Notes under the pieces: model-generated | Seen by the model: only the letters and a program-made list of their open reading frames with translations | What the model was told of the DNA's origin: nothing | The model's database searches: none | Part shown: positions 1 to 64,000 of the stretch, piece by piece | Numbering within the stretch: the first letter of the stretch is position 1 | Layout: each line of letters opens with the position of its first letter | NCBI RefSeq assembly: GCF_023555375.1 | Contig: NZ_JAJSEE010000004.1 | Location: 186,001 to 250,000, forward strand | Reading direction: 5' to 3' | Origin: Guyparkeria hydrothermalis | GTDB lineage: Bacteria > Pseudomonadota > Gammaproteobacteria > Halothiobacillales > Halothiobacillaceae | DNA length: 64,000 nucleotides | Program-made: the position numbers and the translations under genes

Positions 1-1232
1 TTGAGCGGCAGCACCTCGCGCATGTCGGCCCAGGAGTCCGGGTCGCGCCCCAGCTCGCGGGCGAGCCGGCGGGCGTCGAGCACATGGGCCCGACCGAGGT
101 TGTAGCTCGCCAGCGCCAGGTAGGTGCGATCGGGTTCGGGGATGTCCTCGGGCAGGCGGGCTCGTCGGTCGGCCAGGTAGCGGGCCCCGCCAAGGATGGA
201 CTGGCGCGGATCGAGTCGATCGTCCACGCCCAGCGACTCGGCCGTCGGCCGGGTGAGCATCATGATCCCGCGCACCCCGGTCGGCGAGGTTGCCTGCGGG
301 TCCCAGTGCGACTCCTGGTAGGCCATCGCGGCAAGCAGGTCGACGGCCAGCCCCGTTTCCTCCGAGGCCTGGCGAAACTCGTCGAGGTAGCGCGGCAATC
401 GCTCGTCGAGCCGACGGTTGAGCGCCCGGAGGTCGACGAAATCGAACTCGCCGATGTGGGCGTAATAGCGTTCGCGCATGGCGGCCACCGCCGCTTCGCC
501 GAGTTCGCCCTGTCGCCAGTGACGCGTGGTTTCCGCCAGCTCCGGCCGAGAACCGGCGGCGTACCAGCCGACCGACTCGGCCTCATCGAGGTTCATCGCG
601 ACCTCCAGGTGCGGCCAGTAACGGCGCACGAGACGAACGATCGATGAGTCGGCGACCGTGCATTCCACCTCCTGGGTTGCCACCTGGGTGAGGAGCACCT
701 CGCTGCTGCGCGAGTCATCGGCGACGAACGCGAGCCCCGGCACCGTCCGCGCCAGTGACTCGAGCCGGGCGACGTAGCTCGACTCGTCGGTGACCTGCAG
801 GTCCACCCCGGCCAGTGCCTCGGGCGTGTCGGGCAACGGTCGGTCGTCACGATGGCAGACCACCTGCTGGACCACCTCGCCGTGCACCAGGCCCGGCTCG
901 AAATGCTCGTTGCGGGACGGCAGGTGCGTCAGCCCCGCCGCCGCCAGGTGGACCTGCCCGGTCTCCAGCGCATCGAGCACCCCCGCGGTCGACTCGAACT
1001 CCCGCCACTCCACCGTCCAGCCACGGCTGTTGGCAAAGGCCGTGACCAGGTCGTGTTCCGGACCGGTCGCCGCCCCGTCACGCCCCTGGTAACGGGCCGT
1101 CGGGCCGTTGCGCGTGGCCACGACCAGATGCTCGGTGTCGAAGGGCGAGGCCAGGGCGCCGGGCGCGCCACGATCGCCGCATCCGGACAGCAACAGGGCC
1201 GCGACGGAAAGGAATAGCAGGAAGGCTCGCAT
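1..1232 (-). CDS. mltF: Membrane-bound lytic murein transglycosylase F-like protein (3' end cut by window edge)
   Basis: Reading the minus strand from the ATG at 1232 gives an uninterrupted frame to the left edge. It begins with a lipoprotein signal (MRAFLLFLSVAALLLSGC, lipobox LLSGC). A type-3 solute-binding-protein-like domain follows, starting near VVATRNGPTARYQG. Near 300-390 nt from the left edge a lytic transglycosylase SLT domain begins, with the catalytic-type segment MAYQESHW followed by SPTGVRGIMMLT and later ASYNLGRAHVLDA. This solute-binding plus SLT order is that of MltF, which cleaves peptidoglycan glycan strands with 1,6-anhydro product formation at the outer-membrane inner face. 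The C-terminus lies outside the window. The gene is divergent from the permease at 1346. The family call is firm; orthology to E. coli MltF is inferred from architecture only. Confidence 0.88.
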   Translation of the reverse strand, partial: MRAFLLFLSVAALLLSGCGDRGAPGALASPFDTEHLVVATRNGPTARYQGRDGAATGPEHDLVTAFANSRGWTVEWREFESTAGVLDALETGQVHLAAAGLTHLPSRNEHFEPGLVHGEVVQQVVCHRDDRPLPDTPEALAGVDLQVTDESSYVARLESLARTVPGLAFVADDSRSSEVLLTQVATQEVECTVADSSIVRLVRRYWPHLEVAMNLDEAESVGWYAAGSRPELAETTRHWRQGELGEAAVAAMRERYYAHIGEFDFVDLRALNRRLDERLPRYLDEFRQASEETGLAVDLLAAMAYQESHWDPQATSPTGVRGIMMLTRPTAESLGVDDRLDPRQSILGGARYLADRRARLPEDIPEPDRTYLALASYNLGRAHVLDARRLARELGRDPDSWADMREVLPL

Positions 1233-1345
1233 GCAGAGGGATTCCTCATCGGGGTCGTGTGTCGTGGGTTCGAACCCGCGACCAGCGTACCGCACCGGGC
1301 GCATCGACTCGTCTGCGGCCGCCCCCGACGCTTACACTTCGAGGC

Positions 1346-2623
1346 ATGACGCACGAGAAAAACACCAGGGACGGCGAACCACCCCAACCGGTGGGCCTCC
1401 CCGCGCCCCGACCACCCGTGCTCCAGCGCGAGCTCGGCCCGATACTGCTGACGCTCTACGGGCTGGGCACCATCCTCGGGGCCGGGATCTACGTGGTAAT
1501 CGGCGAAGTCGCCGGCGCGGCCGGCCTGCTCACGCCGTTCGCCTTCGTCCTCGCCGCGCTGGTCGCCTCGCTCACCGCGTTGTCATTCAGCGAACTCACC
1601 GCGCGCATCCCGGAGGCCGGCGGGCCGATCGACTACGCCCGCCAGGCATTTGGTCGCCGCGGGCTGTGCATCGCGATCGGCTGGGGGCTGGTGGCCACGG
1701 GCGTCGTCTCGGGGGCGACCATCCTGACGGGCTTCGAGCGCTACGCGTCGTTGTTCATCGACCTGCCGCGCGCCGGGACACTGATCCTCGTCACCCTGGC
1801 ACTGGGCGGGATCGCCATCGCGGGCATGCGCGAGAGCGCCTGGTTCATGGCCGCGACCACCCTGCTCGGCATGGGCGGGCTGGCCTACGTGGTCTGGGTG
1901 GCCGCCCCGGCGATGGGGGATGCGCCGCTGCGGCTGGCCGAATCGCTGGGCGGGCTCGAGTTCGGCATGGTCACCGGGTTGTTCCTGGGCGCCTTCCTCG
2001 CCTTCTACTCGTTCATCGGCTTCGAGGACATGTCGAACCTCGCCGAGGAGGTCCGTGACGTCAAGCGCACCATGCCGCGCGCGATCGTCGCCGCCGTGAT
2101 TATCTCGCTCACCGTCTACGCGCTGGTGGCCATCGCGGCGACCAGCGTGCTCGCCCCGGCGGACCTGGCCGGCGCCCACGCCCCGCTGGTGGCGGTGGTC
2201 GAGGCCATGGGGCATCCGGGCGTGCCGCTGGGCCTGATCAGCCTGTTCATCATCGTCAACGGCGCGCTGGGCCAGATCATCATGGCCACGCGCCTGTTGA
2301 TGGACATGGGCCGCGACCGCGCCGGCGCTCCGATGATCCTCGGGCGCGTGCACCCACGCACCCACACCCCGGTGATCGCGACCCTGGCCGTGACCGCCAC
2401 CACCCTCGTGCTGGCGCTGTTCCTGCCGCTGGCCACGCTCGCGAACCTCACCAGCGCGATCATGCTGGCCGTTTTCGTGACCGTGAACGCCTCGCTGATC
2501 GTGCTCAAGCGCCGTGGCCAACCCGAGGACGTGCCCGACGTGCCACGCTGGATCCCGTGGCTGGGCGTGATCCTGAGCACCGCGGCGCTGCTCGCGCAGG
2601 CCGTCCTGCTGGCGATCGGTTGA
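1346..2623 (+). CDS. APC-superfamily amino acid/polyamine permease
   Basis: This is a 425-residue hydrophobic protein with about 12 membrane spans. It has the APC-type first-helix glycine-rich unwound segment (GLGTILGAGIYVVIGEVAGAAG) and the TM6-like segment FYSFIGFEDMSNLAEEV, where family members bind the amino-acid substrate backbone. The length is close to the usual 430-470 aa. I start at the ATG at 1346 (MTHEKNTRD) because the upstream in-frame extension from 1259 encodes a low-complexity arginine-rich stretch. A weak GAGG lies just before this ATG. The following lipoprotein gene overlaps the stop codon, so the two may be co-transcribed. The substrate cannot be read from sequence; members of this branch carry cationic or neutral amino acids. 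Confidence 0.85.
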   Translation: MTHEKNTRDGEPPQPVGLPAPRPPVLQRELGPILLTLYGLGTILGAGIYVVIGEVAGAAGLLTPFAFVLAALVASLTALSFSELTARIPEAGGPIDYARQAFGRRGLCIAIGWGLVATGVVSGATILTGFERYASLFIDLPRAGTLILVTLALGGIAIAGMRESAWFMAATTLLGMGGLAYVVWVAAPAMGDAPLRLAESLGGLEFGMVTGLFLGAFLAFYSFIGFEDMSNLAEEVRDVKRTMPRAIVAAVIISLTVYALVAIAATSVLAPADLAGAHAPLVAVVEAMGHPGVPLGLISLFIIVNGALGQIIMATRLLMDMGRDRAGAPMILGRVHPRTHTPVIATLAVTATTLVLALFLPLATLANLTSAIMLAVFVTVNASLIVLKRRGQPEDVPDVPRWIPWLGVILSTAALLAQAVLLAIG

Positions 2624-3192
2624 TGACCTGCCAGGGAGTCACCGTGACGGGGCGACGGATGGGCCGGCTGCTCACGGTGATGCTATGCGCCACTCTGCTC
2701 ACCGCCTGCGCGAACACGACGCGCTTCGAGGCCGGCCCCATCACGGCCTTCGGCGGCGAAATCGAGGCAACCGACGCCGAGCGCTTCTACCTGCTGCGCA
2801 TCGACACCCGCGAGCTGCCCGCCGACGAGCTGCCCGCGCTCGCCCTGCCCCTGCCAGGGGCCGAACGCCCCGTGACACTCGAGGCGCTGACGCCCGCCGA
2901 GGTAGCACGCTACCTGCCGCGCTTTGAGCCACCACCGCAATGGCCGGAGACCTGGAAGGCGCGTGCCCGCGCCTACCCGAGCTTCGAGGGCGATGGCTAC
3001 TTCATCGGTTTTGGCGATATCGGGCTCGAATCGGTCAGCCTGTGCTCGCACTGCGCCGGACAACGTCAATCACCGTCGCTGTGCACGGCGGATGGCCGTG
3101 TCTGCCACCGGTTCCCGCTGACCCGCGACCAGCTCGTGGCGTTGGTCGGGCCACCCGGTCGGGAATACAAGGTGATCGAGGTGAGGTACTGA
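2623..3192 (+). CDS. Putative lipoprotein of unknown function
   Basis: A 189-residue protein, or 177 if started at the ATG at 2659. The sequence MGRLLTVMLCATLLTAC ends in a lipobox (LTAC), so it is predicted to be lipidated and anchored in the periplasm. The mature part is mostly polar, rich in Glu/Arg/Pro. It contains a Cys cluster, CSHCAGQ plus later single Cys residues in CTADGRVC, which could form disulfides or bind a metal. No family was recognised. The ATG at 2623 overlaps the permease stop codon (TGATG), which suggests translational coupling. Starting at 2659 would give a more compact signal peptide. Confidence 0.6.
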   Translation: MTCQGVTVTGRRMGRLLTVMLCATLLTACANTTRFEAGPITAFGGEIEATDAERFYLLRIDTRELPADELPALALPLPGAERPVTLEALTPAEVARYLPRFEPPPQWPETWKARARAYPSFEGDGYFIGFGDIGLESVSLCSHCAGQRQSPSLCTADGRVCHRFPLTRDQLVALVGPPGREYKVIEVRY

Positions 3193-3218
3193 GCCGCCGG
3201 ACGCGACCGGCCATGACG

Positions 3219-3845
3219 TTACGAGCCGGCCAGTGCCAGGCCATGAAAGTGGATCACCCGCTCGAGTTCGACGTCACCGAGCACCAGCTCGTGCTCGTCG
3301 CGCAGCCGGGCCAGGGCCTCGGCCCGCGTGGTCGGTGCCGGGTCCATGTCACGCAGGAACTGGCCGACGTCCTCGACCACCGCCCAGGGGTAGAGGATCC
3401 AGTGCCATTCCCGAATCGACTCGGCCACGAAGTCCGCCCGGCAGGCCGTCACCGCCTTCTCGTGCAGCACCGCCGTGCGCACCGTTGCCGGATCGAGATC
3501 GGCAAGGTAGTCGTGCAACGCCCGCAAGGTTTCGCCGCTGTCGTTGACGTCGTCGACCACCAGGACCCGCTCGCCCTCAATGGGACCACCCAGCGGCACG
3601 GTCACGAGCGCCTCGGCCCCGGCGTGCGCACCGGCGGCGTAGTGCTGCACCTTGACGCTCATCAACCGCGAGACGCCCAGGAAGTCGCAGACAAAGCGCG
3701 CCGGCATGAAGCCGCCGCGGGCCACGGCGATCACGGTATCCGGCTGATAGCCGCTCTCGCGCAGCATCCGGGCCAGGCGATCGGCGCCCGCGACCACCTC
3801 GTCGAGCGAGATGGCGCGCACGGGCAGCGATTCACGTCGAGTCAT
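3219..3845 (-). CDS. Phosphoribosyltransferase-fold protein (Gpt/Hpt-like)
   Basis: A 208-residue type I phosphoribosyltransferase. The PRPP-binding signature is VLVVDDVNDSGET (two Asp then the loop), preceded by the ARGGFMPAR segment that in purine PRTases forms the cis-peptide loop contacting pyrophosphate. The family transfers ribose-5-phosphate from PRPP to a purine base; the closest architecture is a xanthine/hypoxanthine-type enzyme, acting in the cytosol. The C-terminal 50 residues (WHWILYPWAVVEDVGQFL) are typical of the archaeal/proteobacterial Gpt-like subgroup. It is convergent with the lipoprotein at 2623 and stands apart from the next minus-strand gene. Which base it uses cannot be decided from sequence. 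Confidence 0.8.
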   Translation of the reverse strand: MTRRESLPVRAISLDEVVAGADRLARMLRESGYQPDTVIAVARGGFMPARFVCDFLGVSRLMSVKVQHYAAGAHAGAEALVTVPLGGPIEGERVLVVDDVNDSGETLRALHDYLADLDPATVRTAVLHEKAVTACRADFVAESIREWHWILYPWAVVEDVGQFLRDMDPAPTTRAEALARLRDEHELVLGDVELERVIHFHGLALAGS

Positions 3846-3915
3846 CGTTTTCCTCCCTAGGGCAACTCTGCTTCCTGCGGGCCAGTCGCCAGTCGATGAC
3901 CAGCCGTCGAACCGA

Positions 3916-4254
3916 TCAGGCCTTCTTGACGAACTCGGACTTCAATTTCATCGGGCCGAACCCCTCGATCTTGCAGTCGATGTCGTGGTCACCCTCGACG
4001 ATACGGATGTTCTTGACCTTGGTGCCCACCTTGACCACCCCGGAGCCGCCCTTGAGCTTGAGGTCCTTGATCACGGTCACCGTGTCGCCATCAGCCAGCG
4101 GGTTGCCGTGCGCATCGCGCGCCGCCGGCTCCTCCGCGGAGTCCGATTCTGCCGCGCCCGACCATTCGTGGCCACACTCCGGGCAGACGAACAGCGTGCC
4201 GTCGTGGTAGGTGAAGGTCGAGCCGCACTCGGGGCAAGGGGGCATGTCACTCAT
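3916..4254 (-). CDS. PhnA/YjdM-family zinc-ribbon protein
   Basis: About 112 residues starting at the ATG giving [11 protein letters not shown]. The N-terminus is a four-cysteine zinc ribbon (CPECGSTF and CPECGHEW). The C-terminal half is the compact beta domain typical of PhnA/YjdM ([16 protein letters not shown] then [21 protein letters not shown]). Despite the name, this family is not part of the phosphonate C-P lyase; its role is unsettled. A longer start four codons upstream (MESD) is possible. The gene stands alone on the minus strand with no phosphonate genes nearby, which agrees with a stand-alone function. Confidence 0.88.
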
Positions 4255-4336
4255 GTCTGACTCCAACGCGCAAAAGACCGACAGGATACCCTGCCTCCCC
4301 CGCTTGGGCGCGCCGCCCCGGATGCACGACCGGAAG

Positions 4337-4690
4337 TCACGGCATCAAGTCCACGCCGACATAGCGAGCCACGAAGGTAAACAACCAGAACGACATGACC
4401 GTGATTGCGGCGCTTGCCAGCATGGTGGGCCAGAACCCGATCCGGCCCAGCAGGAAGGGAAAGGTCAGGAACATCGGCAGCGTCGGCACCACGTACCAGA
4501 AGGTGTACCAGGCGTGGTTGCTCACCTTCTCCGGCGAACCGGTCTCTATATGAAGCCAGATCAGCGCGAGGATCGTGACCAGCGGCAACGCGGCGATCAA
4601 CGCCCCGAGCTTATCGCTGCGCTTGGCCACCTCGGACACCAGCACCACTACCCCGGCTGTCGTCAGGTACTTGAAAATCAACCAGGCCAC
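4337..4690 (-). CDS. DUF3147-family small integral membrane protein
   Basis: A 117-residue protein with four predicted membrane spans (residues about 5-20, 28-48, 62-84, 90-110). It carries the conserved early segment [35 protein letters not shown] and the central [15 protein letters not shown]. These match the DUF3147 family of small inner-membrane proteins, whose function is unknown. It reads away from the metal-efflux operon and shares no obvious signal with it. Confidence 0.7.
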
Positions 4691-4888
4691 GAGACCTCCT
4701 GTGGTTTCTGCACCCCACCCGCCCCAATGACGGGTAGGCGTGGGCCGATAATGCCATGTCGGTCACCATCCCGCTTTAGACGTCCCCACTCCACTCGACC
4801 CAGTGGAGGCATGCAGATCGGCGCAGCCAGACCGGACAGCACCCAACCGAAACCAGGGGCCTCTGGCATTATTGTGGCCAGCCGGGTC

Positions 4889-5326
4889 ATGCCTTACAGT
4901 CTCCGTGGTTCCGACTGGCCAGATTGGCCGAACTCGACAGCTTCTGGACTGCCCTTGATCCATCGACTGCGACAACGCATTGCCCAAGCCCGGCTTCTCG
5001 TCGGGCTGCTGTGCGTGGCCGTCATGCTGCAAGGGCTCGTGTTCGGCACCTGGCATATCCACGCCTCTGGCGACCATGCCAATCACGCCACGCCGGCGCA
5101 TATGGACCAAGCCGCCGCCCATCAGGCCGCCCACGCCGACGCGGTGGAAATCGAGTCGTTTGCCCTGCTGAAGTTCTTCGGCAGTGGCCTTGGCCTGTTG
5201 GTCCTGGTGGCATTGCTGATCGTCCTGCCGCGCACTCAAGCCATCCGCCCACCACTGGCCACCTCCGCGCCTGGCTCATCGCTTCTCAGGCTGCGCCCAC
5301 CGGAACGCGCCCCTCCCCTCGCCTGA
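4889..5326 (+). CDS. Small membrane-anchored His-rich protein upstream of metal-efflux operon
   Basis: About 145 residues from the ATG at 4889 (MPYSLRGSDW). It has a hydrophobic segment (LLVGLLCVAVMLQGLVFGTWHIHA), a periplasm-facing loop with many His residues (HASGDHANHATPAHMDQAAAHQAAHADAVE) and a second membrane segment (GLGLLVLVALLIVLP). This layout resembles the small CopL/DUF2946-like proteins often placed first in heavy-metal resistance operons, and the gene lies 95 nt upstream of the outer-membrane efflux gene. A role in periplasmic metal binding is inferred from His content and position. The start is uncertain; a shorter form beginning near 4954 at a TTG is possible. Confidence 0.5.
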   Translation: MPYSLRGSDWPDWPNSTASGLPLIHRLRQRIAQARLLVGLLCVAVMLQGLVFGTWHIHASGDHANHATPAHMDQAAAHQAAHADAVEIESFALLKFFGSGLGLLVLVALLIVLPRTQAIRPPLATSAPGSSLLRLRPPERAPPLA

Positions 5327-5421
5327 CAACTCCGCACCCTGATCGCACCACGCCAACCGTCGAGTGAATCGGCGCGTGGTTATCCGCCCCCGTTGCGGGC
5401 ATTGATCCAGAGGAGTTCGTC

Positions 5422-6711
5422 ATGCCGTTGACGCCTCACCCGAGGTGGGTCCGCCCTACCCATCGCCCCTTGCTCGTGGGCAGCCTGTTCTTGCTGCTCC
5501 CGATGACGCTGCCGGCCGCCGACTGGACGCTCGAGCGCAGTGTCGAACGCGTTCTGAGCATCGCACCCGAGCTCGACGCCGCCCGCGCCGAGCGCAATCG
5601 CCGTGCCGGCCTGGCCGACGAGGCCGGTCGCTGGCCCAACCCCGAACTGGAGTTGGCCTTTAGTGACGAGCTCGGCCTCCAGGACGGCTCGGGCGGCTGG
5701 TCGGTGAAGGAGTACGCGATCCGCCAGGCCCTGCCGATCGACGGACGCATCGGTCATCGCGCTGACGCCGCCGACAAGCGCATCGCGGCGGCAGAAGCCG
5801 AGCAGCGCCAGCGCGCACTGACCATGGAGCATCGTGCCGCGCTGGCCTTTCATCGTCTGCAGTGGGCCGAGGCGCGCGTCGAGCAAGCGCGGGAACAGCA
5901 GGAATGGACCCAACGGTTCGCGACCATCGGTGACCGGCGAGCACGGGCCGGAGACCTGTCCGAACGCGAACACCTGCGATTGAACCTGCTCAATGCCGAG
6001 GCCCGGGCCGAACTCGACGAGGCACAGCAGGAGCGCAAGGCCGCGCTGGCCAATTACCGTGGGTTGCTTGGCATCGATACGCAGGCTTCCGTATCCGTTC
6101 CCGACCTACGACGGCCGCCCACCCCGCCGACACTGGCCATCCTCCGCCAGCAGCTCGATCGTCATCCCCTGCTTCAGTCGGCCGCCGAGGAAGTGGCCGC
6201 CGCACAAGCCGAGGTGAAACAGGCCCGGGCCGAACGACTGCCGGACTTGGCCGTCCGCGTGGCTCGCGAACGTGCCTACATCAACGGCCGAGACGAAACC
6301 ACCAACCACATCGGCCTCTCGGTCGAGTTGCCCCTATGGTCGCAGGGACGTGGCCGCGTCGATGCCACACAAAGCCGGGCCATCCGAGAGGATGCCGAGC
6401 GCCAGGTGACCGAGCGTGACCTCGGCATTCGCCTGGAACGCACCCATGCACGCCTCACCGGCGCACTCGAGCATATCGACGAACACCGCACGGCCGTACT
6501 GGTGCCGGCCGATCAGGTCCTCGAGCAGACCCGCCGGGGATTCGAGCAGGGCGAGCTGAGCCTGACCGAACTGATCGATGCCGCCCAGGCCAACATCCGC
6601 GGCTCGCGGCGGTATATCGACCTGCTGCTTGAGGCGCGCGAGCACGAATCCGATCTGCGTCTGGCCGCCGGCCAGATGCTCACGACCGAGCACCCGGAGC
6701 AAGACCGATGA
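5422..6711 (+). CDS. TolC/CzcC-family outer-membrane efflux protein (RND system 1)
   Basis: A 429-residue protein with a signal peptide (LLVGSLFLLLPMTLPAA) and two repeats of the outer-membrane efflux protein domain. The sequence is dominated by long Ala/Glu/Arg-rich coiled-coil helices (for example LDAARAERNRRAGLADEAGRWPNP, the conserved PNPEL type segment). It should form the trimeric outer-membrane channel of a tripartite metal-efflux pump. A good Shine-Dalgarno site (GAGGAG) lies just upstream of the ATG. The stop codon overlaps the start of the adaptor gene by 4 nt (ATGA), so the operon is translationally coupled. CzcC-type rather than drug-type is inferred from the neighbouring HME-RND pump. 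Confidence 0.9.
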   Translation: MPLTPHPRWVRPTHRPLLVGSLFLLLPMTLPAADWTLERSVERVLSIAPELDAARAERNRRAGLADEAGRWPNPELELAFSDELGLQDGSGGWSVKEYAIRQALPIDGRIGHRADAADKRIAAAEAEQRQRALTMEHRAALAFHRLQWAEARVEQAREQQEWTQRFATIGDRRARAGDLSEREHLRLNLLNAEARAELDEAQQERKAALANYRGLLGIDTQASVSVPDLRRPPTPPTLAILRQQLDRHPLLQSAAEEVAAAQAEVKQARAERLPDLAVRVARERAYINGRDETTNHIGLSVELPLWSQGRGRVDATQSRAIREDAERQVTERDLGIRLERTHARLTGALEHIDEHRTAVLVPADQVLEQTRRGFEQGELSLTELIDAAQANIRGSRRYIDLLLEAREHESDLRLAAGQMLTTEHPEQDR

Positions 6712-8336
6712 ACCCGACTACCCTTCCCCGCCGGCGCCTGTGGCTCGCGCTGGCGGCTGCATTGAGCCTGCCGCTGTCCGGCTGTCTGGATGACCACGGC
6801 CACGCACACGATGAAAACGGTGAACACATCGACGCAAGCGCCGCCGACGCCACCCACGACGAGCCGCCGATGCGCGCGGTCACCACCTGGTCCCGTGAGC
6901 TGGAGCTGTTCATGGAGTTCCCCGCGCCGACCGCGGGCATGCCGGGCAAGTACATCACGCATCTCACGCATCTCGATGATTTCTCTCCGGTCATGTCCGG
7001 CCCGCTGCGTTACCGCTTCGAACGCGATGACGGTCACGTCGAAGAACACGTGGCCGAAACGATCGCCCGCGACGGCATCTTCCTGCCCGAGATCCGCGTC
7101 GAGAAACCGGGCCACTACCAGCTCGACCTGATCCTCGGCACGGGCGACGATGCGCTGAAAATCGGCGTCGGGCATGTCACCGTCACGGCCCCGGGCGAAG
7201 CGCGTGCCACTGACGACGATCATGGTCACGACCATGGTGACGAGGGTCACGAAGACCATCATGGCGACGAGGCCGGCGATATCGCGTTCCTCAAGGAACA
7301 GCAGTGGCGCATGGACTTCGCTGTCCAGCAGGCCTTCCAAGACTTCATCAGCGAGCGCCTGTCGGTGCCCGCACGCATCGAGCCGCGACCGGGCCAGAGC
7401 GCCGAGGCCGCCGCACCGGCCGGCGGTCGGCTGGTGCCGCCCGAAAGCGGCGAGTGGAAACGCCCCGGTGACCGCGTCGAGGCCGGGGACGTGCTGGCGC
7501 GCGTCCTGCCGCTCAGTGGCGCCGAGGACGTCAGCCTGCTCGATCTCGACCTGACCGAAGCCCGCGAGCGCGTCTCGCTGGCCCGCGCCGAGCGCGATCG
7601 CGTGCAACGCCTCTTCGATGACGGGGTCGTTTCGGAAAAACGGCTCGAAAAGGCGCAGTCCGAGTACCGCATCGCGCAGCAGGCACTGGAACGGGCGTCT
7701 ACCCGCCTCGGCCAACTCGAGGGCGAGCGTGATCAGTCGACGTCCGCCGTCGCCCTCCGCGCCCCGATCGGCGGGGTGATCACCGCCAGCCCGCGCGCCG
7801 CCGGCGAGGTGGTCGCCGCCAACGAGCCCGTGTTCTCCCTGCTCGACGACAGCCGCGTCTGGCTCAGGGCCATGGCCTACCCCGGCGACATGGCGCGCAT
7901 CGAGCGACCCGGCAACCTGCTGGCACGCCAGGCCGGTGGCCAGTGGCAGAGACTTCCCGGCGCGGAACTCGCCTACGTCGGCACCCGCACCGAGGAAAAC
8001 GGCACAGTCCCGCTGGTCTTCGACGTGCCCAACCCCGATGGCCGCCTGATCCCGGGTACGGCCTGGTCGGCCGCCTTCTCGACCGGCTCTGGGCAGATGG
8101 CCATCGTGGTGCCAAGGGCCGCGATTCTCGACGACGACGGCATCGCGGTGGTGATCGTCCAGCACGGCGGCGAGCGCTTCGAGCGCCGCCAGGTCGAGAC
8201 CGGCATCCGCAGCGGCGACCGCGTGGCGATCACCGCCGGTCTGCAAGCCGGCGAGCGCGTGGTCACGCAAGGCGCCTACACCGTCCTGCTCGCCTCGCGC
8301 GGGGAACAGGAAATCGGCCACGGCCACGCCCACTAA
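6708..8336 (+). CDS. HlyD/CzcB-type periplasmic adaptor with His-rich region (RND system 1)
   Basis: A 542-residue membrane-fusion protein. The lipobox-like LPLSGC near residue 25 suggests lipidation. A His-rich patch follows it (DDHGHAHDENGEHIDA), and a second lies near residues 170-190 (DHGHDHGDEGHEDHHGDEAG). Then come the split lipoyl domain, an alpha-helical hairpin (residues about 280-340, ARERVSLARAERDRVQRLFDDGVVSEKRLEKA) and beta-barrel domains. It ends in GHGHAH. Adaptors of this type bridge pump and channel and can bind metal in the periplasm; the His clusters fit a Zn/Co/Cd/Ni-type divalent metal, though the ion is not determined. At 540 aa it is longer than a standard adaptor (about 400) because of the N-terminal domain also seen in CzcB. 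Confidence 0.9.
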   Translation: MNPTTLPRRRLWLALAAALSLPLSGCLDDHGHAHDENGEHIDASAADATHDEPPMRAVTTWSRELELFMEFPAPTAGMPGKYITHLTHLDDFSPVMSGPLRYRFERDDGHVEEHVAETIARDGIFLPEIRVEKPGHYQLDLILGTGDDALKIGVGHVTVTAPGEARATDDDHGHDHGDEGHEDHHGDEAGDIAFLKEQQWRMDFAVQQAFQDFISERLSVPARIEPRPGQSAEAAAPAGGRLVPPESGEWKRPGDRVEAGDVLARVLPLSGAEDVSLLDLDLTEARERVSLARAERDRVQRLFDDGVVSEKRLEKAQSEYRIAQQALERASTRLGQLEGERDQSTSAVALRAPIGGVITASPRAAGEVVAANEPVFSLLDDSRVWLRAMAYPGDMARIERPGNLLARQAGGQWQRLPGAELAYVGTRTEENGTVPLVFDVPNPDGRLIPGTAWSAAFSTGSGQMAIVVPRAAILDDDGIAVVIVQHGGERFERRQVETGIRSGDRVAITAGLQAGERVVTQGAYTVLLASRGEQEIGHGHAH

Positions 8337-8348
8337 GGAGGCAATCCC

Positions 8349-11300
8349 ATGCTGGACCGACTGATTGACTGGTCGCTGCAGAACCGCCTGCTGGTGGTGG
8401 CCGCCTCCGCCCTGCTGCTGGTGCTGGGCGTGGTGACGGCACGCGACGCACCCGTGGACGTGTTCCCCGATCTGACCGCCCCCACGGTGACGGTGATGAC
8501 CGAGGCGCCAGGCCTGGCCACCGAGGAGGTGGAGCAACAGGTCAGCTACCCCATCGAGATGGCGATGAACGGGGCGCAGGACGTGCGCCGCTTGCGTTCG
8601 CAGTCCGTGCCGGGTTTTTCCATCGTCTGGGTGGAATTCGAATGGGGCACGGACATCCTCGAATCGCGCCAGATCGTCACCGAGCGCCTCGACCAGGCGA
8701 GAGACGACCTGCCGCGAGCCGCCGGCGTGTCGCAGCTCGGCCCGATCACCTCGATCATGGGCGAGATCGAGTTCCTCGGCGTCAAGCCCACCGGCGAGTC
8801 GAGCCTGATGCTCGCCCGCGAGGTCGCCGACTGGACGCTGGCCCCGCGACTGCTCTCCATTCCCGGGGTGGCCAACGTCACCGCGCTGGGCGGCGACATC
8901 CGCGAGTACCAGGTACTGGTCTCGCCCGATCGTCTCCAGGAGATGCAAATCGGGCTCGACCAGGTCCGTGACGCGGCCTCCCGGGCGAACCGCAACGCCG
9001 GGGGCGGCTGGATCAGCGAGGGAGGCCAGGACTACGTGCTGCGCTACCTCGGCCGCACGACCGATCCGAACGATATCGCCGAGGCGGTGATCACGGTGCG
9101 CGACGACGCGCCCGTGCGCATCCGCCACGTCGCCGAGGTGGTCGAGGGTCCCGGCATCCCGATCGGCGATGCCGGCATCAACGGCGACCCCGGCGTGATC
9201 CTGGCCGTCTCCAAGCAGCCCGGTGCCGACACGCTCGAGCTCGACCAGCGCATCCAGGCGGCACTGGACGAGGTGCGCCCGGGGCTGCCGGCCGGCATCG
9301 AGGTCGTGCCGGGGCTGTTCCGCCAGGCCGACTTCATCAACCGGGCGGTCGACAACGTCGCCGTGGCCCTGCGTGACGGGGCGATCTTCGTCGTGGTGGT
9401 GCTGTTCGCCTTCCTGTTCAGCTTCCGTACCACCCTGATCTCGGTGCTGGCGATCCCGCTGTCGCTGGTGGTCGCGCTGATCGGGCTCACGTGGATGGGC
9501 ATCGGCATCAACACCATGACCCTCGGCGGCATGACCATCGCCATCGGCGCGCTGGTGGACGATGCGATCATCTTCGTCGAGAACATCTATCGCCGGCTGC
9601 GCGAGAATCGTCACGCCGACCAGCCCGCCCCGGCCGCGCGCGTGGTGTATCGCGCCTGCGCGGAGGTGCGCCAGTCGGTGGTGTTCTCCACCGCGATCAT
9701 CATGCTGGTGTTCGCCCCGCTGTTCTTTCTTGACGGCGTCGAGGGCCGGCTGCTCGAACCCCTGGGCCTGGCCTACCTGATCGCCATCGCCGCCTCCCTG
9801 CTGGTCGCGCTGACCCTGACCCCGGTGCTCAGCCTGGGGCTTCTGACCAGCGATCGCGCGATGGGCGAGGAACGCGACCCGCCGCTCATCCGCTTTGCCA
9901 AGGGGCTGTATCGTCCGGTCCTGAACGCCAGCCTGCGCTTCGCCCCGCTGGTGCTGGGCCTCTCGGTGGTCGCGGTGATCGTCACCCTGCTGGTGATCGG
10001 GCAATTCGGTCGCTCGTTCCTGCCGGAATTCAACGAGGGCAGTCTCACGATCAAGCTGACCGCACCGCCGGGCACCTCGCTGGAAACCTCCGCGGGCATC
10101 GGCAGGCAGGTCGAGGAGATCCTGCTGGGCTTTGATGAGGTCGAGAGCGTCGCGCGCAAGACCGGCCGCGCGGCCCTGGACGCCCACACCCAGGGCCCGA
10201 ATGCCTCCGAGCTGGAGGTGGTGCTGGGCGAGCTGCCGCAGGGCAAGGCGGCCTTCCTGGCCGATCTCCGCGAGGCGCTTGGCTCGGTGAGCGGGGTGAA
10301 CATCAATATCGGTCAGCCGCTCTCGCATCGCATCGATCACATGCTCTCGGGGACGCGGGCGGCTATCGCCGTGAAGATCTTCGGTCCGTCGCTGGGCGGG
10401 CTCCGAGACCTGGGTAATCAGCTGGAAACCACCATGAAGGAGGTCGACGGCCTGGTCGACGTGGCCATGGAACCCCTGCAGGCCGTGCCGGAATTGCGCC
10501 TGCGCGCCGATCGGGACGCCATCGCCCGGTACGGGATGACGGTGGCCGAGGTGGCCGACCTGGTGGAAACCGCCTACCGGGGACGGGTGGTCTCCGAGGT
10601 CTTCGAGGGCAATCGCCGCTTCGATCTGGTGGTGCGCTTCCCCGACGAGGCGCGGGACGACCGCTTCGCCGTGGGCGACACCCTGATCCAGACGCCCATC
10701 GGCGATCGGGTGCCGTTGCGCGCCCTGGCCACGCCGTCGTTCGAACAGGGGCCGGGCACCATCCTGCGCGAGGACACCGAACGGCGGCTCGTGGTCAGCG
10801 CCAACGTCGCCGGTCGGGACCTGCGCGGGGCCGTCGAGGCCATCCAGGCGCGCGTCGCCGAGCGCATGAGCCTTCCCGAGGGCTACCGGATCGAGTACGG
10901 CGGCCAGTTCGAGGCCGAGGCCGAGGCAACGCGCACCATCGGCTGGGTCTCGCTCGCGGTGCTCGCCGGCATCCTGCTGTTGCTGCAGATGGCGTTCCGC
11001 TCGCTGCGACTGGCCCTGCTGGTGATGGTCAACATCCCACTGGCCCTGGTCGGGGGCGTGACCGCGGTCTGGGCGATGGGCGGCGTGATCACGGTGGCGG
11101 CCCTGGTGGGCTTTATCACCCTGTTCGGCATCGCGATCCGCAACGGCATCCTGCTGATCAGCCGCTTCCAGGCCCTGGCGCGGGACGGCATGGACGTGGA
11201 CGAGGCCGTGGTGACCGGTTCGATGGAACGACTCGCCCCGATCCTGATGACCGCCCTGACCGCGGGCCTCGCCCTGATCCCGCTCGCAATGGGGCTGGGG

Positions 11301-11432
11301 GAGCCGGGCACCGAGATCCAGGCGCCGATGGCCGTGGTGATCCTCGGCGGGCTGGCCACCTCGACCCTGCTCAACATGGTGGTACTGCCCGCGCTCTACC
11401 GGCTCGTGGCTAGCCGCGCCAACGCGGGCTGA
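8349..11432 (+). CDS. CzcA/CusA-family heavy-metal RND efflux pump (system 1)
   Basis: A 1027-residue RND permease with the usual 12 spans and two large periplasmic loops. It opens with LIDWSLQNRLLVVAASALLLVLGVVTARDAPVDVFPDLTAPTV, the HME-RND N-terminal signature (DVFPDLT). The TM4 stretch reads GGMTIAIGALVDDAIIFVENIYRRLREN. It keeps the paired acidic residues of proton-coupled pumps, but it does not carry the DFG...DGA pattern of the classic Co/Zn/Cd group, so the exported metal cannot be named. A Shine-Dalgarno AAGGAGG lies 12 nt after the adaptor stop. It is the last gene of the operon and is followed by a GC-rich inverted repeat. Confidence 0.92.
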   Translation: MLDRLIDWSLQNRLLVVAASALLLVLGVVTARDAPVDVFPDLTAPTVTVMTEAPGLATEEVEQQVSYPIEMAMNGAQDVRRLRSQSVPGFSIVWVEFEWGTDILESRQIVTERLDQARDDLPRAAGVSQLGPITSIMGEIEFLGVKPTGESSLMLAREVADWTLAPRLLSIPGVANVTALGGDIREYQVLVSPDRLQEMQIGLDQVRDAASRANRNAGGGWISEGGQDYVLRYLGRTTDPNDIAEAVITVRDDAPVRIRHVAEVVEGPGIPIGDAGINGDPGVILAVSKQPGADTLELDQRIQAALDEVRPGLPAGIEVVPGLFRQADFINRAVDNVAVALRDGAIFVVVVLFAFLFSFRTTLISVLAIPLSLVVALIGLTWMGIGINTMTLGGMTIAIGALVDDAIIFVENIYRRLRENRHADQPAPAARVVYRACAEVRQSVVFSTAIIMLVFAPLFFLDGVEGRLLEPLGLAYLIAIAASLLVALTLTPVLSLGLLTSDRAMGEERDPPLIRFAKGLYRPVLNASLRFAPLVLGLSVVAVIVTLLVIGQFGRSFLPEFNEGSLTIKLTAPPGTSLETSAGIGRQVEEILLGFDEVESVARKTGRAALDAHTQGPNASELEVVLGELPQGKAAFLADLREALGSVSGVNINIGQPLSHRIDHMLSGTRAAIAVKIFGPSLGGLRDLGNQLETTMKEVDGLVDVAMEPLQAVPELRLRADRDAIARYGMTVAEVADLVETAYRGRVVSEVFEGNRRFDLVVRFPDEARDDRFAVGDTLIQTPIGDRVPLRALATPSFEQGPGTILREDTERRLVVSANVAGRDLRGAVEAIQARVAERMSLPEGYRIEYGGQFEAEAEATRTIGWVSLAVLAGILLLLQMAFRSLRLALLVMVNIPLALVGGVTAVWAMGGVITVAALVGFITLFGIAIRNGILLISRFQALARDGMDVDEAVVTGSMERLAPILMTALTAGLALIPLAMGLGEPGTEIQAPMAVVILGGLATSTLLNMVVLPALYRLVASRANAG

Positions 11433-11471
11433 TCCAGCGGCCTGCCTCGGATTGACGGCGTCCCTTGTGCC

Positions 11472-11505
11472 GCCGGGGGTGATCCGGTGCGTTGCCACCC
11501 CCGGC
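11472..11505 (+). terminator. Possible terminator hairpin after RND operon 1
   Basis: A perfect 10-bp inverted repeat (GCCGGGGGTG / CACCCCCGGC) with a 14-nt loop lies 40 nt after the pump stop codon. There is no T-run after it, so intrinsic termination is doubtful; it could act as an mRNA 3'-end stabiliser. Confidence 0.35.
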
Positions 11506-11601
11506 ACCGTCATGGTCCCTTCATGGAACCACGGCACACTTCCGGCCCCAATCGAGCCGGGTCAGAAGCCGGCCTGACGAGATTCCGGACAGCCGACGCC
11601 C

Positions 11602-13467
11602 ATGCAAAACGAGCCCCCCTGCCAGCACTGTCACGACATCGCCGAGTCGGCCTGCCGAAAGATCGATGCCTTGACGCACGAGGCCAACGAGCTGCGCCGC
11701 CTCTTCCGCGAGCAGGACCTGACGACGCTGTTCCAGCCGGTGGTGGCCTGCGACAGTGGCCGGGTCGTGGGCTGGGAAGCCTTGCTACGTGGCCCGGAAG
11801 GCCCGTTGCATCGGCCACTGGACCTCTTTCATGCAGCCGAGCGACACGGGTGTCTAGTCGAGCTGGACGTCTTGTCGCATCGGCTGGCCATCCGCCGTTT
11901 CGCCAAGTCGGTCCCCGGCCCGGACAGCCGGCTGTTTCTCAATGTGATGATCGAGTCGGTCCAGTCAGGTGCCCACCTCAAAAGCCTGACCGGCAAGTGC
12001 GTGGAACGGCTCGGACTCGAGAGTCGTCGCATCGTGATGGAAATCAGCGAACTGCACCCGACCACGGATACCGACTCCCTTGCCCGTGCGGTCACCCACT
12101 TTCAGCGCGAGGGTTTCCAGGTCGCACTGGACGACGTGGGCGCCGGTTACAACGGCTTGCGCGTGTGGGCCGAGACCCGTCCGGACCTGATCAAGGTTGA
12201 CCGGTACTTCGTCGACGGCATTCACGCCTCCGACGAGAAACGCCGTTTTCTCGAGACCATCGTGCGCCTGGCCCACTCGCTGGGCAGCCAGGTCGTCGGT
12301 GAAGGACTGGAGCACCCGGCCGACCTGGAGGTGCTCAACACCCTCAACGTGGAGATGGCCCAGGGCTACCTCTACGCCCACCCAGCGATCGAACCGCCCC
12401 TCATCGAGCGGGCGTCCACGCGGGAGGACAGCTTCGCTCGACAGGGCGGACCGACCGGCCAGACCGCCCGCAGCCTGGCCGCACCCCACGAGGCCCTGCT
12501 TCCGACCCGCCCGGTCGCCGACGTGGCCGACCTGTTCCTGCGCGTGCCGGAGATCGATTTCTACCCCGTGGTGGACGCCACCGGCCAGGTGCTCGGGATG
12601 GTATGGCGCCGCGAGTTCATGAACCGCCTGCTCTATCGCTTCGGCTACGACCTGTACCAGCGCAAGCCGATCAAACGGCTGATGGATCGCCATCCCGTCG
12701 TCGTGGACGTGCGTACGCCTCTCGAGACCGTCTCCCGACTGGTGACCGACTCCGAGTACGGTCACCGCAAGGAAGCGGTCATCGTGGTCGACAATGGCCG
12801 TTACGCGGGGGTGGGTTCGTTCACGAAGCTATTGCGCCTGATCACCGACATCAAGGTGCAGAGCGCGCACTACGCCAATCCGTTGTCGGGGTTGCCCGGC
12901 AATATCCCGATCCGCGCCGAACTCCAACGACTGATCGATGAGCGACGCGACTTCACGGCGCTCTATGTCGATCTCGATCACTTCAAGCCATACAACGACC
13001 ATTACAGCTACGAAGATGGCGACAAGATCATCCGGCATGTCAGCCATCTTCTGCAGCGCGTCAGTGGCGGGGACTTCGTCGGCCACATCGGCGGGGACGA
13101 TTTTGTCCTCGTCACCCACCTGTCCTCGCGCGGCGAGGCGATCGCGGCCAAGCTGGTGGCGGAATTTGCCTCGAGCATCGGCCGCTTCTACCGGGCGGCC
13201 GACCGAGCGGCCGGGGGCATCGAGGGGCGGGACCGGCAGGGCAATCGACGACTGTTTCCGTTGATGACGCTGTCCATCGGGGCCGTGCGCGTGCCGGCGG
13301 AGAGCATCACGCATCAACAGCATCTGTCGTCGTTGATGACGCAGGCAAAGAAGGCGGCCAAGGCGGCCGGCGGAAACACCTGGCGAACCCTGGAGGCGGG
13401 TGTCGCCACCGCCCGCCCCCAAGCTGACGACAGCGAGTCGGAAATCAGCGTCGTGAACGCGACTTGA
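11602..13467 (+). CDS. EAL-CBS-GGDEF cyclic-di-GMP protein
   Basis: A 621-residue cytosolic protein. Residues about 38-270 form an EAL phosphodiesterase domain with E59-A-L, the metal ligand segment FLNVMIES, MEISELHP, LDDVGAGYNGL (usually DDFGTG), the catalytic Lys in DLIKVD and the late Glu in VGEGLEHP. Residues about 300-420 form a CBS pair. Residues about 430-590 form a GGDEF domain with YVDLDHFKPYND and the active-site loop GGDDF. The EAL-first order with a CBS linker is the YkuI/GGDEF-EAL-CBS type found in sensory proteins. The N-terminus carries a CQHC motif and another Cys at residue 18, which could bind metal or sense redox. Most key EAL residues are present, so both enzymatic activities are possible. 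The C-terminus overlaps the convergent HDOD gene by 23 nt. Confidence 0.88.
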   Translation: MQNEPPCQHCHDIAESACRKIDALTHEANELRRLFREQDLTTLFQPVVACDSGRVVGWEALLRGPEGPLHRPLDLFHAAERHGCLVELDVLSHRLAIRRFAKSVPGPDSRLFLNVMIESVQSGAHLKSLTGKCVERLGLESRRIVMEISELHPTTDTDSLARAVTHFQREGFQVALDDVGAGYNGLRVWAETRPDLIKVDRYFVDGIHASDEKRRFLETIVRLAHSLGSQVVGEGLEHPADLEVLNTLNVEMAQGYLYAHPAIEPPLIERASTREDSFARQGGPTGQTARSLAAPHEALLPTRPVADVADLFLRVPEIDFYPVVDATGQVLGMVWRREFMNRLLYRFGYDLYQRKPIKRLMDRHPVVVDVRTPLETVSRLVTDSEYGHRKEAVIVVDNGRYAGVGSFTKLLRLITDIKVQSAHYANPLSGLPGNIPIRAELQRLIDERRDFTALYVDLDHFKPYNDHYSYEDGDKIIRHVSHLLQRVSGGDFVGHIGGDDFVLVTHLSSRGEAIAAKLVAEFASSIGRFYRAADRAAGGIEGRDRQGNRRLFPLMTLSIGAVRVPAESITHQQHLSSLMTQAKKAAKAAGGNTWRTLEAGVATARPQADDSESEISVVNAT

Positions 13468-14896
13468 GGGCCAGGGCGGCCTGGTTGCGCAGGGTGCGCA
13501 GGCTGTTGAGGTTGCCTTCGGTGAAGGCCGCGGCCGGGCCTTCGAGATAGAACAGCCCGAACGGGGCCCGGTTGACGTGCAACGGGTAGACCATCGCCAC
13601 GTCGCCGTTCGCCCGGAACTGCCAGTCAAAGATGTCGTCGCTGGGCATCCGCGGGCGGTGGATGCTGCGATCCTCGCCCGACTGGAACACCTGCGCCAAT
13701 CGGCTGGTCTCCGAAAGCGGCACGGTCATGCGCGGCTTGAACTCGGCGAACGAGGCGCCCTGGCCCAAGCGGGGCACCAGCTTCCAGGCCTTCCGTTCGA
13801 GCATGTAGAGCACGGCCAGGTCCAGGCCCAGTCCCGCGTGCATGGCCTCGAGCATGCGCGCGAAGATCTGACCGAGCGGTTCTTCCTCGGTCAACGCCTG
13901 GGTGGTCTGCTCGATGCAGGCAATCAGGCGCTCCGAGCGCTCCTCGGGTTGCGGGGCACTCGTAATGCTCTCCTCCACCGGCATCGGGGTGTCGTGGTCG
14001 GCCTCCATGCGCTGCAGGAAGGCCGGGCGTTCCGCCGAAGACAGGAGCTCCTCGTACTCGAGCATGTGGTCCCGGGCCGCGGCGCTCGCCTCTTCGAAGA
14101 CGGACGTCTCCACCTCGCAGCGGTGGGCAAGGTCCAGGGTGTCGCGCCGGATCGCCTCGACCGATTCGCCACGCGCGATCACCTCGGCCGACGCCCGTGC
14201 CAGTTGCGCCAGTCGCAGCGCGCGTGCCTCCGGGGTCAGTCGGGTGATCTTGCCCGAGGCCCGCGCCGTGGTCAGGAACCGCCGCGCCGATTCCGGCAGG
14301 CCCCACTGGCGACAGACGTCACGCGCCAGGGCGACCGGCAGCACGCCGACCACCTTCTGGATCGCCGTGTCTTCGTCGAGCCCGTCCTCGCGGCGGGCCC
14401 GCTCGATCTCGGCCAAGTGCTCGGGGGCGTGACGGTAGACCAGCAACGCGCCGAAATCCTGGAACAGCGCGCAGAGGAACATCTCCTCGGTGGACAGACC
14501 GCCCAGCTCGCGGGCCAGCCCCTGGGCGAGGAAGGCCTGGTAGATCGCCTGCATGAAGCGGCTTTGCAGCAGTCGGCTATGCGCCTTGCTGTCGATCTGC
14601 TCGAACAGCGACAGCGCCAGCGCGGCGAGTCGCACTTCCTCGAAGCCCAGCACCGTCACCGCGCGGGTGACCGTGTTGATCTGTCCGCCCAGGTGGCGGT
14701 AATGCGCGGCATTGGCCAGGCGCAGGATGCGGTGGGTCAGCGCGGGGTCGCGCAGGATCAATGCGGAGAGATCGTTGGCCGAGGCCAGTTCGTCATCGGT
14801 GAGGCGATAGGCTTCCTGCACCGTGCGCGCGAACGCCGGAAAGTCCGGATTCTGCGCAATCCGTTTGATCAAGGTGGGGCGGAAGCTCTGTTTCAC
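13445..14896 (-). CDS. HDOD-GAF domain signalling protein
   Basis: A 483-residue protein. The first 200-220 residues match the HDOD domain, an HD-like fold without full catalytic residues (MKQSFRPTLIKRIAQNPDFPAFARTVQEAY, DLSALILRDPALTHRILRLANAAHYR and the following ITRAVTVLGFEEVR segment). The C-terminal 160 residues form a GAF-type sensor (LEAMHAGLGLDLAVLYMLERKAWKLVPRLGQGASF, PRMTVPLSETS, DVAMVYPLHVNRAPFGLFYLEGP). Proteins of this design act in motility, cell-cycle or c-di-GMP signalling. Convergent overlap with the EAL-GGDEF gene suggests functional or regulatory pairing, but this is inference. Confidence 0.85.
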   Translation of the reverse strand: MKQSFRPTLIKRIAQNPDFPAFARTVQEAYRLTDDELASANDLSALILRDPALTHRILRLANAAHYRHLGGQINTVTRAVTVLGFEEVRLAALALSLFEQIDSKAHSRLLQSRFMQAIYQAFLAQGLARELGGLSTEEMFLCALFQDFGALLVYRHAPEHLAEIERARREDGLDEDTAIQKVVGVLPVALARDVCRQWGLPESARRFLTTARASGKITRLTPEARALRLAQLARASAEVIARGESVEAIRRDTLDLAHRCEVETSVFEEASAAARDHMLEYEELLSSAERPAFLQRMEADHDTPMPVEESITSAPQPEERSERLIACIEQTTQALTEEEPLGQIFARMLEAMHAGLGLDLAVLYMLERKAWKLVPRLGQGASFAEFKPRMTVPLSETSRLAQVFQSGEDRSIHRPRMPSDDIFDWQFRANGDVAMVYPLHVNRAPFGLFYLEGPAAAFTEGNLNSLRTLRNQAALALKSRSRR

Positions 14897-15017
14897 GTCT
14901 GGGGCAGAATCCCGGTGCTTGCCGAGTGGTTGGGATAAGGCGGCGAGACTTTACCACGACGACCGGGCCGACTGGTGGCGGCCGGCCACGTTTCGTCTTG
15001 TCCTTTTTCGGCGCCGC

Positions 15018-15971
15018 TCAGCCAATCTTGAGGTAATCGCCGCCGTGTTCCTTGAGAAAGGCCAGGAACTCGCGGGCGATGACCGACAGGGCCTTGCCGC
15101 GCGGGTAAACGATGTTCCAGTAGCGCTCCAGCGGGAAACCCTCGACGTCGAGCTTGACCAGCGGCCCGGCCTCGCTCTCCAGGTTCAGCGCGTGCTCGGA
15201 GACCACCGAGACGCCCAGTTGCCCGACCACGGCGTGCTTGATCGACTCGTTGCCCTCCAACACCAGCCGTTGGCGGAGCTTGAGCCCGTGCTGGGCGAAG
15301 TGCTCTTCGACCTTGTGCCGGATGCCTGAGCCCGGCTCGCGCATGATGAACGGCTCCTCGGCAATGCGCTCGATCGGGATGTTGCGCTCGCGGGCCAGCG
15401 GGTGGTCGCGGTGGGCGATCACCACCAGCGGGTTGGGCGCGAAGGGAATCAGCTCCAGGTCCAGCCCACTGTCGGGCACGTGGCCGATGATGTAGAGGTC
15501 CGAGAGATTGTCTTCGATGCGCTTGAGGAGCGTGTCGCGGTTGGAGACCTTGAGCTCCATGTCGATATCGGGGAACTGCTTGGCGAAATCCCCCATCGCC
15601 AGCGGCGCGAAGTACTTGGCCGTGGTGATCACCGACAGGCGCAGTCGCCCCTTCTTCAGCCCCTTCAGGTCATTGAGCGACATCTCGAGATTCGACAGCG
15701 CGTCGATCACGTCACGACAGCCGCGGGCGACCAGGTTGCCGGCATCGGTGAGAAAGATCTTGCGACCGATCTGCTCGAACAGGGGCATGCCGACGGTCTC
15801 GGACAGGCTCTTGACCTGGGCCGAGACCGTCGGCTGGGTCAGAAACAGCTCCTCGGCCGCCCGCGTGAAGCTACCCAGCCGGGCGACCGCCTCGACGATC
15901 TCGATCTGCCGCAGGGTGGCGTGCCGAAGGAGATACCGCGCCTCCGATTGCCGGGTGTCGTCAGCCATCAT
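15018..15971 (-). CDS. cbbR: LysR-family regulator, CbbR type
   Basis: A 317-residue LysR regulator. The N-terminal winged HTH is typical (LRQIEIVEAVARLGSFTRAAEELFLTQPTVSAQVKSLSETVGMPLFEQIGRKIFLTDAG), followed by the periplasmic-binding-protein-like effector domain. The spelling TLRQIEIVEAVARLGSFTRAAEELFLTQPTVSAQVK closely follows CbbR proteins that control Calvin-cycle and carbon-uptake operons in autotrophs. It is divergently placed 449 nt from dabB, the usual arrangement for a LysR regulator and its target. A 26-bp inverted repeat lies 25 nt upstream of its start and could be an autoregulatory site. CbbR identity is by similarity and context; RuBisCO genes are not in this window. Confidence 0.85.
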   Translation of the reverse strand: MMADDTRQSEARYLLRHATLRQIEIVEAVARLGSFTRAAEELFLTQPTVSAQVKSLSETVGMPLFEQIGRKIFLTDAGNLVARGCRDVIDALSNLEMSLNDLKGLKKGRLRLSVITTAKYFAPLAMGDFAKQFPDIDMELKVSNRDTLLKRIEDNLSDLYIIGHVPDSGLDLELIPFAPNPLVVIAHRDHPLARERNIPIERIAEEPFIMREPGSGIRHKVEEHFAQHGLKLRQRLVLEGNESIKHAVVGQLGVSVVSEHALNLESEAGPLVKLDVEGFPLERYWNIVYPRGKALSVIAREFLAFLKEHGGDYLKIG

Positions 15972-16420
15972 GCCTCTCCTTCACCTGTTCGTTTCGTTGC
16001 ATAGAACCGATTCTATGCAACAGCGGGCCGAAGATCGATCCAGGGCCCGTATCTCGCGCCCGGCCGGGTCGATGGAGGCGCCGCACGAAGGCACCTCACA
16101 CCATCGTTTCCATTGGAATTATTCATCGACCTCATTGACCGAAATCTATCCATAGAGTCACACCGGCAGAACCATTGCCCAGCGTCTATTAATAGAGCAA
16201 AGGCCGTCATGGCGGGCCTAGCGGCACATTTCGAGGCCCCGACACACGATTCATTGCCCCGAAGGCCATGCGGAAATCCGCGCATAGATCACGATCAATA
16301 GATCACTTCGGGAATTCGTATTGGTGATCGATCGCGCCCATCTCTACCTTTCGTCCTGCCGGCGGGACCGTCTGGACTCCTCCAGCGGACCCGAACCACC
16401 AGCCCGACCGGAGGGACACC
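15972..16420. promoter_or_regulatory. cbbR-dabB divergent regulatory region
   Basis: 449 non-coding bases that carry the divergent promoters. Four ATAGA/TCTAT-based repeats can be seen. An 11-bp-arm palindrome with a 4-nt centre lies at 15996-16021 (left arm GTTGCATAGAA). TCTAT-CC-ATAGA is at 16145-16156, and TCTATTAATAGA is at 16185-16196, exactly 40 bp centre to centre from the previous one. The direct repeat ATAGATCAC occurs at 16284-16292 and 16298-16306. The first overlaps the likely cbbR promoter and the last lies nearest dabB. LysR proteins typically bind T-N11-A palindromes at such spacings. No sigma70 boxes were assigned with confidence. Confidence 0.65.
15996..16021. promoter_or_regulatory. 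Inverted repeat upstream of cbbR, candidate LysR operator
   Basis: Perfect 11-bp arms (GTTGCATAGAA and its complement) around CCGA. It sits 25 nt upstream of the cbbR start codon and is the strongest palindrome in the gap. Autoregulation by CbbR is inferred from position. Confidence 0.6.
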
Positions 16421-18085
16421 ATGAACACACTGACCAACTGGCCGCTTGCCGGCACCCTGCTCGCCCTGATGCCGCTGCTCCTGCTGATCGCGGCGATCCC
16501 CGCCACGGCCGCGGGCGTGGCGGCCGCGTCGCGCTATCGTCGCCGTGTCCGCTGGGCGGCCATTGGCGCGTTGACGCTGGCGATTGCCGCAACCGTCGTC
16601 TTCCTCGCGGGCGACCGGGCGCCGCTGACCCTCGCCGCCCTGCCCCTGCCGGGTGACATCGGCGCGCTGGCGCTGTCGATCCAGGTCGACCAGCTGACCA
16701 TGGCGCTGGCCGTGCTGGTCGCGCTCGTGGTCACCCTGATCGCCCGCTACAGCGAGAAGTACCTCGACGGCGACCCGCAGCAGGCCCGCTTCTTCCGCCT
16801 GCTCGCCCTGACCGCCGGCTTCTTCCTGCTGGTCGTGATCTCGGCCAACCTCGCGCTGTTCACGCTGGCGATCATCCTGACCGGCTTCTCGCTGCACAAG
16901 CTGCTGCTGTTCTACCCGGATCGCCCGCGCGCGGTCATGGCCACGCACAAGAAATCCCTGTTCAGCCGCAGCGCGGACGCCTGCCTGGTCGGCGCCACCC
17001 TGCTGATCGGCCACCAGGTCGGCAGCCTGCAATTCGACGCGATCGCCGAGTGGGCCCATGCCCAGAACGGCATGCCGATGGGGATGCACGCCGCGGCCTT
17101 CCTGATCGTGCTCGCCGCGATCCTCAAGAGCGCCCAGTTCCCATTCCACGGTTGGCTCCTGCAGGTGATGGAGGCGCCCACCCCGGTCTCGGCGCTGATG
17201 CACGCGGGCATCGTCTACAGCGGCGCGATCATCGTGCTGCGCACCAGCGAGTTCCTCGCCGCCCAGGGCAGCGCACTATTCCTGCTCGCGATCATGGGCC
17301 TGCTCACCCTGGTGATCGCCTCCCTGGTCATGCTCACGCAGACGGCCGTGAAGTCCTCGCTGGCCTGGTCGACCACCGGCCAACTCGGCTTCATGCTGCT
17401 CGAGCTGGGCCTGGGCCTGTTCGCGCTGGCCCTGCTGCACCTGGTCGGCCATTCGCTCTACAAGGCGCATGCCTTCCTCGCCGCCGGCAGCATCCCCGAC
17501 CAGTTGCGCCAGCCGAAACCGGCCGCGCGCCGCCGGGTGGGCTTCGGCACCTGGGCGGTCACGATCGTCGCCAGCCTCGCCTTGACCGCGGCACTGGCCG
17601 CCGTGCTGGGCCTCTCGGTGAGCCACGAGCCGGCCCTGATCGCCCTGATCGCGATCGTCGCCCTGGCGGTGGCCCAGCTGGTGCTCAAGGCGATCATCGT
17701 CGCCCCGGGTGCGGCCGGCATCGCGCGGGCCGCGGGGCTGGCCGCGATCATGGCGGCGGTCTACTTCGCGCTGCACGAGGCATTCGTGACCCTGTTCGGG
17801 CCGACGGTCGCCGGGATCCCCGACACCCTGACGCCGGCCTACGGCCTGATGCTGGCGCTGACCACCATCAGCTTCCTGTTCCTCGCCTGGCTGCAGGGAC
17901 CGGGGCGCGAGCACTTCAACGGCTCGGGCCGCAAGGGGCTGTTCGTCCACCTCTACAACGGGCTGTACGTCGACTTGTTGGTCGAGCGCGCCGCGCATCG
18001 CCTCTGGCCGCACAAGGTCGGTCAGCACCGCTCGCGCCATGACGCGCTCAAGGCGCAAACGCCCGTCACTACCACCCAATACTGA
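16421..18085 (+). CDS. dabB: DabB: proton-conducting NuoL/Mrp-like subunit of the DAB inorganic carbon accumulation complex
   Basis: A 554-residue membrane protein of the NADH dehydrogenase subunit 5 / proton antiporter family. It carries the family core PFHGWLLQVMEAPTPVSALMHAGIVYSGA and the distal HLVGHSLYKAHAFLAAGS segment that supplies proton-channel His/Lys residues. About 14 membrane spans are predicted. The gene is followed 31 nt later by a DUF2309 protein, and this pairing defines DAB (DabB plus DabA), which energises vectorial CO2-to-bicarbonate conversion at the inner membrane in chemoautotrophs such as Halothiobacillus. No other complex I genes are nearby, which argues against a respiratory subunit. 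The start ATG has an upstream GGAGGG. Confidence 0.93.
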   Translation: MNTLTNWPLAGTLLALMPLLLLIAAIPATAAGVAAASRYRRRVRWAAIGALTLAIAATVVFLAGDRAPLTLAALPLPGDIGALALSIQVDQLTMALAVLVALVVTLIARYSEKYLDGDPQQARFFRLLALTAGFFLLVVISANLALFTLAIILTGFSLHKLLLFYPDRPRAVMATHKKSLFSRSADACLVGATLLIGHQVGSLQFDAIAEWAHAQNGMPMGMHAAAFLIVLAAILKSAQFPFHGWLLQVMEAPTPVSALMHAGIVYSGAIIVLRTSEFLAAQGSALFLLAIMGLLTLVIASLVMLTQTAVKSSLAWSTTGQLGFMLLELGLGLFALALLHLVGHSLYKAHAFLAAGSIPDQLRQPKPAARRRVGFGTWAVTIVASLALTAALAAVLGLSVSHEPALIALIAIVALAVAQLVLKAIIVAPGAAGIARAAGLAAIMAAVYFALHEAFVTLFGPTVAGIPDTLTPAYGLMLALTTISFLFLAWLQGPGREHFNGSGRKGLFVHLYNGLYVDLLVERAAHRLWPHKVGQHRSRHDALKAQTPVTTTQY

Positions 18086-18116
18086 TTCGCCGGATATCTA
18101 CCGGGAGGACACGGCC

Positions 18117-20609
18117 ATGACACTGGCAACGCAGACCCAACAGCACAACGCCCAGACGTCTCGCACGACCGGGCGGCTCGCCCTCGACCACGTCCGCGAG
18201 CTGGCCGACGCGGCCGGGCGCAAGATCGCCCCGCTCTGGCCGCTGGACTCGTTCGTCGCGGTCAATCCCTACCTGGGCCTGATCGACCAGCCGTTCAGCG
18301 AGGCGGCCGGCTACCTCGGCGCGATCGCCGGCGAGCGCACGGTCATGGACCACGAGTGGTACGCCCAGCGCTGGCGCGACGGGCGACTGGCCCGCACGCA
18401 CATCGAGCGTGCCGTCGAGCACCTGGGCCACCCGGTCGGCGTCGAGACGGTCATCAAGGCACTCGAGGCCCCCCACCGGAGCAGCACGCCGATCCCGATG
18501 CTGGTCGAGATGCTCGACCGCCCGGGTGCGGCGCCGATCTCGATCTTCGTGGTCGACCAGATCAGCCACTTCCTCGCCGCCCACTTCGACCGCGGCCAGG
18601 CGATCTGGAGCGCCCCGGACGAGAGCGAGTCGCTGTTCACCGCCTGGCGCGAGTACACCCTGATCGATCGCAGCGCCCGTGCCGCCGGGCTGGGCGAGGC
18701 GCGCCGCCACCTGAAGGCGGTGCCCAGCGAGCCAATCGAGGCGATCGCCTGGGCGATCGAGATCCTGCAATTGCCGGAGTCCGTGCATGCCGACTACCTG
18801 TTCGCGGCACTCAAATCGGTCAACGGCTGGGCGGCCTACTGCCGCTACCGCCTGTGGGGCGCCGAGCTGACCGCTGGCAGCAACGAGGACCTCACCGACC
18901 TGCTCGCCGTGCGGCTGGTCTGGGAGGCGCTCGCGCTCCAGTCCACCGACAGCGCCGCGATTCGTCGCGACTGGCAGCGGGAGATCGAACGCCACCACGA
19001 GGCGATCGCCGCCGCCGAGAACGAGGCGGTGATCGACGAGGTCATGCTCACGGCCACCGAGATCGCCTTCCGCGACCCGGTCATCCGGCATTTCCGCCAG
19101 GCGAGCCCTGCCGCGCAGACCGACGCGGCGCGGCCGCCGGTACAGGCGGCCTTCTGCATCGACGTGCGCTCGGAGGTCTTCCGTCGTCACCTGGAGACCA
19201 GCTTCCCGGGCGCGCGGACCATCGGCTTTGCCGGTTTCTTCGGCGTGCCGCTGGCCTACCAGCGCCTGGGCGAGTCGCAGTGCCGCACCCACACCCCGGT
19301 GCTCTTGAACCCGGGCGTGACCGTCGCGGATCGCGCCGAGGGCGGCGACCAGGCGGGCGAGGAACTGGCCGCGCGTCGTGAACAGCGCATCGGCAATGGC
19401 CTGTCGTGGAAGCAGTTCAAGCTCTCGGCGGCCTCCTGCTTCACCTTCGTCGAGTCGGCCGGCCTGACCTACATCCCGAAGCTGATCGGCGACACGCTCG
19501 GCTGGCACACCCCGGCCCCGCCGCCGGACCAGGCCGGGCTGAGCGACGAGGAGCGCGCCCGCATCCACCCGTCGCTCGCCTCCGAGGCCGACCTCGAGGC
19601 CCGCGTGGGCATGGCCGAGGGCATCCTGCGCGGCCTGGGCCTGACCGAGTCGATCGCGCCGATCGTGCTGCTGGCCGGCCACGGCAGCACCACGACCAAC
19701 AACCCGCACCGCGCGGGCCTGGATTGTGGTGCCTGCGCCGGACAGACCGGCGAGGTCAGCGCCCGGGTGGCCGCCGACCTGCTGAACGACCCGGCGATCC
19801 GGGACGGGCTGGTCGGGCGTGGCATCGAGATTCCCGCCGACACGCATTTCGTCGCCGCGCTGCACGACACCACCACCGACGAGGTCGACCTGCTCGACCT
19901 CGACGAGGGGGCGGTCGATCGGACAAAGCTCGACGAGTTGCGGCAGGCGCTGGTTCAGGCCGGTGACCTCACCCGCCTGGAGCGGCTGGTGACATTGCGC
20001 GAGAACCTGTCCGACAGCCCGGCGGATCGCGAGGCCGCGCGCAAGGCCGTGGCCCACCGCGGGCGCGACTGGTCCGAGGTCCGCCCGGAATGGGGCCTGG
20101 CCGGCAACGCCGCCTTCATCGCCGCGCCGCGCGAGCGCACCCGCGGCCTGGATCTGGCCGGCCGGTCGTTCCTGCACGACTACGACTGGCGCCGTGACGA
20201 GGGCTTCGGCGTGCTCGAGCTGATCCTGACCGCCCCGCTAGTGGTGGCGAGCTGGATCAACCTGCAGTACTACGGCTCGACGGTCGACAACGAGCGCCAG
20301 GGCTCGGGCAACAAGGTGCTGCACAACGTCGTCGGCGGCCTGGTCGGCGTGCTCGAGGGCAACGGCGGCGACCTGCGGGTGGGCCTGTCGATGCAGTCGC
20401 TGCACGACGGCGAGAACTGGCGCCACGAGCCTCTGCGCCTGTCGGCCTTCGTCGAAGCGCCGGCCGAGGCGATCGACGACATCATCGCCGGCAACGAGAC
20501 CCTGCAGCACCTGGTGGGCAATCGCTGGCTCACCCTGCTACGTCTGACCGACGAGGGCGACGTGCAGCGCCGCCGCGGCCCGGGGGACTGGGTCAGCGAA
20601 GCGGCGTAA
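18117..20609 (+). CDS. dabA: DabA: zinc-containing DUF2309 subunit of the DAB complex
   Basis: An 830-residue cytosolic-face protein (UPF0753/DUF2309). The beta-carbonic-anhydrase-like zinc site can be traced: Cys347 and Asp349 in CIDVRSE, His522 in AGHGST and Cys537 in GLDCGACAG. The spacing agrees with the described DabA metal site. The mature complex is proposed to hydrate CO2 in a one-way, proton-gradient-coupled manner with DabB. The start at 18117 (MTLATQTQQH) has a GGGAGGA site; longer in-frame starts upstream overlap dabB's end and look less likely. It lies downstream of dabB under the divergent CbbR promoter. A strong hairpin terminator follows. Confidence 0.95.
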   Translation: MTLATQTQQHNAQTSRTTGRLALDHVRELADAAGRKIAPLWPLDSFVAVNPYLGLIDQPFSEAAGYLGAIAGERTVMDHEWYAQRWRDGRLARTHIERAVEHLGHPVGVETVIKALEAPHRSSTPIPMLVEMLDRPGAAPISIFVVDQISHFLAAHFDRGQAIWSAPDESESLFTAWREYTLIDRSARAAGLGEARRHLKAVPSEPIEAIAWAIEILQLPESVHADYLFAALKSVNGWAAYCRYRLWGAELTAGSNEDLTDLLAVRLVWEALALQSTDSAAIRRDWQREIERHHEAIAAAENEAVIDEVMLTATEIAFRDPVIRHFRQASPAAQTDAARPPVQAAFCIDVRSEVFRRHLETSFPGARTIGFAGFFGVPLAYQRLGESQCRTHTPVLLNPGVTVADRAEGGDQAGEELAARREQRIGNGLSWKQFKLSAASCFTFVESAGLTYIPKLIGDTLGWHTPAPPPDQAGLSDEERARIHPSLASEADLEARVGMAEGILRGLGLTESIAPIVLLAGHGSTTTNNPHRAGLDCGACAGQTGEVSARVAADLLNDPAIRDGLVGRGIEIPADTHFVAALHDTTTDEVDLLDLDEGAVDRTKLDELRQALVQAGDLTRLERLVTLRENLSDSPADREAARKAVAHRGRDWSEVRPEWGLAGNAAFIAAPRERTRGLDLAGRSFLHDYDWRRDEGFGVLELILTAPLVVASWINLQYYGSTVDNERQGSGNKVLHNVVGGLVGVLEGNGGDLRVGLSMQSLHDGENWRHEPLRLSAFVEAPAEAIDDIIAGNETLQHLVGNRWLTLLRLTDEGDVQRRRGPGDWVSEAA

Positions 20610-20626
20610 GCCAGATGCAAAACGAC

Positions 20627-20656
20627 AAACGGCGCGGAATCATCCGCGCCGTTTTT
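20627..20656 (+). terminator. Intrinsic terminator of dabBA
   Basis: A perfect 12-bp stem (AAACGGCGCGGA and its complement) with loop ATCA is followed by a run of T. It lies 17 nt after the dabA stop. Confidence 0.93.
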
Positions 20657-20681
20657 TGTTCAAATCCCGGGCCTCGATGAC

Positions 20682-21083
20682 TCAGTCCGCCACGCTGCCC
20701 CGTACCGGCGCCGATACGAACCGTCGCCATACCAGCCGCCAGGTCAACGGCTCGCGGCGATTCCACGGCAGCAGCGAGACCAGGCGGGCCATGGTGCAGT
20801 AGCCCACCAGCACCTGCGCCCAGGTGCCGATCATGGGAATCCAGAACAGCCAGCGCATCGCCTCGGGCAACGCGAGCAGCAGCAACAGCAGGTAGAAGAA
20901 CCGCACCTGCACCGGAAAGGCGGTCAGGCGATCGGCGCGCAGGGAAAAATGGGCCAGGTTGATCACGGTCAACCCCACGGCCAGCCACAGCCCCACCGGG
21001 TCGATCAACAGCCCGACACTCAGCAGCACGGCCGTCACCAGCCAGTACCACCACTCGAGATCCTTCACGTCCAGCATCAGCAT
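20682..21083 (-). CDS. Small membrane protein, conserved hypothetical
   Basis: A 133-residue integral membrane protein from the ATG at 21083 (MLMLDVKDLEWW), which follows a clear AAGGAG. Three or four spans are predicted (WYWLVTAVLLSVGLLI, LWLAVGLTVINLAHF, FFYLLLLLLALPEAMRWLFWIPMIGTW). I recognise no functional family. It is transcribed toward dabA and shares the intergenic space with the divergent carbonic anhydrase gene, so a role in inorganic carbon handling is possible by location only. Longer frames starting at 21119 have no ribosome site. Confidence 0.6.
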   Translation of the reverse strand: MLMLDVKDLEWWYWLVTAVLLSVGLLIDPVGLWLAVGLTVINLAHFSLRADRLTAFPVQVRFFYLLLLLLALPEAMRWLFWIPMIGTWAQVLVGYCTMARLVSLLPWNRREPLTWRLVWRRFVSAPVRGSVAD

Positions 21084-21252
21084 CGTCACTCTCCTTGTCA
21101 TGGGTTCGAGGCACGGCACGAGGGTAGCGGGCTTTTTATTAGCAGTCTATGCACTTGGACCAAAAGCGTTCACCGTTCCGGGAACTAATAGCCTGGCTAC
21201 CTAGTCGCATCTGAGCGATCATCCGCCAACCACAACAAACAAGGAGTCCCAC

Positions 21253-21999
21253 ATGCGAATTACTCCCGGAACCATTGCCGTAGTGGTCGCCACGTTCGGC
21301 CTGCCCCATCACGCCATGGCAGCTGACGCCACTCACTGGAGCTACAAGGGCGATGCCGGCCCGGACCAGTGGGCCTCGCTCGACCCGGCGTACTCGAGCT
21401 GTGGTGACGGCGTGAACCAGTCGCCCATCGATGTAACCGCATCCTTGTCGGCGGATCAGTCAGCCCCGACATTCGACTACAGCGACGGCGGCACCCACCT
21501 CGTCAATAATGGTCACGCCATTCAGGTCGACTACCAGAAAGGCAGCACCCTTACGCTCGACGGCCGGGACTTCCAGCTCAAACAGTTCCATTTCCATGCC
21601 CCGAGCGAGCACACCATTGATGGGAAACATTTCCCGCTGGAAGTGCATTTCGTCCATGCCGACCCGGACGGCAACCTAGCCGTCGTGGCCGCGCTGTTCG
21701 AGGAAGGAGAAGCCAACGACGCGCTCGAGCCGCTCGTGAAGAAGCTCCCCGGCTCGGCAGGCGAAGAGGTTGAGCTGGATGCCGCGTTCAACGCGGCCGA
21801 ACTGCTACCTGCCGGAACCGAACATTATCGTTACAACGGTTCGCTGACCACGCCGCCCTGCAGCGAGGGTGTCCGCTGGGTGGTCATACAACAGCACCCC
21901 ACCCTCTCCACCGAGCAGATCACGTCGTTCGAGAAAGCGATCGGCACGGAGAACAACCGGCCGGTTCAACCGATCAACGCCCGGGTCCTGATCGACTGA
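21253..21999 (+). CDS. Periplasmic alpha-carbonic anhydrase
   Basis: A 248-residue protein with a signal peptide (MRITPGTIAVVVATFGLPHHAMA) and the full alpha-class pattern. The segment HWSYKGDAGPDQW leads to CGDGVNQSPIDV. Zinc ligands are His113 and His115 in KQFHFHAPSEH and His132 in EVHFVH. The substrate pocket segment is LTTPPCSEGVRWVV. It would interconvert CO2 and bicarbonate in the periplasm and thereby supply the adjacent DAB system. It has an AAGGAG site before the ATG. A bidirectional hairpin separates it from the convergent cynS. Length is normal for the bacterial family (about 240-250 aa). Confidence 0.96.
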   Translation: MRITPGTIAVVVATFGLPHHAMAADATHWSYKGDAGPDQWASLDPAYSSCGDGVNQSPIDVTASLSADQSAPTFDYSDGGTHLVNNGHAIQVDYQKGSTLTLDGRDFQLKQFHFHAPSEHTIDGKHFPLEVHFVHADPDGNLAVVAALFEEGEANDALEPLVKKLPGSAGEEVELDAAFNAAELLPAGTEHYRYNGSLTTPPCSEGVRWVVIQQHPTLSTEQITSFEKAIGTENNRPVQPINARVLID

Positions 22000-22052
22000 T
22001 CGCGTCGGCAAAGCCGATCCCGGTGGACGGATCGCCATCCGCCGGTCATGTA

Positions 22053-22081
22053 AAAAGGGCGCGTCTCGGACGCGCCCTTTT
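22053..22081. terminator. Bidirectional intrinsic terminator between carbonic anhydrase and cynS
   Basis: A perfect 13-bp inverted repeat (AAAAGGGCGCGTC / GACGCGCCCTTTT) has a TCG loop. A and T tracts at both ends allow termination from both convergent genes. Confidence 0.92.
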
Positions 22082-22113
22082 CACGTTCGGCTCGCGGTTC
22101 CGTCGCGAGCGGC

Positions 22114-22557
22114 CTACCAGGATTTGTAGGGCAGGAACTTGCCGTTCATGGTGATCACGACGCGATCGCCGGCGGGGTTGACCTCGCGGTCGACGTCGAG
22201 CGAGAAGTCGATGGCACTCATGATGCCGTCGCCGAATTCCTCGTGGATCAGCTCCTTCATGGTCGAACCATAGACGCCCACGACCTCGTAGAGGCGATAG
22301 ATGAGCGGGTCGGTCGGCACGGTCTGTTCCCAGGTCTTCATGGGGCAAGCCTCGATCGCGGCCTTGGCCTCGGCGGGCAGTTCGAGGATCGCGATCAGCT
22401 TGTCGGCGAACTCGGGCTTGAGGCTGTTCATGCCCAGACAGGCCGAGGTGACGAACGTCGGGGACAGGTCTACGCCACTGGCGATATCGGCCCAGGACAG
22501 GCCGAGCGCGGTCTTCTTTTCCAGGATCAGGTCGGTCAGTGCTTGCTTGGTCATCAT
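22114..22557 (-). CDS. cynS: Cyanase (cyanate hydratase)
   Basis: A 147-residue cyanase. It catalyses cyanate + bicarbonate to carbamate + CO2; the carbamate then decays to ammonia and CO2. The conserved active residues are Arg88 and Glu91 (LIYRLYEVVGVYG) and Ser114 (GDGIMSAIDF). The N-terminal region is the expected HTH-like fold (LGLSWADIASGVDLSPTFVTSACLG). Starting at 22557 (MMTKQ) gives a GGAG eight bases upstream; an upstream in-frame ATG at 22611 has no such site. The gene is divergent from the OsmC-flavoprotein operon. A near-consensus sigma54 box lies about 70 nt upstream of its start. By consuming bicarbonate and releasing CO2 and ammonia it couples carbon and nitrogen supply. Confidence 0.96.
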   Translation of the reverse strand: MMTKQALTDLILEKKTALGLSWADIASGVDLSPTFVTSACLGMNSLKPEFADKLIAILELPAEAKAAIEACPMKTWEQTVPTDPLIYRLYEVVGVYGSTMKELIHEEFGDGIMSAIDFSLDVDREVNPAGDRVVITMNGKFLPYKSW

Positions 22558-22624
22558 GAGGGCATCTCCGTCAAGGGATATCGGGTTTGTAGTCGTGACC
22601 GCCAAGGCCACTGTCCCCTGTCGT

Positions 22625-22640
22625 TACAAGAAGCCTGCCA
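22625..22640 (-). promoter_or_regulatory. Near-consensus sigma54 promoter for cynS
   Basis: Reads TGGCAGGCTTCTTGTA on the minus strand. GG and the -12 pair are exactly 10 bases apart, but the -12 GC is GT. It lies 68 nt upstream of the cynS start. Confidence 0.5.
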
Positions 22641-22704
22641 AGCAGCACTTATCCTTTTGTATCCGACACTTACGCATTCCATCAGCGCACTAACACGCCG
22701 CCAG

Positions 22705-22756
22705 CCCGACATTGTCCGCCCCACGCCGGCGAAAGCCCCGACATTGTCCGACAATG
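22705..22756. promoter_or_regulatory. Candidate enhancer (activator-binding) sites
   Basis: Direct repeats of CCCGACATTGTCCG at 22705 and 22737, the second within a perfect 7-bp-arm palindrome centred at 22749. A 12-of-13 match to the same word lies at 29744 upstream of the ABC importer's sigma54 promoter. The likely ligand is the sigma54 activator at 27994-29688. Confidence 0.65.
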
Positions 22757-22826
22757 CCTGCCCCACCCTGGGGCAGCGCCATGCACCAGCCCTTCCAAAC
22801 GGCGCCACAACGCCATTTCCGGTTCT

Positions 22827-22842
22827 TGGCACAGCCTCTGCA
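22827..22842 (+). promoter_or_regulatory. Sigma54 promoter for the osmC-flavoprotein operon
   Basis: TGGCACAGCCTCTGCA fits the TGGCAC-N5-TTGCA consensus with GG and GC separated by 10. It lies 80 nt before the OsmC start codon. Confidence 0.82.
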
Positions 22843-22921
22843 ATGCAGTAGGCGACGGCGGGACTCGTCGAGCGAGATCCCGGCCCACGTCCAAGCCAAT
22901 CCAGAACCGGAGTGAATACTC

Positions 22922-23485
22922 ATGAGCACAGCAACCGCCCAACCCGTCGCCCCGTCCTGCATCCGCCAGGCGATCAAGGAAATCGATGCCGACGGCCTCA
23001 ATGCCCTGAGCGAGAAAGGCAAGGCCAACCCGGACGCGGTGGTCACGCTCAAGGCGAAGACCGTCTGTGAAGGCCGTTTCCGCAACCTGACCTACATCCG
23101 TGATCTCGACCCGGTGGTGGTCGACGAGCCGCCGCACCTGCTGGGCGACGACACCGCCCCGAACCCGTCCGAGGCCTCCCTGGCCGCGCTGGGCGCCTGC
23201 CTGGCCGTCGGCGTGCACGCCAATGCCACCGCGCGCCAGATCAAGATCAGCAAGCTCGAGCTGAACATGGAAGCGGACATCAACGTCACCGCCGTCTGGG
23301 GCACGGGTGACCTCGACGAATCCAAGCCGCTGGGCTTCACCGCCATCCGCGTCTACTTCGACGTCGAGACGGTCGACCCGATCAGCCAGGAAGACCTGCA
23401 GGATCTGCTGGACACCGCCGAGAAGTGGTCTCCGGTGGCCAACACCATGACCCGTCCGGTCGACCTCTCCTGCCATCTCGCCTGA
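22922..23485 (+). CDS. OsmC-family protein lacking the second redox cysteine
   Basis: A 187-residue OsmC/Ohr-fold protein. It has the central helix motif LAALGACLAVGVHANA (Cys93) and a C-terminal segment KWSPVANTMTRPV. In peroxidatic OsmC/Ohr enzymes a second Cys occupies the position of Ser170 here (usually CPV or similar), so the thiol-disulfide peroxidase cycle looks unavailable. Cys48 and Cys13 are other possible thiols. OsmC-like proteins also serve in thiol and sulfur chemistry without peroxidase activity. It is the first gene of the sigma54-controlled operon, 58 nt before the flavoprotein. Its actual activity is unknown. Confidence 0.82.
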   Translation: MSTATAQPVAPSCIRQAIKEIDADGLNALSEKGKANPDAVVTLKAKTVCEGRFRNLTYIRDLDPVVVDEPPHLLGDDTAPNPSEASLAALGACLAVGVHANATARQIKISKLELNMEADINVTAVWGTGDLDESKPLGFTAIRVYFDVETVDPISQEDLQDLLDTAEKWSPVANTMTRPVDLSCHLA

Positions 23486-23543
23486 TCGCCGAGACGTCGT
23501 CCAATCGGCCCGGTCCGCCGGGCCTTCTACCGGAGGTGATCCC

Positions 23544-24695
23544 ATGAATCTCGCCACCCACGACACCGTGGCGGCCCGTCCCACCGTGGCCCCGCCCGAC
23601 GTACCGGCGTTCCTGAAAACCGACGCGGCGCCCGACCTCGACACAGTGATTCGCCGCGCCCTCAAGCCCAAGGTGATCGCGATCGATCACGGCGAATACC
23701 CCGCCGACCTGTTGCACGAAATCGGTGCGGCCGGAGCCTATCGCCACCACCTCGCCTCACAGAACCCGGCCGGCATGGATATCGCCGCGGCCATCGACGA
23801 CATGGACCGCATCTCGGCCGAATGCATGTCCACCGGCTTCATGACCTGGTGTCAGGACGCCGTGGCCTGGTACGTCGAGAACTCCGACAACCAGCACTTG
23901 AAGGACACCGTCCTGCCGAAGCTCGCCAGCGGCGAACTGCTCGGTGGCACCGCCCTGTCCAACCCGATGAAGTACTTCGCCGGCATCGAGGACATCCTGC
24001 TGCACGCCGAGGAGACCGCCGACGGCTTTATCGTCAACGGCAACCTGCCGTGGATCTCGAACCTGGGCGAGCACCATGTTTTCGGATCGATCTTCCGCGT
24101 CGAAGGCGACAACCCGCGCGACGTGATGGCGCTGGTACACACCGACACGGCCGGGCTTTCCATCAAGCAACTGGTCGAGTTCTGCGGCATGGAGGGCACC
24201 GGCACCTACGCCCTGTTCTTCGAGGATGTCTTCATCCCCAAGAACGAGATCATTGCCGACCCGGTCGGCCCGTTCCTGCAACGCATCAAGGCGGGCTTCG
24301 TCCTGCTTCAGGCGGGCATGGCCACCGGCGTGATCGAGGGATGCATTCGCCTGTGCGAAGACGTCGAGCCGCGCCTGGGGCACATCAACGCCTACCTCGA
24401 CGACCGCCCCGACGAACTGCGCGAGGCCCTGGAAGACACCCGCGCCCTGGTGCGCGAACTCGCCACCGACGTGCACAACCCCGACCCGGCCTATTTCCGC
24501 CAGGTACTGGAACTGCGACTGGCCGGCTCCGAGCTCGCGCTGCGCGCGGCCAACAGCGCGATGCTGCACACCGGCGCGAACGGCTACCTCGTCGATGCCC
24601 CGGCCCAGCGCAAGCTGCGCGAGGCCTATTTCGTCGCGATCGTGACCCCGGCGATCAAGCACCTGCGAAAGGAAATCGAGGCGTTGATCGACTGA
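23544..24695 (+). CDS. Acyl-CoA-dehydrogenase-fold flavoprotein, probably not an acyl-CoA enzyme
   Basis: A 383-residue protein of the acyl-CoA dehydrogenase superfamily. FAD-binding-domain segments are recognisable (GTALSNPMKYFAGIEDILLHAEETADGFIVNGNLPWISN and the later HTGANGYLVDAP). The usual YEG catalytic Glu motif near the C-terminus is replaced: the last region reads AQRKLREAYFVAIVTPAIKHLRKEI. This pattern is closer to the group of flavin monooxygenases built on the ACAD fold (DszC/SfnB-like) than to beta-oxidation enzymes. With a rubredoxin reductase two genes on, it could be an oxygenase or oxidoreductase acting on a small sulfur- or nitrogen-containing compound. The ATG follows GGAGG. 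The substrate is unknown. Confidence 0.78.
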   Translation: MNLATHDTVAARPTVAPPDVPAFLKTDAAPDLDTVIRRALKPKVIAIDHGEYPADLLHEIGAAGAYRHHLASQNPAGMDIAAAIDDMDRISAECMSTGFMTWCQDAVAWYVENSDNQHLKDTVLPKLASGELLGGTALSNPMKYFAGIEDILLHAEETADGFIVNGNLPWISNLGEHHVFGSIFRVEGDNPRDVMALVHTDTAGLSIKQLVEFCGMEGTGTYALFFEDVFIPKNEIIADPVGPFLQRIKAGFVLLQAGMATGVIEGCIRLCEDVEPRLGHINAYLDDRPDELREALEDTRALVRELATDVHNPDPAYFRQVLELRLAGSELALRAANSAMLHTGANGYLVDAPAQRKLREAYFVAIVTPAIKHLRKEIEALID

Positions 24696-24699
24696 TCCC

Positions 24700-24894
24700 A
24701 TGTGCCGCTACCCGGTCATTGCCATGCCTACCCCACGGATGCGCGCCGTCTTGCCGCTCATGTTCACCGGCAGCCTGCTCGCCTGGCTCGGTATCGCCGC
24801 GATCGACGTGACCCGGCCCAAGGCCGAGCCGCGTCCCCCAACGACCGTCTACGAACTGAACGAAACCAAGGTGACCCGCCATGAACACGCCTGA
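24700..24894 (+). CDS. Small single-span membrane protein within the sigma54 operon
   Basis: 64 residues, or 56 if the start is the ATG at 24724 ([10 protein letters not shown]). It has one hydrophobic segment ([21 protein letters not shown]) and a short polar tail. It sits 5 nt after the flavoprotein stop and overlaps the start of the rubredoxin-reductase gene by 14 nt. Tight packing and the membrane segment suggest it is real and might anchor or assist the electron-transfer proteins. There is no family match that I recognise, and the start lacks a strong ribosome site. Confidence 0.45.
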
Positions 24895-26284
24895 CGACGA
24901 CATCCGCTGGATCTGCACCGTCTGCGGCTGGATCTACGACGAGGACGAGGGCGACCCGGACAGCGGCATCGCACCGGGGACCCGCTTCGAGGACATCCCC
25001 GACGACTGGTACTGCCCGCTGTGCGGGGTGACCAAGGCCGATTTCATGCCCCTGCACGAGTACGCCGCCCAGCGCGCCGCGCAGAACGGTGCCCCGCGGC
25101 CGCGCGCGGCACAGGGCGGCGTGGGCGGTCCGGACTCGGTGGTCATCGTCGGCGCCGGCATCGCCGGCTGGACGGTCGCCGAAGAGCTTCGGGCCCGCGA
25201 CCCCGACCGCCCCATCACCCTGATCAGCAACGACGAGGCGGCCGCCTACACCAAGCCGGGTCTGTCGATGGCGATCAGCCAAGGCCGCGCCCCGGAAGAT
25301 CTCGTCGAGCAGAGCGGGCCGGCCAAGGCCGCCGAACTGGGCATCACCCTGCAACCGAACACCTCGGTGCTGGCGCTGAACACCGACGGCAAGCGCCTGC
25401 TGACCACCCGCGGCCCGGTCCACTACGGGGAGCTGGTGCTCGCCCTCGGTGCCCGCCAGCGCTTTCGCGCCTTCGACGGCGATGCCGCCCCTCGCATCAC
25501 GCGGCTCAATCATCTCGCCGCCTACCAGCGCCTGCGCGCCCGTCTCGACGGCGAACCGCGCCACGTCACCATCATCGGCGCCGGGTTGATCGGCGTGGAA
25601 CTGGCCGAGGATCTGACCGCCGGCGGCCATCGCGTCACCGTGCTCGATCTCGGCGAACGCCCGCTCGACCGGCTCGCCCCCGCGCCGCTGGGCGACGAGC
25701 TGGGGCGGCATCTGGCCGCCAAGGGTGTCGACTTTCGCCCTGGCATCAGCCTCGCCCGCGTCGACCCGGCCGACGAGCGCCTGAAGGTCACGCTGACCAA
25801 CGGCGGGGAAATCCGCACCGACGAGGTGATCTCGGCGATGGGGCTGGTGCCCAACACCGATCTGGCCAACCGCGCCGGGCTGGTCACCAACCGCGGCATC
25901 CTCGCCTCGGCGCAGACCATGCAGACCAGCGACCCGCACGTCTACGCCGTAGGCGACTGCGCCGAGATCGAGGAGCGCAGCTATTTCTTCATCGAGCCGA
26001 TCCGCCGCATGGCCACGACCGCCGCCGCGGCCCTGAATGGCGACTGTGAGCCATTCGAACACCGCCCGGCCGCGATTCGCGTCAAGACCCCCAGCCTGCC
26101 GATCATGCTCTGCCCACCCGACCGCCGGCTTGCCGACCTGGGCCGCTGGACCCCGCACACCGTGGCCGAGGGCCAACGCAACGACTTCGTCAGCCGCGGC
26201 CAACTCGCCGGCTACGCCCTGGCCGGCAAGGCGGTCAGTGAACACGAATCCCTTTACCGGCGCGTCACGGGACGCGTCAGTTGA
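24881..26284 (+). CDS. Rubredoxin fused to FAD/NAD(P)-dependent rubredoxin reductase
   Basis: A 467-residue fusion. Residues 10-55 are a rubredoxin domain with the iron ligands Cys12, Cys15, Cys45 and Cys48 ([19 protein letters not shown] and [10 protein letters not shown]). From residue about 87 a pyridine-nucleotide-disulfide-oxidoreductase-fold reductase follows, with FAD motif [14 protein letters not shown](P) motif [18 protein letters not shown] and the late FAD-binding [10 protein letters not shown]. It should pass electrons from NAD(P)H to its own rubredoxin and on to a partner, here plausibly the ACAD-fold flavoprotein. AAGGTGA precedes the ATG. Natural rubredoxin-reductase fusions occur but are not the usual alkane-hydroxylase form, and no alkane hydroxylase is present here. 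Confidence 0.92.
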
Positions 26285-26347
26285 GGTGGTCCCACCCATC
26301 GACCACCGCCTAGCCACCCACCGGGCCAGAAGCCCCAGGAGCACCCC

Positions 26348-27205
26348 ATGAGCAACCCCCTGATCGAACCGCAGGATCTCAAGTCACTCGATCCCGGTGC
26401 CATCGTGCCGATCGACACGCGCAGCCCCGAGGCCTACGCCGCCGGGCATCTGCCGGGGGCGATCAACATGCCGGAAATCTTCACCTTCCTGGCCACTTCA
26501 ACCCCGGAAGGGCTGGCCGAACTCGAACAACGGTTCAGCGACAAGTTCGGTGCAGCCGGGCTGGATGGCAACAAGGTGGCCGTGCTCTACGAGGACGCCA
26601 TGGACACGGGCTTTGGCCAGTCCTGTCGCGGCCTGTTCCTGCTCGAACACCTCGGCTACCCCAAGGACAAAATCAGCATCCTGCACGGCGGCTTTCAGGG
26701 TTGGGTGGCAGCCGGCCTGCCGGTCAGCACCGACTCACCGGCCCCGGTGGCCGCCGCCTTTCCGCTCGACAGCAGCGCCAGCGACGTCATGCTGGACAAG
26801 GACGACGTGCTCGCGGCCCTGGAGCGCGATGACGTGGTCCTGCTCGACGTGCGCGACGTCGACGAGTGGATCGCCGAGAGCTCCTCGCCCTACGGCAAGG
26901 ATTTCTGTCCGCGCAAGGGGCGTCTGCCTGATGCCAAGTGGATCGAGTGGTATCGCTTCATGAAGCCCGGCGACGTCGCACGCTTCAAGTCACCGGCCGA
27001 GATCCGTGCCGAGTGCGACAGCGTCGGCATCTCGCCGGATTCCGAGGTGTTCCTGTACTGTTTCAAGGGCGCGCGGGCGTCGAACACGCTGGTCGCCCTG
27101 CGCGCGGCGGGCATCGAGAACGTGCGCCTGTACTTCGGCTCCTGGAACGAGTGGTCGCGTGACCCGAGCCTGCCGATCGAGGAAGGCCTGCCCTTCGTGG
27201 CCTGA
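26348..27205 (+). CDS. Two-domain sulfurtransferase (rhodanese family)
   Basis: 285 residues with two rhodanese domains. The C-terminal domain has the active-site loop YCFKGARAS, with Cys238 and Arg243, in the spacing of a persulfide-forming loop. The N-terminal domain keeps a Cys (Cys93 in FGQSCRG) near the equivalent loop, which is unusual because this domain is often inert. Rhodaneses transfer sulfane sulfur from thiosulfate or mercaptopyruvate to cyanide or thiol acceptors. Its place in a sigma54 operon divergent from cyanase suggests a link between sulfane sulfur and cyano or carbamoyl chemistry; thiocyanate or a thiol metabolite is possible, but this is inference. It is the last gene before a hairpin. 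Confidence 0.88.
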   Translation: MSNPLIEPQDLKSLDPGAIVPIDTRSPEAYAAGHLPGAINMPEIFTFLATSTPEGLAELEQRFSDKFGAAGLDGNKVAVLYEDAMDTGFGQSCRGLFLLEHLGYPKDKISILHGGFQGWVAAGLPVSTDSPAPVAAAFPLDSSASDVMLDKDDVLAALERDDVVLLDVRDVDEWIAESSSPYGKDFCPRKGRLPDAKWIEWYRFMKPGDVARFKSPAEIRAECDSVGISPDSEVFLYCFKGARASNTLVALRAAGIENVRLYFGSWNEWSRDPSLPIEEGLPFVA

Positions 27206-27243
27206 ACCTGACGCGCCCCTGCGGCGCCAAGGCATTTCAGTGG

Positions 27244-27268
27244 GGCCCGGCATGCCGGGCCTTTCTTC
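27244..27268 (+). terminator. Probable intrinsic terminator after the sulfurtransferase
   Basis: A stem GGCCCGGC / GCCGGGCC with an AT loop is followed by CTTTCTTCT. It separates the sigma54 operon from the GST gene. Confidence 0.6.
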
Positions 27269-27316
27269 TGCGGGCCGAACGGACGTCCGCCCCGACCCAC
27301 TCCCGGAGACACCGCC

Positions 27317-27964
27317 GTGAGTTCGATTACGCTCTACGACTTCCCCCTGTCCGGCAACTGCCACAAGGTGCGACTGCTGCTCTCGATGCTCGATTTGGAG
27401 TATGAGCGCGCGCCCATCGACGTCGTCGCCAAACAACCCGCCTCGCCCGAATTCAAACGCATCGACCCGCGCGGCCAGGTGCCGTTCCTGGTCGACGGCG
27501 AGGTGCGCATCTGGGACTCGATGGCGATACTGATCTATCTCGCACGTCGCTACGGCACCCGCCGATGGCTCCCCGACGAACCGGCCGCCGAGGCGGCCGT
27601 GATGCAGTGGCTGGCCGTAGCCGGTGACGAACTCCTCTACGGCTTGGCCCGTGCCCGCGCCGTCTGGCGGCTCGGTGCCCCATTCAACCGCGAACAGTGC
27701 CAGCAGGAGGGACGCGCCGGGTTGGCGTTGATGGAGCAACGCCTCGAACAGGCCGACTGGCTCGCCGCCGACCATCCCACCATCGCCGATCTGGCCTGCT
27801 ACCCGTACGTGGCACTGGCCGACGAGGCCGGCGTGTCGCTGGCCCCCTACCCGGCCATCGGCCAGTGGATCGCACGGGTCGAGGCCCTGCCCGGCTACCT
27901 GCCCTTGATCGAACAGAAAGACGGAAACGCAGGAAAAGCGTCACCGCCACCAGCTTCTTCCTGA
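27317..27964 (+). CDS. Glutathione S-transferase family protein
   Basis: A 215-residue two-domain GST starting at GTG 27317, with GGAG upstream. The N-terminal thioredoxin-fold domain reads MSSITLYDFPLSGNCHKVRLLLSMLDLEYE. Its catalytic Ser-Gly-Asn region fits Theta/Zeta-like bacterial GSTs, and FKRIDPRGQVPFLVDGEVRIWDSMAILIYLARRY holds the glutathione-binding cis-Pro and Asp/Ser pair. The C-terminal helical domain includes the conserved ADHPTIADLACYPYVAL. It could conjugate or degrade an electrophile produced by the upstream pathway. Its own ribosome site and a hairpin upstream mean co-transcription with the sulfurtransferase is uncertain. Confidence 0.9.
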   Translation: MSSITLYDFPLSGNCHKVRLLLSMLDLEYERAPIDVVAKQPASPEFKRIDPRGQVPFLVDGEVRIWDSMAILIYLARRYGTRRWLPDEPAAEAAVMQWLAVAGDELLYGLARARAVWRLGAPFNREQCQQEGRAGLALMEQRLEQADWLAADHPTIADLACYPYVALADEAGVSLAPYPAIGQWIARVEALPGYLPLIEQKDGNAGKASPPPASS

Positions 27965-27993
27965 CCGCGACCACTTCCGGGAAACACCCCCGC

Positions 27994-29688
<1,695 letters not shown>

Positions 29689-29947
29689 GGGGGCTCCGGG
29701 TCTGAAGGAATGACATTCCCGGAAGTGCAAGAAGCGGACCTAAGACTTTGTCCGCCATTGGCGGGCATTGCGCGGCGATACGGCCCTCACCGACGCACCA
29801 AGAACGGGATCGATCCCCCGCCACCGCTCCCTCCTGGTGCGAAAATGCGTCATTTTCGGCCAATTCGCGTTGATCTGGCGCAAACGAGCGGTGTGGCACG
29901 GCATCTGCAATCTCGAGGTCGTCACTCACCGACCCGAGAGCGAAACC
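29689..29947. promoter_or_regulatory. Divergent region between sigma54 activator and ABC importer
   Basis: 259 non-coding bases with the sigma54 promoter for the importer at 29894-29909 and, 145 nt upstream of it, the enhancer-like sequence GACTTTGTCCGCC at 29744-29756. That word lies in an imperfect inverted repeat TGTCCGCC-ATT-GGCGGGCA (29749-29767, one mismatch). Confidence 0.72.
29894..29909 (+). promoter_or_regulatory. Sigma54 promoter for the ABC importer
   Basis: TGGCACGGCATCTGCA has the canonical GG-N10-GC spacing. It is almost the same as the box at 22827 and lies 39 nt before the start codon. Confidence 0.85.
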
Positions 29948-31324
29948 ATGTCCACATTCGATAACCCGTTCGATCCCGACCAGTCACTGCACCGCGGCTG
30001 CACCTGCGGCAAGCACGCCAGCCAGGCGGACCACAATGCCGCCATCGGCGCCAGCCCGAACCCGACCGACGAAGAGGCCGCCCTCAACCGCGCCGTGGAA
30101 TCCTCGGTCATGCGCTCGCTGTTCCCGGAAGATCGGACCCGTCGCAACTTCATCAAGGCCGTGGGCGTGAGCACGGCGATGGCCGCCGTCTCGACCTTCT
30201 TCCCGATGGCTGCCGCCAAGGCCATTGCCGCCGATCCGGCCGGGCCGCTGGAGAAGAAGAAGCTCAAGGTCGGTTTCATCCCGATCACCTGCGCCACGCC
30301 GATCATCATGGCCCACCCGATGGGCTTCTACGAGCGCGAAGGCCTCGACGTCGAGGTGGTCAAGACCGCCGGCTGGGCACTGATTCGAGACAACGTCGCC
30401 AATGGCCAGCTCGACGCCTCGCACATGCTCTCGCCGATGCCGATCTCCGCCTCGCTCGGGGTCGGCGCGCGTCAGCAGGACACCTACGTCGCCACCATCC
30501 AGAACATCAATGGCCAGGCGATCACGATGCACAACAAGCACAAGGAGAATCGTGATCCGAGCAACTGGAAGGGCATGACCTTCGGCATCCCCTACGACCA
30601 CTCGATGCACAACCTGCTGCTGCGCTACTACCTCGCCGAGCACGGCGTCGACCCGGACCAGGATGTCCAGCTCAAGGTCATCGCCCCGCCGGAGATGGTC
30701 GCCAACCTCAAGGCCGGCAATATCGACGGCTTCCTCGGCCCCGAGCCGTTCAACCAGCGCGCGGTCTACGAGGGCGCCGGCTTCATCCACGTGCTGTCCA
30801 AGGATCTCTGGGACGGCCATCCCTGCTGCGCCTTCGGTGCAACCAGGAGCTTCGTCGAGGAAAACCCCAACACCTTCTCCGCGCTGTTCCGCGCCATTGC
30901 CAGCGCCACGGTCTACGCGCACAAGAAGGAAAACCGCCCGGAGATCATCGAGGCGATCGCCCCGGCCAACTACCTCAACCAGCCGAAGATCGTGCTCGAC
31001 CAGGTGATGACCGGCCGCTACGCCGACGGGTTGGGCAACATCATCGAGGAGCCCGAGCGTGCCGACTTCGACCCGTTCCCGTGGGAATCGATGGGCGTGT
31101 GGATCCTCACGCAGATGAAGCGCTGGGGCTACATCGAAGAAGAGATCGACTACGCCGACATCGCCGAGGAGATCTTCCGCGCGACCGACGCGCGCCAGCG
31201 CCTGGCCGAGATGGGCCTGCCGGCACCCGAGATCAACAGCAAAAAGCACATGATCATGGGCAAGGAATTCGACCCGGCACGCCCGCAGGCATACCTCGAA
31301 TCGTTCGAGATCGGGAGGGCCTAA
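29948..31324 (+). CDS. ABC importer substrate-binding protein, NrtA/CynA/CmpA type, Tat-exported
   Basis: 458 residues. A long N-terminal region includes CTCGKHASQADH (Cys18, Cys20) and a twin-arginine signal, DRTRRNFIK with Arg65-Arg66, followed by a hydrophobic stretch (AVGVSTAMAAVSTFFPMAAAKA). The mature domain is the NMT1/NrtA-like binding fold (LKVGFIPITCATPIIMAHPMGFYEREGLDVEVVKTAGWALIRDNVANGQLDASHML). This family binds nitrate, nitrite, cyanate or bicarbonate. The Tat signal sits unusually deep (60 residues). The sigma54 link to cyanase favours cyanate or a related nitrogen compound over bicarbonate, but the neighbouring DAB system leaves bicarbonate open. The start ATG is at 29948. Confidence 0.87.
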   Translation: MSTFDNPFDPDQSLHRGCTCGKHASQADHNAAIGASPNPTDEEAALNRAVESSVMRSLFPEDRTRRNFIKAVGVSTAMAAVSTFFPMAAAKAIAADPAGPLEKKKLKVGFIPITCATPIIMAHPMGFYEREGLDVEVVKTAGWALIRDNVANGQLDASHMLSPMPISASLGVGARQQDTYVATIQNINGQAITMHNKHKENRDPSNWKGMTFGIPYDHSMHNLLLRYYLAEHGVDPDQDVQLKVIAPPEMVANLKAGNIDGFLGPEPFNQRAVYEGAGFIHVLSKDLWDGHPCCAFGATRSFVEENPNTFSALFRAIASATVYAHKKENRPEIIEAIAPANYLNQPKIVLDQVMTGRYADGLGNIIEEPERADFDPFPWESMGVWILTQMKRWGYIEEEIDYADIAEEIFRATDARQRLAEMGLPAPEINSKKHMIMGKEFDPARPQAYLESFEIGRA

Positions 31325-31327
31325 ACC

Positions 31328-32170
31328 ATGAGCCAGTCACTGCGCTTACGCGCCGGCATCGTCTCGATTCTCCTGCTGCTCGCCTTCGTCGGCGCGTGGT
31401 GGGGGGCGACCCTGCCCACCCAGGTCGATCTGGGCGACATGGACCCCGAGTACGCCGCGATGATGGGGCTGGATACCGTCCAGGAATCCGACATCCCCAC
31501 CCCGGGGGATATTGGTTCGGCGATCTGGACGCACCTGTCCGATCCGTTCTACGTCTCGGGCTCCAACGACATGGGCATCGGCATCCAGCTGGCCCATTCG
31601 CTCTGGCGGGTGCTGGCCGGCTTCGCGCTCGCCGCGCTGGTCGCCGTGCCGTTGGGCTTCCTGATCGGCATGTCGCCGTTGATGCACAAGGCGCTGGCCC
31701 CCTACATCCAGATACTGAAACCCATCTCGCCGCTCGCCTGGATGCCGCTGGCGCTCTACATCATCCAGGACGCCTCGATCTCGTCGATCTTCGTGATCTT
31801 CATCTGCTCGATCTGGCCGATGATGGTGAACACCGCCTACGGGGTTGCCTCGGTCCGCGACGACTGGCTCGCCGTGGCCAAGACCCTCGAGGTCGGCCCG
31901 ATCAAGAAGGCGTTCCAGGTGATCCTGCCGGCCGCCGCCCCGACGATTCTCACCGGCATGCGCATCTCGATGGGCATCGCCTGGCTGGTCATCGTCGCCG
32001 CGGAAATGCTCGTCGGTGGTACCGGTATCGGCTACTTCATCTGGAACGAGTGGAACAACCTCGATCTCGCCAACGTGATCTTCGCCATCCTCTTGATCGG
32101 CGTGGTCGGCATGATCCTCGACATGATCTTCGGCTTGCTTGGCAAGGCCGTCAGTTATAAGGAGGTCTGA
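31328..32170 (+). CDS. ABC importer permease, NrtB/CynB type
   Basis: A 280-residue inner-membrane permease with about six spans. It carries the inner-membrane-component coupling region (MRISMGIAWLVIVAAEMLVGGTGIGYFIWNEWNNLDLANVIFAI), which follows the EAA-loop family pattern of NrtB/SsuC/TauC permeases. An extended N-terminal loop (DLGDMDPEYAAMMGLDTVQ) is slightly longer than usual. It lies 3 nt after the substrate-binding gene and 2 nt before the ATPase, so it is part of the same transcript. Confidence 0.92.
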   Translation: MSQSLRLRAGIVSILLLLAFVGAWWGATLPTQVDLGDMDPEYAAMMGLDTVQESDIPTPGDIGSAIWTHLSDPFYVSGSNDMGIGIQLAHSLWRVLAGFALAALVAVPLGFLIGMSPLMHKALAPYIQILKPISPLAWMPLALYIIQDASISSIFVIFICSIWPMMVNTAYGVASVRDDWLAVAKTLEVGPIKKAFQVILPAAAPTILTGMRISMGIAWLVIVAAEMLVGGTGIGYFIWNEWNNLDLANVIFAILLIGVVGMILDMIFGLLGKAVSYKEV

Positions 32171-32172
32171 CC

Positions 32173-33048
32173 ATGACTACCCCCGCATTCATCCAGGTCG
32201 ACGGCCTGGAGAAGACCTTCCCCGCGCCGATGGGCCAGGAACCGGTCACCGTGTTCCAGAACCTCGACTTCGAGATCGAAAAGGGCGAATTCGTCTGCCT
32301 GATCGGCCACTCCGGCTGCGGCAAGTCGACCATCCTCAACATCCTCGCCGGGCTGGACGCCGCGACCGACGGCTACGTCTTCATGGAGAACCGGCAAGTC
32401 ACCGGACCGGGCCTCGACCGCGGCGTGGTCTTCCAGGGCCACGCCCTGATGCCCTGGCTGACGGTGCGCGAGAACGTCGCCTTCGCGGTGAAATCCCGCT
32501 TCAAGCACCACTCCAAGGATGAGGTGAACGCGCAGGTGGAGAAGTACGTCGAGATGGTCGGCCTGTCGCACGCGATCGACAAGAAGCCGCACCAGCTCTC
32601 CGGCGGGATGCGCCAGCGCGTCGGCATCGCCCGGGCGTTCGCCATCGAGCCGAAGATGCTGTTGATGGACGAGCCGTTCGGTGCGCTGGATGCGCTGACC
32701 CGCGGCGTCATCCAGGACGAGCTGCTGGCGATCTGCCAGGCCACCGAGCAGACCGTCTTCATGATCACCCACGACGTCGACGAGGCGATCCTCCTGGCCG
32801 ACAAGATCCTGTTGATGACCAACGGGCCGTTCGCCGAGGTCGCCGAGTGCGCCTACAACCCGCTGAAAAAGCCGCGCTCACGTCAGGAAATGCATCACGA
32901 CGAGCACTACTACCCGTTCCGCAATCACCTGATGGATTTCCTGGTCAACGGGCCGAGCACGCCCTACGCGGACAAGGCGTCCGACGGCACGCCGGCGGCG
33001 ATGGAGGAGCCCCCCCGCAGCGGGCCCCGGCGGGTAGTCAACGCCTGA
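32173..33048 (+). CDS. ABC importer ATPase, NrtD/CynD type
   Basis: A 291-residue ATPase with Walker A GHSGCGKST, the Q-loop FQGHALMPWLTV, signature LSGGMRQRVGIARAFA, Walker B LLMDEPFGALD and the switch His in FMITHDVDEA. The 40 residues after the nucleotide-binding domain (HHDEHYYPFRNHLMDFLVN) match the NrtC/NrtD-type tail. It has no fused substrate-binding domain, so the importer is a three-gene NrtABD/CynABD-like system, not a four-gene Cmp/Nrt one with a fused regulatory ATPase. The stop is followed by an intrinsic terminator. Confidence 0.95.
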   Translation: MTTPAFIQVDGLEKTFPAPMGQEPVTVFQNLDFEIEKGEFVCLIGHSGCGKSTILNILAGLDAATDGYVFMENRQVTGPGLDRGVVFQGHALMPWLTVRENVAFAVKSRFKHHSKDEVNAQVEKYVEMVGLSHAIDKKPHQLSGGMRQRVGIARAFAIEPKMLLMDEPFGALDALTRGVIQDELLAICQATEQTVFMITHDVDEAILLADKILLMTNGPFAEVAECAYNPLKKPRSRQEMHHDEHYYPFRNHLMDFLVNGPSTPYADKASDGTPAAMEEPPRSGPRRVVNA

Positions 33049-33075
33049 TCCACGAAGGTCCTTCGACCATCACCC

Positions 33076-33113
33076 ATCCGGCCCCGGGAGAAAAACCAGG
33101 GCCGGATTTTTTT
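33076..33113 (+). terminator. Intrinsic terminator of the ABC importer operon
   Basis: A perfect 9-bp stem ATCCGGCCC / GGGCCGGAT closes over an A-rich loop and is followed by seven T. Confidence 0.9.
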
Positions 33114-33141
33114 GGTCAAGCCGACGGGGTCGAATTGAGAT

Positions 33142-33651
33142 TCAACCGCCGCGAACCCCGCGGGCGACCGCCTCGATCCGCTCACGATCCGCCTCTTGAT
33201 AGACGATCAACCGCACGTCGGTCAGCGTGGTGGGCTCGTAGCGGTCGATTTCCTCGAGAATCAGGCGTGCCCCGGTGGCAAGATCGAAGCCGGCCACCCC
33301 GCAGCCCAGTGGCGGGATCACCATTGAGCGACACCCCAACTCGTCGGCCTTGGCCAAGGTGTTGCGAACCGCCGCACGGATACTATGCTCCGTGGCGCGC
33401 CCATCGCCGTAATGCGGCATGGCCGCCGCGTGGATCACCCAGCGGGCGGGCAGATCGAAGCCTTGCGTCACGGCCACGCCACCCAGCGGGACCGGCCCCT
33501 GGGCCATCGCCGCCTCGTTGATCGGCCCGTTGGCCGCCTTACGCAGCGCGCCCGCAACCCCGCTGCCCATGGCAAGCGTGGTGCCGGCGGCATTGACCAG
33601 GCAATCGGCCGATTGCGTCGCGATATTGCCCTGTATGATCGAGAAATCCAT
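33142..33651 (-). CDS. Macro-domain (ADP-ribose-binding) protein
   Basis: A 169-residue stand-alone macrodomain. The ADP-ribose-binding pattern is visible: QGNIATQSADCLVNAAGTTLAMGSGVAGAL (the N-A-[AN] and G-x-G-V-A loops), VIHAAAMPHYGDG and SMVIPPLGCGVAGFD. Such proteins bind or hydrolyse ADP-ribose and its acetylated or protein-linked forms. The sequence is of the YmdB/AF1521-like single-domain type. It is divergent from the peptidase pair at 33804 and shares no evident operon partner. Confidence 0.9.
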   Translation of the reverse strand: MDFSIIQGNIATQSADCLVNAAGTTLAMGSGVAGALRKAANGPINEAAMAQGPVPLGGVAVTQGFDLPARWVIHAAAMPHYGDGRATEHSIRAAVRNTLAKADELGCRSMVIPPLGCGVAGFDLATGARLILEEIDRYEPTTLTDVRLIVYQEADRERIEAVARGVRGG

Positions 33652-33803
33652 GCAGCACCTCCCGCAGCCGTCTCTCGGAACCCGTGCAGTGAGTCTGGAC
33701 CCGGTGGCGGGAGTGTGAAACCGCCGCCCGCGGGAACGGTCACACCGATTCCGGCCATGCCCGCATGGCGCCCCGTTCGTTAACCCCTTGGTAGCCCAAA
33801 CGC

Positions 33804-35207
33804 ATGCAGCCCCGACGTTATCTCGCCGCCCTGCTCCCCGTCGTGCTCTCCTCGCTCGCGCTGATTGCCGCCCCGATGGCAGCCGCCGGCAAGGCGAGCG
33901 ACGCGGTCCACGAAACCACGCTCGACAACGGTCTCAAGGTCCTCGTCCTGCCCGACGAGCGCGCCCCGGTGGTCACCCACCAGATCTGGTACAAGGTCGG
34001 CTCGGTCGACGAGCCGGGCGGGATCACCGGGATCGCCCACATGTTCGAGCACATGATGTTCAAGGGCACGGAAAACCTCGGCCCCGGCGAGTTCTCGGAC
34101 ATCATCGCGCGTCTCGGTGGCGAGGAGAACGCGTTTACCGGCCGCGATTTCACCGGGTACTACCAGACCCTGTCGGCCGATGAACTGGAGACGGTGATGC
34201 GCTGGGAGGCCGATCGCATGGCCAACCTCGAGATCGACCCCGAGGAGTTCGCCCGCGAGAAGGAGGTGGTCAAGGAGGAATGGCGCTCGCGGGTGCGCGA
34301 CAACCCCAATGCCCGCCTGAACCAGCTGCTCTACGCCACGGCGTTTACCAGCAGCGGCTATCACCACCCGGTTATCGGCTGGAAGACCGATATCGATGCC
34401 TACACCGTTGAGGACCTGCAGCGCTGGTACCGCGAGCATTACGCGCCCAACAACGCCACCCTGATCGTGGTCGGCGACGTGGAACCCGAGGCGGTGGTCG
34501 AACTGGCCGAGCGTCACTACGGGACGATCGAACGGCGCGACCTGCCGCCGGCCAAGCCGCGCGAGGAGATGGAGCAACACGGCCTCAAGCGCGCCAACCT
34601 GTCCATTCCGGCGAAGTTGCCGCACGTAACGATGGGCTACAAGGTGCCGTCGCTGGTCACCGCCGAGGAGTCGCGCACCGCCTACGCGCTCGCCGTCGTC
34701 TCCGGCATCCTCGCCGGCGATTCCGGGGCGCGCCTGAACAACGACCTGGTGCGCGCCGGCAAGCTCTCGGCGGCCTCGGCGGGGTACAACCTCAACGCGC
34801 GGGAAACGACCCTGTTCACCGTCGATGCCACCCCGCGTGACGGGCAATCCCTCGACGAGGTCGAGCGGCTCTTGCGCGACCAGATCGAGCGGTTGAAGAG
34901 CGAACCGGTCGGGACCGACGAACTCGAGCGCATCAAGGCGCAGGTGGTCGCCTCGGACGTCTATGAACGTGACTCGTTGTTCTACCAGGGCATGAAGCTG
35001 GGCATGTACGAGACCGTGGGTCTGGATTACCGACTGGCCGACCGGTTCGTCGAGGGCGTGCGTGCGGTCACCATCGAGGACGTGCAGGCAGTCGCCCGAG
35101 AGTATTTCCAGGACGACGGCCTGACCATTGCCACCCTCCAGCCGACGTCGTCCGACGAATCAACCGACTTGCCAAGCCCGACCGGAGGTATCGAACGTGT
35201 CCACTGA
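33804..35207 (+). CDS. M16-family zinc metallopeptidase (catalytic partner)
   Basis: A 467-residue periplasmic protein with a signal peptide (LLPVVLSSLALIAAPMAAAG). It has the inverted zinc motif HMFEH (His79, Glu82, His83), followed by the downstream Glu in the region around ELETVMRWEADRM. Residues 230-420 contain the M16 C-terminal domain. It pairs with the following gene, which lacks the zinc motif: the usual arrangement for heterodimeric bacterial M16 peptidases. The partner's GTG start lies inside this gene's last codons (11-nt overlap). Confidence 0.93.
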   Translation: MQPRRYLAALLPVVLSSLALIAAPMAAAGKASDAVHETTLDNGLKVLVLPDERAPVVTHQIWYKVGSVDEPGGITGIAHMFEHMMFKGTENLGPGEFSDIIARLGGEENAFTGRDFTGYYQTLSADELETVMRWEADRMANLEIDPEEFAREKEVVKEEWRSRVRDNPNARLNQLLYATAFTSSGYHHPVIGWKTDIDAYTVEDLQRWYREHYAPNNATLIVVGDVEPEAVVELAERHYGTIERRDLPPAKPREEMEQHGLKRANLSIPAKLPHVTMGYKVPSLVTAEESRTAYALAVVSGILAGDSGARLNNDLVRAGKLSAASAGYNLNARETTLFTVDATPRDGQSLDEVERLLRDQIERLKSEPVGTDELERIKAQVVASDVYERDSLFYQGMKLGMYETVGLDYRLADRFVEGVRAVTIEDVQAVAREYFQDDGLTIATLQPTSSDESTDLPSPTGGIERVH

Positions 35208-36552
35208 TCCCCGCAGCCGCTTTTGGCCGGCGATCCTCGCGCTCGGCGCCCTGCTGATCTCGGCCACGGCGCGTGCCGAACCGGTCCTGCCGGTCGAGAC
35301 CTGGCAGACCGACAACGGCGCCGAGGTGCTGTTCTATCCCACCGACAGCCTGCCGATGGTCGACGCCCGGGTGATCTTCGATGCCGGCAGTGTGCGCGAC
35401 CCCGCGGGTAAAGGCGGCACGGCCAGCCTGACCGCCTCGTTGCTCGAGGAGGGCACCACCGAACGGGACGCCAAGGCGATTGCCGACGGCTTCGCCCGCG
35501 TCGGGGCCGAGTTTTCCGCCAGCGCCAACCTCGAATCCAGCGCCGTGCGTCTGCGCAGCCTGACCGAGGAGGATTGGCTCTGGCCGGCGGTCGAGCTGAT
35601 GGCCGAGGTCATCGCCAAGCCGGCCTTCAAGGACGAAGACATCCAGCGCGAGCGCGAGCGGCAACTGCGCGGCATCCAGTCCCGCCAGCAATCCCCGCAG
35701 GCGGTCGCGAGCGACGCCCTGCGCAAGGCGGCCTTCGGCGATCACCCCTACGCCCACCCCACCGACGGCACCCGCGAGTCGGTCGAGTCCATTGCCCCCG
35801 ACGATGTGCGGGACTTCCATCGGCAGCGTTTCGTGGCCGCCAATGCCACCGTGGTGATCGTCGGCGATATGGAGGCAGAGCAGGCGCGCCGCCTGGCCGA
35901 TACGCTCACCGACGGCCTGCCCACGGGTGAACCCGCCCCGCCCCTGCCCGAGGTGCCGCCGCTGGAGGAATCCGAGACGCTGCGCATCAACTTCCCCTCG
36001 GAACAGTCGACCGTACTGGTCGCCCTCGACGGCATCCCGCGCAAGCACGAGGACTACCTGCCGCTGTACGTGGGCAACCACATGCTGGGCGGCAGCGGCT
36101 TTGCCTCGCGACTGATGTCCGAGCTGCGCGAGAAGCGCGGGCTGGCCTACAGCACCTACAGCTACCTCATGCCCCTGCGTGCCGGCGGCCGACTGGTGAT
36201 GGGCATCCAGACGCGCAACGACCAGGTCGAGACCGCCCTGTCGCTGATGGACGAGGAACTATCACGTTTCATCGACGAGGGGCCGAGCGACGAGGAACTG
36301 GCCGACAGCCAGGCCAATATCGTCGGTGGCTTTCCCATGCGCCTGAACAGCAACGGCAAGATCGTCGAGCAGATCGGTGCGCTGGCCTTCCTCGACCTGC
36401 CACTCGATTACTTCGACGACTACACCGAGCGCGTCGAGGCGGTCACCGCCGCCGAGATCCGCCAGGCCTTCAACCGGCACGTCGATCCGCAGAAACGTGT
36501 CGTCGTGATCGTCGGCCCCACCGCCGAGGAGGCGGACGGCGAAACCGACTGA
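35197..36552 (+). CDS. M16-family peptidase-like protein, probably non-catalytic partner
   Basis: 451 residues from GTG 35197, with GGAGG nine bases upstream. A signal peptide (MSTDPRSRFWPAILALGALLISATARA) precedes an M16 N-terminal domain. At the position of HxxEH the sequence reads GTASLTASLLEEGTTE, so the zinc ligands are absent. The R/Y pair of the M16 C-terminal domain (GSGFASRLMSELREKRGLAYSTYSY) is kept and may help bind substrate. It is the inert half of a two-subunit protease, as in the many proteobacterial M16 tandem pairs. Confidence 0.92.
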   Translation: MSTDPRSRFWPAILALGALLISATARAEPVLPVETWQTDNGAEVLFYPTDSLPMVDARVIFDAGSVRDPAGKGGTASLTASLLEEGTTERDAKAIADGFARVGAEFSASANLESSAVRLRSLTEEDWLWPAVELMAEVIAKPAFKDEDIQRERERQLRGIQSRQQSPQAVASDALRKAAFGDHPYAHPTDGTRESVESIAPDDVRDFHRQRFVAANATVVIVGDMEAEQARRLADTLTDGLPTGEPAPPLPEVPPLEESETLRINFPSEQSTVLVALDGIPRKHEDYLPLYVGNHMLGGSGFASRLMSELREKRGLAYSTYSYLMPLRAGGRLVMGIQTRNDQVETALSLMDEELSRFIDEGPSDEELADSQANIVGGFPMRLNSNGKIVEQIGALAFLDLPLDYFDDYTERVEAVTAAEIRQAFNRHVDPQKRVVVIVGPTAEEADGETD

Positions 36553-36658
36553 CCTCTCGAGGCGCTCTACGCAATGAGCTTCGCGTGGATAGTCCCTTGG
36601 GATCGTCGATGGGGAACTTGCGATAAGCCTGCCTATCAAACCGGTCATCGGTTGAACA

Positions 36659-36690
36659 TCACGGGCCCGGTACGGCCGGTTGGCCCGTGA
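36659..36690 (+). promoter_or_regulatory. Hairpin in leader of the glycine-zipper gene
   Basis: A 9-bp inverted repeat TCACGGGCC / GGCCCGTGA with a 14-nt loop ends 22 nt before the start codon. There is no T-run; it may stabilise the message or be a protein site. Confidence 0.35.
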
Positions 36691-36712
36691 AACCACTCAC
36701 AGGAGCAAGACC

Positions 36713-37060
36713 ATGACCCACCGCATCCAAACCCTGGGCTTTCGCACGCTGCTCGCTGCCCTGATCCTGCCGACCACCGCCGCGTTCGGCGGCGAACTGC
36801 ACCGTGACGCCGCCATTGGCGGGGCAATCGGTGGCGCACTCGGTGGCGTCGTCGGCGCCGAGGTCGGTGGTCGCGAAGGGGCGATTGTCGGTTCGGGCAT
36901 CGGCGCGGCCGTTGGCACCGGCGTGACCACTCGCAACAGCCGCGATGATCGGTATTACCGTGACGACGGCCACCACGAGCGCCATCGCTACCGCGAGACC
37001 CACGGTCACGGCCATGGGCATTTCTGCCCGCCGGGACAGGCAAAGAAAGGCCGTTGCTGA
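36713..37060 (+). CDS. Glycine-zipper small secreted protein
   Basis: 115 residues. A signal peptide (LGFRTLLAALILPTTAAFGG) precedes a glycine-zipper region AAIGGAIGGALGGVVGAEVGGREGAIVGSGIGAAVG. A charged, His-rich tail ends the protein (YRETHGHGHGHFCPPGQAKKGRC, two Cys). Glycine-zipper domains of this type occur in outer-membrane lipoproteins and small stress proteins. The ATG at 36713 has AGGAG upstream. MITE copy 1 begins 30 nt after the stop. Confidence 0.68.
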   Translation: MTHRIQTLGFRTLLAALILPTTAAFGGELHRDAAIGGAIGGALGGVVGAEVGGREGAIVGSGIGAAVGTGVTTRNSRDDRYYRDDGHHERHRYRETHGHGHGHFCPPGQAKKGRC

Positions 37061-37090
37061 TCCCCTTCCCCTGACGACAAGAAGGCCACC

Positions 37091-37362
37091 TGGGGAAACT
37101 CTGCACGATTCGATGACGTCTCTGCGGGACCTCCAAGGGCCCAGATGCAAGGCGCAGTCCGCCGTGAAGGGCCGTCGCCCTTTACAAGGGCTGCAACGCC
37201 GCAGATGGGCCCTTGGAGGTCCGCCCGAAAGGGGCTCGCGGGTTTGCTCGCACTCGTCGTTGCCGTCCCTCGACGGGCAACGAGCCCGTCTTCGGTCCGG
37301 CGCCTTGATTGCGAGCAAACCCGCGAGCCAGAGATGCCATCGAATCGTACAGAGTTTCCCTA
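37091..37362 (+). repeat. 272-bp MITE-like element, copy 1
   Basis: Ends are imperfect 25-bp inverted repeats (consensus TAGGGAAACTCTGCACGATT; the left TA is TG here). Inside are two long inverted repeats: 17 bp at 37127-37143/37206-37222 (GGACCTCCAAGGGCCCA) and 20 bp at 37233-37252/37310-37329 (GGCTCGCGGGTTTGCTCGCA). No transposase or meaningful ORF is present; frames within it are short arginine-rich shadows. TA at the boundaries suggests a TA target duplication, as for Tc1/mariner-IS630-type elements. Confidence 0.88.
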
Positions 37363-37443
37363 GTGATCGGTGGCCTTCTTTCGTTTCTAGGCTGACGCGT
37401 GACGCGTCAGACGATGGCTGCGGCCCGTCAACGACGAGCCAAA

Positions 37444-37932
37444 CTAGCGCTCCTCATCGCGCGTGTCCCGAACCGAGATGCGTTCGTCCGCCTCGTCACG
37501 ATGCCCGTTGAGCACCTGCTTTGCCGGTGACAGCAGCCGCAGGCTGGCGAAGGTGACGATCGAGAGCAGCAGGGCGATCTCGAAATGATTCCAGGCCACC
37601 GCCACGCCGATCGCCCCGGTGGTCCAGAGGCTGGCCGCCGTGGCCGTGCCCGTGGTGCGATTCTGGCTCTTGAGAATCGCGCCGCCGCCAATGAAGCCCA
37701 TGCCGGTGATGATCCCCTCGAATACCCGCGCCTCGGCGCCGCTGGATTCGAGCACGTTGATGCCGAGCAGCATGTAGGCGCAACTGGCGACCGCAACGAG
37801 CGGAAACGTGCGCAGACCGGCCGAGCGCGAGTGCGTCTCGCGTTCCAGCGCCACCGGCAGGGCCAGCACGTAGGCCGCCGCCAAGTAGGTCAGGTTCCAA
37901 TAGACCGAGGACCAGTCGATATCAAACGGCAT
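37444..37932 (-). CDS. MgtC/SapB-family membrane protein
   Basis: 162 residues starting at MPFDIDWSSVYW, with GGGAG upstream. The N-terminal MgtC domain has four to five spans and the signature ALPVALERETHSRSAGLRTFPLVAVASCAYMLLG, then GFIGGGAILKSQNRTTGTATAASLWTTGAIGVA. MgtC proteins modulate Mg2+ homeostasis, F-ATPase or phosphate uptake; the specific role is unknown here. A longer frame to 37971 lacks a ribosome site. Confidence 0.9.
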   Translation of the reverse strand: MPFDIDWSSVYWNLTYLAAAYVLALPVALERETHSRSAGLRTFPLVAVASCAYMLLGINVLESSGAEARVFEGIITGMGFIGGGAILKSQNRTTGTATAASLWTTGAIGVAVAWNHFEIALLLSIVTFASLRLLSPAKQVLNGHRDEADERISVRDTRDEER

Positions 37933-38052
37933 CCACGAACTCCCTGCCAGCGTATTGGGCCGGACGGCCACTCACCGACCACCCGACTTCCCCGAGGCAT
38001 ACGGCACCGGCGAAGTCGCGCGCGACGTCCCAACAACGGGGACGCCACCGTA

Positions 38053-38583
38053 TCAGAGCGATTCGGCGACCTCTTTTGAATAGTGCTCGAGCAGTTCGTC
38101 GGCCCTGTGCTTCTCGTCCTCGTCACGAGCGTGGACCACCACCGTCCATTCGCCGTGCTTGCTGGCGCCTTGGGTCTCGGCGATCACCGGCTCGTGGTCG
38201 GGACGAATCGAGACCAGTCCCGCGCCCAGCATGCCGATGGCACCACCGACCACCGCGAACACGCCATACACCCAGCCCGGACTCGTCGTGGCCCAATCGA
38301 AACCGGCGCCGACAAACACCCCGGCCAGGATGAGACCGGCGACGGCACCAACCACCGCCAACACGGCATGCGAGCGCAGGATCGTCGAGAAGATCGCGCC
38401 GGAGTCTTTCTCGACCTTGTGAGCCAGCTGCGGGTCGTGGGGATCGACCAAGTCGATCTGGTCCGAGGAAAAACCGGCCTTGGCGGCCAGGGCGTTGGCC
38501 GCATCGCGGGCGCGGGAACCATTGTGGAACACGGCACTGACCTTGTGGGGAAACCGTTCGCTGATGATCTCTGCCTGAGTCAT
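38053..38583 (-). CDS. Stress-type membrane protein with central TM hairpin, paralogue of 38988
   Basis: A 176-residue protein. It has an N-terminal alpha/beta domain (SAVFHNGSRARDAANALAAKAGFSSDQIDLVDP), two membrane spans (AVLAVVGAVAGLILAGVFVGAG; GVFAVVGGAIGMLGAGLVSI) and a C-terminal beta segment (EWTVVVHARDEDEKHRADELLEHYSKE). The shape resembles general stress or YflT-like proteins, but I make no firm family call. The ATG has AGGAGG upstream. It shares about half of its residues with the plus-strand protein at 38988. Confidence 0.7.
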   Translation of the reverse strand: MTQAEIISERFPHKVSAVFHNGSRARDAANALAAKAGFSSDQIDLVDPHDPQLAHKVEKDSGAIFSTILRSHAVLAVVGAVAGLILAGVFVGAGFDWATTSPGWVYGVFAVVGGAIGMLGAGLVSIRPDHEPVIAETQGASKHGEWTVVVHARDEDEKHRADELLEHYSKEVAESL

Positions 38584-38987
38584 GAACCACCTCCTAATCC
38601 AGTTAACGGCCGAATTTCAACCAAAAATCCGTTACCTGTTCATCGGAGTTTTGACGGAGATAATAGTTCATAGAACGCGCACTAAAGCGCAATCGACAGA
38701 TCACTGATCATCCGACGGCCGTCGAACGGCGTGGCTATTCGCGCGGGGGGCTGCCTGAACCGGGAATGCGAAAAGGGATTGGTGTCAGTGCCGCTTGAAG
38801 CGAGTCACCCACTGGTGAAGCTCACATGCAGTCGTGGTGCGCCTCAAGCCGCCACTGATCTCTAGCGTGCAGAGCACTGAACGCCATATGCCCGACGATC
38901 TGAACTACATTCTCCTGTAGGGATCTCATTGACAGGACTCGGGTATTTTCCGATCCCGTTACGGATCGCCACAGAGGAGGGTATGTT
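38584..38987. other. Intergenic region with the decayed 3' end of a chemoreceptor gene
   Basis: About 404 bases. It carries the promoter of the minus-strand stress gene. Near 38790-38827 on the minus strand it holds a remnant that still encodes ELHQWVTRFKRH and a stop, matching the last residues of the chemoreceptor at 39844 ([12 protein letters not shown]). The flanking bases 38735-38790 match those just after the intact gene's stop at about 39790-39843. 38828-38987 should hold the promoter of the next gene; no clear boxes seen. Confidence 0.65.
38790..38827 (-). pseudogene. Remnant: C-terminus of a second chemoreceptor gene
   Basis: The last 12 codons and stop of a methyl-accepting chemotaxis protein, out of context. 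The rest of that copy is partly at 39558-39787. Confidence 0.7.
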
Positions 38988-39557
38988 ATGGACCCTGCAG
39001 AAATCATTTCCGAACGTTTCCCGCACGTGGTCGACGCCGTATTCCATGACGAGCGCCGCGCCCGTGAAGCCGCAAGCGCCCTGGCCACCAAGGCCGGGCT
39101 ATCCAACGAACATATCCACGTGGTCGAGCCGGACGACCCCCAGCGGGCGGAGCAGCTGGATCCGGAGCCGTCCGAGATTTCCCGGACCCTACTTCGTTCC
39201 AATGCCGCGCTCGGCGTGATCGGTGCCGTCGTCGGCCTGATAGTCGCCGGCATCCTGATCGGCGCCGGTTTCGATTGGGCCACGGCGAGCCCGGGCTGGG
39301 TCTATGGAATTCTCGCCGTGGTCGGCGGCCTGTTCGGCATGCTGAGTGCCGGTATCGTGTCCGTTCGACTGGATCATGAGCGTGTGCTCGCGGACACCCG
39401 CGACGCATCAACGCACGGCGAGTGGACGGTCGTCGCCCATGCCCATAACGAGGACGAGAAGCACCGCGTTAGCGAGCTCCTCAAGGAGTACTCCGGGACA
39501 GTCACCCAATCAAGGCCGGCCGAGCCAAGCAGCCCCAGCACCCCGAGCACATCCTGA
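38988..39557 (+). CDS. Stress-type membrane protein with central TM hairpin (paralogue of 38053), C-terminus extended
   Basis: 189 residues with the same plan as the protein at 38053: a cytosolic domain (DAVFHDERRAREAASALATKAGLSNEHIHVVEPDDP), two spans, then EWTVVAHAHNEDEKHRVSELLKEYSG. The paralogue ends near here, but this one continues with TVTQSRPAEPSSPSTPSTS. That tail is read antisense through the chemoreceptor remnant at 39500-39557, so the tail looks newly acquired. A GAGGAG site precedes the ATG. The two genes are only about 400 nt apart and face away from each other. Confidence 0.68.
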   Translation: MDPAEIISERFPHVVDAVFHDERRAREAASALATKAGLSNEHIHVVEPDDPQRAEQLDPEPSEISRTLLRSNAALGVIGAVVGLIVAGILIGAGFDWATASPGWVYGILAVVGGLFGMLSAGIVSVRLDHERVLADTRDASTHGEWTVVAHAHNEDEKHRVSELLKEYSGTVTQSRPAEPSSPSTPSTS

Positions 39558-39787
39558 CTAGGCGGCTGGAAACGACGCGCCCGATAGCCTCGCTGATAGA
39601 TACGCCGATAGAGCCGGTCGGCCCGCCGCACATCCTCGTGTGACGGGCAGGCTAGGACCGCCTCCTAACCGAACACCTTGCCGTGTTCGGTCATCGGGGT
39701 GTCATGCGCATCGACCCAGCCATAGCCTCCGTGCTTCCTCCGGCTCTTCACCGGACCCATTCAGGGAACGTCCTATGGCTGTCGGAC
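39500..39787 (-). pseudogene. Remnant: central part of a second PAS chemoreceptor gene
   Basis: The minus strand encodes segments that match residues about 75-170 of the intact chemoreceptor: WVDAHDTPMTEHGKVFG, then a TAG, then CPSHEDVRRADRLYRRIYQR and GYRARRF and SQDVLG. There are in-frame stops at the counterpart of Trp (TGG to TGA) and of Tyr (TAG). It is therefore a decayed tandem copy. Confidence 0.8.
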
Positions 39788-39843
39788 GGATGACAAGTCG
39801 CGCAGGGGCTACCTGAACCGAGAAGGCGGAAAGGGACGGGTTG

Positions 39844-41400
39844 TCAGTGGCGCTTGAAGCGGGTGACCAGCTCGTGAAGCTCGGCGGCAATGCGCTCGAG
39901 ATCGTGAATCTTGTCCTCGGCCGCGGCCGACTGGTCGAGGCTGGAATTGGCGAGATCGGAGATGTTGTGCACCTGGCGATCGATCTCGTCGGAGACGGTG
40001 GCCTGCTCCTCGACCGCAGCGGCCATCGAGGTGGCCATGTCGCGTATCTGCGCCACCGCCTCGGCCACGCCATTGAGCATTTCCTCGGATTCGCGCACGC
40101 GATCAACCCCGGCGGTGGCCGCCTCGCGACCGCGGCGGGCGACGGCCACGGATTCCTCGGCCTGTTGCGTCAGGGTGGCGATGATCTCGTGGATATCGCG
40201 CGTTGACTCCTGCGTGCGGCGGGCCAGATCCCGTACCTCCTCGGCCACCACGGAAAAGCCGCGGCCGTGTTCGCCGGCGCGCGCCGCCTCGATGGCCGCG
40301 TTCAAGGCCAGCAGGTTGGTCTGCTGGGCGATCTGGTCGATGATGCCGGCGGCACTGGCGATCGCGCCGGTCTGGTTCGAGACCCCTTCCACCGACTCGC
40401 CGATGGCGTTGACCGTCTCCTGCAGGTCGACGATCGACTCGCGCGTGCGGGTGGACAGCCCCCGCCCTTCCTCGACCAGTTCCTGCGAGCGATTGGCCTC
40501 GTCGGCGGTGCGCTGGACGTGCTCGGAGACGTCGTTGATGGTGGTCGACATCTCGTGCATGGCCGCCGCGACCTGCTCGGTCTCTGCCTGCTGGCGCGCG
40601 ATCTCCTCCTTGGCCTGGGTCGAGAGATCGAGGCTCACCGACGATTGGCGGCTGACCTGGTCCGAGGCATCCTCGATCCGGGTGAGCACGGTGATCATCC
40701 GCGCCTGCTCGCTCTTGATTGAGACCTTCAGTCGCCCCAACAGCCCCACGTCGCCGGTGTAGGACTCCACCGCCAGCGGGTGGCTGAAGGCATTGGGCAT
40801 CTGCTCGTTCAGCGCCGAGATCAGGCGCCGCTCGCGCAGGCGCCCCATCAGCCCGAATGCGAGCCCCGTGCCCGCCAGGGCAAGCAACGCCGCCGCGCCA
40901 AGACCGCCCAGCCACAGGCCGGCCGCGGCGCACAGCCCCGTCGCACCGACGACGTCCTGGGCATGCAGGCGAAAGCGCCGCACCCGATACCCGCGCTGGT
41001 TGATGCGACGGTACAGGCGCTCGGCACGCTGAACGTCCTCGCGTGACGGACAGGAGCGTACCGACTCATAGCCGACCACCTCGCCGTGCTCGGTGATCGG
41101 GGTGACGTAGGCATCCACCCAGTAGAAATCGCCGTTCTTCGAGCGGTTCTTCACCAGCCCCATCCACGGTTGGCCCGCCTTGAGATGGCTCCACATCACC
41201 TCGTAGGCCAGCGGCGGCATGTCAGGATGGCGCACGATGTTGTGGGGCTGCCCGATCAGCTCGTCGCGAGAAAAGCCGCTGATCGCCTCGAAGGCGTCGT
41301 TGCAATGCGTGATGCGCCCCTTGAGATCGGTGGTCGAAACCAGACGCTCGCCGGGGGCGAAGGTACGTTCGGTGTCGGTGACGGGGAGGTTCTTGCGCAT
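39844..41400 (-). CDS. PAS-containing methyl-accepting chemotaxis protein (Aer-like)
   Basis: 518 residues. The N-terminal PAS domain (residues about 15-115) has [47 protein letters not shown], typical of Aer-type energy taxis receptors. A short hydrophobic hairpin near 165-195 anchors it ([29 protein letters not shown]). Then come a HAMP-like stretch and the signalling domain, with the hairpin tip segment [47 protein letters not shown]. The C-terminus lacks a CheR-tether pentapeptide. Residues before the PAS do not form a periplasmic domain, so it senses an intracellular redox or energy cue. It has a divergent, decayed copy next to it. Confidence 0.93.
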
Positions 41401-41492
41401 GGGTCAGGCTTTTCTCGGTAAGGCGGTAGTGAGGATCGGGACAGTGGGAGCAGTGGCACACGATGGCATCATATATGCCTGCGCGCATTAAT

Positions 41493-41520
41493 GGTATCGG
41501 GCCGCCTGGCCAAACGTTAG
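41493..41520 (-). promoter_or_regulatory. Possible FliA (sigma28) promoter for the chemoreceptor
   Basis: The minus strand has TAACGTTT and CCCGATAC, close to TAAAGTTT and GCCGATAA but with a spacer one base short. It ends about 90 nt upstream of the chemoreceptor ATG. Confidence 0.3.
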
Positions 41521-41561
41521 TGATTCCGGCGGATTTATCCCGACAAGGCACGCTCCACTAT

Positions 41562-41833
41562 TAAGGAAACTCTGCACGATTCGATGACGTCTCTGCGGGA
41601 CCTCCAAGGGCCCAGATGCAAGGCGCAGTCCGCCATGAAGGGCCGTCGCCCTTTACAAGGTCTGCAACGCCGCAGATGGGCCCTTGGAGGCCCGCCCCGA
41701 CGGGGCTCGCGGGTTTGCCCGCACTCGGCGTTGCCGTCCCTCGACGGGCAATGAGCCCGTCTTCGGTCCGGCGTCTTGATTGCGAACAAACCCGCGAGCC
41801 AGAGATGCCATCGAATCGTGCAGAGTTTCCTTA
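41562..41833 (+). repeat. 272-bp MITE-like element, copy 2
   Basis: Same length, orientation and internal layout as copy 1, with intact TA at both ends (TAAGGAAAC...GTTTCCTTA). The internal 20-bp arm has picked up mismatches. The element lies between the chemoreceptor and the PLD gene. Confidence 0.9.
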
Positions 41834-42061
41834 GGCAGGCGATGGATTATCGCGAGGGGCGCGATTGTGCCAGTCGGGCCAGACCAATGCACCTATTTGG
41901 CGCAACGGATGGAACCCCGCTCCCGGCCACGCCTCCAATCACCGATCAACCGGTCGTAGAGGCCCGATGGGCGAGCAGATGACGCCGGGGTGACATTCGT
42001 GGAATCATCGACGGGTCGAGCCACGATCAGCCCGCAATGATCAGGCAGGGAGGATCCGCGA
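41834..42061. other. Intergenic stretch before the PLD gene
   Basis: 228 bases. No ORF, repeat or recognisable promoter pair was found beyond an AGGGAGG ribosome site at its end. Confidence 0.5.
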
Positions 42062-43636
42062 TTGATCACGCATTGGCTCAAGGAAATGCCCGTTTGGCGA
42101 GCGCTGCCGGCCCTCGGGATGGTGCTGCTGCTCGCCGGCTGCGCCCTGCCGCCGCTGGAGGGTCGGCACGTCAGCACGGCCATCCAGCCGGCCGAGGCGC
42201 GTGCCACGCCCCTGGGCGACGCGTTGGCCCCGCAAAAGGCCGCCCACCCGGGACTGACCGGCGTCTACCTGCTCTCGGACCCGGCGATAACCTTCGCCGC
42301 CTGGACCCATCTCGCCCGCACCGCCCAGCGCAGCCTCGATCTGCAGTACTACATCTGGTACGCGGACCGCTCCGGCACCCTCTTGCTGCGCGAACTGCTG
42401 GATGCCGCCAACCGGGGCGTGCGCGTGCGGTTGCTGCTCGACGATCAGGGCACCCGCCAGCTCGACACCCAGCTTGCCGCCCTGCACGCCCACCCCAACA
42501 TCGCCGTGCGGCTGTTCAATCCCTTCATGACGCGCGACGCGCGCTGGCTCGGCTTTCTCACCGACTTCGATCGCGCCAATCGCCGCATGCACAACAAGGT
42601 GATCATCGCCGACAACCAGGCCCTGATCAGCGGCGGGCGCAACATCGGCGACAGCTACTTCGGCGCCACCGAGGGCTTCCTGTTCTCGGACCTCGACATC
42701 CTCGCGGTGGGGTCGGTGGTCGACGAGGTCTCGCTCGGGTTCGACCGTTACTGGCAAAGCGACTCGGCCTACCCGGTGCATCGCATCCTGCCCGTGCCGG
42801 ACGAGCCAACCGTGAACCGGGTGCGCGAGACCCTGGACTTCGAGGCCGACGCCATCGCCCTCGACCCGCAGGCCGGCGAGCTCATGGTGGCCGTGCGCGA
42901 AAACTACGTCATCGGCCAGTTGCTCAACGGGGAGCTGAGCCTCGAATGGGCGCCCACCCGGCTGGTGATCGACCCGCCGACCAAGGGCCTGGGCGAACAC
43001 GACCCCAACGACCTGCTCACGCTCTCGCTGCGCGATCAGCTGCGCCCGCCGCTCCGCTCGATCGACATCATCTCCTCGTTCTTTGTCCCCACCCCGACGC
43101 TGACCGAGGACCTGGCCACGCTGGCCCGTCGTGGCGTGCGCGTGCGCGTGCTGACCAACTCCCTGGATGCCACCGACATGGCCCCGGCGCACACCGGCTA
43201 CGCGCGCTATCGCAAACCGCTGCTCGAGGCGGGAGTGGAGCTCTACGAGATGCGTCGGGTGGCCGAGGAAGACCCGCGTCCCGAGGGCGCCGGCCCGTTC
43301 GGCAGCCCGGCGACCACCCTGCACGCCAAGGCGGTGGTGATCGACGACCGACAGGTCTTCATCGGCTCCTACAACGTCGACCCCCGTTCGGTGCTGCTCA
43401 ACACCGAACTGGGTTTCGTCATCGACAGCCCCGACCTCGCCCGCGCCATTAGCCACACCTTCGAGATGCACGTGCCCACCAGCGCCTATCGGCTGGTGCT
43501 GGAAGACGGCGAGATCCGCTGGATCGAACGGACCGACGACGGGCTCACCCGGCACACGCGGGAGCCTGGCGCCGGCGCAATCAAGCGCGGCATGACCTGG
43601 TTCTTCTCGCTGATGCCGATCGAGTGGCTGCTGTAA
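42062..43636 (+). CDS. Phospholipase D / cardiolipin-synthase-like lipoprotein
   Basis: A 524-residue PLD superfamily protein. It has two HxKxxxxD motifs, HNKVIIADNQALISGGRN and HAKAVVIDDRQVFIGSYN, each followed by the conserved G-S/G-N. An N-terminal lipoprotein signal (ALPALGMVLLLAGCALPPL, lipobox LLAGC) puts it in the periplasm. Proteins with this architecture transfer or hydrolyse phosphatidyl groups (ClsC-like). I start at TTG 42062 because AGGGAGG lies 10 bases upstream; ATG 42086 (MPVWRAL) has a closer AAGGA and is an alternative. The gene stands alone; MITE copy 2 lies about 230 nt upstream. Confidence 0.92.
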   Translation: MITHWLKEMPVWRALPALGMVLLLAGCALPPLEGRHVSTAIQPAEARATPLGDALAPQKAAHPGLTGVYLLSDPAITFAAWTHLARTAQRSLDLQYYIWYADRSGTLLLRELLDAANRGVRVRLLLDDQGTRQLDTQLAALHAHPNIAVRLFNPFMTRDARWLGFLTDFDRANRRMHNKVIIADNQALISGGRNIGDSYFGATEGFLFSDLDILAVGSVVDEVSLGFDRYWQSDSAYPVHRILPVPDEPTVNRVRETLDFEADAIALDPQAGELMVAVRENYVIGQLLNGELSLEWAPTRLVIDPPTKGLGEHDPNDLLTLSLRDQLRPPLRSIDIISSFFVPTPTLTEDLATLARRGVRVRVLTNSLDATDMAPAHTGYARYRKPLLEAGVELYEMRRVAEEDPRPEGAGPFGSPATTLHAKAVVIDDRQVFIGSYNVDPRSVLLNTELGFVIDSPDLARAISHTFEMHVPTSAYRLVLEDGEIRWIERTDDGLTRHTREPGAGAIKRGMTWFFSLMPIEWLL

Positions 43637-43654
43637 GCCCCACCGCAAACGCGT

Positions 43655-44167
43655 CTAGCGCGAACGGGCAAGTAGGTGGTAGGGGCCGGGATGGCCGTCA
43701 CGCCCGGATTCGACCAGCGCGATGGTCTCGGCGAACCAGTGGATGGGCGGCTCGATGGTCGCGCCGCCGGGCGCATGGGCGAAGCGCCGCAGGGTGACGT
43801 GCGGGACGAACGGACGGTCGTCCGTCTCCACCCCGCAGGCGAGACACAGGCCGCGCGCCTCGGCGGCCAGGCGGGCCAAGGCCGGCGGGACGCGGGACGG
43901 CCCCAGCCAGGCCACCCGTGGCCCGGCGAAATGCCCCAGGCGATCGAGCAGGATCGGGATGGGGTCGGCGGGCAGGCTGGCGAGTCGCTCGGCCAGGCAG
44001 TCGGCCTGCCAGGCCTCGATGGTGCCGGGGAACGCCAGGGTCAGGTGCAAGTGGGCCCGCGGCACCGGGCGGCCACCGCCGTCGAGACCTCGACCGAGGT
44101 GATGCAGTGCCGCGCGGGTGGCGTCATCCGGCCACAGGGCGAGAAACACCCGCCTTTGCGCGGTCAC
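43655..44167 (-). CDS. thpR: RNA 2',3'-cyclic phosphodiesterase (ThpR/LigT family)
   Basis: A 170-residue 2H phosphoesterase with both HxT motifs ([10 protein letters not shown] and [12 protein letters not shown]). Family members hydrolyse 2',3'-cyclic phosphate ends of RNA and tRNA fragments. The start overlaps the LLM gene's stop by 4 nt (ATGA), so the two are probably co-translated. Length is typical (170-190 aa). Confidence 0.93.
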
Positions 44168-45171
44168 GACACCTCGGTCCTCGCGGCAATGCGGTTACGC
44201 ACGCCGGCCAGCAGCTCGTAGGAGCGGCGGCGCGCGGCGTGGTCGAAGCTCGAGTTGGTGACGATCAACTCGTCGGCCCCGGTGCGTTTGAGAAACGCCT
44301 CGATCTCGCGCTCGACCGTCTCGGGCGAGCCGATCGCCGAGCAGGCCATGGTCTGCTCGACCACCGCCCGCTCGAACCGGGAGGCCGACTCGCGATAGCC
44401 GGCCACCGGCGGCGGGATCGGCCCGGGCCGGCCGTTACGCAGGGCGACGAAGGCCTGCTCCATGGAGCTGGCGTGAAAGCGCGCCTCCTCGTCGGTGTCC
44501 GCCACGTAGGCATTGAAACCGACCATGGCGTGGGGCCGATCGAGAAAGCGCGACGGGCGAAAGCCCTCGCGGTAGTCGGCCAGCGCGGCCATCAGCTCGC
44601 CGGGGGCGAAGTGCGAGGCGAAGGCGTAGGGCAGGCCCAGTGCGGCCGCCAGCTGGGCGCCGAAGCGGCTCGAGCCGAGGATCCACACCGGCACCCGCGT
44701 GCCCGCCCCGGGGATCGCGCGCACGGCCTGACCCGGCTCGGGGTCATCGAGCAGGGCCAGCACCTCGGCGACCTCGTCCGGGAAACGCCTGGGGTCACTG
44801 CCCTCGCGACGCAGGGCGCGCGCGGTGGTCTGGTCGGTGCCCGGCGCGCGGCCCAGCCCCAGGTCGATCCGCCCCGGGAACAGGGTCTCGAGTGTGCCGA
44901 ACTGCTCGGCCACCACCAGCGGCGAGTGGTTGGGCAGCATGATGCCGCCGGCACCGACGCGGATGCGCTGCGTGGCGGCCGCCACCTGGCCGATCACCAC
45001 CGCCGTGGCCGCGCTGGCGATCCCGGGCATGTTGTGATGCTCGGCCAGCCAGTAGCGTCGATAGCCGAGGTCCTCGGCGTGCCGGGCCAGGTCCACGCTG
45101 TTGGCAAGCGCCGTGCGGGCATCCGATCCCTCGGTGATCGGGGCGAGATCGAGAACGGAAAAGGGAATCAT
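44164..45171 (-). CDS. LLM-class flavin-dependent oxidoreductase (luciferase-like)
   Basis: 335 residues from the ATG at 45171 ([18 protein letters not shown]). A TIM-barrel luciferase-like monooxygenase fold is indicated by [77 protein letters not shown]. The MsnO8-like group uses FMNH2 or F420-free flavin; substrates are usually unknown. Longer in-frame starts upstream encode an arginine-rich stretch with no ribosome site. It is joined to thpR by an overlap. Confidence 0.9.
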
Positions 45172-45393
45172 GGGCGGGAGTGTAGCGGACGGGACGGGGC
45201 GCGGCGCGAAACCGAGCGCGATTCGATCGCGCCCCGGATCCGGACCAAGATCCCGACCAGCATCGCGACTCACGTTGCGACCAACGGGGCATCACGAGTC
45301 GGGCGCGGATTTGCCATACTCCATCCAGCCGGGCCCGGTCCGAACCAGGGCCGCCGGCCCTCACACCAGGTTCAACAAGGAAGCGCCGCCTCG

Positions 45394-46698
45394 ATGTCCA
45401 CGCACTCCTCGCCGACAAACGGTCGAGACCCCGCGGGTAACCGCGCCGACACGCCATCCAACCAGTGGCCGGAGACACCGTCCTACTGGCAGTTCGTGCC
45501 CGTCGGTGACTACCAGGTGCCGGCCCTGCCGGCGCGCGGGGCGATGAGCGAGGCCTGGACACAGTTCAAGCGGGCCCTGCGACGGATCGACGAAGAATCG
45601 CTGCAGCCGGCCCGCAAGGAGGCCCAGTTGCGCGCGCTGTCCGAGGTCCGGCTGTCGCACCTGGTGCCGCCGGTCGACCCCAACGACCCGGCCGATGCCC
45701 TGGACGGCGCACTCTACGACTGGATGACCGGTCACGATGAACGCCCGGTTCGATTCGTCGTCGGCCAGCCGCATGGCTGCTACCCGCAGCTGCTGCCGTT
45801 CTGGGCGCGACGACACGGCGCCCGACTCATCGACCCGCCCGCCCCGGAAACCGTGCTCGAGGGCGACCTGGGCGTACTGGACCGATTCGAGGTCGACCGC
45901 CCCGGCACGCGTGCCGGCAACGGCGGCCTGTGGGTAATCCCGGATCTCGCGCATTGGTACCTGCGCCATCCCGAGGGGCTGCGGCTGGTCCGCGCGCTGC
46001 TCGCCCGGGCGGAGACCGGCGAACTCGGGCGCGGCGTCATCGGCTGCGACAGCTGGGCCTGGGCCTACCTGGGGCACCTCTGGCCCATGCCGCACCACGA
46101 TGCCCTGACCGCGCAGGGGTTCGACGGCACCCGGCTGACCCGGCTGCTGTTTCACCAGATCGAGCGCCAGCCGCATCGGCGGGTGCACTTTCGCAACGCC
46201 GCCAACGGCCAGGACATCCTCGCCGTGCCCTCGAACGGCAACGGCAATGGCGTGACGGCGCACCCGGAGCTCCAGCGACTGGCCGCCCACTGCCGGGGCA
46301 ACCCGGGCACGGCCCTGACCTACTGGCGTGAATCGCTGCGCACCGAGCCGGACGACGGCGGGGTCACGGCGGTCGAGGGCGAGCAGCGCAACGACGACAT
46401 CTTCGACGAGGAGGATGTCTGGGTCACCAACCAACTGCACGAACCCATCCTGCCCAATGAGACGGGCGAGGACGTCGCGCTGGTACTGCACGCCCTGTTG
46501 CTGCACAACGGGCTGGCGACCCGCTGGCTGGCCGAGCTCCTGCCGCTGGCGCGCGACGTCAGCCTCGCCATCCTGCTGCGCCTGACGCGCGCGGGGCTCG
46601 TCACCCGGCGCGGTGACCGGCACATCGTCACCGCGCTGGGCTACCAGAGCGTGCGCAGCCTGTTACAGCGCCGCGACTACCTGACCGACTCCTTCTGA
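45394..46698 (+). CDS. Unrecognised protein with degenerate AAA-like core and C-terminal winged helix
   Basis: 434 residues. Residues 121-150 (FVVGQPHGCYPQLLPFWARRHGARLID) look like a Walker A region whose Lys and Ser/Thr are replaced (GQPHGCYP, residues 124-131). The segment LWVIPDLAHWYLRHPEGLRLVRALLARA recalls a Walker B/sensor stretch with Pro-Asp in place of Asp-Asp/Glu. A winged-helix-like C-terminus (LLPLARDVSLAILLRLTRAGLVTRRGDRHIVTAL) follows. It therefore resembles an ATPase of the Orc/STAND type that no longer binds nucleotide. It ends 8 nt before the MscS gene and is probably co-transcribed. The start is ATG 45394 with AAGGA upstream. Function is unknown. Confidence 0.72.
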   Translation: MSTHSSPTNGRDPAGNRADTPSNQWPETPSYWQFVPVGDYQVPALPARGAMSEAWTQFKRALRRIDEESLQPARKEAQLRALSEVRLSHLVPPVDPNDPADALDGALYDWMTGHDERPVRFVVGQPHGCYPQLLPFWARRHGARLIDPPAPETVLEGDLGVLDRFEVDRPGTRAGNGGLWVIPDLAHWYLRHPEGLRLVRALLARAETGELGRGVIGCDSWAWAYLGHLWPMPHHDALTAQGFDGTRLTRLLFHQIERQPHRRVHFRNAANGQDILAVPSNGNGNGVTAHPELQRLAAHCRGNPGTALTYWRESLRTEPDDGGVTAVEGEQRNDDIFDEEDVWVTNQLHEPILPNETGEDVALVLHALLLHNGLATRWLAELLPLARDVSLAILLRLTRAGLVTRRGDRHIVTALGYQSVRSLLQRRDYLTDSF

Positions 46699-46706
46699 GG
46701 CCCGCG

Positions 46707-47522
46707 ATGGACGAATCAATCCCCTCTTCGCAGATATTCCGCGAGATCGACGCCTTCACCGTCGTCGAGATCGTCGCCATCGTGCTGGCCACCGTGGCCC
46801 TGATCGTGCTGATGCAACGGGCACTGAACTGGCTGGGACGGCGCCTGCACGGCAAGCGACGCCACCTCACCCTGGCGATGGTGCCGCTGTTGCGCCTATT
46901 GATCGGCGTGGCGGCGATCGTGCTGATCGTGCCGCTGATCATCGAGCCGTCGCTGCAGAACATGATCGCCCTGCTTGGCGCGCTCGGCATCGCGATCGGC
47001 TTTGCCTTGAAGGATTACGTCAGCAGCCTGATCGCCGGCATCGTGGCCATCGGGGAAAAGCCGTACCGCAACGGCGACTGGGTGCGGATCGGCGAGCACT
47101 ACGGCGAGGTCACCCACGTCGGCATGCGCACCATCGACATGATGACCACCGACGACGACCGGATCACCATTCCGCACAGCCGGATCTGGACCGACTCGAT
47201 CGTCAACGCCAACAACGGCGAGCCGCGCCTGCAGTGCATCGCCGATTTCTACCTGCACCCCGACCACGACGCCGCCCGGGCAAGCGAGATCCTGCGCGAC
47301 ATCGCCCTGACCAGCCCCTACACCCACCTCGACTCACCCATCCGCGTGACGGTGCGGGAAAAGCCCTGGGGCACGCACTACAAGCTGCGCGCCTACCCGG
47401 TCGACGGGGCGCAGCAGTTCCGCTTCATCACCGACCTGACCGTGCGCGGCAAGGCCCAGTTGCAGCGGGCCGGGTTCCAGTTCGCGGCGACCGCCACGAT
47501 CGCCGACACGGGCATGGCATAG
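46707..47522 (+). CDS. MscS-family mechanosensitive ion channel
   Basis: A 271-residue channel. The first two spans are near residues 15-35 and 60-80. The pore helix is the glycine/alanine-rich stretch LLGALGIAIGFALKDYVSSLIAG. The beta domain is VRIGEHYGEVTHVGMRTIDMMTTDDDRITIPHSRIW. It would open under membrane tension to release solutes on osmotic downshift. The length is normal for a small MscS. It is probably coupled with the degenerate AAA-like protein upstream. The downstream TraR/DksA-like gene is convergent, with only 17 nt between them. Confidence 0.9.
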   Translation: MDESIPSSQIFREIDAFTVVEIVAIVLATVALIVLMQRALNWLGRRLHGKRRHLTLAMVPLLRLLIGVAAIVLIVPLIIEPSLQNMIALLGALGIAIGFALKDYVSSLIAGIVAIGEKPYRNGDWVRIGEHYGEVTHVGMRTIDMMTTDDDRITIPHSRIWTDSIVNANNGEPRLQCIADFYLHPDHDAARASEILRDIALTSPYTHLDSPIRVTVREKPWGTHYKLRAYPVDGAQQFRFITDLTVRGKAQLQRAGFQFAATATIADTGMA

Positions 47523-47539
47523 CCCGAAACGGTTTAGTA

Positions 47540-47806
47540 CTAGCGCAACTGGCTGTCCTTCGAACCACGCCGGTTGTAGGGCGAGGCCGTCTCCTGGGCC
47601 TCGTCGAACTCGGCCTGGCAGGCCACGCACAGCCGCACGCCCGGCACGGCCCGACGGCGTGCCTCGGGAATCGGCTCGCCGCACTCCTCGCACTCCGCCA
47701 GGCTCTCGCCGGTCGGGATCTCGCTGCGCACCCGTTGCAGGGCATCCTCGACCGTGTCGTCGATCTGCGCCTGCTCGGCACCGTCTTTCGCCCAACCACC
47801 TGCCAT
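47540..47806 (-). CDS. TraR/DksA-type zinc-finger protein
   Basis: 88 residues. The four-cysteine zinc finger is CEECGEPIPEARRRAVPGVRLCVACQAEFDE, in the DksA/TraR pattern. At this length and with a short helical N-terminus it belongs to the YbiI/TraR-like group that may bind the RNA polymerase secondary channel. The gene is alone on the minus strand, convergent with the channel gene. Confidence 0.92.
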   Translation of the reverse strand: MAGGWAKDGAEQAQIDDTVEDALQRVRSEIPTGESLAECEECGEPIPEARRRAVPGVRLCVACQAEFDEAQETASPYNRRGSKDSQLR

Positions 47807-48120
47807 CGTTCACCTCCCGGCGTCACTGTTGCGGGTTCCGGCCGCCTTCGGCTTGCCGCGTGTCCGGCCCCGTCTCCGACCGGCCCTGCCCCGGATTTAT
47901 TCATCTGCCCGCGTTTTTCAATACTAGACTTCCGGGGTGCCCCGACTCGGCGGCGTGCATCGCATCGGGTAGCCACGCCATCCGACCGGCCTTTGCATAC
48001 GAAAAACCCCATGTAGAATCGGGTCATTCGTCGGCCAACGGCCGACCCGTCTCGTCACGGCCGGCGCGTCAAGGCCGCGGGCGATCGGCAACCCGCTCAC
48101 GCACAAGCAACCACCCGCCC
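47807..48120. other. Intergenic stretch before the MASE3 signalling gene
   Basis: 314 bases. A weak sigma70-like pair (TTTGCA at 47993 and TAGAAT at 48014, 15-base spacer) may serve the signalling gene. No repeat or small gene was seen. Confidence 0.4.
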
Positions 48121-51078
48121 ATGACCCAGCCGGTTTCCACAGACCGCCGCGACGTCCCCGCCGGCCAGCGCCACTCCATCCTGGGTTGGCCGCAACTGCT
48201 CGGGCTCGGGCTGGTGCTGCTCGTCCTGCACGAGATCGCCCGCGAGAATTTCCTGCTCTTTCACGTCCTGAGCGAACTGCTGCGGATCGTGATCCTCGGC
48301 GGCGTGTTCGTCCTCGCCTGGCACACCCGCGCCTGGACGCACAACGGTTTCCTGTTGACCGTGGGCATGGCCGCGTTCTGGATCGCCGGCCTGGAGTTGC
48401 TGCATACCCTGACCTACAAGGGCATGGGACTGACCGCCCTGGGCGGGGTGCTCGACGACCCCGACCTACCCACCCAGCTGTGGGTGGGTTTCCGCCTGCT
48501 CGAGGCCGTCGCCTTCCTGCTCGCGGCCCTGCTGGCGAGATCGACCGTGCAACCGCTGCTCCTGTTCGGCGGGTTCGGGCTCGCCACCGCGGCACTGTTG
48601 GGCTCGATCCTCATTGGCGTCTTCCCGACCAGCTTTGTCGAGGGCGACGGCCTGACGCGCTTCAAGGTAGTGGCCGAGTACACGACGATCGGCCTGTTCG
48701 CACTGGCCATCGTCCTGCTCCTGCGACAGCGCGCGCATTTCGACCCGGGCGTGCACATCGCCCTGGTGGCCTCGCTGCTGTTCGCCATCCTTACCAGCCT
48801 CGCCTTCACGCGCTACGGGTCGGTGTTCGACATGGCCAACGAGGTCGGCCACTACCTGCTGCTGATCTCGGCCTACCTGGTCTACCGGGCGTTGCTGGCC
48901 ACCGGCCTCGTCGCGCCGTTCGCCCTGCTGTTTCACACGCAGAAACAGCACGAGGCCGAGCTCGAGGCCCTGGTCGAGGAACGCACGGCGCGCCTGGTCG
49001 AAAGCCAGTCGCTCAACCACACCTTCATCGAACACTCCCCGGCCGTGATCTTCCTCACCGACCTCGAGGGGCGCTACACGCTGGTCAACCCGGCCTTCGA
49101 GACGCTCATCGGCCGGTCGCGCGAGGCCATCATCGGCCAGACCGTCTTCGACCTGATGCCCACGGAGACCGCCGCGGAATTCGATCGCAACAACCGCGCC
49201 GCGCGGCGCTCCGGTAAGCCCACGATCCACAGTGAGACACTGGACCTCGACGATGCCTTTCACCTGTTCGAGACCGTGCATTTCCCGTTGTTCGACAACG
49301 ACGGCCAACTGGTCGGTTCGGGCGGCATCGCCACCGAGGTGACCGAGCACCGCAAGAGCGAGGCGCGCTACGAGCTGATGATCCGCACCTCGATGGACGC
49401 GGTGGTGCTGATCGGCGACGACGGGCAGCTCATCGAGGTCAACGAGGCGGCCTGCGAGCTGACCGGTTATGACTGCGACGAATTGCTCGGGATGGACGTC
49501 TCCGCCCTGGACACCGCCGGCCGCACGGAAATCGCGCGGCAGATGGAGCACATCCGCGGCATGGGTGCCGCACGCTTCGAACGGCAATGGCGGCGCAAGG
49601 ACGGCACGGTCCGGGACATCGAGGTGAGCGTCAACGTCTTGAGCGAGGGACGTCGGGGCAACGTCTACTTCTCGTTCATCCGCGACATCACCGAGCGCAA
49701 GGCGACCATGGAGCGGATCGAGCACATGGCGCACTACGATGCCCTGACCGAGCTGCCCAACCGGGCCCTGTTCGAGCAGCTCGCCCCGACCGCCCTCGGC
49801 CGCACGCGGGTCCGCGGCCGGGCCCGGTTGCTGTTCTATCTCGACCTGGACAACTTCAAGGACATCAACGACTCGCTTGGCCATCTCGCCGGCGACGAGC
49901 TGCTGCGCGAGATGGCCCGCCGGCTGTGGGAATTCCCGGCAGACGACCGCGTCATCTGTCGCTTCGGCGGCGACGAGTTCCTGATGCTGGTCGAGGTCAA
50001 CCACGATCTCGACATCGCCAGCTACGCCCACCGGCTGCGCAACGCGCTCGGCCAACCGCTGGTGGTCGAGGAGCACCAGATCGTGGCGACCGCCTCGATC
50101 GGCGTCACAAGCTTCCCCGCCGACGGCGAGGACCTGCCCGCCCTGCTCCGCAACGCCGACATGGCCCTCCACGCCGCCAAGGACGATGGACGCAACACGC
50201 ATCGCGTCTTCACCCCGGCCATGCGCGAGCACGCCACCGAGCGGATCATGCTGATCAGCAAGCTGCGCTCGGCGCTGGCCAACGACGAATTCGAGCTCAA
50301 CTTCCAGCCGCAGATCGACCTGGCCAGCGGCCGGATCGTGGGGGCCGAAGCCCTGCTGCGCTGGAACCAGCCCGAGCTGGGCCGGGTCCCGCCGGGGCGG
50401 TTCATCCCGCTGGCCGAGGAAAGCGGGCTGATCATCGACATCGGCGCCTGGGTGATCGAGCAGGCCATCGCCACCGCCGCGGCGTGGCGATCACGCGGCC
50501 TGGGCGATATCGTGATGGCGATCAACATCTCGGCGCTGCAATTCCGTCACGGCAACCTGGCCCGGGACATCACCAACGCCCTGACACGCGCCAGGCTGCC
50601 GGGGGCAAACCTCGAGGTGGAACTGACCGAGTCGACCCTGATCGACGACACCGACCGCCTCGAGGAGACCATCGCCCTGCTCAAGCGCCGTGACGTCAAG
50701 CTGGCCATCGACGACTTCGGCACCGGCTACTCGGGGCTCACCTACCTGCGGCGTTTTGCCGTCGACCGGCTCAAGGTCGACCAGTCCTTCGTCCGCGACA
50801 TCGGCCAGGGCGACAGCGCCGCCCTGGTCACCGCCGTGATCCAGATGGCGCACAGCCTGGGCCTGACCGTGATCGCCGAGGGCGTCGAAACCCAGACACA
50901 GTCCGATCAACTGCTGGGACTGCGCTGCGATCAGGCGCAGGGCTATCGCTTCGGCCGCCCGATGACAGCCGCGGCGTTCGAATCGCTGTTGATCGACCAG
51001 GCCAACGCTCCCCCGACGACTCACCAGTCGCCAACGGTACTGTCCGCGCCGGGCGCACCCGCCTCCCCGTCCGATTAA
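48121..51078 (+). CDS. MASE3-PAS-PAS-GGDEF-EAL cyclic-di-GMP protein
   Basis: 985 residues. The first 290 form a membrane MASE3 sensor of about 8 spans (GLELLHTLTYKGMGL and the following VGFRLLEAVAFLLA). Two PAS domains follow (NHTFIEHSPAVIFLTDLEGRYTLVNPAFE; RTSMDAVVLIGDDGQLIEVNEAAC). Then come a GGDEF domain with active loop RFGGDEFLM and an EAL domain with EALLRWNQPELG, ELTESTLI, DDFGTGYSGL and the late E-G-V-E. All key motifs are kept, so it can in principle make and break cyclic di-GMP. It is the last complete gene before the iron region. The ATG at 48121 starts MTQPVSTDRRD. Confidence 0.93.
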   Translation: MTQPVSTDRRDVPAGQRHSILGWPQLLGLGLVLLVLHEIARENFLLFHVLSELLRIVILGGVFVLAWHTRAWTHNGFLLTVGMAAFWIAGLELLHTLTYKGMGLTALGGVLDDPDLPTQLWVGFRLLEAVAFLLAALLARSTVQPLLLFGGFGLATAALLGSILIGVFPTSFVEGDGLTRFKVVAEYTTIGLFALAIVLLLRQRAHFDPGVHIALVASLLFAILTSLAFTRYGSVFDMANEVGHYLLLISAYLVYRALLATGLVAPFALLFHTQKQHEAELEALVEERTARLVESQSLNHTFIEHSPAVIFLTDLEGRYTLVNPAFETLIGRSREAIIGQTVFDLMPTETAAEFDRNNRAARRSGKPTIHSETLDLDDAFHLFETVHFPLFDNDGQLVGSGGIATEVTEHRKSEARYELMIRTSMDAVVLIGDDGQLIEVNEAACELTGYDCDELLGMDVSALDTAGRTEIARQMEHIRGMGAARFERQWRRKDGTVRDIEVSVNVLSEGRRGNVYFSFIRDITERKATMERIEHMAHYDALTELPNRALFEQLAPTALGRTRVRGRARLLFYLDLDNFKDINDSLGHLAGDELLREMARRLWEFPADDRVICRFGGDEFLMLVEVNHDLDIASYAHRLRNALGQPLVVEEHQIVATASIGVTSFPADGEDLPALLRNADMALHAAKDDGRNTHRVFTPAMREHATERIMLISKLRSALANDEFELNFQPQIDLASGRIVGAEALLRWNQPELGRVPPGRFIPLAEESGLIIDIGAWVIEQAIATAAAWRSRGLGDIVMAINISALQFRHGNLARDITNALTRARLPGANLEVELTESTLIDDTDRLEETIALLKRRDVKLAIDDFGTGYSGLTYLRRFAVDRLKVDQSFVRDIGQGDSAALVTAVIQMAHSLGLTVIAEGVETQTQSDQLLGLRCDQAQGYRFGRPMTAAAFESLLIDQANAPPTTHQSPTVLSAPGAPASPSD

Positions 51079-51125
51079 AACGACACGCCATTCGGAAACG
51101 GGAAACCTTCACCCTTACGGTTGCA

Positions 51126-51144
51126 TATGACAATCGTTCTCATG
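51126..51144 (+). promoter_or_regulatory. Fur box upstream of TonB receptor
   Basis: ATGACAATCGTTCTCAT lies within this 19-bp window and has the inverted TGAnAA/TTnTCA halves of a Fur box. It lies about 60 nt before the receptor start, so the receptor should be induced under iron limitation. Confidence 0.8.
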
Positions 51145-51205
51145 TAGATTCGCCCCAGCGACTCGCATCGCGGTCCGTTTCCAATCACCAATCCTTACCC
51201 ATTGC

Positions 51206-53407
51206 ATGAGAACGCTTTCCATGACTCAACGCCAACGCGTCCAGCGCACGCCCGTCAACCGCGCCGTCCGCCACTGCCTGGCACTCTCCCTGCCCTGCCT
51301 CGCCCTCGGCTTCGCCGACGTCCACGCCGCGGACGATTCCGGCGACGCCGTCGTGCTCGACCAGGTGGTCGTCGAGGGGGGTGGGTTCTTCCAGCCCACC
51401 GAGCAGACCGGGCAGTACCGCGCCCCGGCTTCCTCCTCGGCGACCGGGCTGACGCTCACGCCGCGCGAGACCCCGCAATCGCTGTCCGTGATTACCAGCC
51501 TGCAGCTCGAGGATTTCCAGCTCGATGACGTCAACAGCGCGCTGGAGTCCACACCCGGCGTCACCGTCGAGCAGCCGGAAACCGATCGCACCTACTACAC
51601 CTCGCGCGGCTTCACCATCCAGCGCTTCCAGATCGACGGCGTCGGCGCCCCCCTGCCCTACGACAACGTCCAGGGCGATATCGACACCGCCGTCTACGAC
51701 CGCATCGAGGTGGTGCGCGGTGCCAACGGCCTGATGTCCGGCAGCGGCACGCCGTCGGCGACCGTCAACTTCATCCGCAAGCGCCCCACCGCCGAAACGC
51801 AGGCCTCCGCCAGCGTTTCCGCCGGGTCGTGGGATCGTCGCCGCATCGAAGGCGACGTCTCGGGTTCCCTGTTCGGCAGTGACCGGGTGCGCGGTCGCCT
51901 GGTGGTGGCCGCCGAAGAGGGCGATTCCTACCTCGACCGCCACGGACGCGAGCGCCAGGTCGCCTACGGCGTGATCGAGGCTGATCTCACCGACTCCACC
52001 CTGTTGACCGCCGGTCACACTTGGCAGAACAACGACAGCGACAGCCCGCTCTGGGGCGCGTTGCCGATGTACTACGGCGATGGCTCGCCCACCAACTACG
52101 ATCGTTCGGCCAGCTCCTCGCCCGAGTGGAGCTACTGGGACAACGAGGACCACCGCAGCTTCGTCGAAGTGCAGCAGTTCCTGCCCGGCGGCTGGGAGGC
52201 GACCCTGACGGGCAGCTACCTCACCTCCGATTCCGACAGCGAGATCTTCTACCTCTACGACCCGGCCCAGCAGCTGCGTCCGGGCACCACGGAAGACCTG
52301 TCGATCATCATGGACAACTACCGTTACGAGAACGAGCAATGGGTCGCCGACGCCCAGGCCAAGGGCCCGTTCGATCTGTTCGGTCGCGAGCACGAGGCCA
52401 TGGTCGGCGTGAACTGGAGCAAATCGGAGGTCACCGATTACTCCGCCCGCCTCTACGAAACCAGCGACATCGACGTACCGCTGGACCAGTGGGACGGCAA
52501 CTACCCGCGCCCGACCTTCGGCCCCTCCGACGGCGGCAGTGACTTCACCCAGGAGGAAAGCTCCATCTACGGCGCGACCCGCCTGAGCCTGACCGACCGG
52601 ACAACCGCCATCTTCGGCGCGCGCGCCACCTGGCTGGAGAACAGCGGCGTGAGCTACACCGTGGCCCGCGAAAGCGAGTACGACGCCGAGATCGTCCCCT
52701 ACGCCGGCCTGGTCTACGACCTCACGGACACGCTCTCGGCCTACGCGAGCTACACCGAGATCTTCGAGCCGCAGAACGAGGTGACGCAGAACTACCAGCC
52801 GCTGCCGCCGATCGAGGGACGCAGCTACGAGGTCGGACTCAAGGCCGCCCTGTTCGACGAGCGCGTGGATGCCACCGCCGCCGTGTTCCGCACCGAGCAG
52901 AACAACACGGCCACTCTCGCCGGCACATTCAACAACCCGCGCCCCGGGTACTTCAACTACTACGAGGCGAGCGGCGACCTGACCAGCGAAGGCATCGAAC
53001 TCACGCTGGCCGGCGAGATCCTGCCGGGCTGGCGCGCCAGCGGTGGCTACACCTACCTCGAGATCGAGGACAGCGACGGCGAACGTGCCCGCACCTTCAT
53101 CCCGGAGCAGATGCTGCGCGCGCAGACCACCTACCAGCTGCCGTTCTGGCCGCAGATGACCGTCGGCGGCCAGATCCGCTGGCAGAGCGAAACCTTCCGC
53201 GACCAGCAGTACAACACCGGGCAGACCCGTCAGGACGACTACCTGGTCACCGACCTGATGGCGCGCTACGAGTTCTCGGACAACCTGAGCGCCTCGCTCA
53301 ACGTCAACAACGTCGGCAACGAGAAGTATCTCAACAGTGTCGAGTACGACCAGGCGTTCTACGGCGAGCCGCGCAACGTCATGCTGACGCTCGACTGGAA
53401 GTACTGA
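51206..53407 (+). CDS. TonB-dependent siderophore receptor
   Basis: 733 residues. It has a long signal peptide (AVRHCLALSLPCLALGFADVHAA) and a plug domain starting at DQVVVEGGGFFQPTEQTGQYRAPASSSATGLTLTPRETPQSLSVITS. A 22-strand barrel follows and ends with an aromatic C-terminus (NVMLTLDWKY). It has no N-terminal STN secretin-like extension, so no transenvelope sigma signalling is expected. With the Fur box and the fhu-type operon downstream it probably takes up a ferric siderophore such as a hydroxamate. The ATG at 51221 (MTQRQRV) is a possible later start. The siderophore is not determinable. Confidence 0.93.
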   Translation: MRTLSMTQRQRVQRTPVNRAVRHCLALSLPCLALGFADVHAADDSGDAVVLDQVVVEGGGFFQPTEQTGQYRAPASSSATGLTLTPRETPQSLSVITSLQLEDFQLDDVNSALESTPGVTVEQPETDRTYYTSRGFTIQRFQIDGVGAPLPYDNVQGDIDTAVYDRIEVVRGANGLMSGSGTPSATVNFIRKRPTAETQASASVSAGSWDRRRIEGDVSGSLFGSDRVRGRLVVAAEEGDSYLDRHGRERQVAYGVIEADLTDSTLLTAGHTWQNNDSDSPLWGALPMYYGDGSPTNYDRSASSSPEWSYWDNEDHRSFVEVQQFLPGGWEATLTGSYLTSDSDSEIFYLYDPAQQLRPGTTEDLSIIMDNYRYENEQWVADAQAKGPFDLFGREHEAMVGVNWSKSEVTDYSARLYETSDIDVPLDQWDGNYPRPTFGPSDGGSDFTQEESSIYGATRLSLTDRTTAIFGARATWLENSGVSYTVARESEYDAEIVPYAGLVYDLTDTLSAYASYTEIFEPQNEVTQNYQPLPPIEGRSYEVGLKAALFDERVDATAAVFRTEQNNTATLAGTFNNPRPGYFNYYEASGDLTSEGIELTLAGEILPGWRASGGYTYLEIEDSDGERARTFIPEQMLRAQTTYQLPFWPQMTVGGQIRWQSETFRDQQYNTGQTRQDDYLVTDLMARYEFSDNLSASLNVNNVGNEKYLNSVEYDQAFYGEPRNVMLTLDWKY

Positions 53408-53433
53408 GTCGGCAACACGTCCTCATGACCCCC

Positions 53434-53464
53434 AAGGCCCCGCCCCGTGCGGGGCCTTTTTTTT
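53434..53464 (+). terminator. Intrinsic terminator of the TonB receptor gene
   Basis: A 10-bp stem AAGGCCCCGC / GCGGGGCCTT with a short loop is followed by a run of T. Confidence 0.92.
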
Positions 53465-53650
53465 GCGCTGCGTGCGGGTTCCCGAACCGATCTGCATGGC
53501 CAACCGTGACGGCGACACGCCGATTGCCGCGGCGGATTACGGCGACGGGGGCCGTGACGGAGGGGAAAGCGTCATGCTTGGGAAAGTGGGGCGTTGAGTC
53601 GCGCCGCGATGCTCGACGGCGACCAACCCGTGGCCGACAGCCGATGGCAC

Positions 53651-55645
53651 CTAGAAGCGACGCAACGCCCAGAGGAAATAGGTCCCGCCGATCAGCGAGG
53701 CGACCAGGCCGGCGGGGATTTCGTGGGGGAACAGGATCTGCCGGCCGATCCAGTCGGCGAGGACCATCAGCCCCATGCCGATCAGGGCCGCGCCCAGCAG
53801 GTGGTCGCGAGCGCGGGACAGGCCCAACAGACGGGCCATGTGGGGGGCGAGCAGCCCGATGAACGAGAGCGGGCCGATCACCAACGTCGCCGCGGCGGTC
53901 ATCACGGCGGCAAGCACCAGCACCGCCAGTCGCCCGCCGGTCACCCGCACCCCGACCGCCCGACTGACCGCGGCGCCCAGCGGGAAGATCTCCAGCCAGC
54001 GCGACAGCAGCAGCGCGACCACCAATGCCACGCCGGCCAGCGCGACGATCAGCAGCGCCTGCTCGAGACCGACGTAGTAGGTCGAGCCCGACAGCCAGGC
54101 CACGATCTGCTGGCCGCGCGGGTCACTACCGGCCAGCACCAGCGCCCGGACCGCCTCGGCCAGCGCCATGATGGCCACCCCGGTCAACAGCAACCGCTCG
54201 GGCAGAAATCCGCTTCGCCGGTTGAGCACGATCAACAGGGCCAGGGCCGCCAAGGCCCCCCCCACACCCAGCGCGGCAAGCATCGACGTGCTGGCCGCGG
54301 GCATCCAGACAATGCCGAGCAACAGGAAGATCGACACCCCGCCACTGATGCCAAGCACCTCGGGGCTGGCCATCGGGTTGCCGCTCAGGCGCTGCAGCAG
54401 GGTGCCGGCCACGGCAAGCAGCAGACCCGCACCGGCGGCCGCCAGCAGGCGCGGCAGGCGCCACTCCCAGACCGTCCAGGCACCGCTGACCCACGACCAG
54501 CCGTCGGCGAGATGGCCACTGAGCAGCGAGACCGCCACCACCAACGGCATCAGCAGCGCCATGACGAGCAAGCGGCGAGCCGGCCGCTCCGCCCGCGGCC
54601 AGCCCGAGGTCATGGTTTCCGGCGGGGTCCGGCTGGACAGGCGCAACCGAGGGATCAACCAGAGCAGCAACGGGGCCCCCAGGGCGGCGGTCATCGCCCC
54701 AGTCGGGATCATGGTGGGCAACCAGGCAGCCAGGTGTTGGAGGGAGAGATCGGTCACCGCGAGCAGCAACGCCCCGATCAGCATCGACCAGACCACTCGG
54801 GATGCCAGTCGGTGCGCGCCCAACAGCCGGGCGATATTCGGCGCGGCCAGGCCGATGAAGCCGATCAGGCCCACGACGCTGACGGTCACCGCCGTGAGGA
54901 ATACCGCCAACCCGAGCGCGGCCAGCCGCAGAAAGGCCAGGTTCACCCCCAGCGCACGCCCGCTGGCATCGTCCAGTTCGAGCAGTCGCAGCGGGCGGAG
55001 CAGCAACCAGGCAATCACCAGCGCGATCGCCAAGCGTGGCAGCAGAAACGCGGCGTCGTGCCAACCGTCCTGCGCCAGCGACCCCGCCCCCCAGATCAGC
55101 AGACCCTGAAGGGTCTCCTGGTTGAACAGCAGAAGCGCCATGGCCAATGCGCCGAGATAGAGGTTGACCACCAGCCCGGCGAGCACGACCACCAGCGGCG
55201 CCAGCCCGCGTCGCCAGGAGAGCAGGAACACCAGCCCCATGGCCAGCCCGCCGCCGGCCAAGGCCACCCACTCGGCCCCCCACCCCATCAGCGCCGGGGC
55301 GAACAGCGTCGCCGCCATCAGGGCGAGATTCGCCCCGCCGGCGACGCCCAGGGTCGTCGGCGAGGCAAGCGGGTTGCGCAACACCTGCTGCATCAGCACG
55401 CCCGCCAGCGCGAGCCCGGCACCGGCGATCAGGGCGGTGATCAGACGCGGCCACCAACCGAGCGCCAACGCCAAGTCGGCGGCGGACACCGACGCGCCGC
55501 CAAGATCCGGCCACCAGCTCGACCACGCAAACCCGCCGGTCTGCTGCTGCAGTTGCCAGACGGCCAACCCCACCAGGACGGCGAACAGCCCCGCGGTCAC
55601 GCCGAGGGGCGCGGCAACCGACCGGGCCGGGACCTCAGTCCGCAT
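53651..55645 (-). CDS. fhuB: FhuB-type fused ferric-siderophore ABC permease
   Basis: 664 residues built from two FecCD permease units in one chain. The first begins at the ATG at 55645 (MRTEVPARSVAAPLG), with IAGAGLALAGVLMQQVLRNPLASPTTLGVAGGANL. The second carries the same segment as AAGAGLLLAVAGTLLQRLSGNPMASPEVLGISGG. The doubled arrangement is characteristic of FhuB, which transports hydroxamate siderophores in the inner membrane. It overlaps the binding-protein gene by 11 nt and is last in a fhuF-fhuC-fhuD-fhuB transcript. Confidence 0.93.
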   Translation of the reverse strand: MRTEVPARSVAAPLGVTAGLFAVLVGLAVWQLQQQTGGFAWSSWWPDLGGASVSAADLALALGWWPRLITALIAGAGLALAGVLMQQVLRNPLASPTTLGVAGGANLALMAATLFAPALMGWGAEWVALAGGGLAMGLVFLLSWRRGLAPLVVVLAGLVVNLYLGALAMALLLFNQETLQGLLIWGAGSLAQDGWHDAAFLLPRLAIALVIAWLLLRPLRLLELDDASGRALGVNLAFLRLAALGLAVFLTAVTVSVVGLIGFIGLAAPNIARLLGAHRLASRVVWSMLIGALLLAVTDLSLQHLAAWLPTMIPTGAMTAALGAPLLLWLIPRLRLSSRTPPETMTSGWPRAERPARRLLVMALLMPLVVAVSLLSGHLADGWSWVSGAWTVWEWRLPRLLAAAGAGLLLAVAGTLLQRLSGNPMASPEVLGISGGVSIFLLLGIVWMPAASTSMLAALGVGGALAALALLIVLNRRSGFLPERLLLTGVAIMALAEAVRALVLAGSDPRGQQIVAWLSGSTYYVGLEQALLIVALAGVALVVALLLSRWLEIFPLGAAVSRAVGVRVTGGRLAVLVLAAVMTAAATLVIGPLSFIGLLAPHMARLLGLSRARDHLLGAALIGMGLMVLADWIGRQILFPHEIPAGLVASLIGGTYFLWALRRF

Positions 55646-56522
55646 TGAACGCCCCCAGCAGTTGCTCGGCAAACCGGCCGGCCGACGGCAGGCCACCAAA
55701 GCTCCAGACCGGCTCGAGCTCCAGTGGATCGCGATTCGCACCGTGGGTCAGCCGCTGCCAGAACGCGCTTTTCGACAAGGCCCGCTCCACCCCCACGGGA
55801 TAGGGCTTGACCACCACGATGCGCCCGTCGAGTCCGGCCAGCGCCTCGAGCCCCACCAGGGCAAAGCCCCAGCGATTGGTGGCGCCGGTCCAGCCATTGT
55901 CGATGCCGAGTCGCTCCAGCACCGCGTGATACAGGCCGTTCTTGCCGAAGACCCGCACGTGGCGTTCGTCCATGAACTGGACCACGATCACCGCCGGCGG
56001 CTTGTCGGGCAGGCGATCGGCGATCTCCTCGAGACGGTCCTCCGTGCGCCGAATGAGGGCCTCGGCCTGCCCTTGGCGATGGGCGTATTCCCCCAGCTCG
56101 CGGGTGACACGCCGCAAGGCCGGCCAGGTGTCGACCCCGGGCCCGTAAAGCTCGAACACCTCGACCGGCGCGACGGTCGACAGACGGCCTTCGAGGTTGG
56201 CGAACAGGGGCGAGAGGGCGATCCGGTCGGGGGCGATCGCGGCCAGCTGCTCGAGATTCGGTTGAGCCCGCAGGCCCAGGTCACGCACGGCGCCCGGCAC
56301 GGCCGGCCGGGCGACCCAGGACGCGTAGCCGTCGAGTTGTGCGAGGCCCACCAGGCGGGCATCGATGGCGATCAAGGTCTCGGCAACCGTCCAGTCGAGG
56401 GTGGCGATGCGCGGGGCCGTGTCGGCAGCCCGTACGGACAACGCCGCCATCAGCAGTGGCAGCAACCACACGGCCAGCGGCCAGCGCCACCGTCGGCGGC
56501 CGGTTGGTGAGGACCGCATCAC
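55635..56522 (-). CDS. fhuD: Periplasmic ferric-siderophore-binding protein
   Basis: 295 residues with a signal peptide (WRWPLAVWLLPLLMAALSVRAAD) and a periplasmic binding fold of the FhuD/BtuF class (TLDWTVAETLIAIDARLVGLAQLDGYASWVARPAVPGAVRDLGLRAQPNLEQLAAIAPDRIALSP). It donates the siderophore to the FhuB/FhuC importer. It lies 3 nt after the ATPase and overlaps fhuB. The first two Met codons are both possible starts. Confidence 0.92.
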   Translation of the reverse strand: MMRSSPTGRRRWRWPLAVWLLPLLMAALSVRAADTAPRIATLDWTVAETLIAIDARLVGLAQLDGYASWVARPAVPGAVRDLGLRAQPNLEQLAAIAPDRIALSPLFANLEGRLSTVAPVEVFELYGPGVDTWPALRRVTRELGEYAHRQGQAEALIRRTEDRLEEIADRLPDKPPAVIVVQFMDERHVRVFGKNGLYHAVLERLGIDNGWTGATNRWGFALVGLEALAGLDGRIVVVKPYPVGVERALSKSAFWQRLTHGANRDPLELEPVWSFGGLPSAGRFAEQLLGAFNAD

Positions 56523-56525
56523 GGT

Positions 56526-57293
56526 TCAATCGACGATGGCGACGGGACGGGACTGTCCCGGTGGGGTGAGCACCTGCATGGACACGCCATAGATGCTGCG
56601 CAGCGTGGCCGAGTCCATCAGCTGCCCCGGCGTGCCGCGCACCAGCAGTCCGCCGCCGTGCATCGCCACCAGCTGGTCGCAAAAGCGCGCGGCCATGTTG
56701 ATGTCGTGCAGGACGATCACCACGCTCAGCCCCAACTCGTGCGACAGGCGACGAATCAGCTCGAGCACCTCGACCTGGTGGGCGATGTCGAGCGCCGAGA
56801 GCGGCTCATCGAGCAGCAGGAAATCGCTTTCCTGCGCCAGCAGCATGGCAAGCCACACCCGCTGGCGCTCGCCCCCGGAAAGCGTGTCCACGGCGCGGTC
56901 GGCAAAGGCCTCGGTATCGGTCATGCGCAAGGCGGTGTCGACGCGACGACGGTCGTCGGCGGTGAACCGTCCCAGCAGGCCGTGCCAGGGATACCGACCG
57001 AACCCCACCAGCTCGCGGGCCGTGAGGTGCCCAGTCGCCGGCGGGTGCTGCGGCAGGTAGGCAACGCGCCGCGCGAAGGCTCGCGCCCCCCAATCGGCGA
57101 CCGGCACTCCCTCGAAACGTACCGTTCCCGACGAGGGCGCCTGCTGGCCGGCCAGCAGCTTGAGCAGGGTCGACTTGCCCGAGCCGTTATGGCCGATCAG
57201 CCCGACCACTTCGCCCGGCGCAAAGGCGGCATCCACCGGGCCGAGCACCCGGGTGCCGCCGGCAATGAAAGTGGCCGCGTCGACCTCGAACAT
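56526..57293 (-). CDS. fhuC: Ferric-siderophore ABC ATPase
   Basis: 255 residues with Walker A GHNGSGKST, Q-loop (AYLPQHPPATGHLTARELVGFGRYPWHGLLG), signature LSGGERQRVWLAMLLAQES, Walker B LLLDEPLSALD and the switch His VLHDINMAA. It matches FhuC/FecE-type ATPases. The start overlaps the fhuF stop by 1 nt (TGATG), so the genes are translationally coupled. Confidence 0.95.
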   Translation of the reverse strand: MFEVDAATFIAGGTRVLGPVDAAFAPGEVVGLIGHNGSGKSTLLKLLAGQQAPSSGTVRFEGVPVADWGARAFARRVAYLPQHPPATGHLTARELVGFGRYPWHGLLGRFTADDRRRVDTALRMTDTEAFADRAVDTLSGGERQRVWLAMLLAQESDFLLLDEPLSALDIAHQVEVLELIRRLSHELGLSVVIVLHDINMAARFCDQLVAMHGGGLLVRGTPGQLMDSATLRSIYGVSMQVLTPPGQSRPVAIVD

Positions 57294-58105
57294 CAGCCTT
57301 CCCCCCGGTTGTCCAAGTTACCCAAGTCGCCCCGGGCCGACCGACAGGTCAGCGGGCAGTTTTCGCAGTAATCGTGTTCGGCGAGTCGATAGCGGATACA
57401 GCAGGCACGACGCAGGCGTTGCGGCTCGCTTGCCTCGTCGGTCAGCCGGTAACTCACCGGGCGGTACAAGCGATTGCGCTGGCCATCGATCCGCGCGGTG
57501 TCGAGAAACGCCTGCGCGGCGGCGAGCCGATCGGGCGGGACGGCGGGGTGGTCGACCAGCCGCGTGACGACGTGCTCGACCAGGTTGCCGGCGTTGCTCC
57601 AGAAGACGTTGACCGAGGCGCCCGAATGACGCGCCAGGACGGCGATCATCTCGGCGAGCGGCCCCAAGGTGAGGGACTCGAGAAACGCGCCGCGGGCGGG
57701 ATGAGCGACGACATCGCGTGTCGTCGCCAACCACAACCGCTCGGCCTGGCCGTCCGGGCTGAAGCGAATGCCCCAGTCCGACGGCGCTCGCTGAAGTGAA
57801 TCGCCCTGGATAAGCCAGGTCGCAATCAGGGGCGATAGCCAGGCGTGGAACAACCACTTCGACCACTGCGAGGCAATCGCGCGCCGATCCCCGCCGGGAT
57901 AGCGGGCGGAAAAGCGGTCCAGCAGGGAGTCCAGCGCCGCCCCCTCGAGCAGCGCCGCGGCGGTGACGCCGTTGCGTCCCAACCGATGGCTCGGGGGCTC
58001 GATCCCCTCGGGGAGTCGGTAGTCGCGCTGGAGCGTCCAGGGCGCCATGGCCCGAGGATCGGCCGGCGACGCGCCAGCCAGCGGTTGCACCGCGGTTGCC
58101 TGCAT
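57293..58105 (-). CDS. fhuF: FhuF-type siderophore-iron reductase
   Basis: 270 residues from the ATG at 58105 (MQATAVQPLAG), with GGGGAG upstream. The C-terminal iron-sulfur site is kept: CCIRYRLAEHDYCENC has the CC-x10-C-x2-C pattern that holds an unusual [2Fe-2S] cluster. FhuF reduces ferric iron in hydroxamate siderophores after import. Upstream in-frame ATG codons at 58207 lie inside the MITE and are not natural starts. It is the first gene of the fhuFCDB transcript. Confidence 0.93.
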   Translation of the reverse strand: MQATAVQPLAGASPADPRAMAPWTLQRDYRLPEGIEPPSHRLGRNGVTAAALLEGAALDSLLDRFSARYPGGDRRAIASQWSKWLFHAWLSPLIATWLIQGDSLQRAPSDWGIRFSPDGQAERLWLATTRDVVAHPARGAFLESLTLGPLAEMIAVLARHSGASVNVFWSNAGNLVEHVVTRLVDHPAVPPDRLAAAQAFLDTARIDGQRNRLYRPVSYRLTDEASEPQRLRRACCIRYRLAEHDYCENCPLTCRSARGDLGNLDNRGEG

Positions 58106-58129
58106 GTTGATCTCCCCGTATCGGCCCCA

Positions 58130-58163
58130 CAGAGACGTCATCGAATCGTGCAGGGTCTCGCTA
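58130..58163 (-). repeat. Solo end of a MITE-like element, inverted
   Basis: 34 bases match the left terminal repeat of the 272-bp element in reverse orientation (CAGAGACGTCATCGAATCGT then GCAG). It abuts copy 3 and shares the TA. This suggests a nested or adjacent insertion. Confidence 0.72.
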
Positions 58164-58433
58164 GGGAAGGTCTGCACGAATCGATGACGTCTCTGCGGGA
58201 TCTCCAAGGGCCCAGATGCAAGGCGCAGCCCGCCGTGAAGGGCCGTCGCCCTTTACAAGGGCTGCAACGCCGCAGATGGGCCCTTGGAGGCCCGCCCGGT
58301 CGGGGCCCGCGGGTTTGCCCGCACTCGTCGTTGCCGTCCCTCGATGGGCAATGAGCCCGCCTTCGGTCCGGCGCCTTGATTGCGAACAAACCCGCGAGCC
58401 AGAGATGCCATCGATTCGTGCAAACCTTCCCTA
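58162..58433 (+). repeat. 272-bp MITE-like element, copy 3
   Basis: Same length and orientation as copies 1 and 2, with TAGGGAAGG...CCTTCCCTA ends. The TIRs differ at a few places from copies 1 and 2 (CGAATCGATG instead of CGATTCGATG, compensated on both ends). It lies between a Fur-box-like palindrome (58465) and the start of fhuF, so it probably makes up part of the fhuF leader. Confidence 0.9.
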
Positions 58434-58464
58434 AAGCGCTGATCGTATCGGATCACCTATCTAC

Positions 58465-58481
58465 ATGCAAACCATTCGCAT
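58465..58481 (-). promoter_or_regulatory. Fur-box-like palindrome for the fhuFCDB operon
   Basis: ATGCAAACCATTCGCAT has ATGCnAA/TTnGCAT halves with the same 7-3-7 spacing as the Fur box at 51126. It lies 360 nt upstream of fhuF, beyond MITE copy 3. Confidence 0.55.
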
Positions 58482-58625
58482 TTCGTTTATCCATCGTGTG
58501 CCACGCAGCAGAAATGCCGCCGCTCGCCCCGGACGGCGGCGCGACGAACGCCGAGGAACCGTGGTCGAGGTGACGAATCCCGATTCCTCGGCCATGATCT
58601 GCCAAGGAAACGTTGCACGAATGCC

Positions 58626-59114
58626 ATGCCCCAACCCCGCTTTCTCTGCGATGAAATGCTCCAGCGTCTGGGCCGCTGGCTGCGGGCAGCCGGCTACGAC
58701 ACGGCCATTGCCACGAGCGGCAGCGACGATCGCGCCCTGGTCGAGCAGGCCCGCGACCAATCGCGCTGGCTGATCACACGAGACCGGCATCTGGCCCGCT
58801 TTCGAAACGGCGACGGCCGCGTCGTCTTGCTCGGCGCCAACGACACGCCGCAGCTGGCCGCCGAGCTGAGCGAACGCTTCGCCATCGACTGGCTGCACCG
58901 CCCGTTCTCACGTTGCCTGGACTGCAACACGTCCCTGGTCCCGGCCACGCTCGACCAACTCGAGCAGGTTCCTCCCGAGGCCCTGTCGATCGAGAGGGCG
59001 GGCTGGTACTGCCCCACCTGCGACAAGGTGCTCTGGCGAGGCAGCCACGTCCGGCGGATGCGTCACACGCTGGAGAATTTCGCCAGGGGTGACTGGCGCA
59101 TCGCCACCGACTGA
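58626..59114 (+). CDS. Mut7-C domain protein (PIN-like RNase fold with zinc ribbon)
   Basis: A 162-residue protein. The N-terminal PIN-like part has RFLCDEMLQRLGRWLRAAGYDT (catalytic-type Asp) and ITRDRHLARF. The C-terminal zinc ribbon has four Cys (RCLDCN and YCPTCDKVLWRGSH). This matches the Mut7-C RNase domain family. Such proteins are predicted nucleases. It is not linked to the metal-efflux genes by overlap. The start ATG is 58626. Confidence 0.9.
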   Translation: MPQPRFLCDEMLQRLGRWLRAAGYDTAIATSGSDDRALVEQARDQSRWLITRDRHLARFRNGDGRVVLLGANDTPQLAAELSERFAIDWLHRPFSRCLDCNTSLVPATLDQLEQVPPEALSIERAGWYCPTCDKVLWRGSHVRRMRHTLENFARGDWRIATD

Positions 59115-59226
59115 CCTCGCCCGTTCACGGCGACACCCGTGACACCAGACCGACGACCACCCGTCATTCAGCCTGAATTCAGACGCGGCTGGTTCAATGC
59201 GACGCATACCTTACCCGGAGATGGTC

Positions 59227-60459
59227 ATGCGACGCCTTCAATCTGCCCTGCAATCCGGCCTGGTCCTGTTCGCCCTTTCAGGGGTGGTGCCATTCGCACA
59301 CGCCATGGAAACCTTGGCCGTCGATGCAGACCTGAGCCTGGCCGAGGTGACAGCGGCCACCCTGGCTCATAGCCCCGAAAACGAACGGTTCGAGGCTCAG
59401 CGTGCGTACGCCGATGCGCTCGGCCAGCGCGCTGGAAACCCGCTCGACGGGCCACCGTCGGTGGGCTTCTCCCATCAGAGCGACGCGCTGGGCACCGACA
59501 CCGGTATGCGCGAATGGCAAGGCTCGATCGAGCTCCCGCTGCGCCGCCCCGGCCTGCAGGCGGCCGCCGAGCGCCAGGCCGAGGGACGGCTTTCGGCCAC
59601 CGAGCAGCAATCCACTGCCTGGCGACTGCAGATCGCCGGCCAGGTCCGCCAACTGCTCGCCCGCCTGGCCGAAGCCGACGCGCAGGTGACACTGGCAGAA
59701 CGGGCCTTCGCGACCGCCAAGGAACTGCAATCGCAGATCAAAAAACGCCTCGATTACGGCGATGTGCCGCGCACCCACCTGATCCTGGCCCGGGAGGAAA
59801 CGCTCCAGCGGCAGGCTGACCTGCGCCAGGCGGAACTCGGCCGGGCCCAGGTTGCCGAGGAATACCGCCGCGTCACCGGCCTGAGCGTCCGCCCCGCCGA
59901 CTGGACCGAGTCACCGGCCGATGCCATTCCCTTCCAGCAACACCCCGCCCTCCTCGCCGCGCAGGCCGAAGTGCGTGCGGCCGAGGCCGACCGCGCGGTG
60001 GTGCGTGAACGTGGCCGATCGCAACCAACCGTGGGCATGAACATCCGCCGGGAGGAAAATGGCCGCGATGCCGTTGACAGCGTGGGCATCTCCCTTTCCC
60101 TGCCCATCCAGCTGCAGTCTCTGCGCGCACCCGAGCAGGGTCGGGCCAATGTAAATCTCGCTGAGGCCCGTTCGACTGCTCACCTGACGGAACGTCAGAT
60201 CCGCCTCGCGGTTGCCCAAGCCGAAGAGGCACTCGCCGCAGCACGGGTGGAACTCGAACAGGCCCGCGCCCACCGGGATCTTGCTGACGAAAGCCTCGCC
60301 CTGGCCCGCCGGGGCTACTCGCTGGGCGAATTCGGGCTTACCGATCTACTCCGCGTCCAGACGCGTCAACTTACCGCACAACGTCGCGCCGCGATGAGCC
60401 GGGTCCGGCTGCAGCGCAGCATTGCCGAATACAACCAGGCCAAGGGAGTCATGCCGTGA
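59227..60459 (+). CDS. TolC/CzcC-family outer-membrane efflux protein (RND system 2)
   Basis: 410 residues from the ATG at 59227 (MRRLQSALQSG), with GGAG six bases upstream. A signal peptide (LVLFALSGVVPFAHAM) precedes alpha-helical coiled-coil repeats (VDADLSLAEVTAATLAHSPENERFEAQRAYADALGQ; LRQAELGRAQVAEEYRRVTGL). It has no close identity to the system-1 protein; the PNP-type motif is present as GNPLDGPPSVGFSHQ. It forms the outer-membrane channel of the second pump. The stop overlaps the adaptor's GTG start (GTGA). Confidence 0.88.
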   Translation: MRRLQSALQSGLVLFALSGVVPFAHAMETLAVDADLSLAEVTAATLAHSPENERFEAQRAYADALGQRAGNPLDGPPSVGFSHQSDALGTDTGMREWQGSIELPLRRPGLQAAAERQAEGRLSATEQQSTAWRLQIAGQVRQLLARLAEADAQVTLAERAFATAKELQSQIKKRLDYGDVPRTHLILAREETLQRQADLRQAELGRAQVAEEYRRVTGLSVRPADWTESPADAIPFQQHPALLAAQAEVRAAEADRAVVRERGRSQPTVGMNIRREENGRDAVDSVGISLSLPIQLQSLRAPEQGRANVNLAEARSTAHLTERQIRLAVAQAEEALAAARVELEQARAHRDLADESLALARRGYSLGEFGLTDLLRVQTRQLTAQRRAAMSRVRLQRSIAEYNQAKGVMP

Positions 60460-61583
60460 ATCACCAGATGAAGAAAATGCTCGTTGGCGCCCTCGCAACC
60501 GCTCTCATCTCCAGTGCGAGCGTGCAGGCGGCGGATATCAACATGAGCGCGTCCCAGGTTCAGGCACTGGGTATTCAAACCGCGGCGGCCGAGCCGGCCA
60601 GCAATGTTGCCGGACAGGCCTACCCCGCCGAGGTCCGGGTGCCACCGGCCAACGAGACCGTGCTCGCCGCGCCGGTCGACGGAATGATCCAACAGGTCCG
60701 GGTGGCCGAGGGCGAGACCGTCACGCAAGGCCAGCCCGTCGCCAGCCTGCTGAGCTCGGGTCTGGTCACGCTGCAAAGCGACTACCTCGAGACACTCGCG
60801 ACCCATCGCGTGGCGGCACAGGCCCTGGAACGCGACCGGTCCCTGGCGGCCGAAGGCATCATCGCCGAGCGCCGCCTCAACGAGACCCGTGGTGCGTACA
60901 ACCAGTCCGATGCCCGCCTGTCCGCCCTGCGCCAGAGCCTGTCACTGGCCGGCATGAGCGACGCCGCGCTGGACAAACTCGACCAGACCCGACGTATCGA
61001 CCCGGTGCTTGATCTCGTCGCCCCCCAAGACGGCACCGTGATGGAACAGATGATCACCGCTGGCGAGCGAGTCAACGCCGCCTCTGCACTGATGCGCATC
61101 AGTGCGTTGGATACGCTCTGGCTTGAGGTGCGGCTCCCGGTCGAGCGACTCGCCGACGTGCAACCGGGTGACCGGGTGATCGTCATGGACAACGGGATAC
61201 AGGCTGAGGTCATCCTGACCGGCAGCCGCATCGATCCGGATGATCAGACCGTCATGATCCGCGCCCGGGTAGAGGCTGTCGACGGCCGGTTGCGCCCAGG
61301 GCAATTCCTGCGTGTACGTCTCGAGGGCGCCGATCAGGCAAACCTGCTGCGCGTGCCAGGCGACGCGGTCATCCGCCAAGGGGGGAATTCATTCGTCTTC
61401 GTCGCGACCGACGGCGGCTTCGATGCCTACCCCGTCGAGCGACTGGGCGAATCCGATGGCCTGCTGACCGTTCGGGTGAGCGACACGGGTGACCGCCCCC
61501 CACTGTCGGCCGGCGATCAGGTGGCCGTTGACGGCGTGGCCACCATCAAGGGTGCCTGGCAAGGCATGGGGGGCGGTGAGTGA
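60456..61583 (+). CDS. HlyD/CzcB-type periplasmic adaptor (RND system 2)
   Basis: 375 residues. A short signal sequence (KKMLVGALATALISSASVQAA) precedes a membrane-fusion fold: lipoyl segment VLAAPVDGMIQQVRVAEGETVTQGQPVASLLSSG, a helical hairpin and a barrel (TLWLEVRLPVERLADVQPGDRVIV). It has none of the His clusters of the system-1 adaptor, so metal preference or handling may differ. GTG start; the stop TGA overlaps the pump's ATG. Confidence 0.9.
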   Translation: MNHQMKKMLVGALATALISSASVQAADINMSASQVQALGIQTAAAEPASNVAGQAYPAEVRVPPANETVLAAPVDGMIQQVRVAEGETVTQGQPVASLLSSGLVTLQSDYLETLATHRVAAQALERDRSLAAEGIIAERRLNETRGAYNQSDARLSALRQSLSLAGMSDAALDKLDQTRRIDPVLDLVAPQDGTVMEQMITAGERVNAASALMRISALDTLWLEVRLPVERLADVQPGDRVIVMDNGIQAEVILTGSRIDPDDQTVMIRARVEAVDGRLRPGQFLRVRLEGADQANLLRVPGDAVIRQGGNSFVFVATDGGFDAYPVERLGESDGLLTVRVSDTGDRPPLSAGDQVAVDGVATIKGAWQGMGGGE

Positions 61584-64000
61584 TGTTAGCCGCACTGATC
61601 CGGTTCTCGCTTACCCAGCGCCTGTTCATCCTGTTGCTGGTCGCCCTGACGGCGGGGCTGGGCACCCGCGCCTTCCTCAATCTGCCGATCGATGCCTTCC
61701 CGGACGTATCGAACACCCAGGTCAAGATCATCATCAAGGCACCGGGCATGACGCCCGAGGAGATCGAGCAGCGCATCACCGCACCGGTGGAAGTCGAGAT
61801 GCTCGGCATTCCCGACCAGAGCATGCTCCGTTCCGTGGCCAAGTACGGCCTGACGGCAATCACCATCGACTTTGCCGAAGGCACCGACATCTACTGGGCC
61901 CGCCAGCAGGTGTCCGAACGTCTCGCCGCCGTCTGGGAGGATCTGCCGCCTGACGCGACCGGCGGCATGGGACCGATCACCACCCCGCTGGGCGAGATGT
62001 TCATGTTCACCATCGATGGGGGCAACCTGTCGCTGGCCGAACGCCGGTCGCTGCTCGACTGGGTGATCCGTCCGGCCCTGAGGACGGTGCCGGGGGTGGC
62101 CGACGTCAATGCCCTGGGCGGACACGTCCGTACCTTCGAGGTCGAACCCGACACGGCAAGGATGAGCGCCCGCGGTGTCACGCTCGGGCAACTGCGTGAT
62201 GCCCTGTCACGCAACAACAAGAACGACGGCGCGGGCCGGGTCGAGGACGGCGAGGAGGCGCTTTTGGTGCGCGTCCAGGGCGCCGTCACGCAACTGGACG
62301 ATCTGCGTGAAACCGTGGTGGCGATGACGCCGGGCGGCGCGCCGATCCACGTCGCCGACGTCGCCGATGTCCAGATCGGCAGCCTCACCCGCTACGGCGC
62401 GGTGACCAAGAACGGCGACCGCGAGGCCGTCCAGGGCCTGGTGCTGGGCCTACGGGGAGCGAATGCCCGCGAGGTCGTCGCCGGCGTGCAGGACAAGCTC
62501 GACGAGCTCGCCCCCACCTTGCCGGAAGGCGTGAGCATCGACGTCTTCTACAACCGCGGGACGCTGGTCGACCAGGCCGTGCACACCGTGACCAAGGCCC
62601 TCGAGGAGGCTATCGTCCTGGTGCTGATCCTCCTAGTGATCTTCCTGGGCAACCTGAGGGCGGCGGTGACCGTGGCCCTGATCCTGCCGCTGTCTGCCCT
62701 ACTGACCTTCATTCTCATGGATCAGGTGGGAATGTCCGCCAACCTGATGAGCCTGGGCGGGCTGGCCATCGCGATCGGCATGCTGGTCGACGCCGCCGTC
62801 GTGGTGGTCGAGAACATCGTCGCCCACCTGGGGCGGGAAAAGGAGGCCAAGTGCCTGCCCCGGTTGCACGTGATCTATCGGGCCGTGCGCGAAGTGGCCG
62901 CGCCGGTGACCGCCGGCACCCTGATCATCGTGATCGTCTTCTTGCCGCTGCTCACACTGCAGGGGCTGGAAGGCAAGCTATTCAAGCCGGTGGCGCTGAC
63001 CATCGTCTTCGCCCTGGGTAGTTCACTGCTGCTCTCGCTGACGGCGATCCCGGTGATCAGCACGTTCCTGCTGCGCAATGTGCCGCACGACGAGCCGTGG
63101 CTGGTGCGCCAATTGCACAAGGCCTACACCCCGGCCCTGGCCTGGTCGCTGACCCACCCGAAAACCATCGGCGCAGCCGCCCTGCTGGCCCTGGGGGCAA
63201 CGGCCGGGGCCTACACCCAGATCGGCAAGATATTCATGCCGACGATGAACGAGGGCGACGTGATCGTCCAGTTGGAGAAGCTGCCGTCGATCTCGCTCGG
63301 GCAGTCGGTCCGCATCGACAAGCGCTTCCAGCAGGCGTTGATCGAGCGCGTCCCCGAAGTCACCGGCGTGATCGCCCGCACGGGGTCCGACGAATTGGGC
63401 ATGGACCCGATGGGTCTCAACGATACCGACAACTTCCTGGTGCTGAAACCGCGCGAGGAATGGCGCTTCGAGACCAAGGAGGAACTGATCGATGCCATCC
63501 GCGAGGTCCTGGCCGACTTCCCGGGCGTGGCCCATGCCTTCACCCAACCTATCGAGATGCGCGTCTCCGAGATGCTGACTGGGGTGCGCGGGGATCTGGC
63601 GATCAAGTTGTACGGCCCCGACCTTGACGTGCTCAACGAGAAGGCCCAGGCGATCGCCGAGACCGTGCGCGGTATCGATGGTGCCTCGGATGTCTTCTAT
63701 ACCAGCAACGAGGGCGTGCAGTACCTGAAAATCACCGCCGACCGGCAGGCCGCCGGGCGCTATGGGCTGGCCATTGAAGAGCTACAGACCGTCTTGCGCG
63801 CGCAACTCGAGGGCAAACGCGTCGGCACGGTCTACGAGGGCATACGGCGCACACCGCTGATGATCCGCGGCAGCCGCGAGATCGCCAGTTCACCGGAAGC
63901 GATGCGCGAACTGTTGGTCAGCCTGCCCGGTGGTCAACGATTGCCCCTGTCGGCTCTGGCATCGATCGAGCGCGTCGAGGGCCCGGTTCAGGTCGAGCGC
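61583..64000 (+). CDS. CzcA/CusA-family heavy-metal RND pump (system 2; 3' end cut by window edge)
   Basis: 806 codons from the ATG at 61583 to the window edge, open at the right. The N-terminus has RFSLTQRLFILLLVALTAGLG and LPIDAFPDVSNTQVKI, the DAFPDVS signature of HME-RND pumps. The TM4 stretch is GGLAIAIGMLVDAAVVVVENI; unlike the system-1 pump, it has a single Asp at the proton-relay position. The first large periplasmic loop and half of the second are included. The two pumps are clearly different proteins and likely serve different metals; the metal is not readable. Confidence 0.93.
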   Translation, partial: MLAALIRFSLTQRLFILLLVALTAGLGTRAFLNLPIDAFPDVSNTQVKIIIKAPGMTPEEIEQRITAPVEVEMLGIPDQSMLRSVAKYGLTAITIDFAEGTDIYWARQQVSERLAAVWEDLPPDATGGMGPITTPLGEMFMFTIDGGNLSLAERRSLLDWVIRPALRTVPGVADVNALGGHVRTFEVEPDTARMSARGVTLGQLRDALSRNNKNDGAGRVEDGEEALLVRVQGAVTQLDDLRETVVAMTPGGAPIHVADVADVQIGSLTRYGAVTKNGDREAVQGLVLGLRGANAREVVAGVQDKLDELAPTLPEGVSIDVFYNRGTLVDQAVHTVTKALEEAIVLVLILLVIFLGNLRAAVTVALILPLSALLTFILMDQVGMSANLMSLGGLAIAIGMLVDAAVVVVENIVAHLGREKEAKCLPRLHVIYRAVREVAAPVTAGTLIIVIVFLPLLTLQGLEGKLFKPVALTIVFALGSSLLLSLTAIPVISTFLLRNVPHDEPWLVRQLHKAYTPALAWSLTHPKTIGAAALLALGATAGAYTQIGKIFMPTMNEGDVIVQLEKLPSISLGQSVRIDKRFQQALIERVPEVTGVIARTGSDELGMDPMGLNDTDNFLVLKPREEWRFETKEELIDAIREVLADFPGVAHAFTQPIEMRVSEMLTGVRGDLAIKLYGPDLDVLNEKAQAIAETVRGIDGASDVFYTSNEGVQYLKITADRQAAGRYGLAIEELQTVLRAQLEGKRVGTVYEGIRRTPLMIRGSREIASSPEAMRELLVSLPGGQRLPLSALASIERVEGPVQVER

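Follow-up and report, generated by a model that had tools for sequence, protein, structure and literature searches.

The two copies of the 14-bp word CCCGACATTGTCCG in the intergenic region between cynS and osmC of Guyparkeria hydrothermalis are likely to form an enhancer pair for the CynF-like activator encoded in the same cluster, acting at the osmC promoter and probably at that of cynS. The initial annotation of the 64-kb stretch of DNA that was analysed (hereafter the window) had placed an enhancer for the activator encoded at 27994–29688 between divergent cynS and osmC promoters, and this prediction is strongly supported by conserved sequence, position and linkage. Very probably, a conserved switch found in many sulfur-oxidisers lets one activator turn on the cyanate/OsmC cluster through sigma54 promoters.

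A repeated word and a palindrome between cynS and osmC

The two copies of CCCGACATTGTCCG lie at 22705–22718 and 22737–22750, with a start-to-start distance of 32 bp as originally described, and no other match with fewer than three mismatches was found in the window. By our own arithmetic, a given 14-mer would recur by chance within 400 bp about three times per million. The second copy overlaps with a palindrome of 15 bp at 22742–22756 (CATTGTC-C-GACAATG), whose 7-bp arms and position relative to the repeat had also been read correctly. A genome-wide search for the palindrome, which had been proposed as a check, returned a single exact match in 2.43 Mb, the next best having two mismatches. From the palindrome centre at 22749, the near edges of the cynS and osmC boxes are 109 and 78 bp away, close to the earlier estimates of about 110 and 85 bp.

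The 365-bp gap separates cynS, encoding cyanase (22114–22557, minus strand; above the cut-offs of NCBIfam PRK02866 and cynS), from the gene for an OsmC-family protein (22922–23485, plus strand; PF02566, E=2e-20), and contains, from left to right, the cynS box, site 1, site 2 and the osmC sigma54 box. Predicted enhancer site 1 (22706–22718, no strand) reads CCGACATTGTCCG, the genus consensus being CGGACATTGTCCG with 6-bp arms around a T. Predicted enhancer site 2 (22738–22759, no strand) reads CCGACATTGTCCGACAATGCCT, which is the 13-bp unit with a further half-site, and holds the palindrome. The two sites are almost midway between the boxes (site midpoint 22728, box midpoint ~22733), so that each promoter has one site about 72–83 bp off and the other about 104–115 bp. 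With respect to the osmC −24 element, the sites are 78 and 115 bp away, inside the range of 50–200 bp upstream expected of a bEBP enhancer. Between site 2 and the osmC box, a conserved inverted repeat, GCCCCACCCTGGGGC, additionally occupies 22760–22774; its form in two species, GCACCACCACGGRGC, comes close to an NtrC half-site pattern.

Conservation in Guyparkeria and the Halothiobacillaceae

In the intergenic alignment of ten Guyparkeria-group species, conserved islands coincide with the boxes of cynS and osmC and with the two sites between them. The conserved unit of the genus is the 13-bp CGGACATTGTCCG, present twice at 32 bp; the window genome has the slightly decayed form CCGACATTGTCCG in both places. 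Site 1 is near-invariant in the ten species, and the CGGACATTGTCCG core of site 2 is kept in the genus. Only the window genome and that of its nearest relative, Guyparkeria sp. SCN-R1, whose osmC is 99% identical to that of the window, have an intact right arm of the palindrome (GACAATG); the other species have GACACTG or GCCAATG. The expectation that the palindrome would recur across orthologous regions therefore holds for the 13-bp unit but not for the 15-bp palindrome, which is imperfect in eight of the ten species.

Across 27 genomes of the family, exact CGGACAWTGTCCG occurs at 16 places in 11 genomes, with the matches of each genome on one contig, and a reversed-pattern control gave none. 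Wherever matches were checked against the coordinates of osmC, they lie a short way upstream of it, and the sequence is absent from the family genomes lacking an osmC match; one assembly (G003) is only 64% complete and therefore uninformative in this search.

Because the CCCGACATTGTCCG repeat is conserved, it is clearly more than chance. Intergenic repeats do arise by chance and the first reading had one genome in view, but a chance or neutral duplication with no regulatory role is hardly credible when ten Guyparkeria-group species keep the same 32-bp spacing and when, in distant genera, the motif is about 14 times as frequent as in controls.

Promoters on either side of the sites

The osmC box (22827–22842, plus strand; TGGCACAGCCTCTGCA) has GG at −24 and GC at −12 with the correct spacing, and is the most conserved 16-mer of the intergenic region, as expected of a sigma54 promoter. 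It precedes an operon in which osmC comes first, followed downstream by acyl-CoA-dehydrogenase-like, rubredoxin-FAD reductase, rhodanese and GST genes (23544–27964, plus strand; Pfam). Judged from the sequence, enhancer function on the osmC side alone is highly likely.

The cynS side is less clear-cut. The probable promoter at 22625–22640 (minus strand; TGGCAGGCTTCTTGTA) has GG and TTG at the right spacing, and the −12 C is T or A family-wide. The Halothiobacillaceae share the element TTGGCA-N5-TTG, continued as TTGT or TTGA at −12 in every family member checked. Because the −12 C, which defines strong sigma54 promoters, is missing, the box is called no more than sigma54-like; as a sequence match alone it is common, with 167 matches in the window at that score or better. 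Of the two divergent sigma54 promoters originally proposed, that of osmC is thus canonical and that of cynS only likely. Interpretation of the cynS element as a sigma70 promoter was rejected by eye, because the orthologues show no conserved −10 element 17 bp from TTGGCA. Outside the Halothiobacillaceae, the cynS box of G081/L158 repeats the TTGTA form, also without the −12 C.

These features raise the alternative that the sites serve osmC only, that cynS is transcribed from another promoter and that TTGGCA-N5-TTG is either a defunct sigma54 box or an element of another kind. The absence of the −12 C from every cynS box checked in the family speaks for it, as do ZodW and LH_M38, which have ~260 bp inserted upstream of cynS. 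Against it, the cynS element is the third most conserved intergenic 16-mer and is kept across genera, a sigma54-like box with the same GCTTCTTG core lies upstream of the activator gene, and divergent cynS genes elsewhere have canonical sigma54 boxes together with the same motif (L107, L114, L115, L127, L174, L178). G217 has a perfect palindrome of 17 bp, ACATTGTCAGACAATGT, flanked on one side by a canonical box for cynS and on the other by a weaker, divergent one for osmC. The osmC-only arrangement is accordingly considered unlikely, though far from negligible. The canonical cynS boxes with the motif in other clades and the G217 palindrome make an enhancer shared by cynS and osmC the reasonably probable prediction. 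In two MAGs (L096, L098), ~260 bp of extra, mutually similar DNA lies between cynS and the conserved cynS box, possibly a small mobile or repeat element.

The activator and a probable second target at the transporter

The product of the gene at 27994–29688 (minus strand) has the GAF – AAA+ – Fis-type HTH architecture of a sigma54 bEBP (PF01590; PF00158, E=1.4e-69; PF02954, E=2.2e-12), with GAFTGA in the translation. It is closest to the NifA model, yet its 459.6 bits fall below the NCBIfam nifA equivalog cut-off of 528.85, and assignment as NifA was rejected. The genome has rpoN and seven other strong sigma54-activator domains, namely those of NtrC (above cut-off), of an NtrX-like protein and a PilR-like response regulator (by features), of two proteins without receiver and GAF domains, and of two left unclassified. 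No GAF domain was found in the five other bEBPs of the genome that were scanned. In the L089/G081 MAG, an in-frame TAA interrupts the activator gene, possibly an assembly error.

Divergent from the activator gene is an operon for a CynABD-like ABC transporter (NrtA/CynA-like binding protein, permease and ATPase; 29948–33048, plus strand; PF13379), preceded by a sigma54 −24/−12 promoter at 29894–29909 (plus strand; TGGCACGGCATCTGCA) whose core is identical in all Guyparkeria-group species. The gap also contains a second predicted enhancer block at 29746–29772 (no strand; CTTTGTCCGCCATTGGCGGGCATTGCG), near-invariant in the ten Guyparkeria-group species. Both gaps stood out in a scan of both strands of the window with a held-out model, a 13-bp half-site (ACATTGTCGAC) trained only on 50 osmC upstream regions from outside the family. 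The first rank went to 29743 in the activator–transporter gap and the second to site 1, with the two strands of site 2 at ranks 10 (plus) and 11 (minus). Together, the two gaps account for about 1% of the sequence scanned. Further, a sigma54 score of at least 19.5 is reached in the window by just two boxes, those of osmC and the transporter. The notion of one palindromic enhancer needs amendment: the enhancer reading stands, but there are two tandem sites, and the same motif is also present in the activator–transporter gap.

Two other elements of this gap may be mentioned. Upstream of the activator gene, AGGTCCGCTTCTTGCA at 29726–29741 (minus strand) has GG and TTGCA at sigma54 spacing; the box is kept in Guyparkeria and partly in Halothiobacillus. 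As its GCTTCTTG core is common to the cynS box, the activator gene may itself be sigma54-controlled. Conserved GCACC/GGTGC words at 29790–29850, upstream of the transporter promoter, resemble NtrC sites and are also seen in other genera, e.g., as GCACCATATTGGTTC in G015. Such NtrC-like words would fit ammonium repression as in Pseudomonas.

The motif in distant genera

The comparison set comprised 80 named loci, including those of Thioalkalivibrio, Thiobacillus, Thiohalocapsa, Acidithiobacillus, Thiomonas, Sulfuriferula, methanotrophs and others, plus additional genomes. In these, osmC and the acyl-CoA-dehydrogenase-like gene occur together with the activator gene and a cynABDS-like set, in arrangements that differ between loci, and the order osmC – acyl-CoA-dehydrogenase-like – rubredoxin-reductase is maintained among sulfur oxidisers. 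Outside the family, most loci have the activator gene linked to osmC. Of 87 osmC entries, among which some loci are represented twice, 79 have an upstream sigma54 box scoring at least 18; the eight without one are a contig edge, five methanotroph loci and two others.

Word counts were made in 59 non-redundant osmC upstream regions, and compared with 200 draws of same-locus control windows as well as with shuffles. ATTGTC/GACAAT is present in 51 of the 59 regions (control mean 3.6, maximum 9), ACAWTGT in 34 versus 0.9 in controls, and TTGTY(N)RACAA in 25 versus 0.3. The five methanotroph loci, which have no activator gene nearby, carry neither the sigma54 box nor the motif upstream of osmC and are a natural negative control. 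In the methanotrophs L166, L168 and L170–L172, where activator, box and motif are missing, osmC and the acyl-CoA-dehydrogenase-like gene lie inside an ABC-transporter gene set, a hint that the pathway handles a transported substrate.

The common dyad in other genera is cAcATTGTcgACAATgTg, often centred 76–120 bp upstream of the −24 element. Same-strand TGTC spacings peak at 9, 22, 32 and 41 bp, i.e., on one helical face, and the phasing resultant of 0.42 exceeds the maximum of 0.25 in 2000 uniform simulations, as tandem dyads in phase would give. As these peaks include 32 bp, the spacing in the window is typical of the system. Site 1 can be read as a full dyad only if the 13-bp frame particular to the genus is used; the TTGTCGACAA frame of other loci does not give one, and the odd spacing of Guyparkeria (TTGTCCGACAA) is 1 bp off the usual even-centred dyad. 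When started from odd-centred seeds, symmetric EM converged on AT-rich sequence and was discarded; an even-centred seed and a separate half-site model worked.

The motif (ACATTGTCGACAATGT) could also be bound by a different regulator, either a repressor or another bEBP, instead of the cluster activator. Binding by the activator is a prediction, and the genome encodes other bEBPs, among them NtrC and the PilR-like response regulator, the latter with a similar recognition helix. However, the motif and the activator gene occur together in both Gamma- and Betaproteobacteria, and loci lacking the activator do not have the motif upstream of osmC. The motif also adjoins the activator's own gene, and these observations render a different regulator improbable. 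Conservation of a motif together with the gene of its cognate bEBP is what a bEBP enhancer should display.

Comparison with known systems

Palindromic sites upstream of −24/−12 boxes are also the arrangement of the UAS for the Fis-type HTH activators NifA, NorR and FhlA. NifA sites have the consensus TGT-N10-ACA, from which the motif described here, TTGTC(C)GACAA, differs. For SfnR, no usable binding motif was found in the literature.

The closest parallel by gene layout is the cynFABDS system of Pseudomonas pseudoalcaligenes CECT5344. According to main-text passages of the report on that system, CynF is essential for cynABDS expression, which is induced by cyanate and repressed by ammonium (PMC6627978). 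Here as there, the genes of a sigma54 activator and of a cyanate-type ABC transporter diverge, the transporter genes are preceded by a sigma54 box, and cyanase belongs to the regulon, as predicted for the window (PMC6627978). The window and G052 both have the CynF-type layout, in which the bEBP gene runs divergently from cynABD(S) and cynA follows a sigma54 box; in the latter (G052/L046), the order activator, SBP, permease, ATPase, cynS is identical to that of cynFABDS as given in those passages (PMC6627978). By this layout, the activator resembles CynF. Unlike in cynFABDS, cynS has here moved beside osmC and is divergent from its operon. No CynF binding motif is given in the main-text passages searched (PMC6627978).

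For the arrangement of the sites, a precedent is available in Desulfovibrio vulgaris, where the bEBP DVU2106 and sigma54 drive the divergent orp1 and orp2 operons via palindromic sites between the promoters (PMC3897727). The predicted arrangement is alike in having palindromic sites between two divergent operons and one bEBP, but the orp activator and genes are different, and in the orp system each promoter is separated from the enhancer by IHF sites (PMC3897727). A sigma54 activator has further been noted in the thiocyanate-dehydrogenase cluster of SCN-R1 and Thioalkalivibrio (PMC6504805, PMC5744179). In the literature collection searched, no paper joined cyanase, OsmC and thiocyanate.

Proposed mechanism and implications

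Under the enhancer-pair reading, the GAF domain of the activator would sense an inducer, probably cyanate or a related compound, and the activator would bind both sites on one helix face. The DNA would then loop, allowing the sigma54 RNA polymerase at the osmC promoter to be remodelled, and the same activation would probably take place at the divergent cynS promoter. The activator would use the same motif before its own gene and the CynABD-like transporter.

The type of switch, a bEBP enhancer between divergent promoters, is known, while the motif and its target genes appear to be undescribed. More tentatively, one activator and ACATTGTC(C)GACAATGT might define an unnamed regulon of sulfur-oxidising Proteobacteria in which cyanase, a cyanate-type transporter and an OsmC/acyl-CoA-dehydrogenase-like/rubredoxin pathway are coupled; in the Halothiobacillaceae, the central site pair might drive both directions, with the cynS promoter retained as a weakened sigma54 promoter, lacking the −12 C, that sets the output ratio.

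For a CynF-like activator, the analysis predicts both a concrete binding motif and the set of target genes in several genera (Guyparkeria, Halothiobacillus, Thioalkalivibrio, Thiobacillus, Thiohalocapsa, Acidithiobacillus and Thiomonas), which are relevant to the treatment of thiocyanate and cyanide waste. Further, shared regulation ties the uncharacterised OsmC/acyl-CoA-dehydrogenase-like operon to cyanate metabolism and thereby makes its function testable. Finally, the cynS–osmC region would offer a natural case of one enhancer pair for two divergent sigma54-type promoters of unequal quality.
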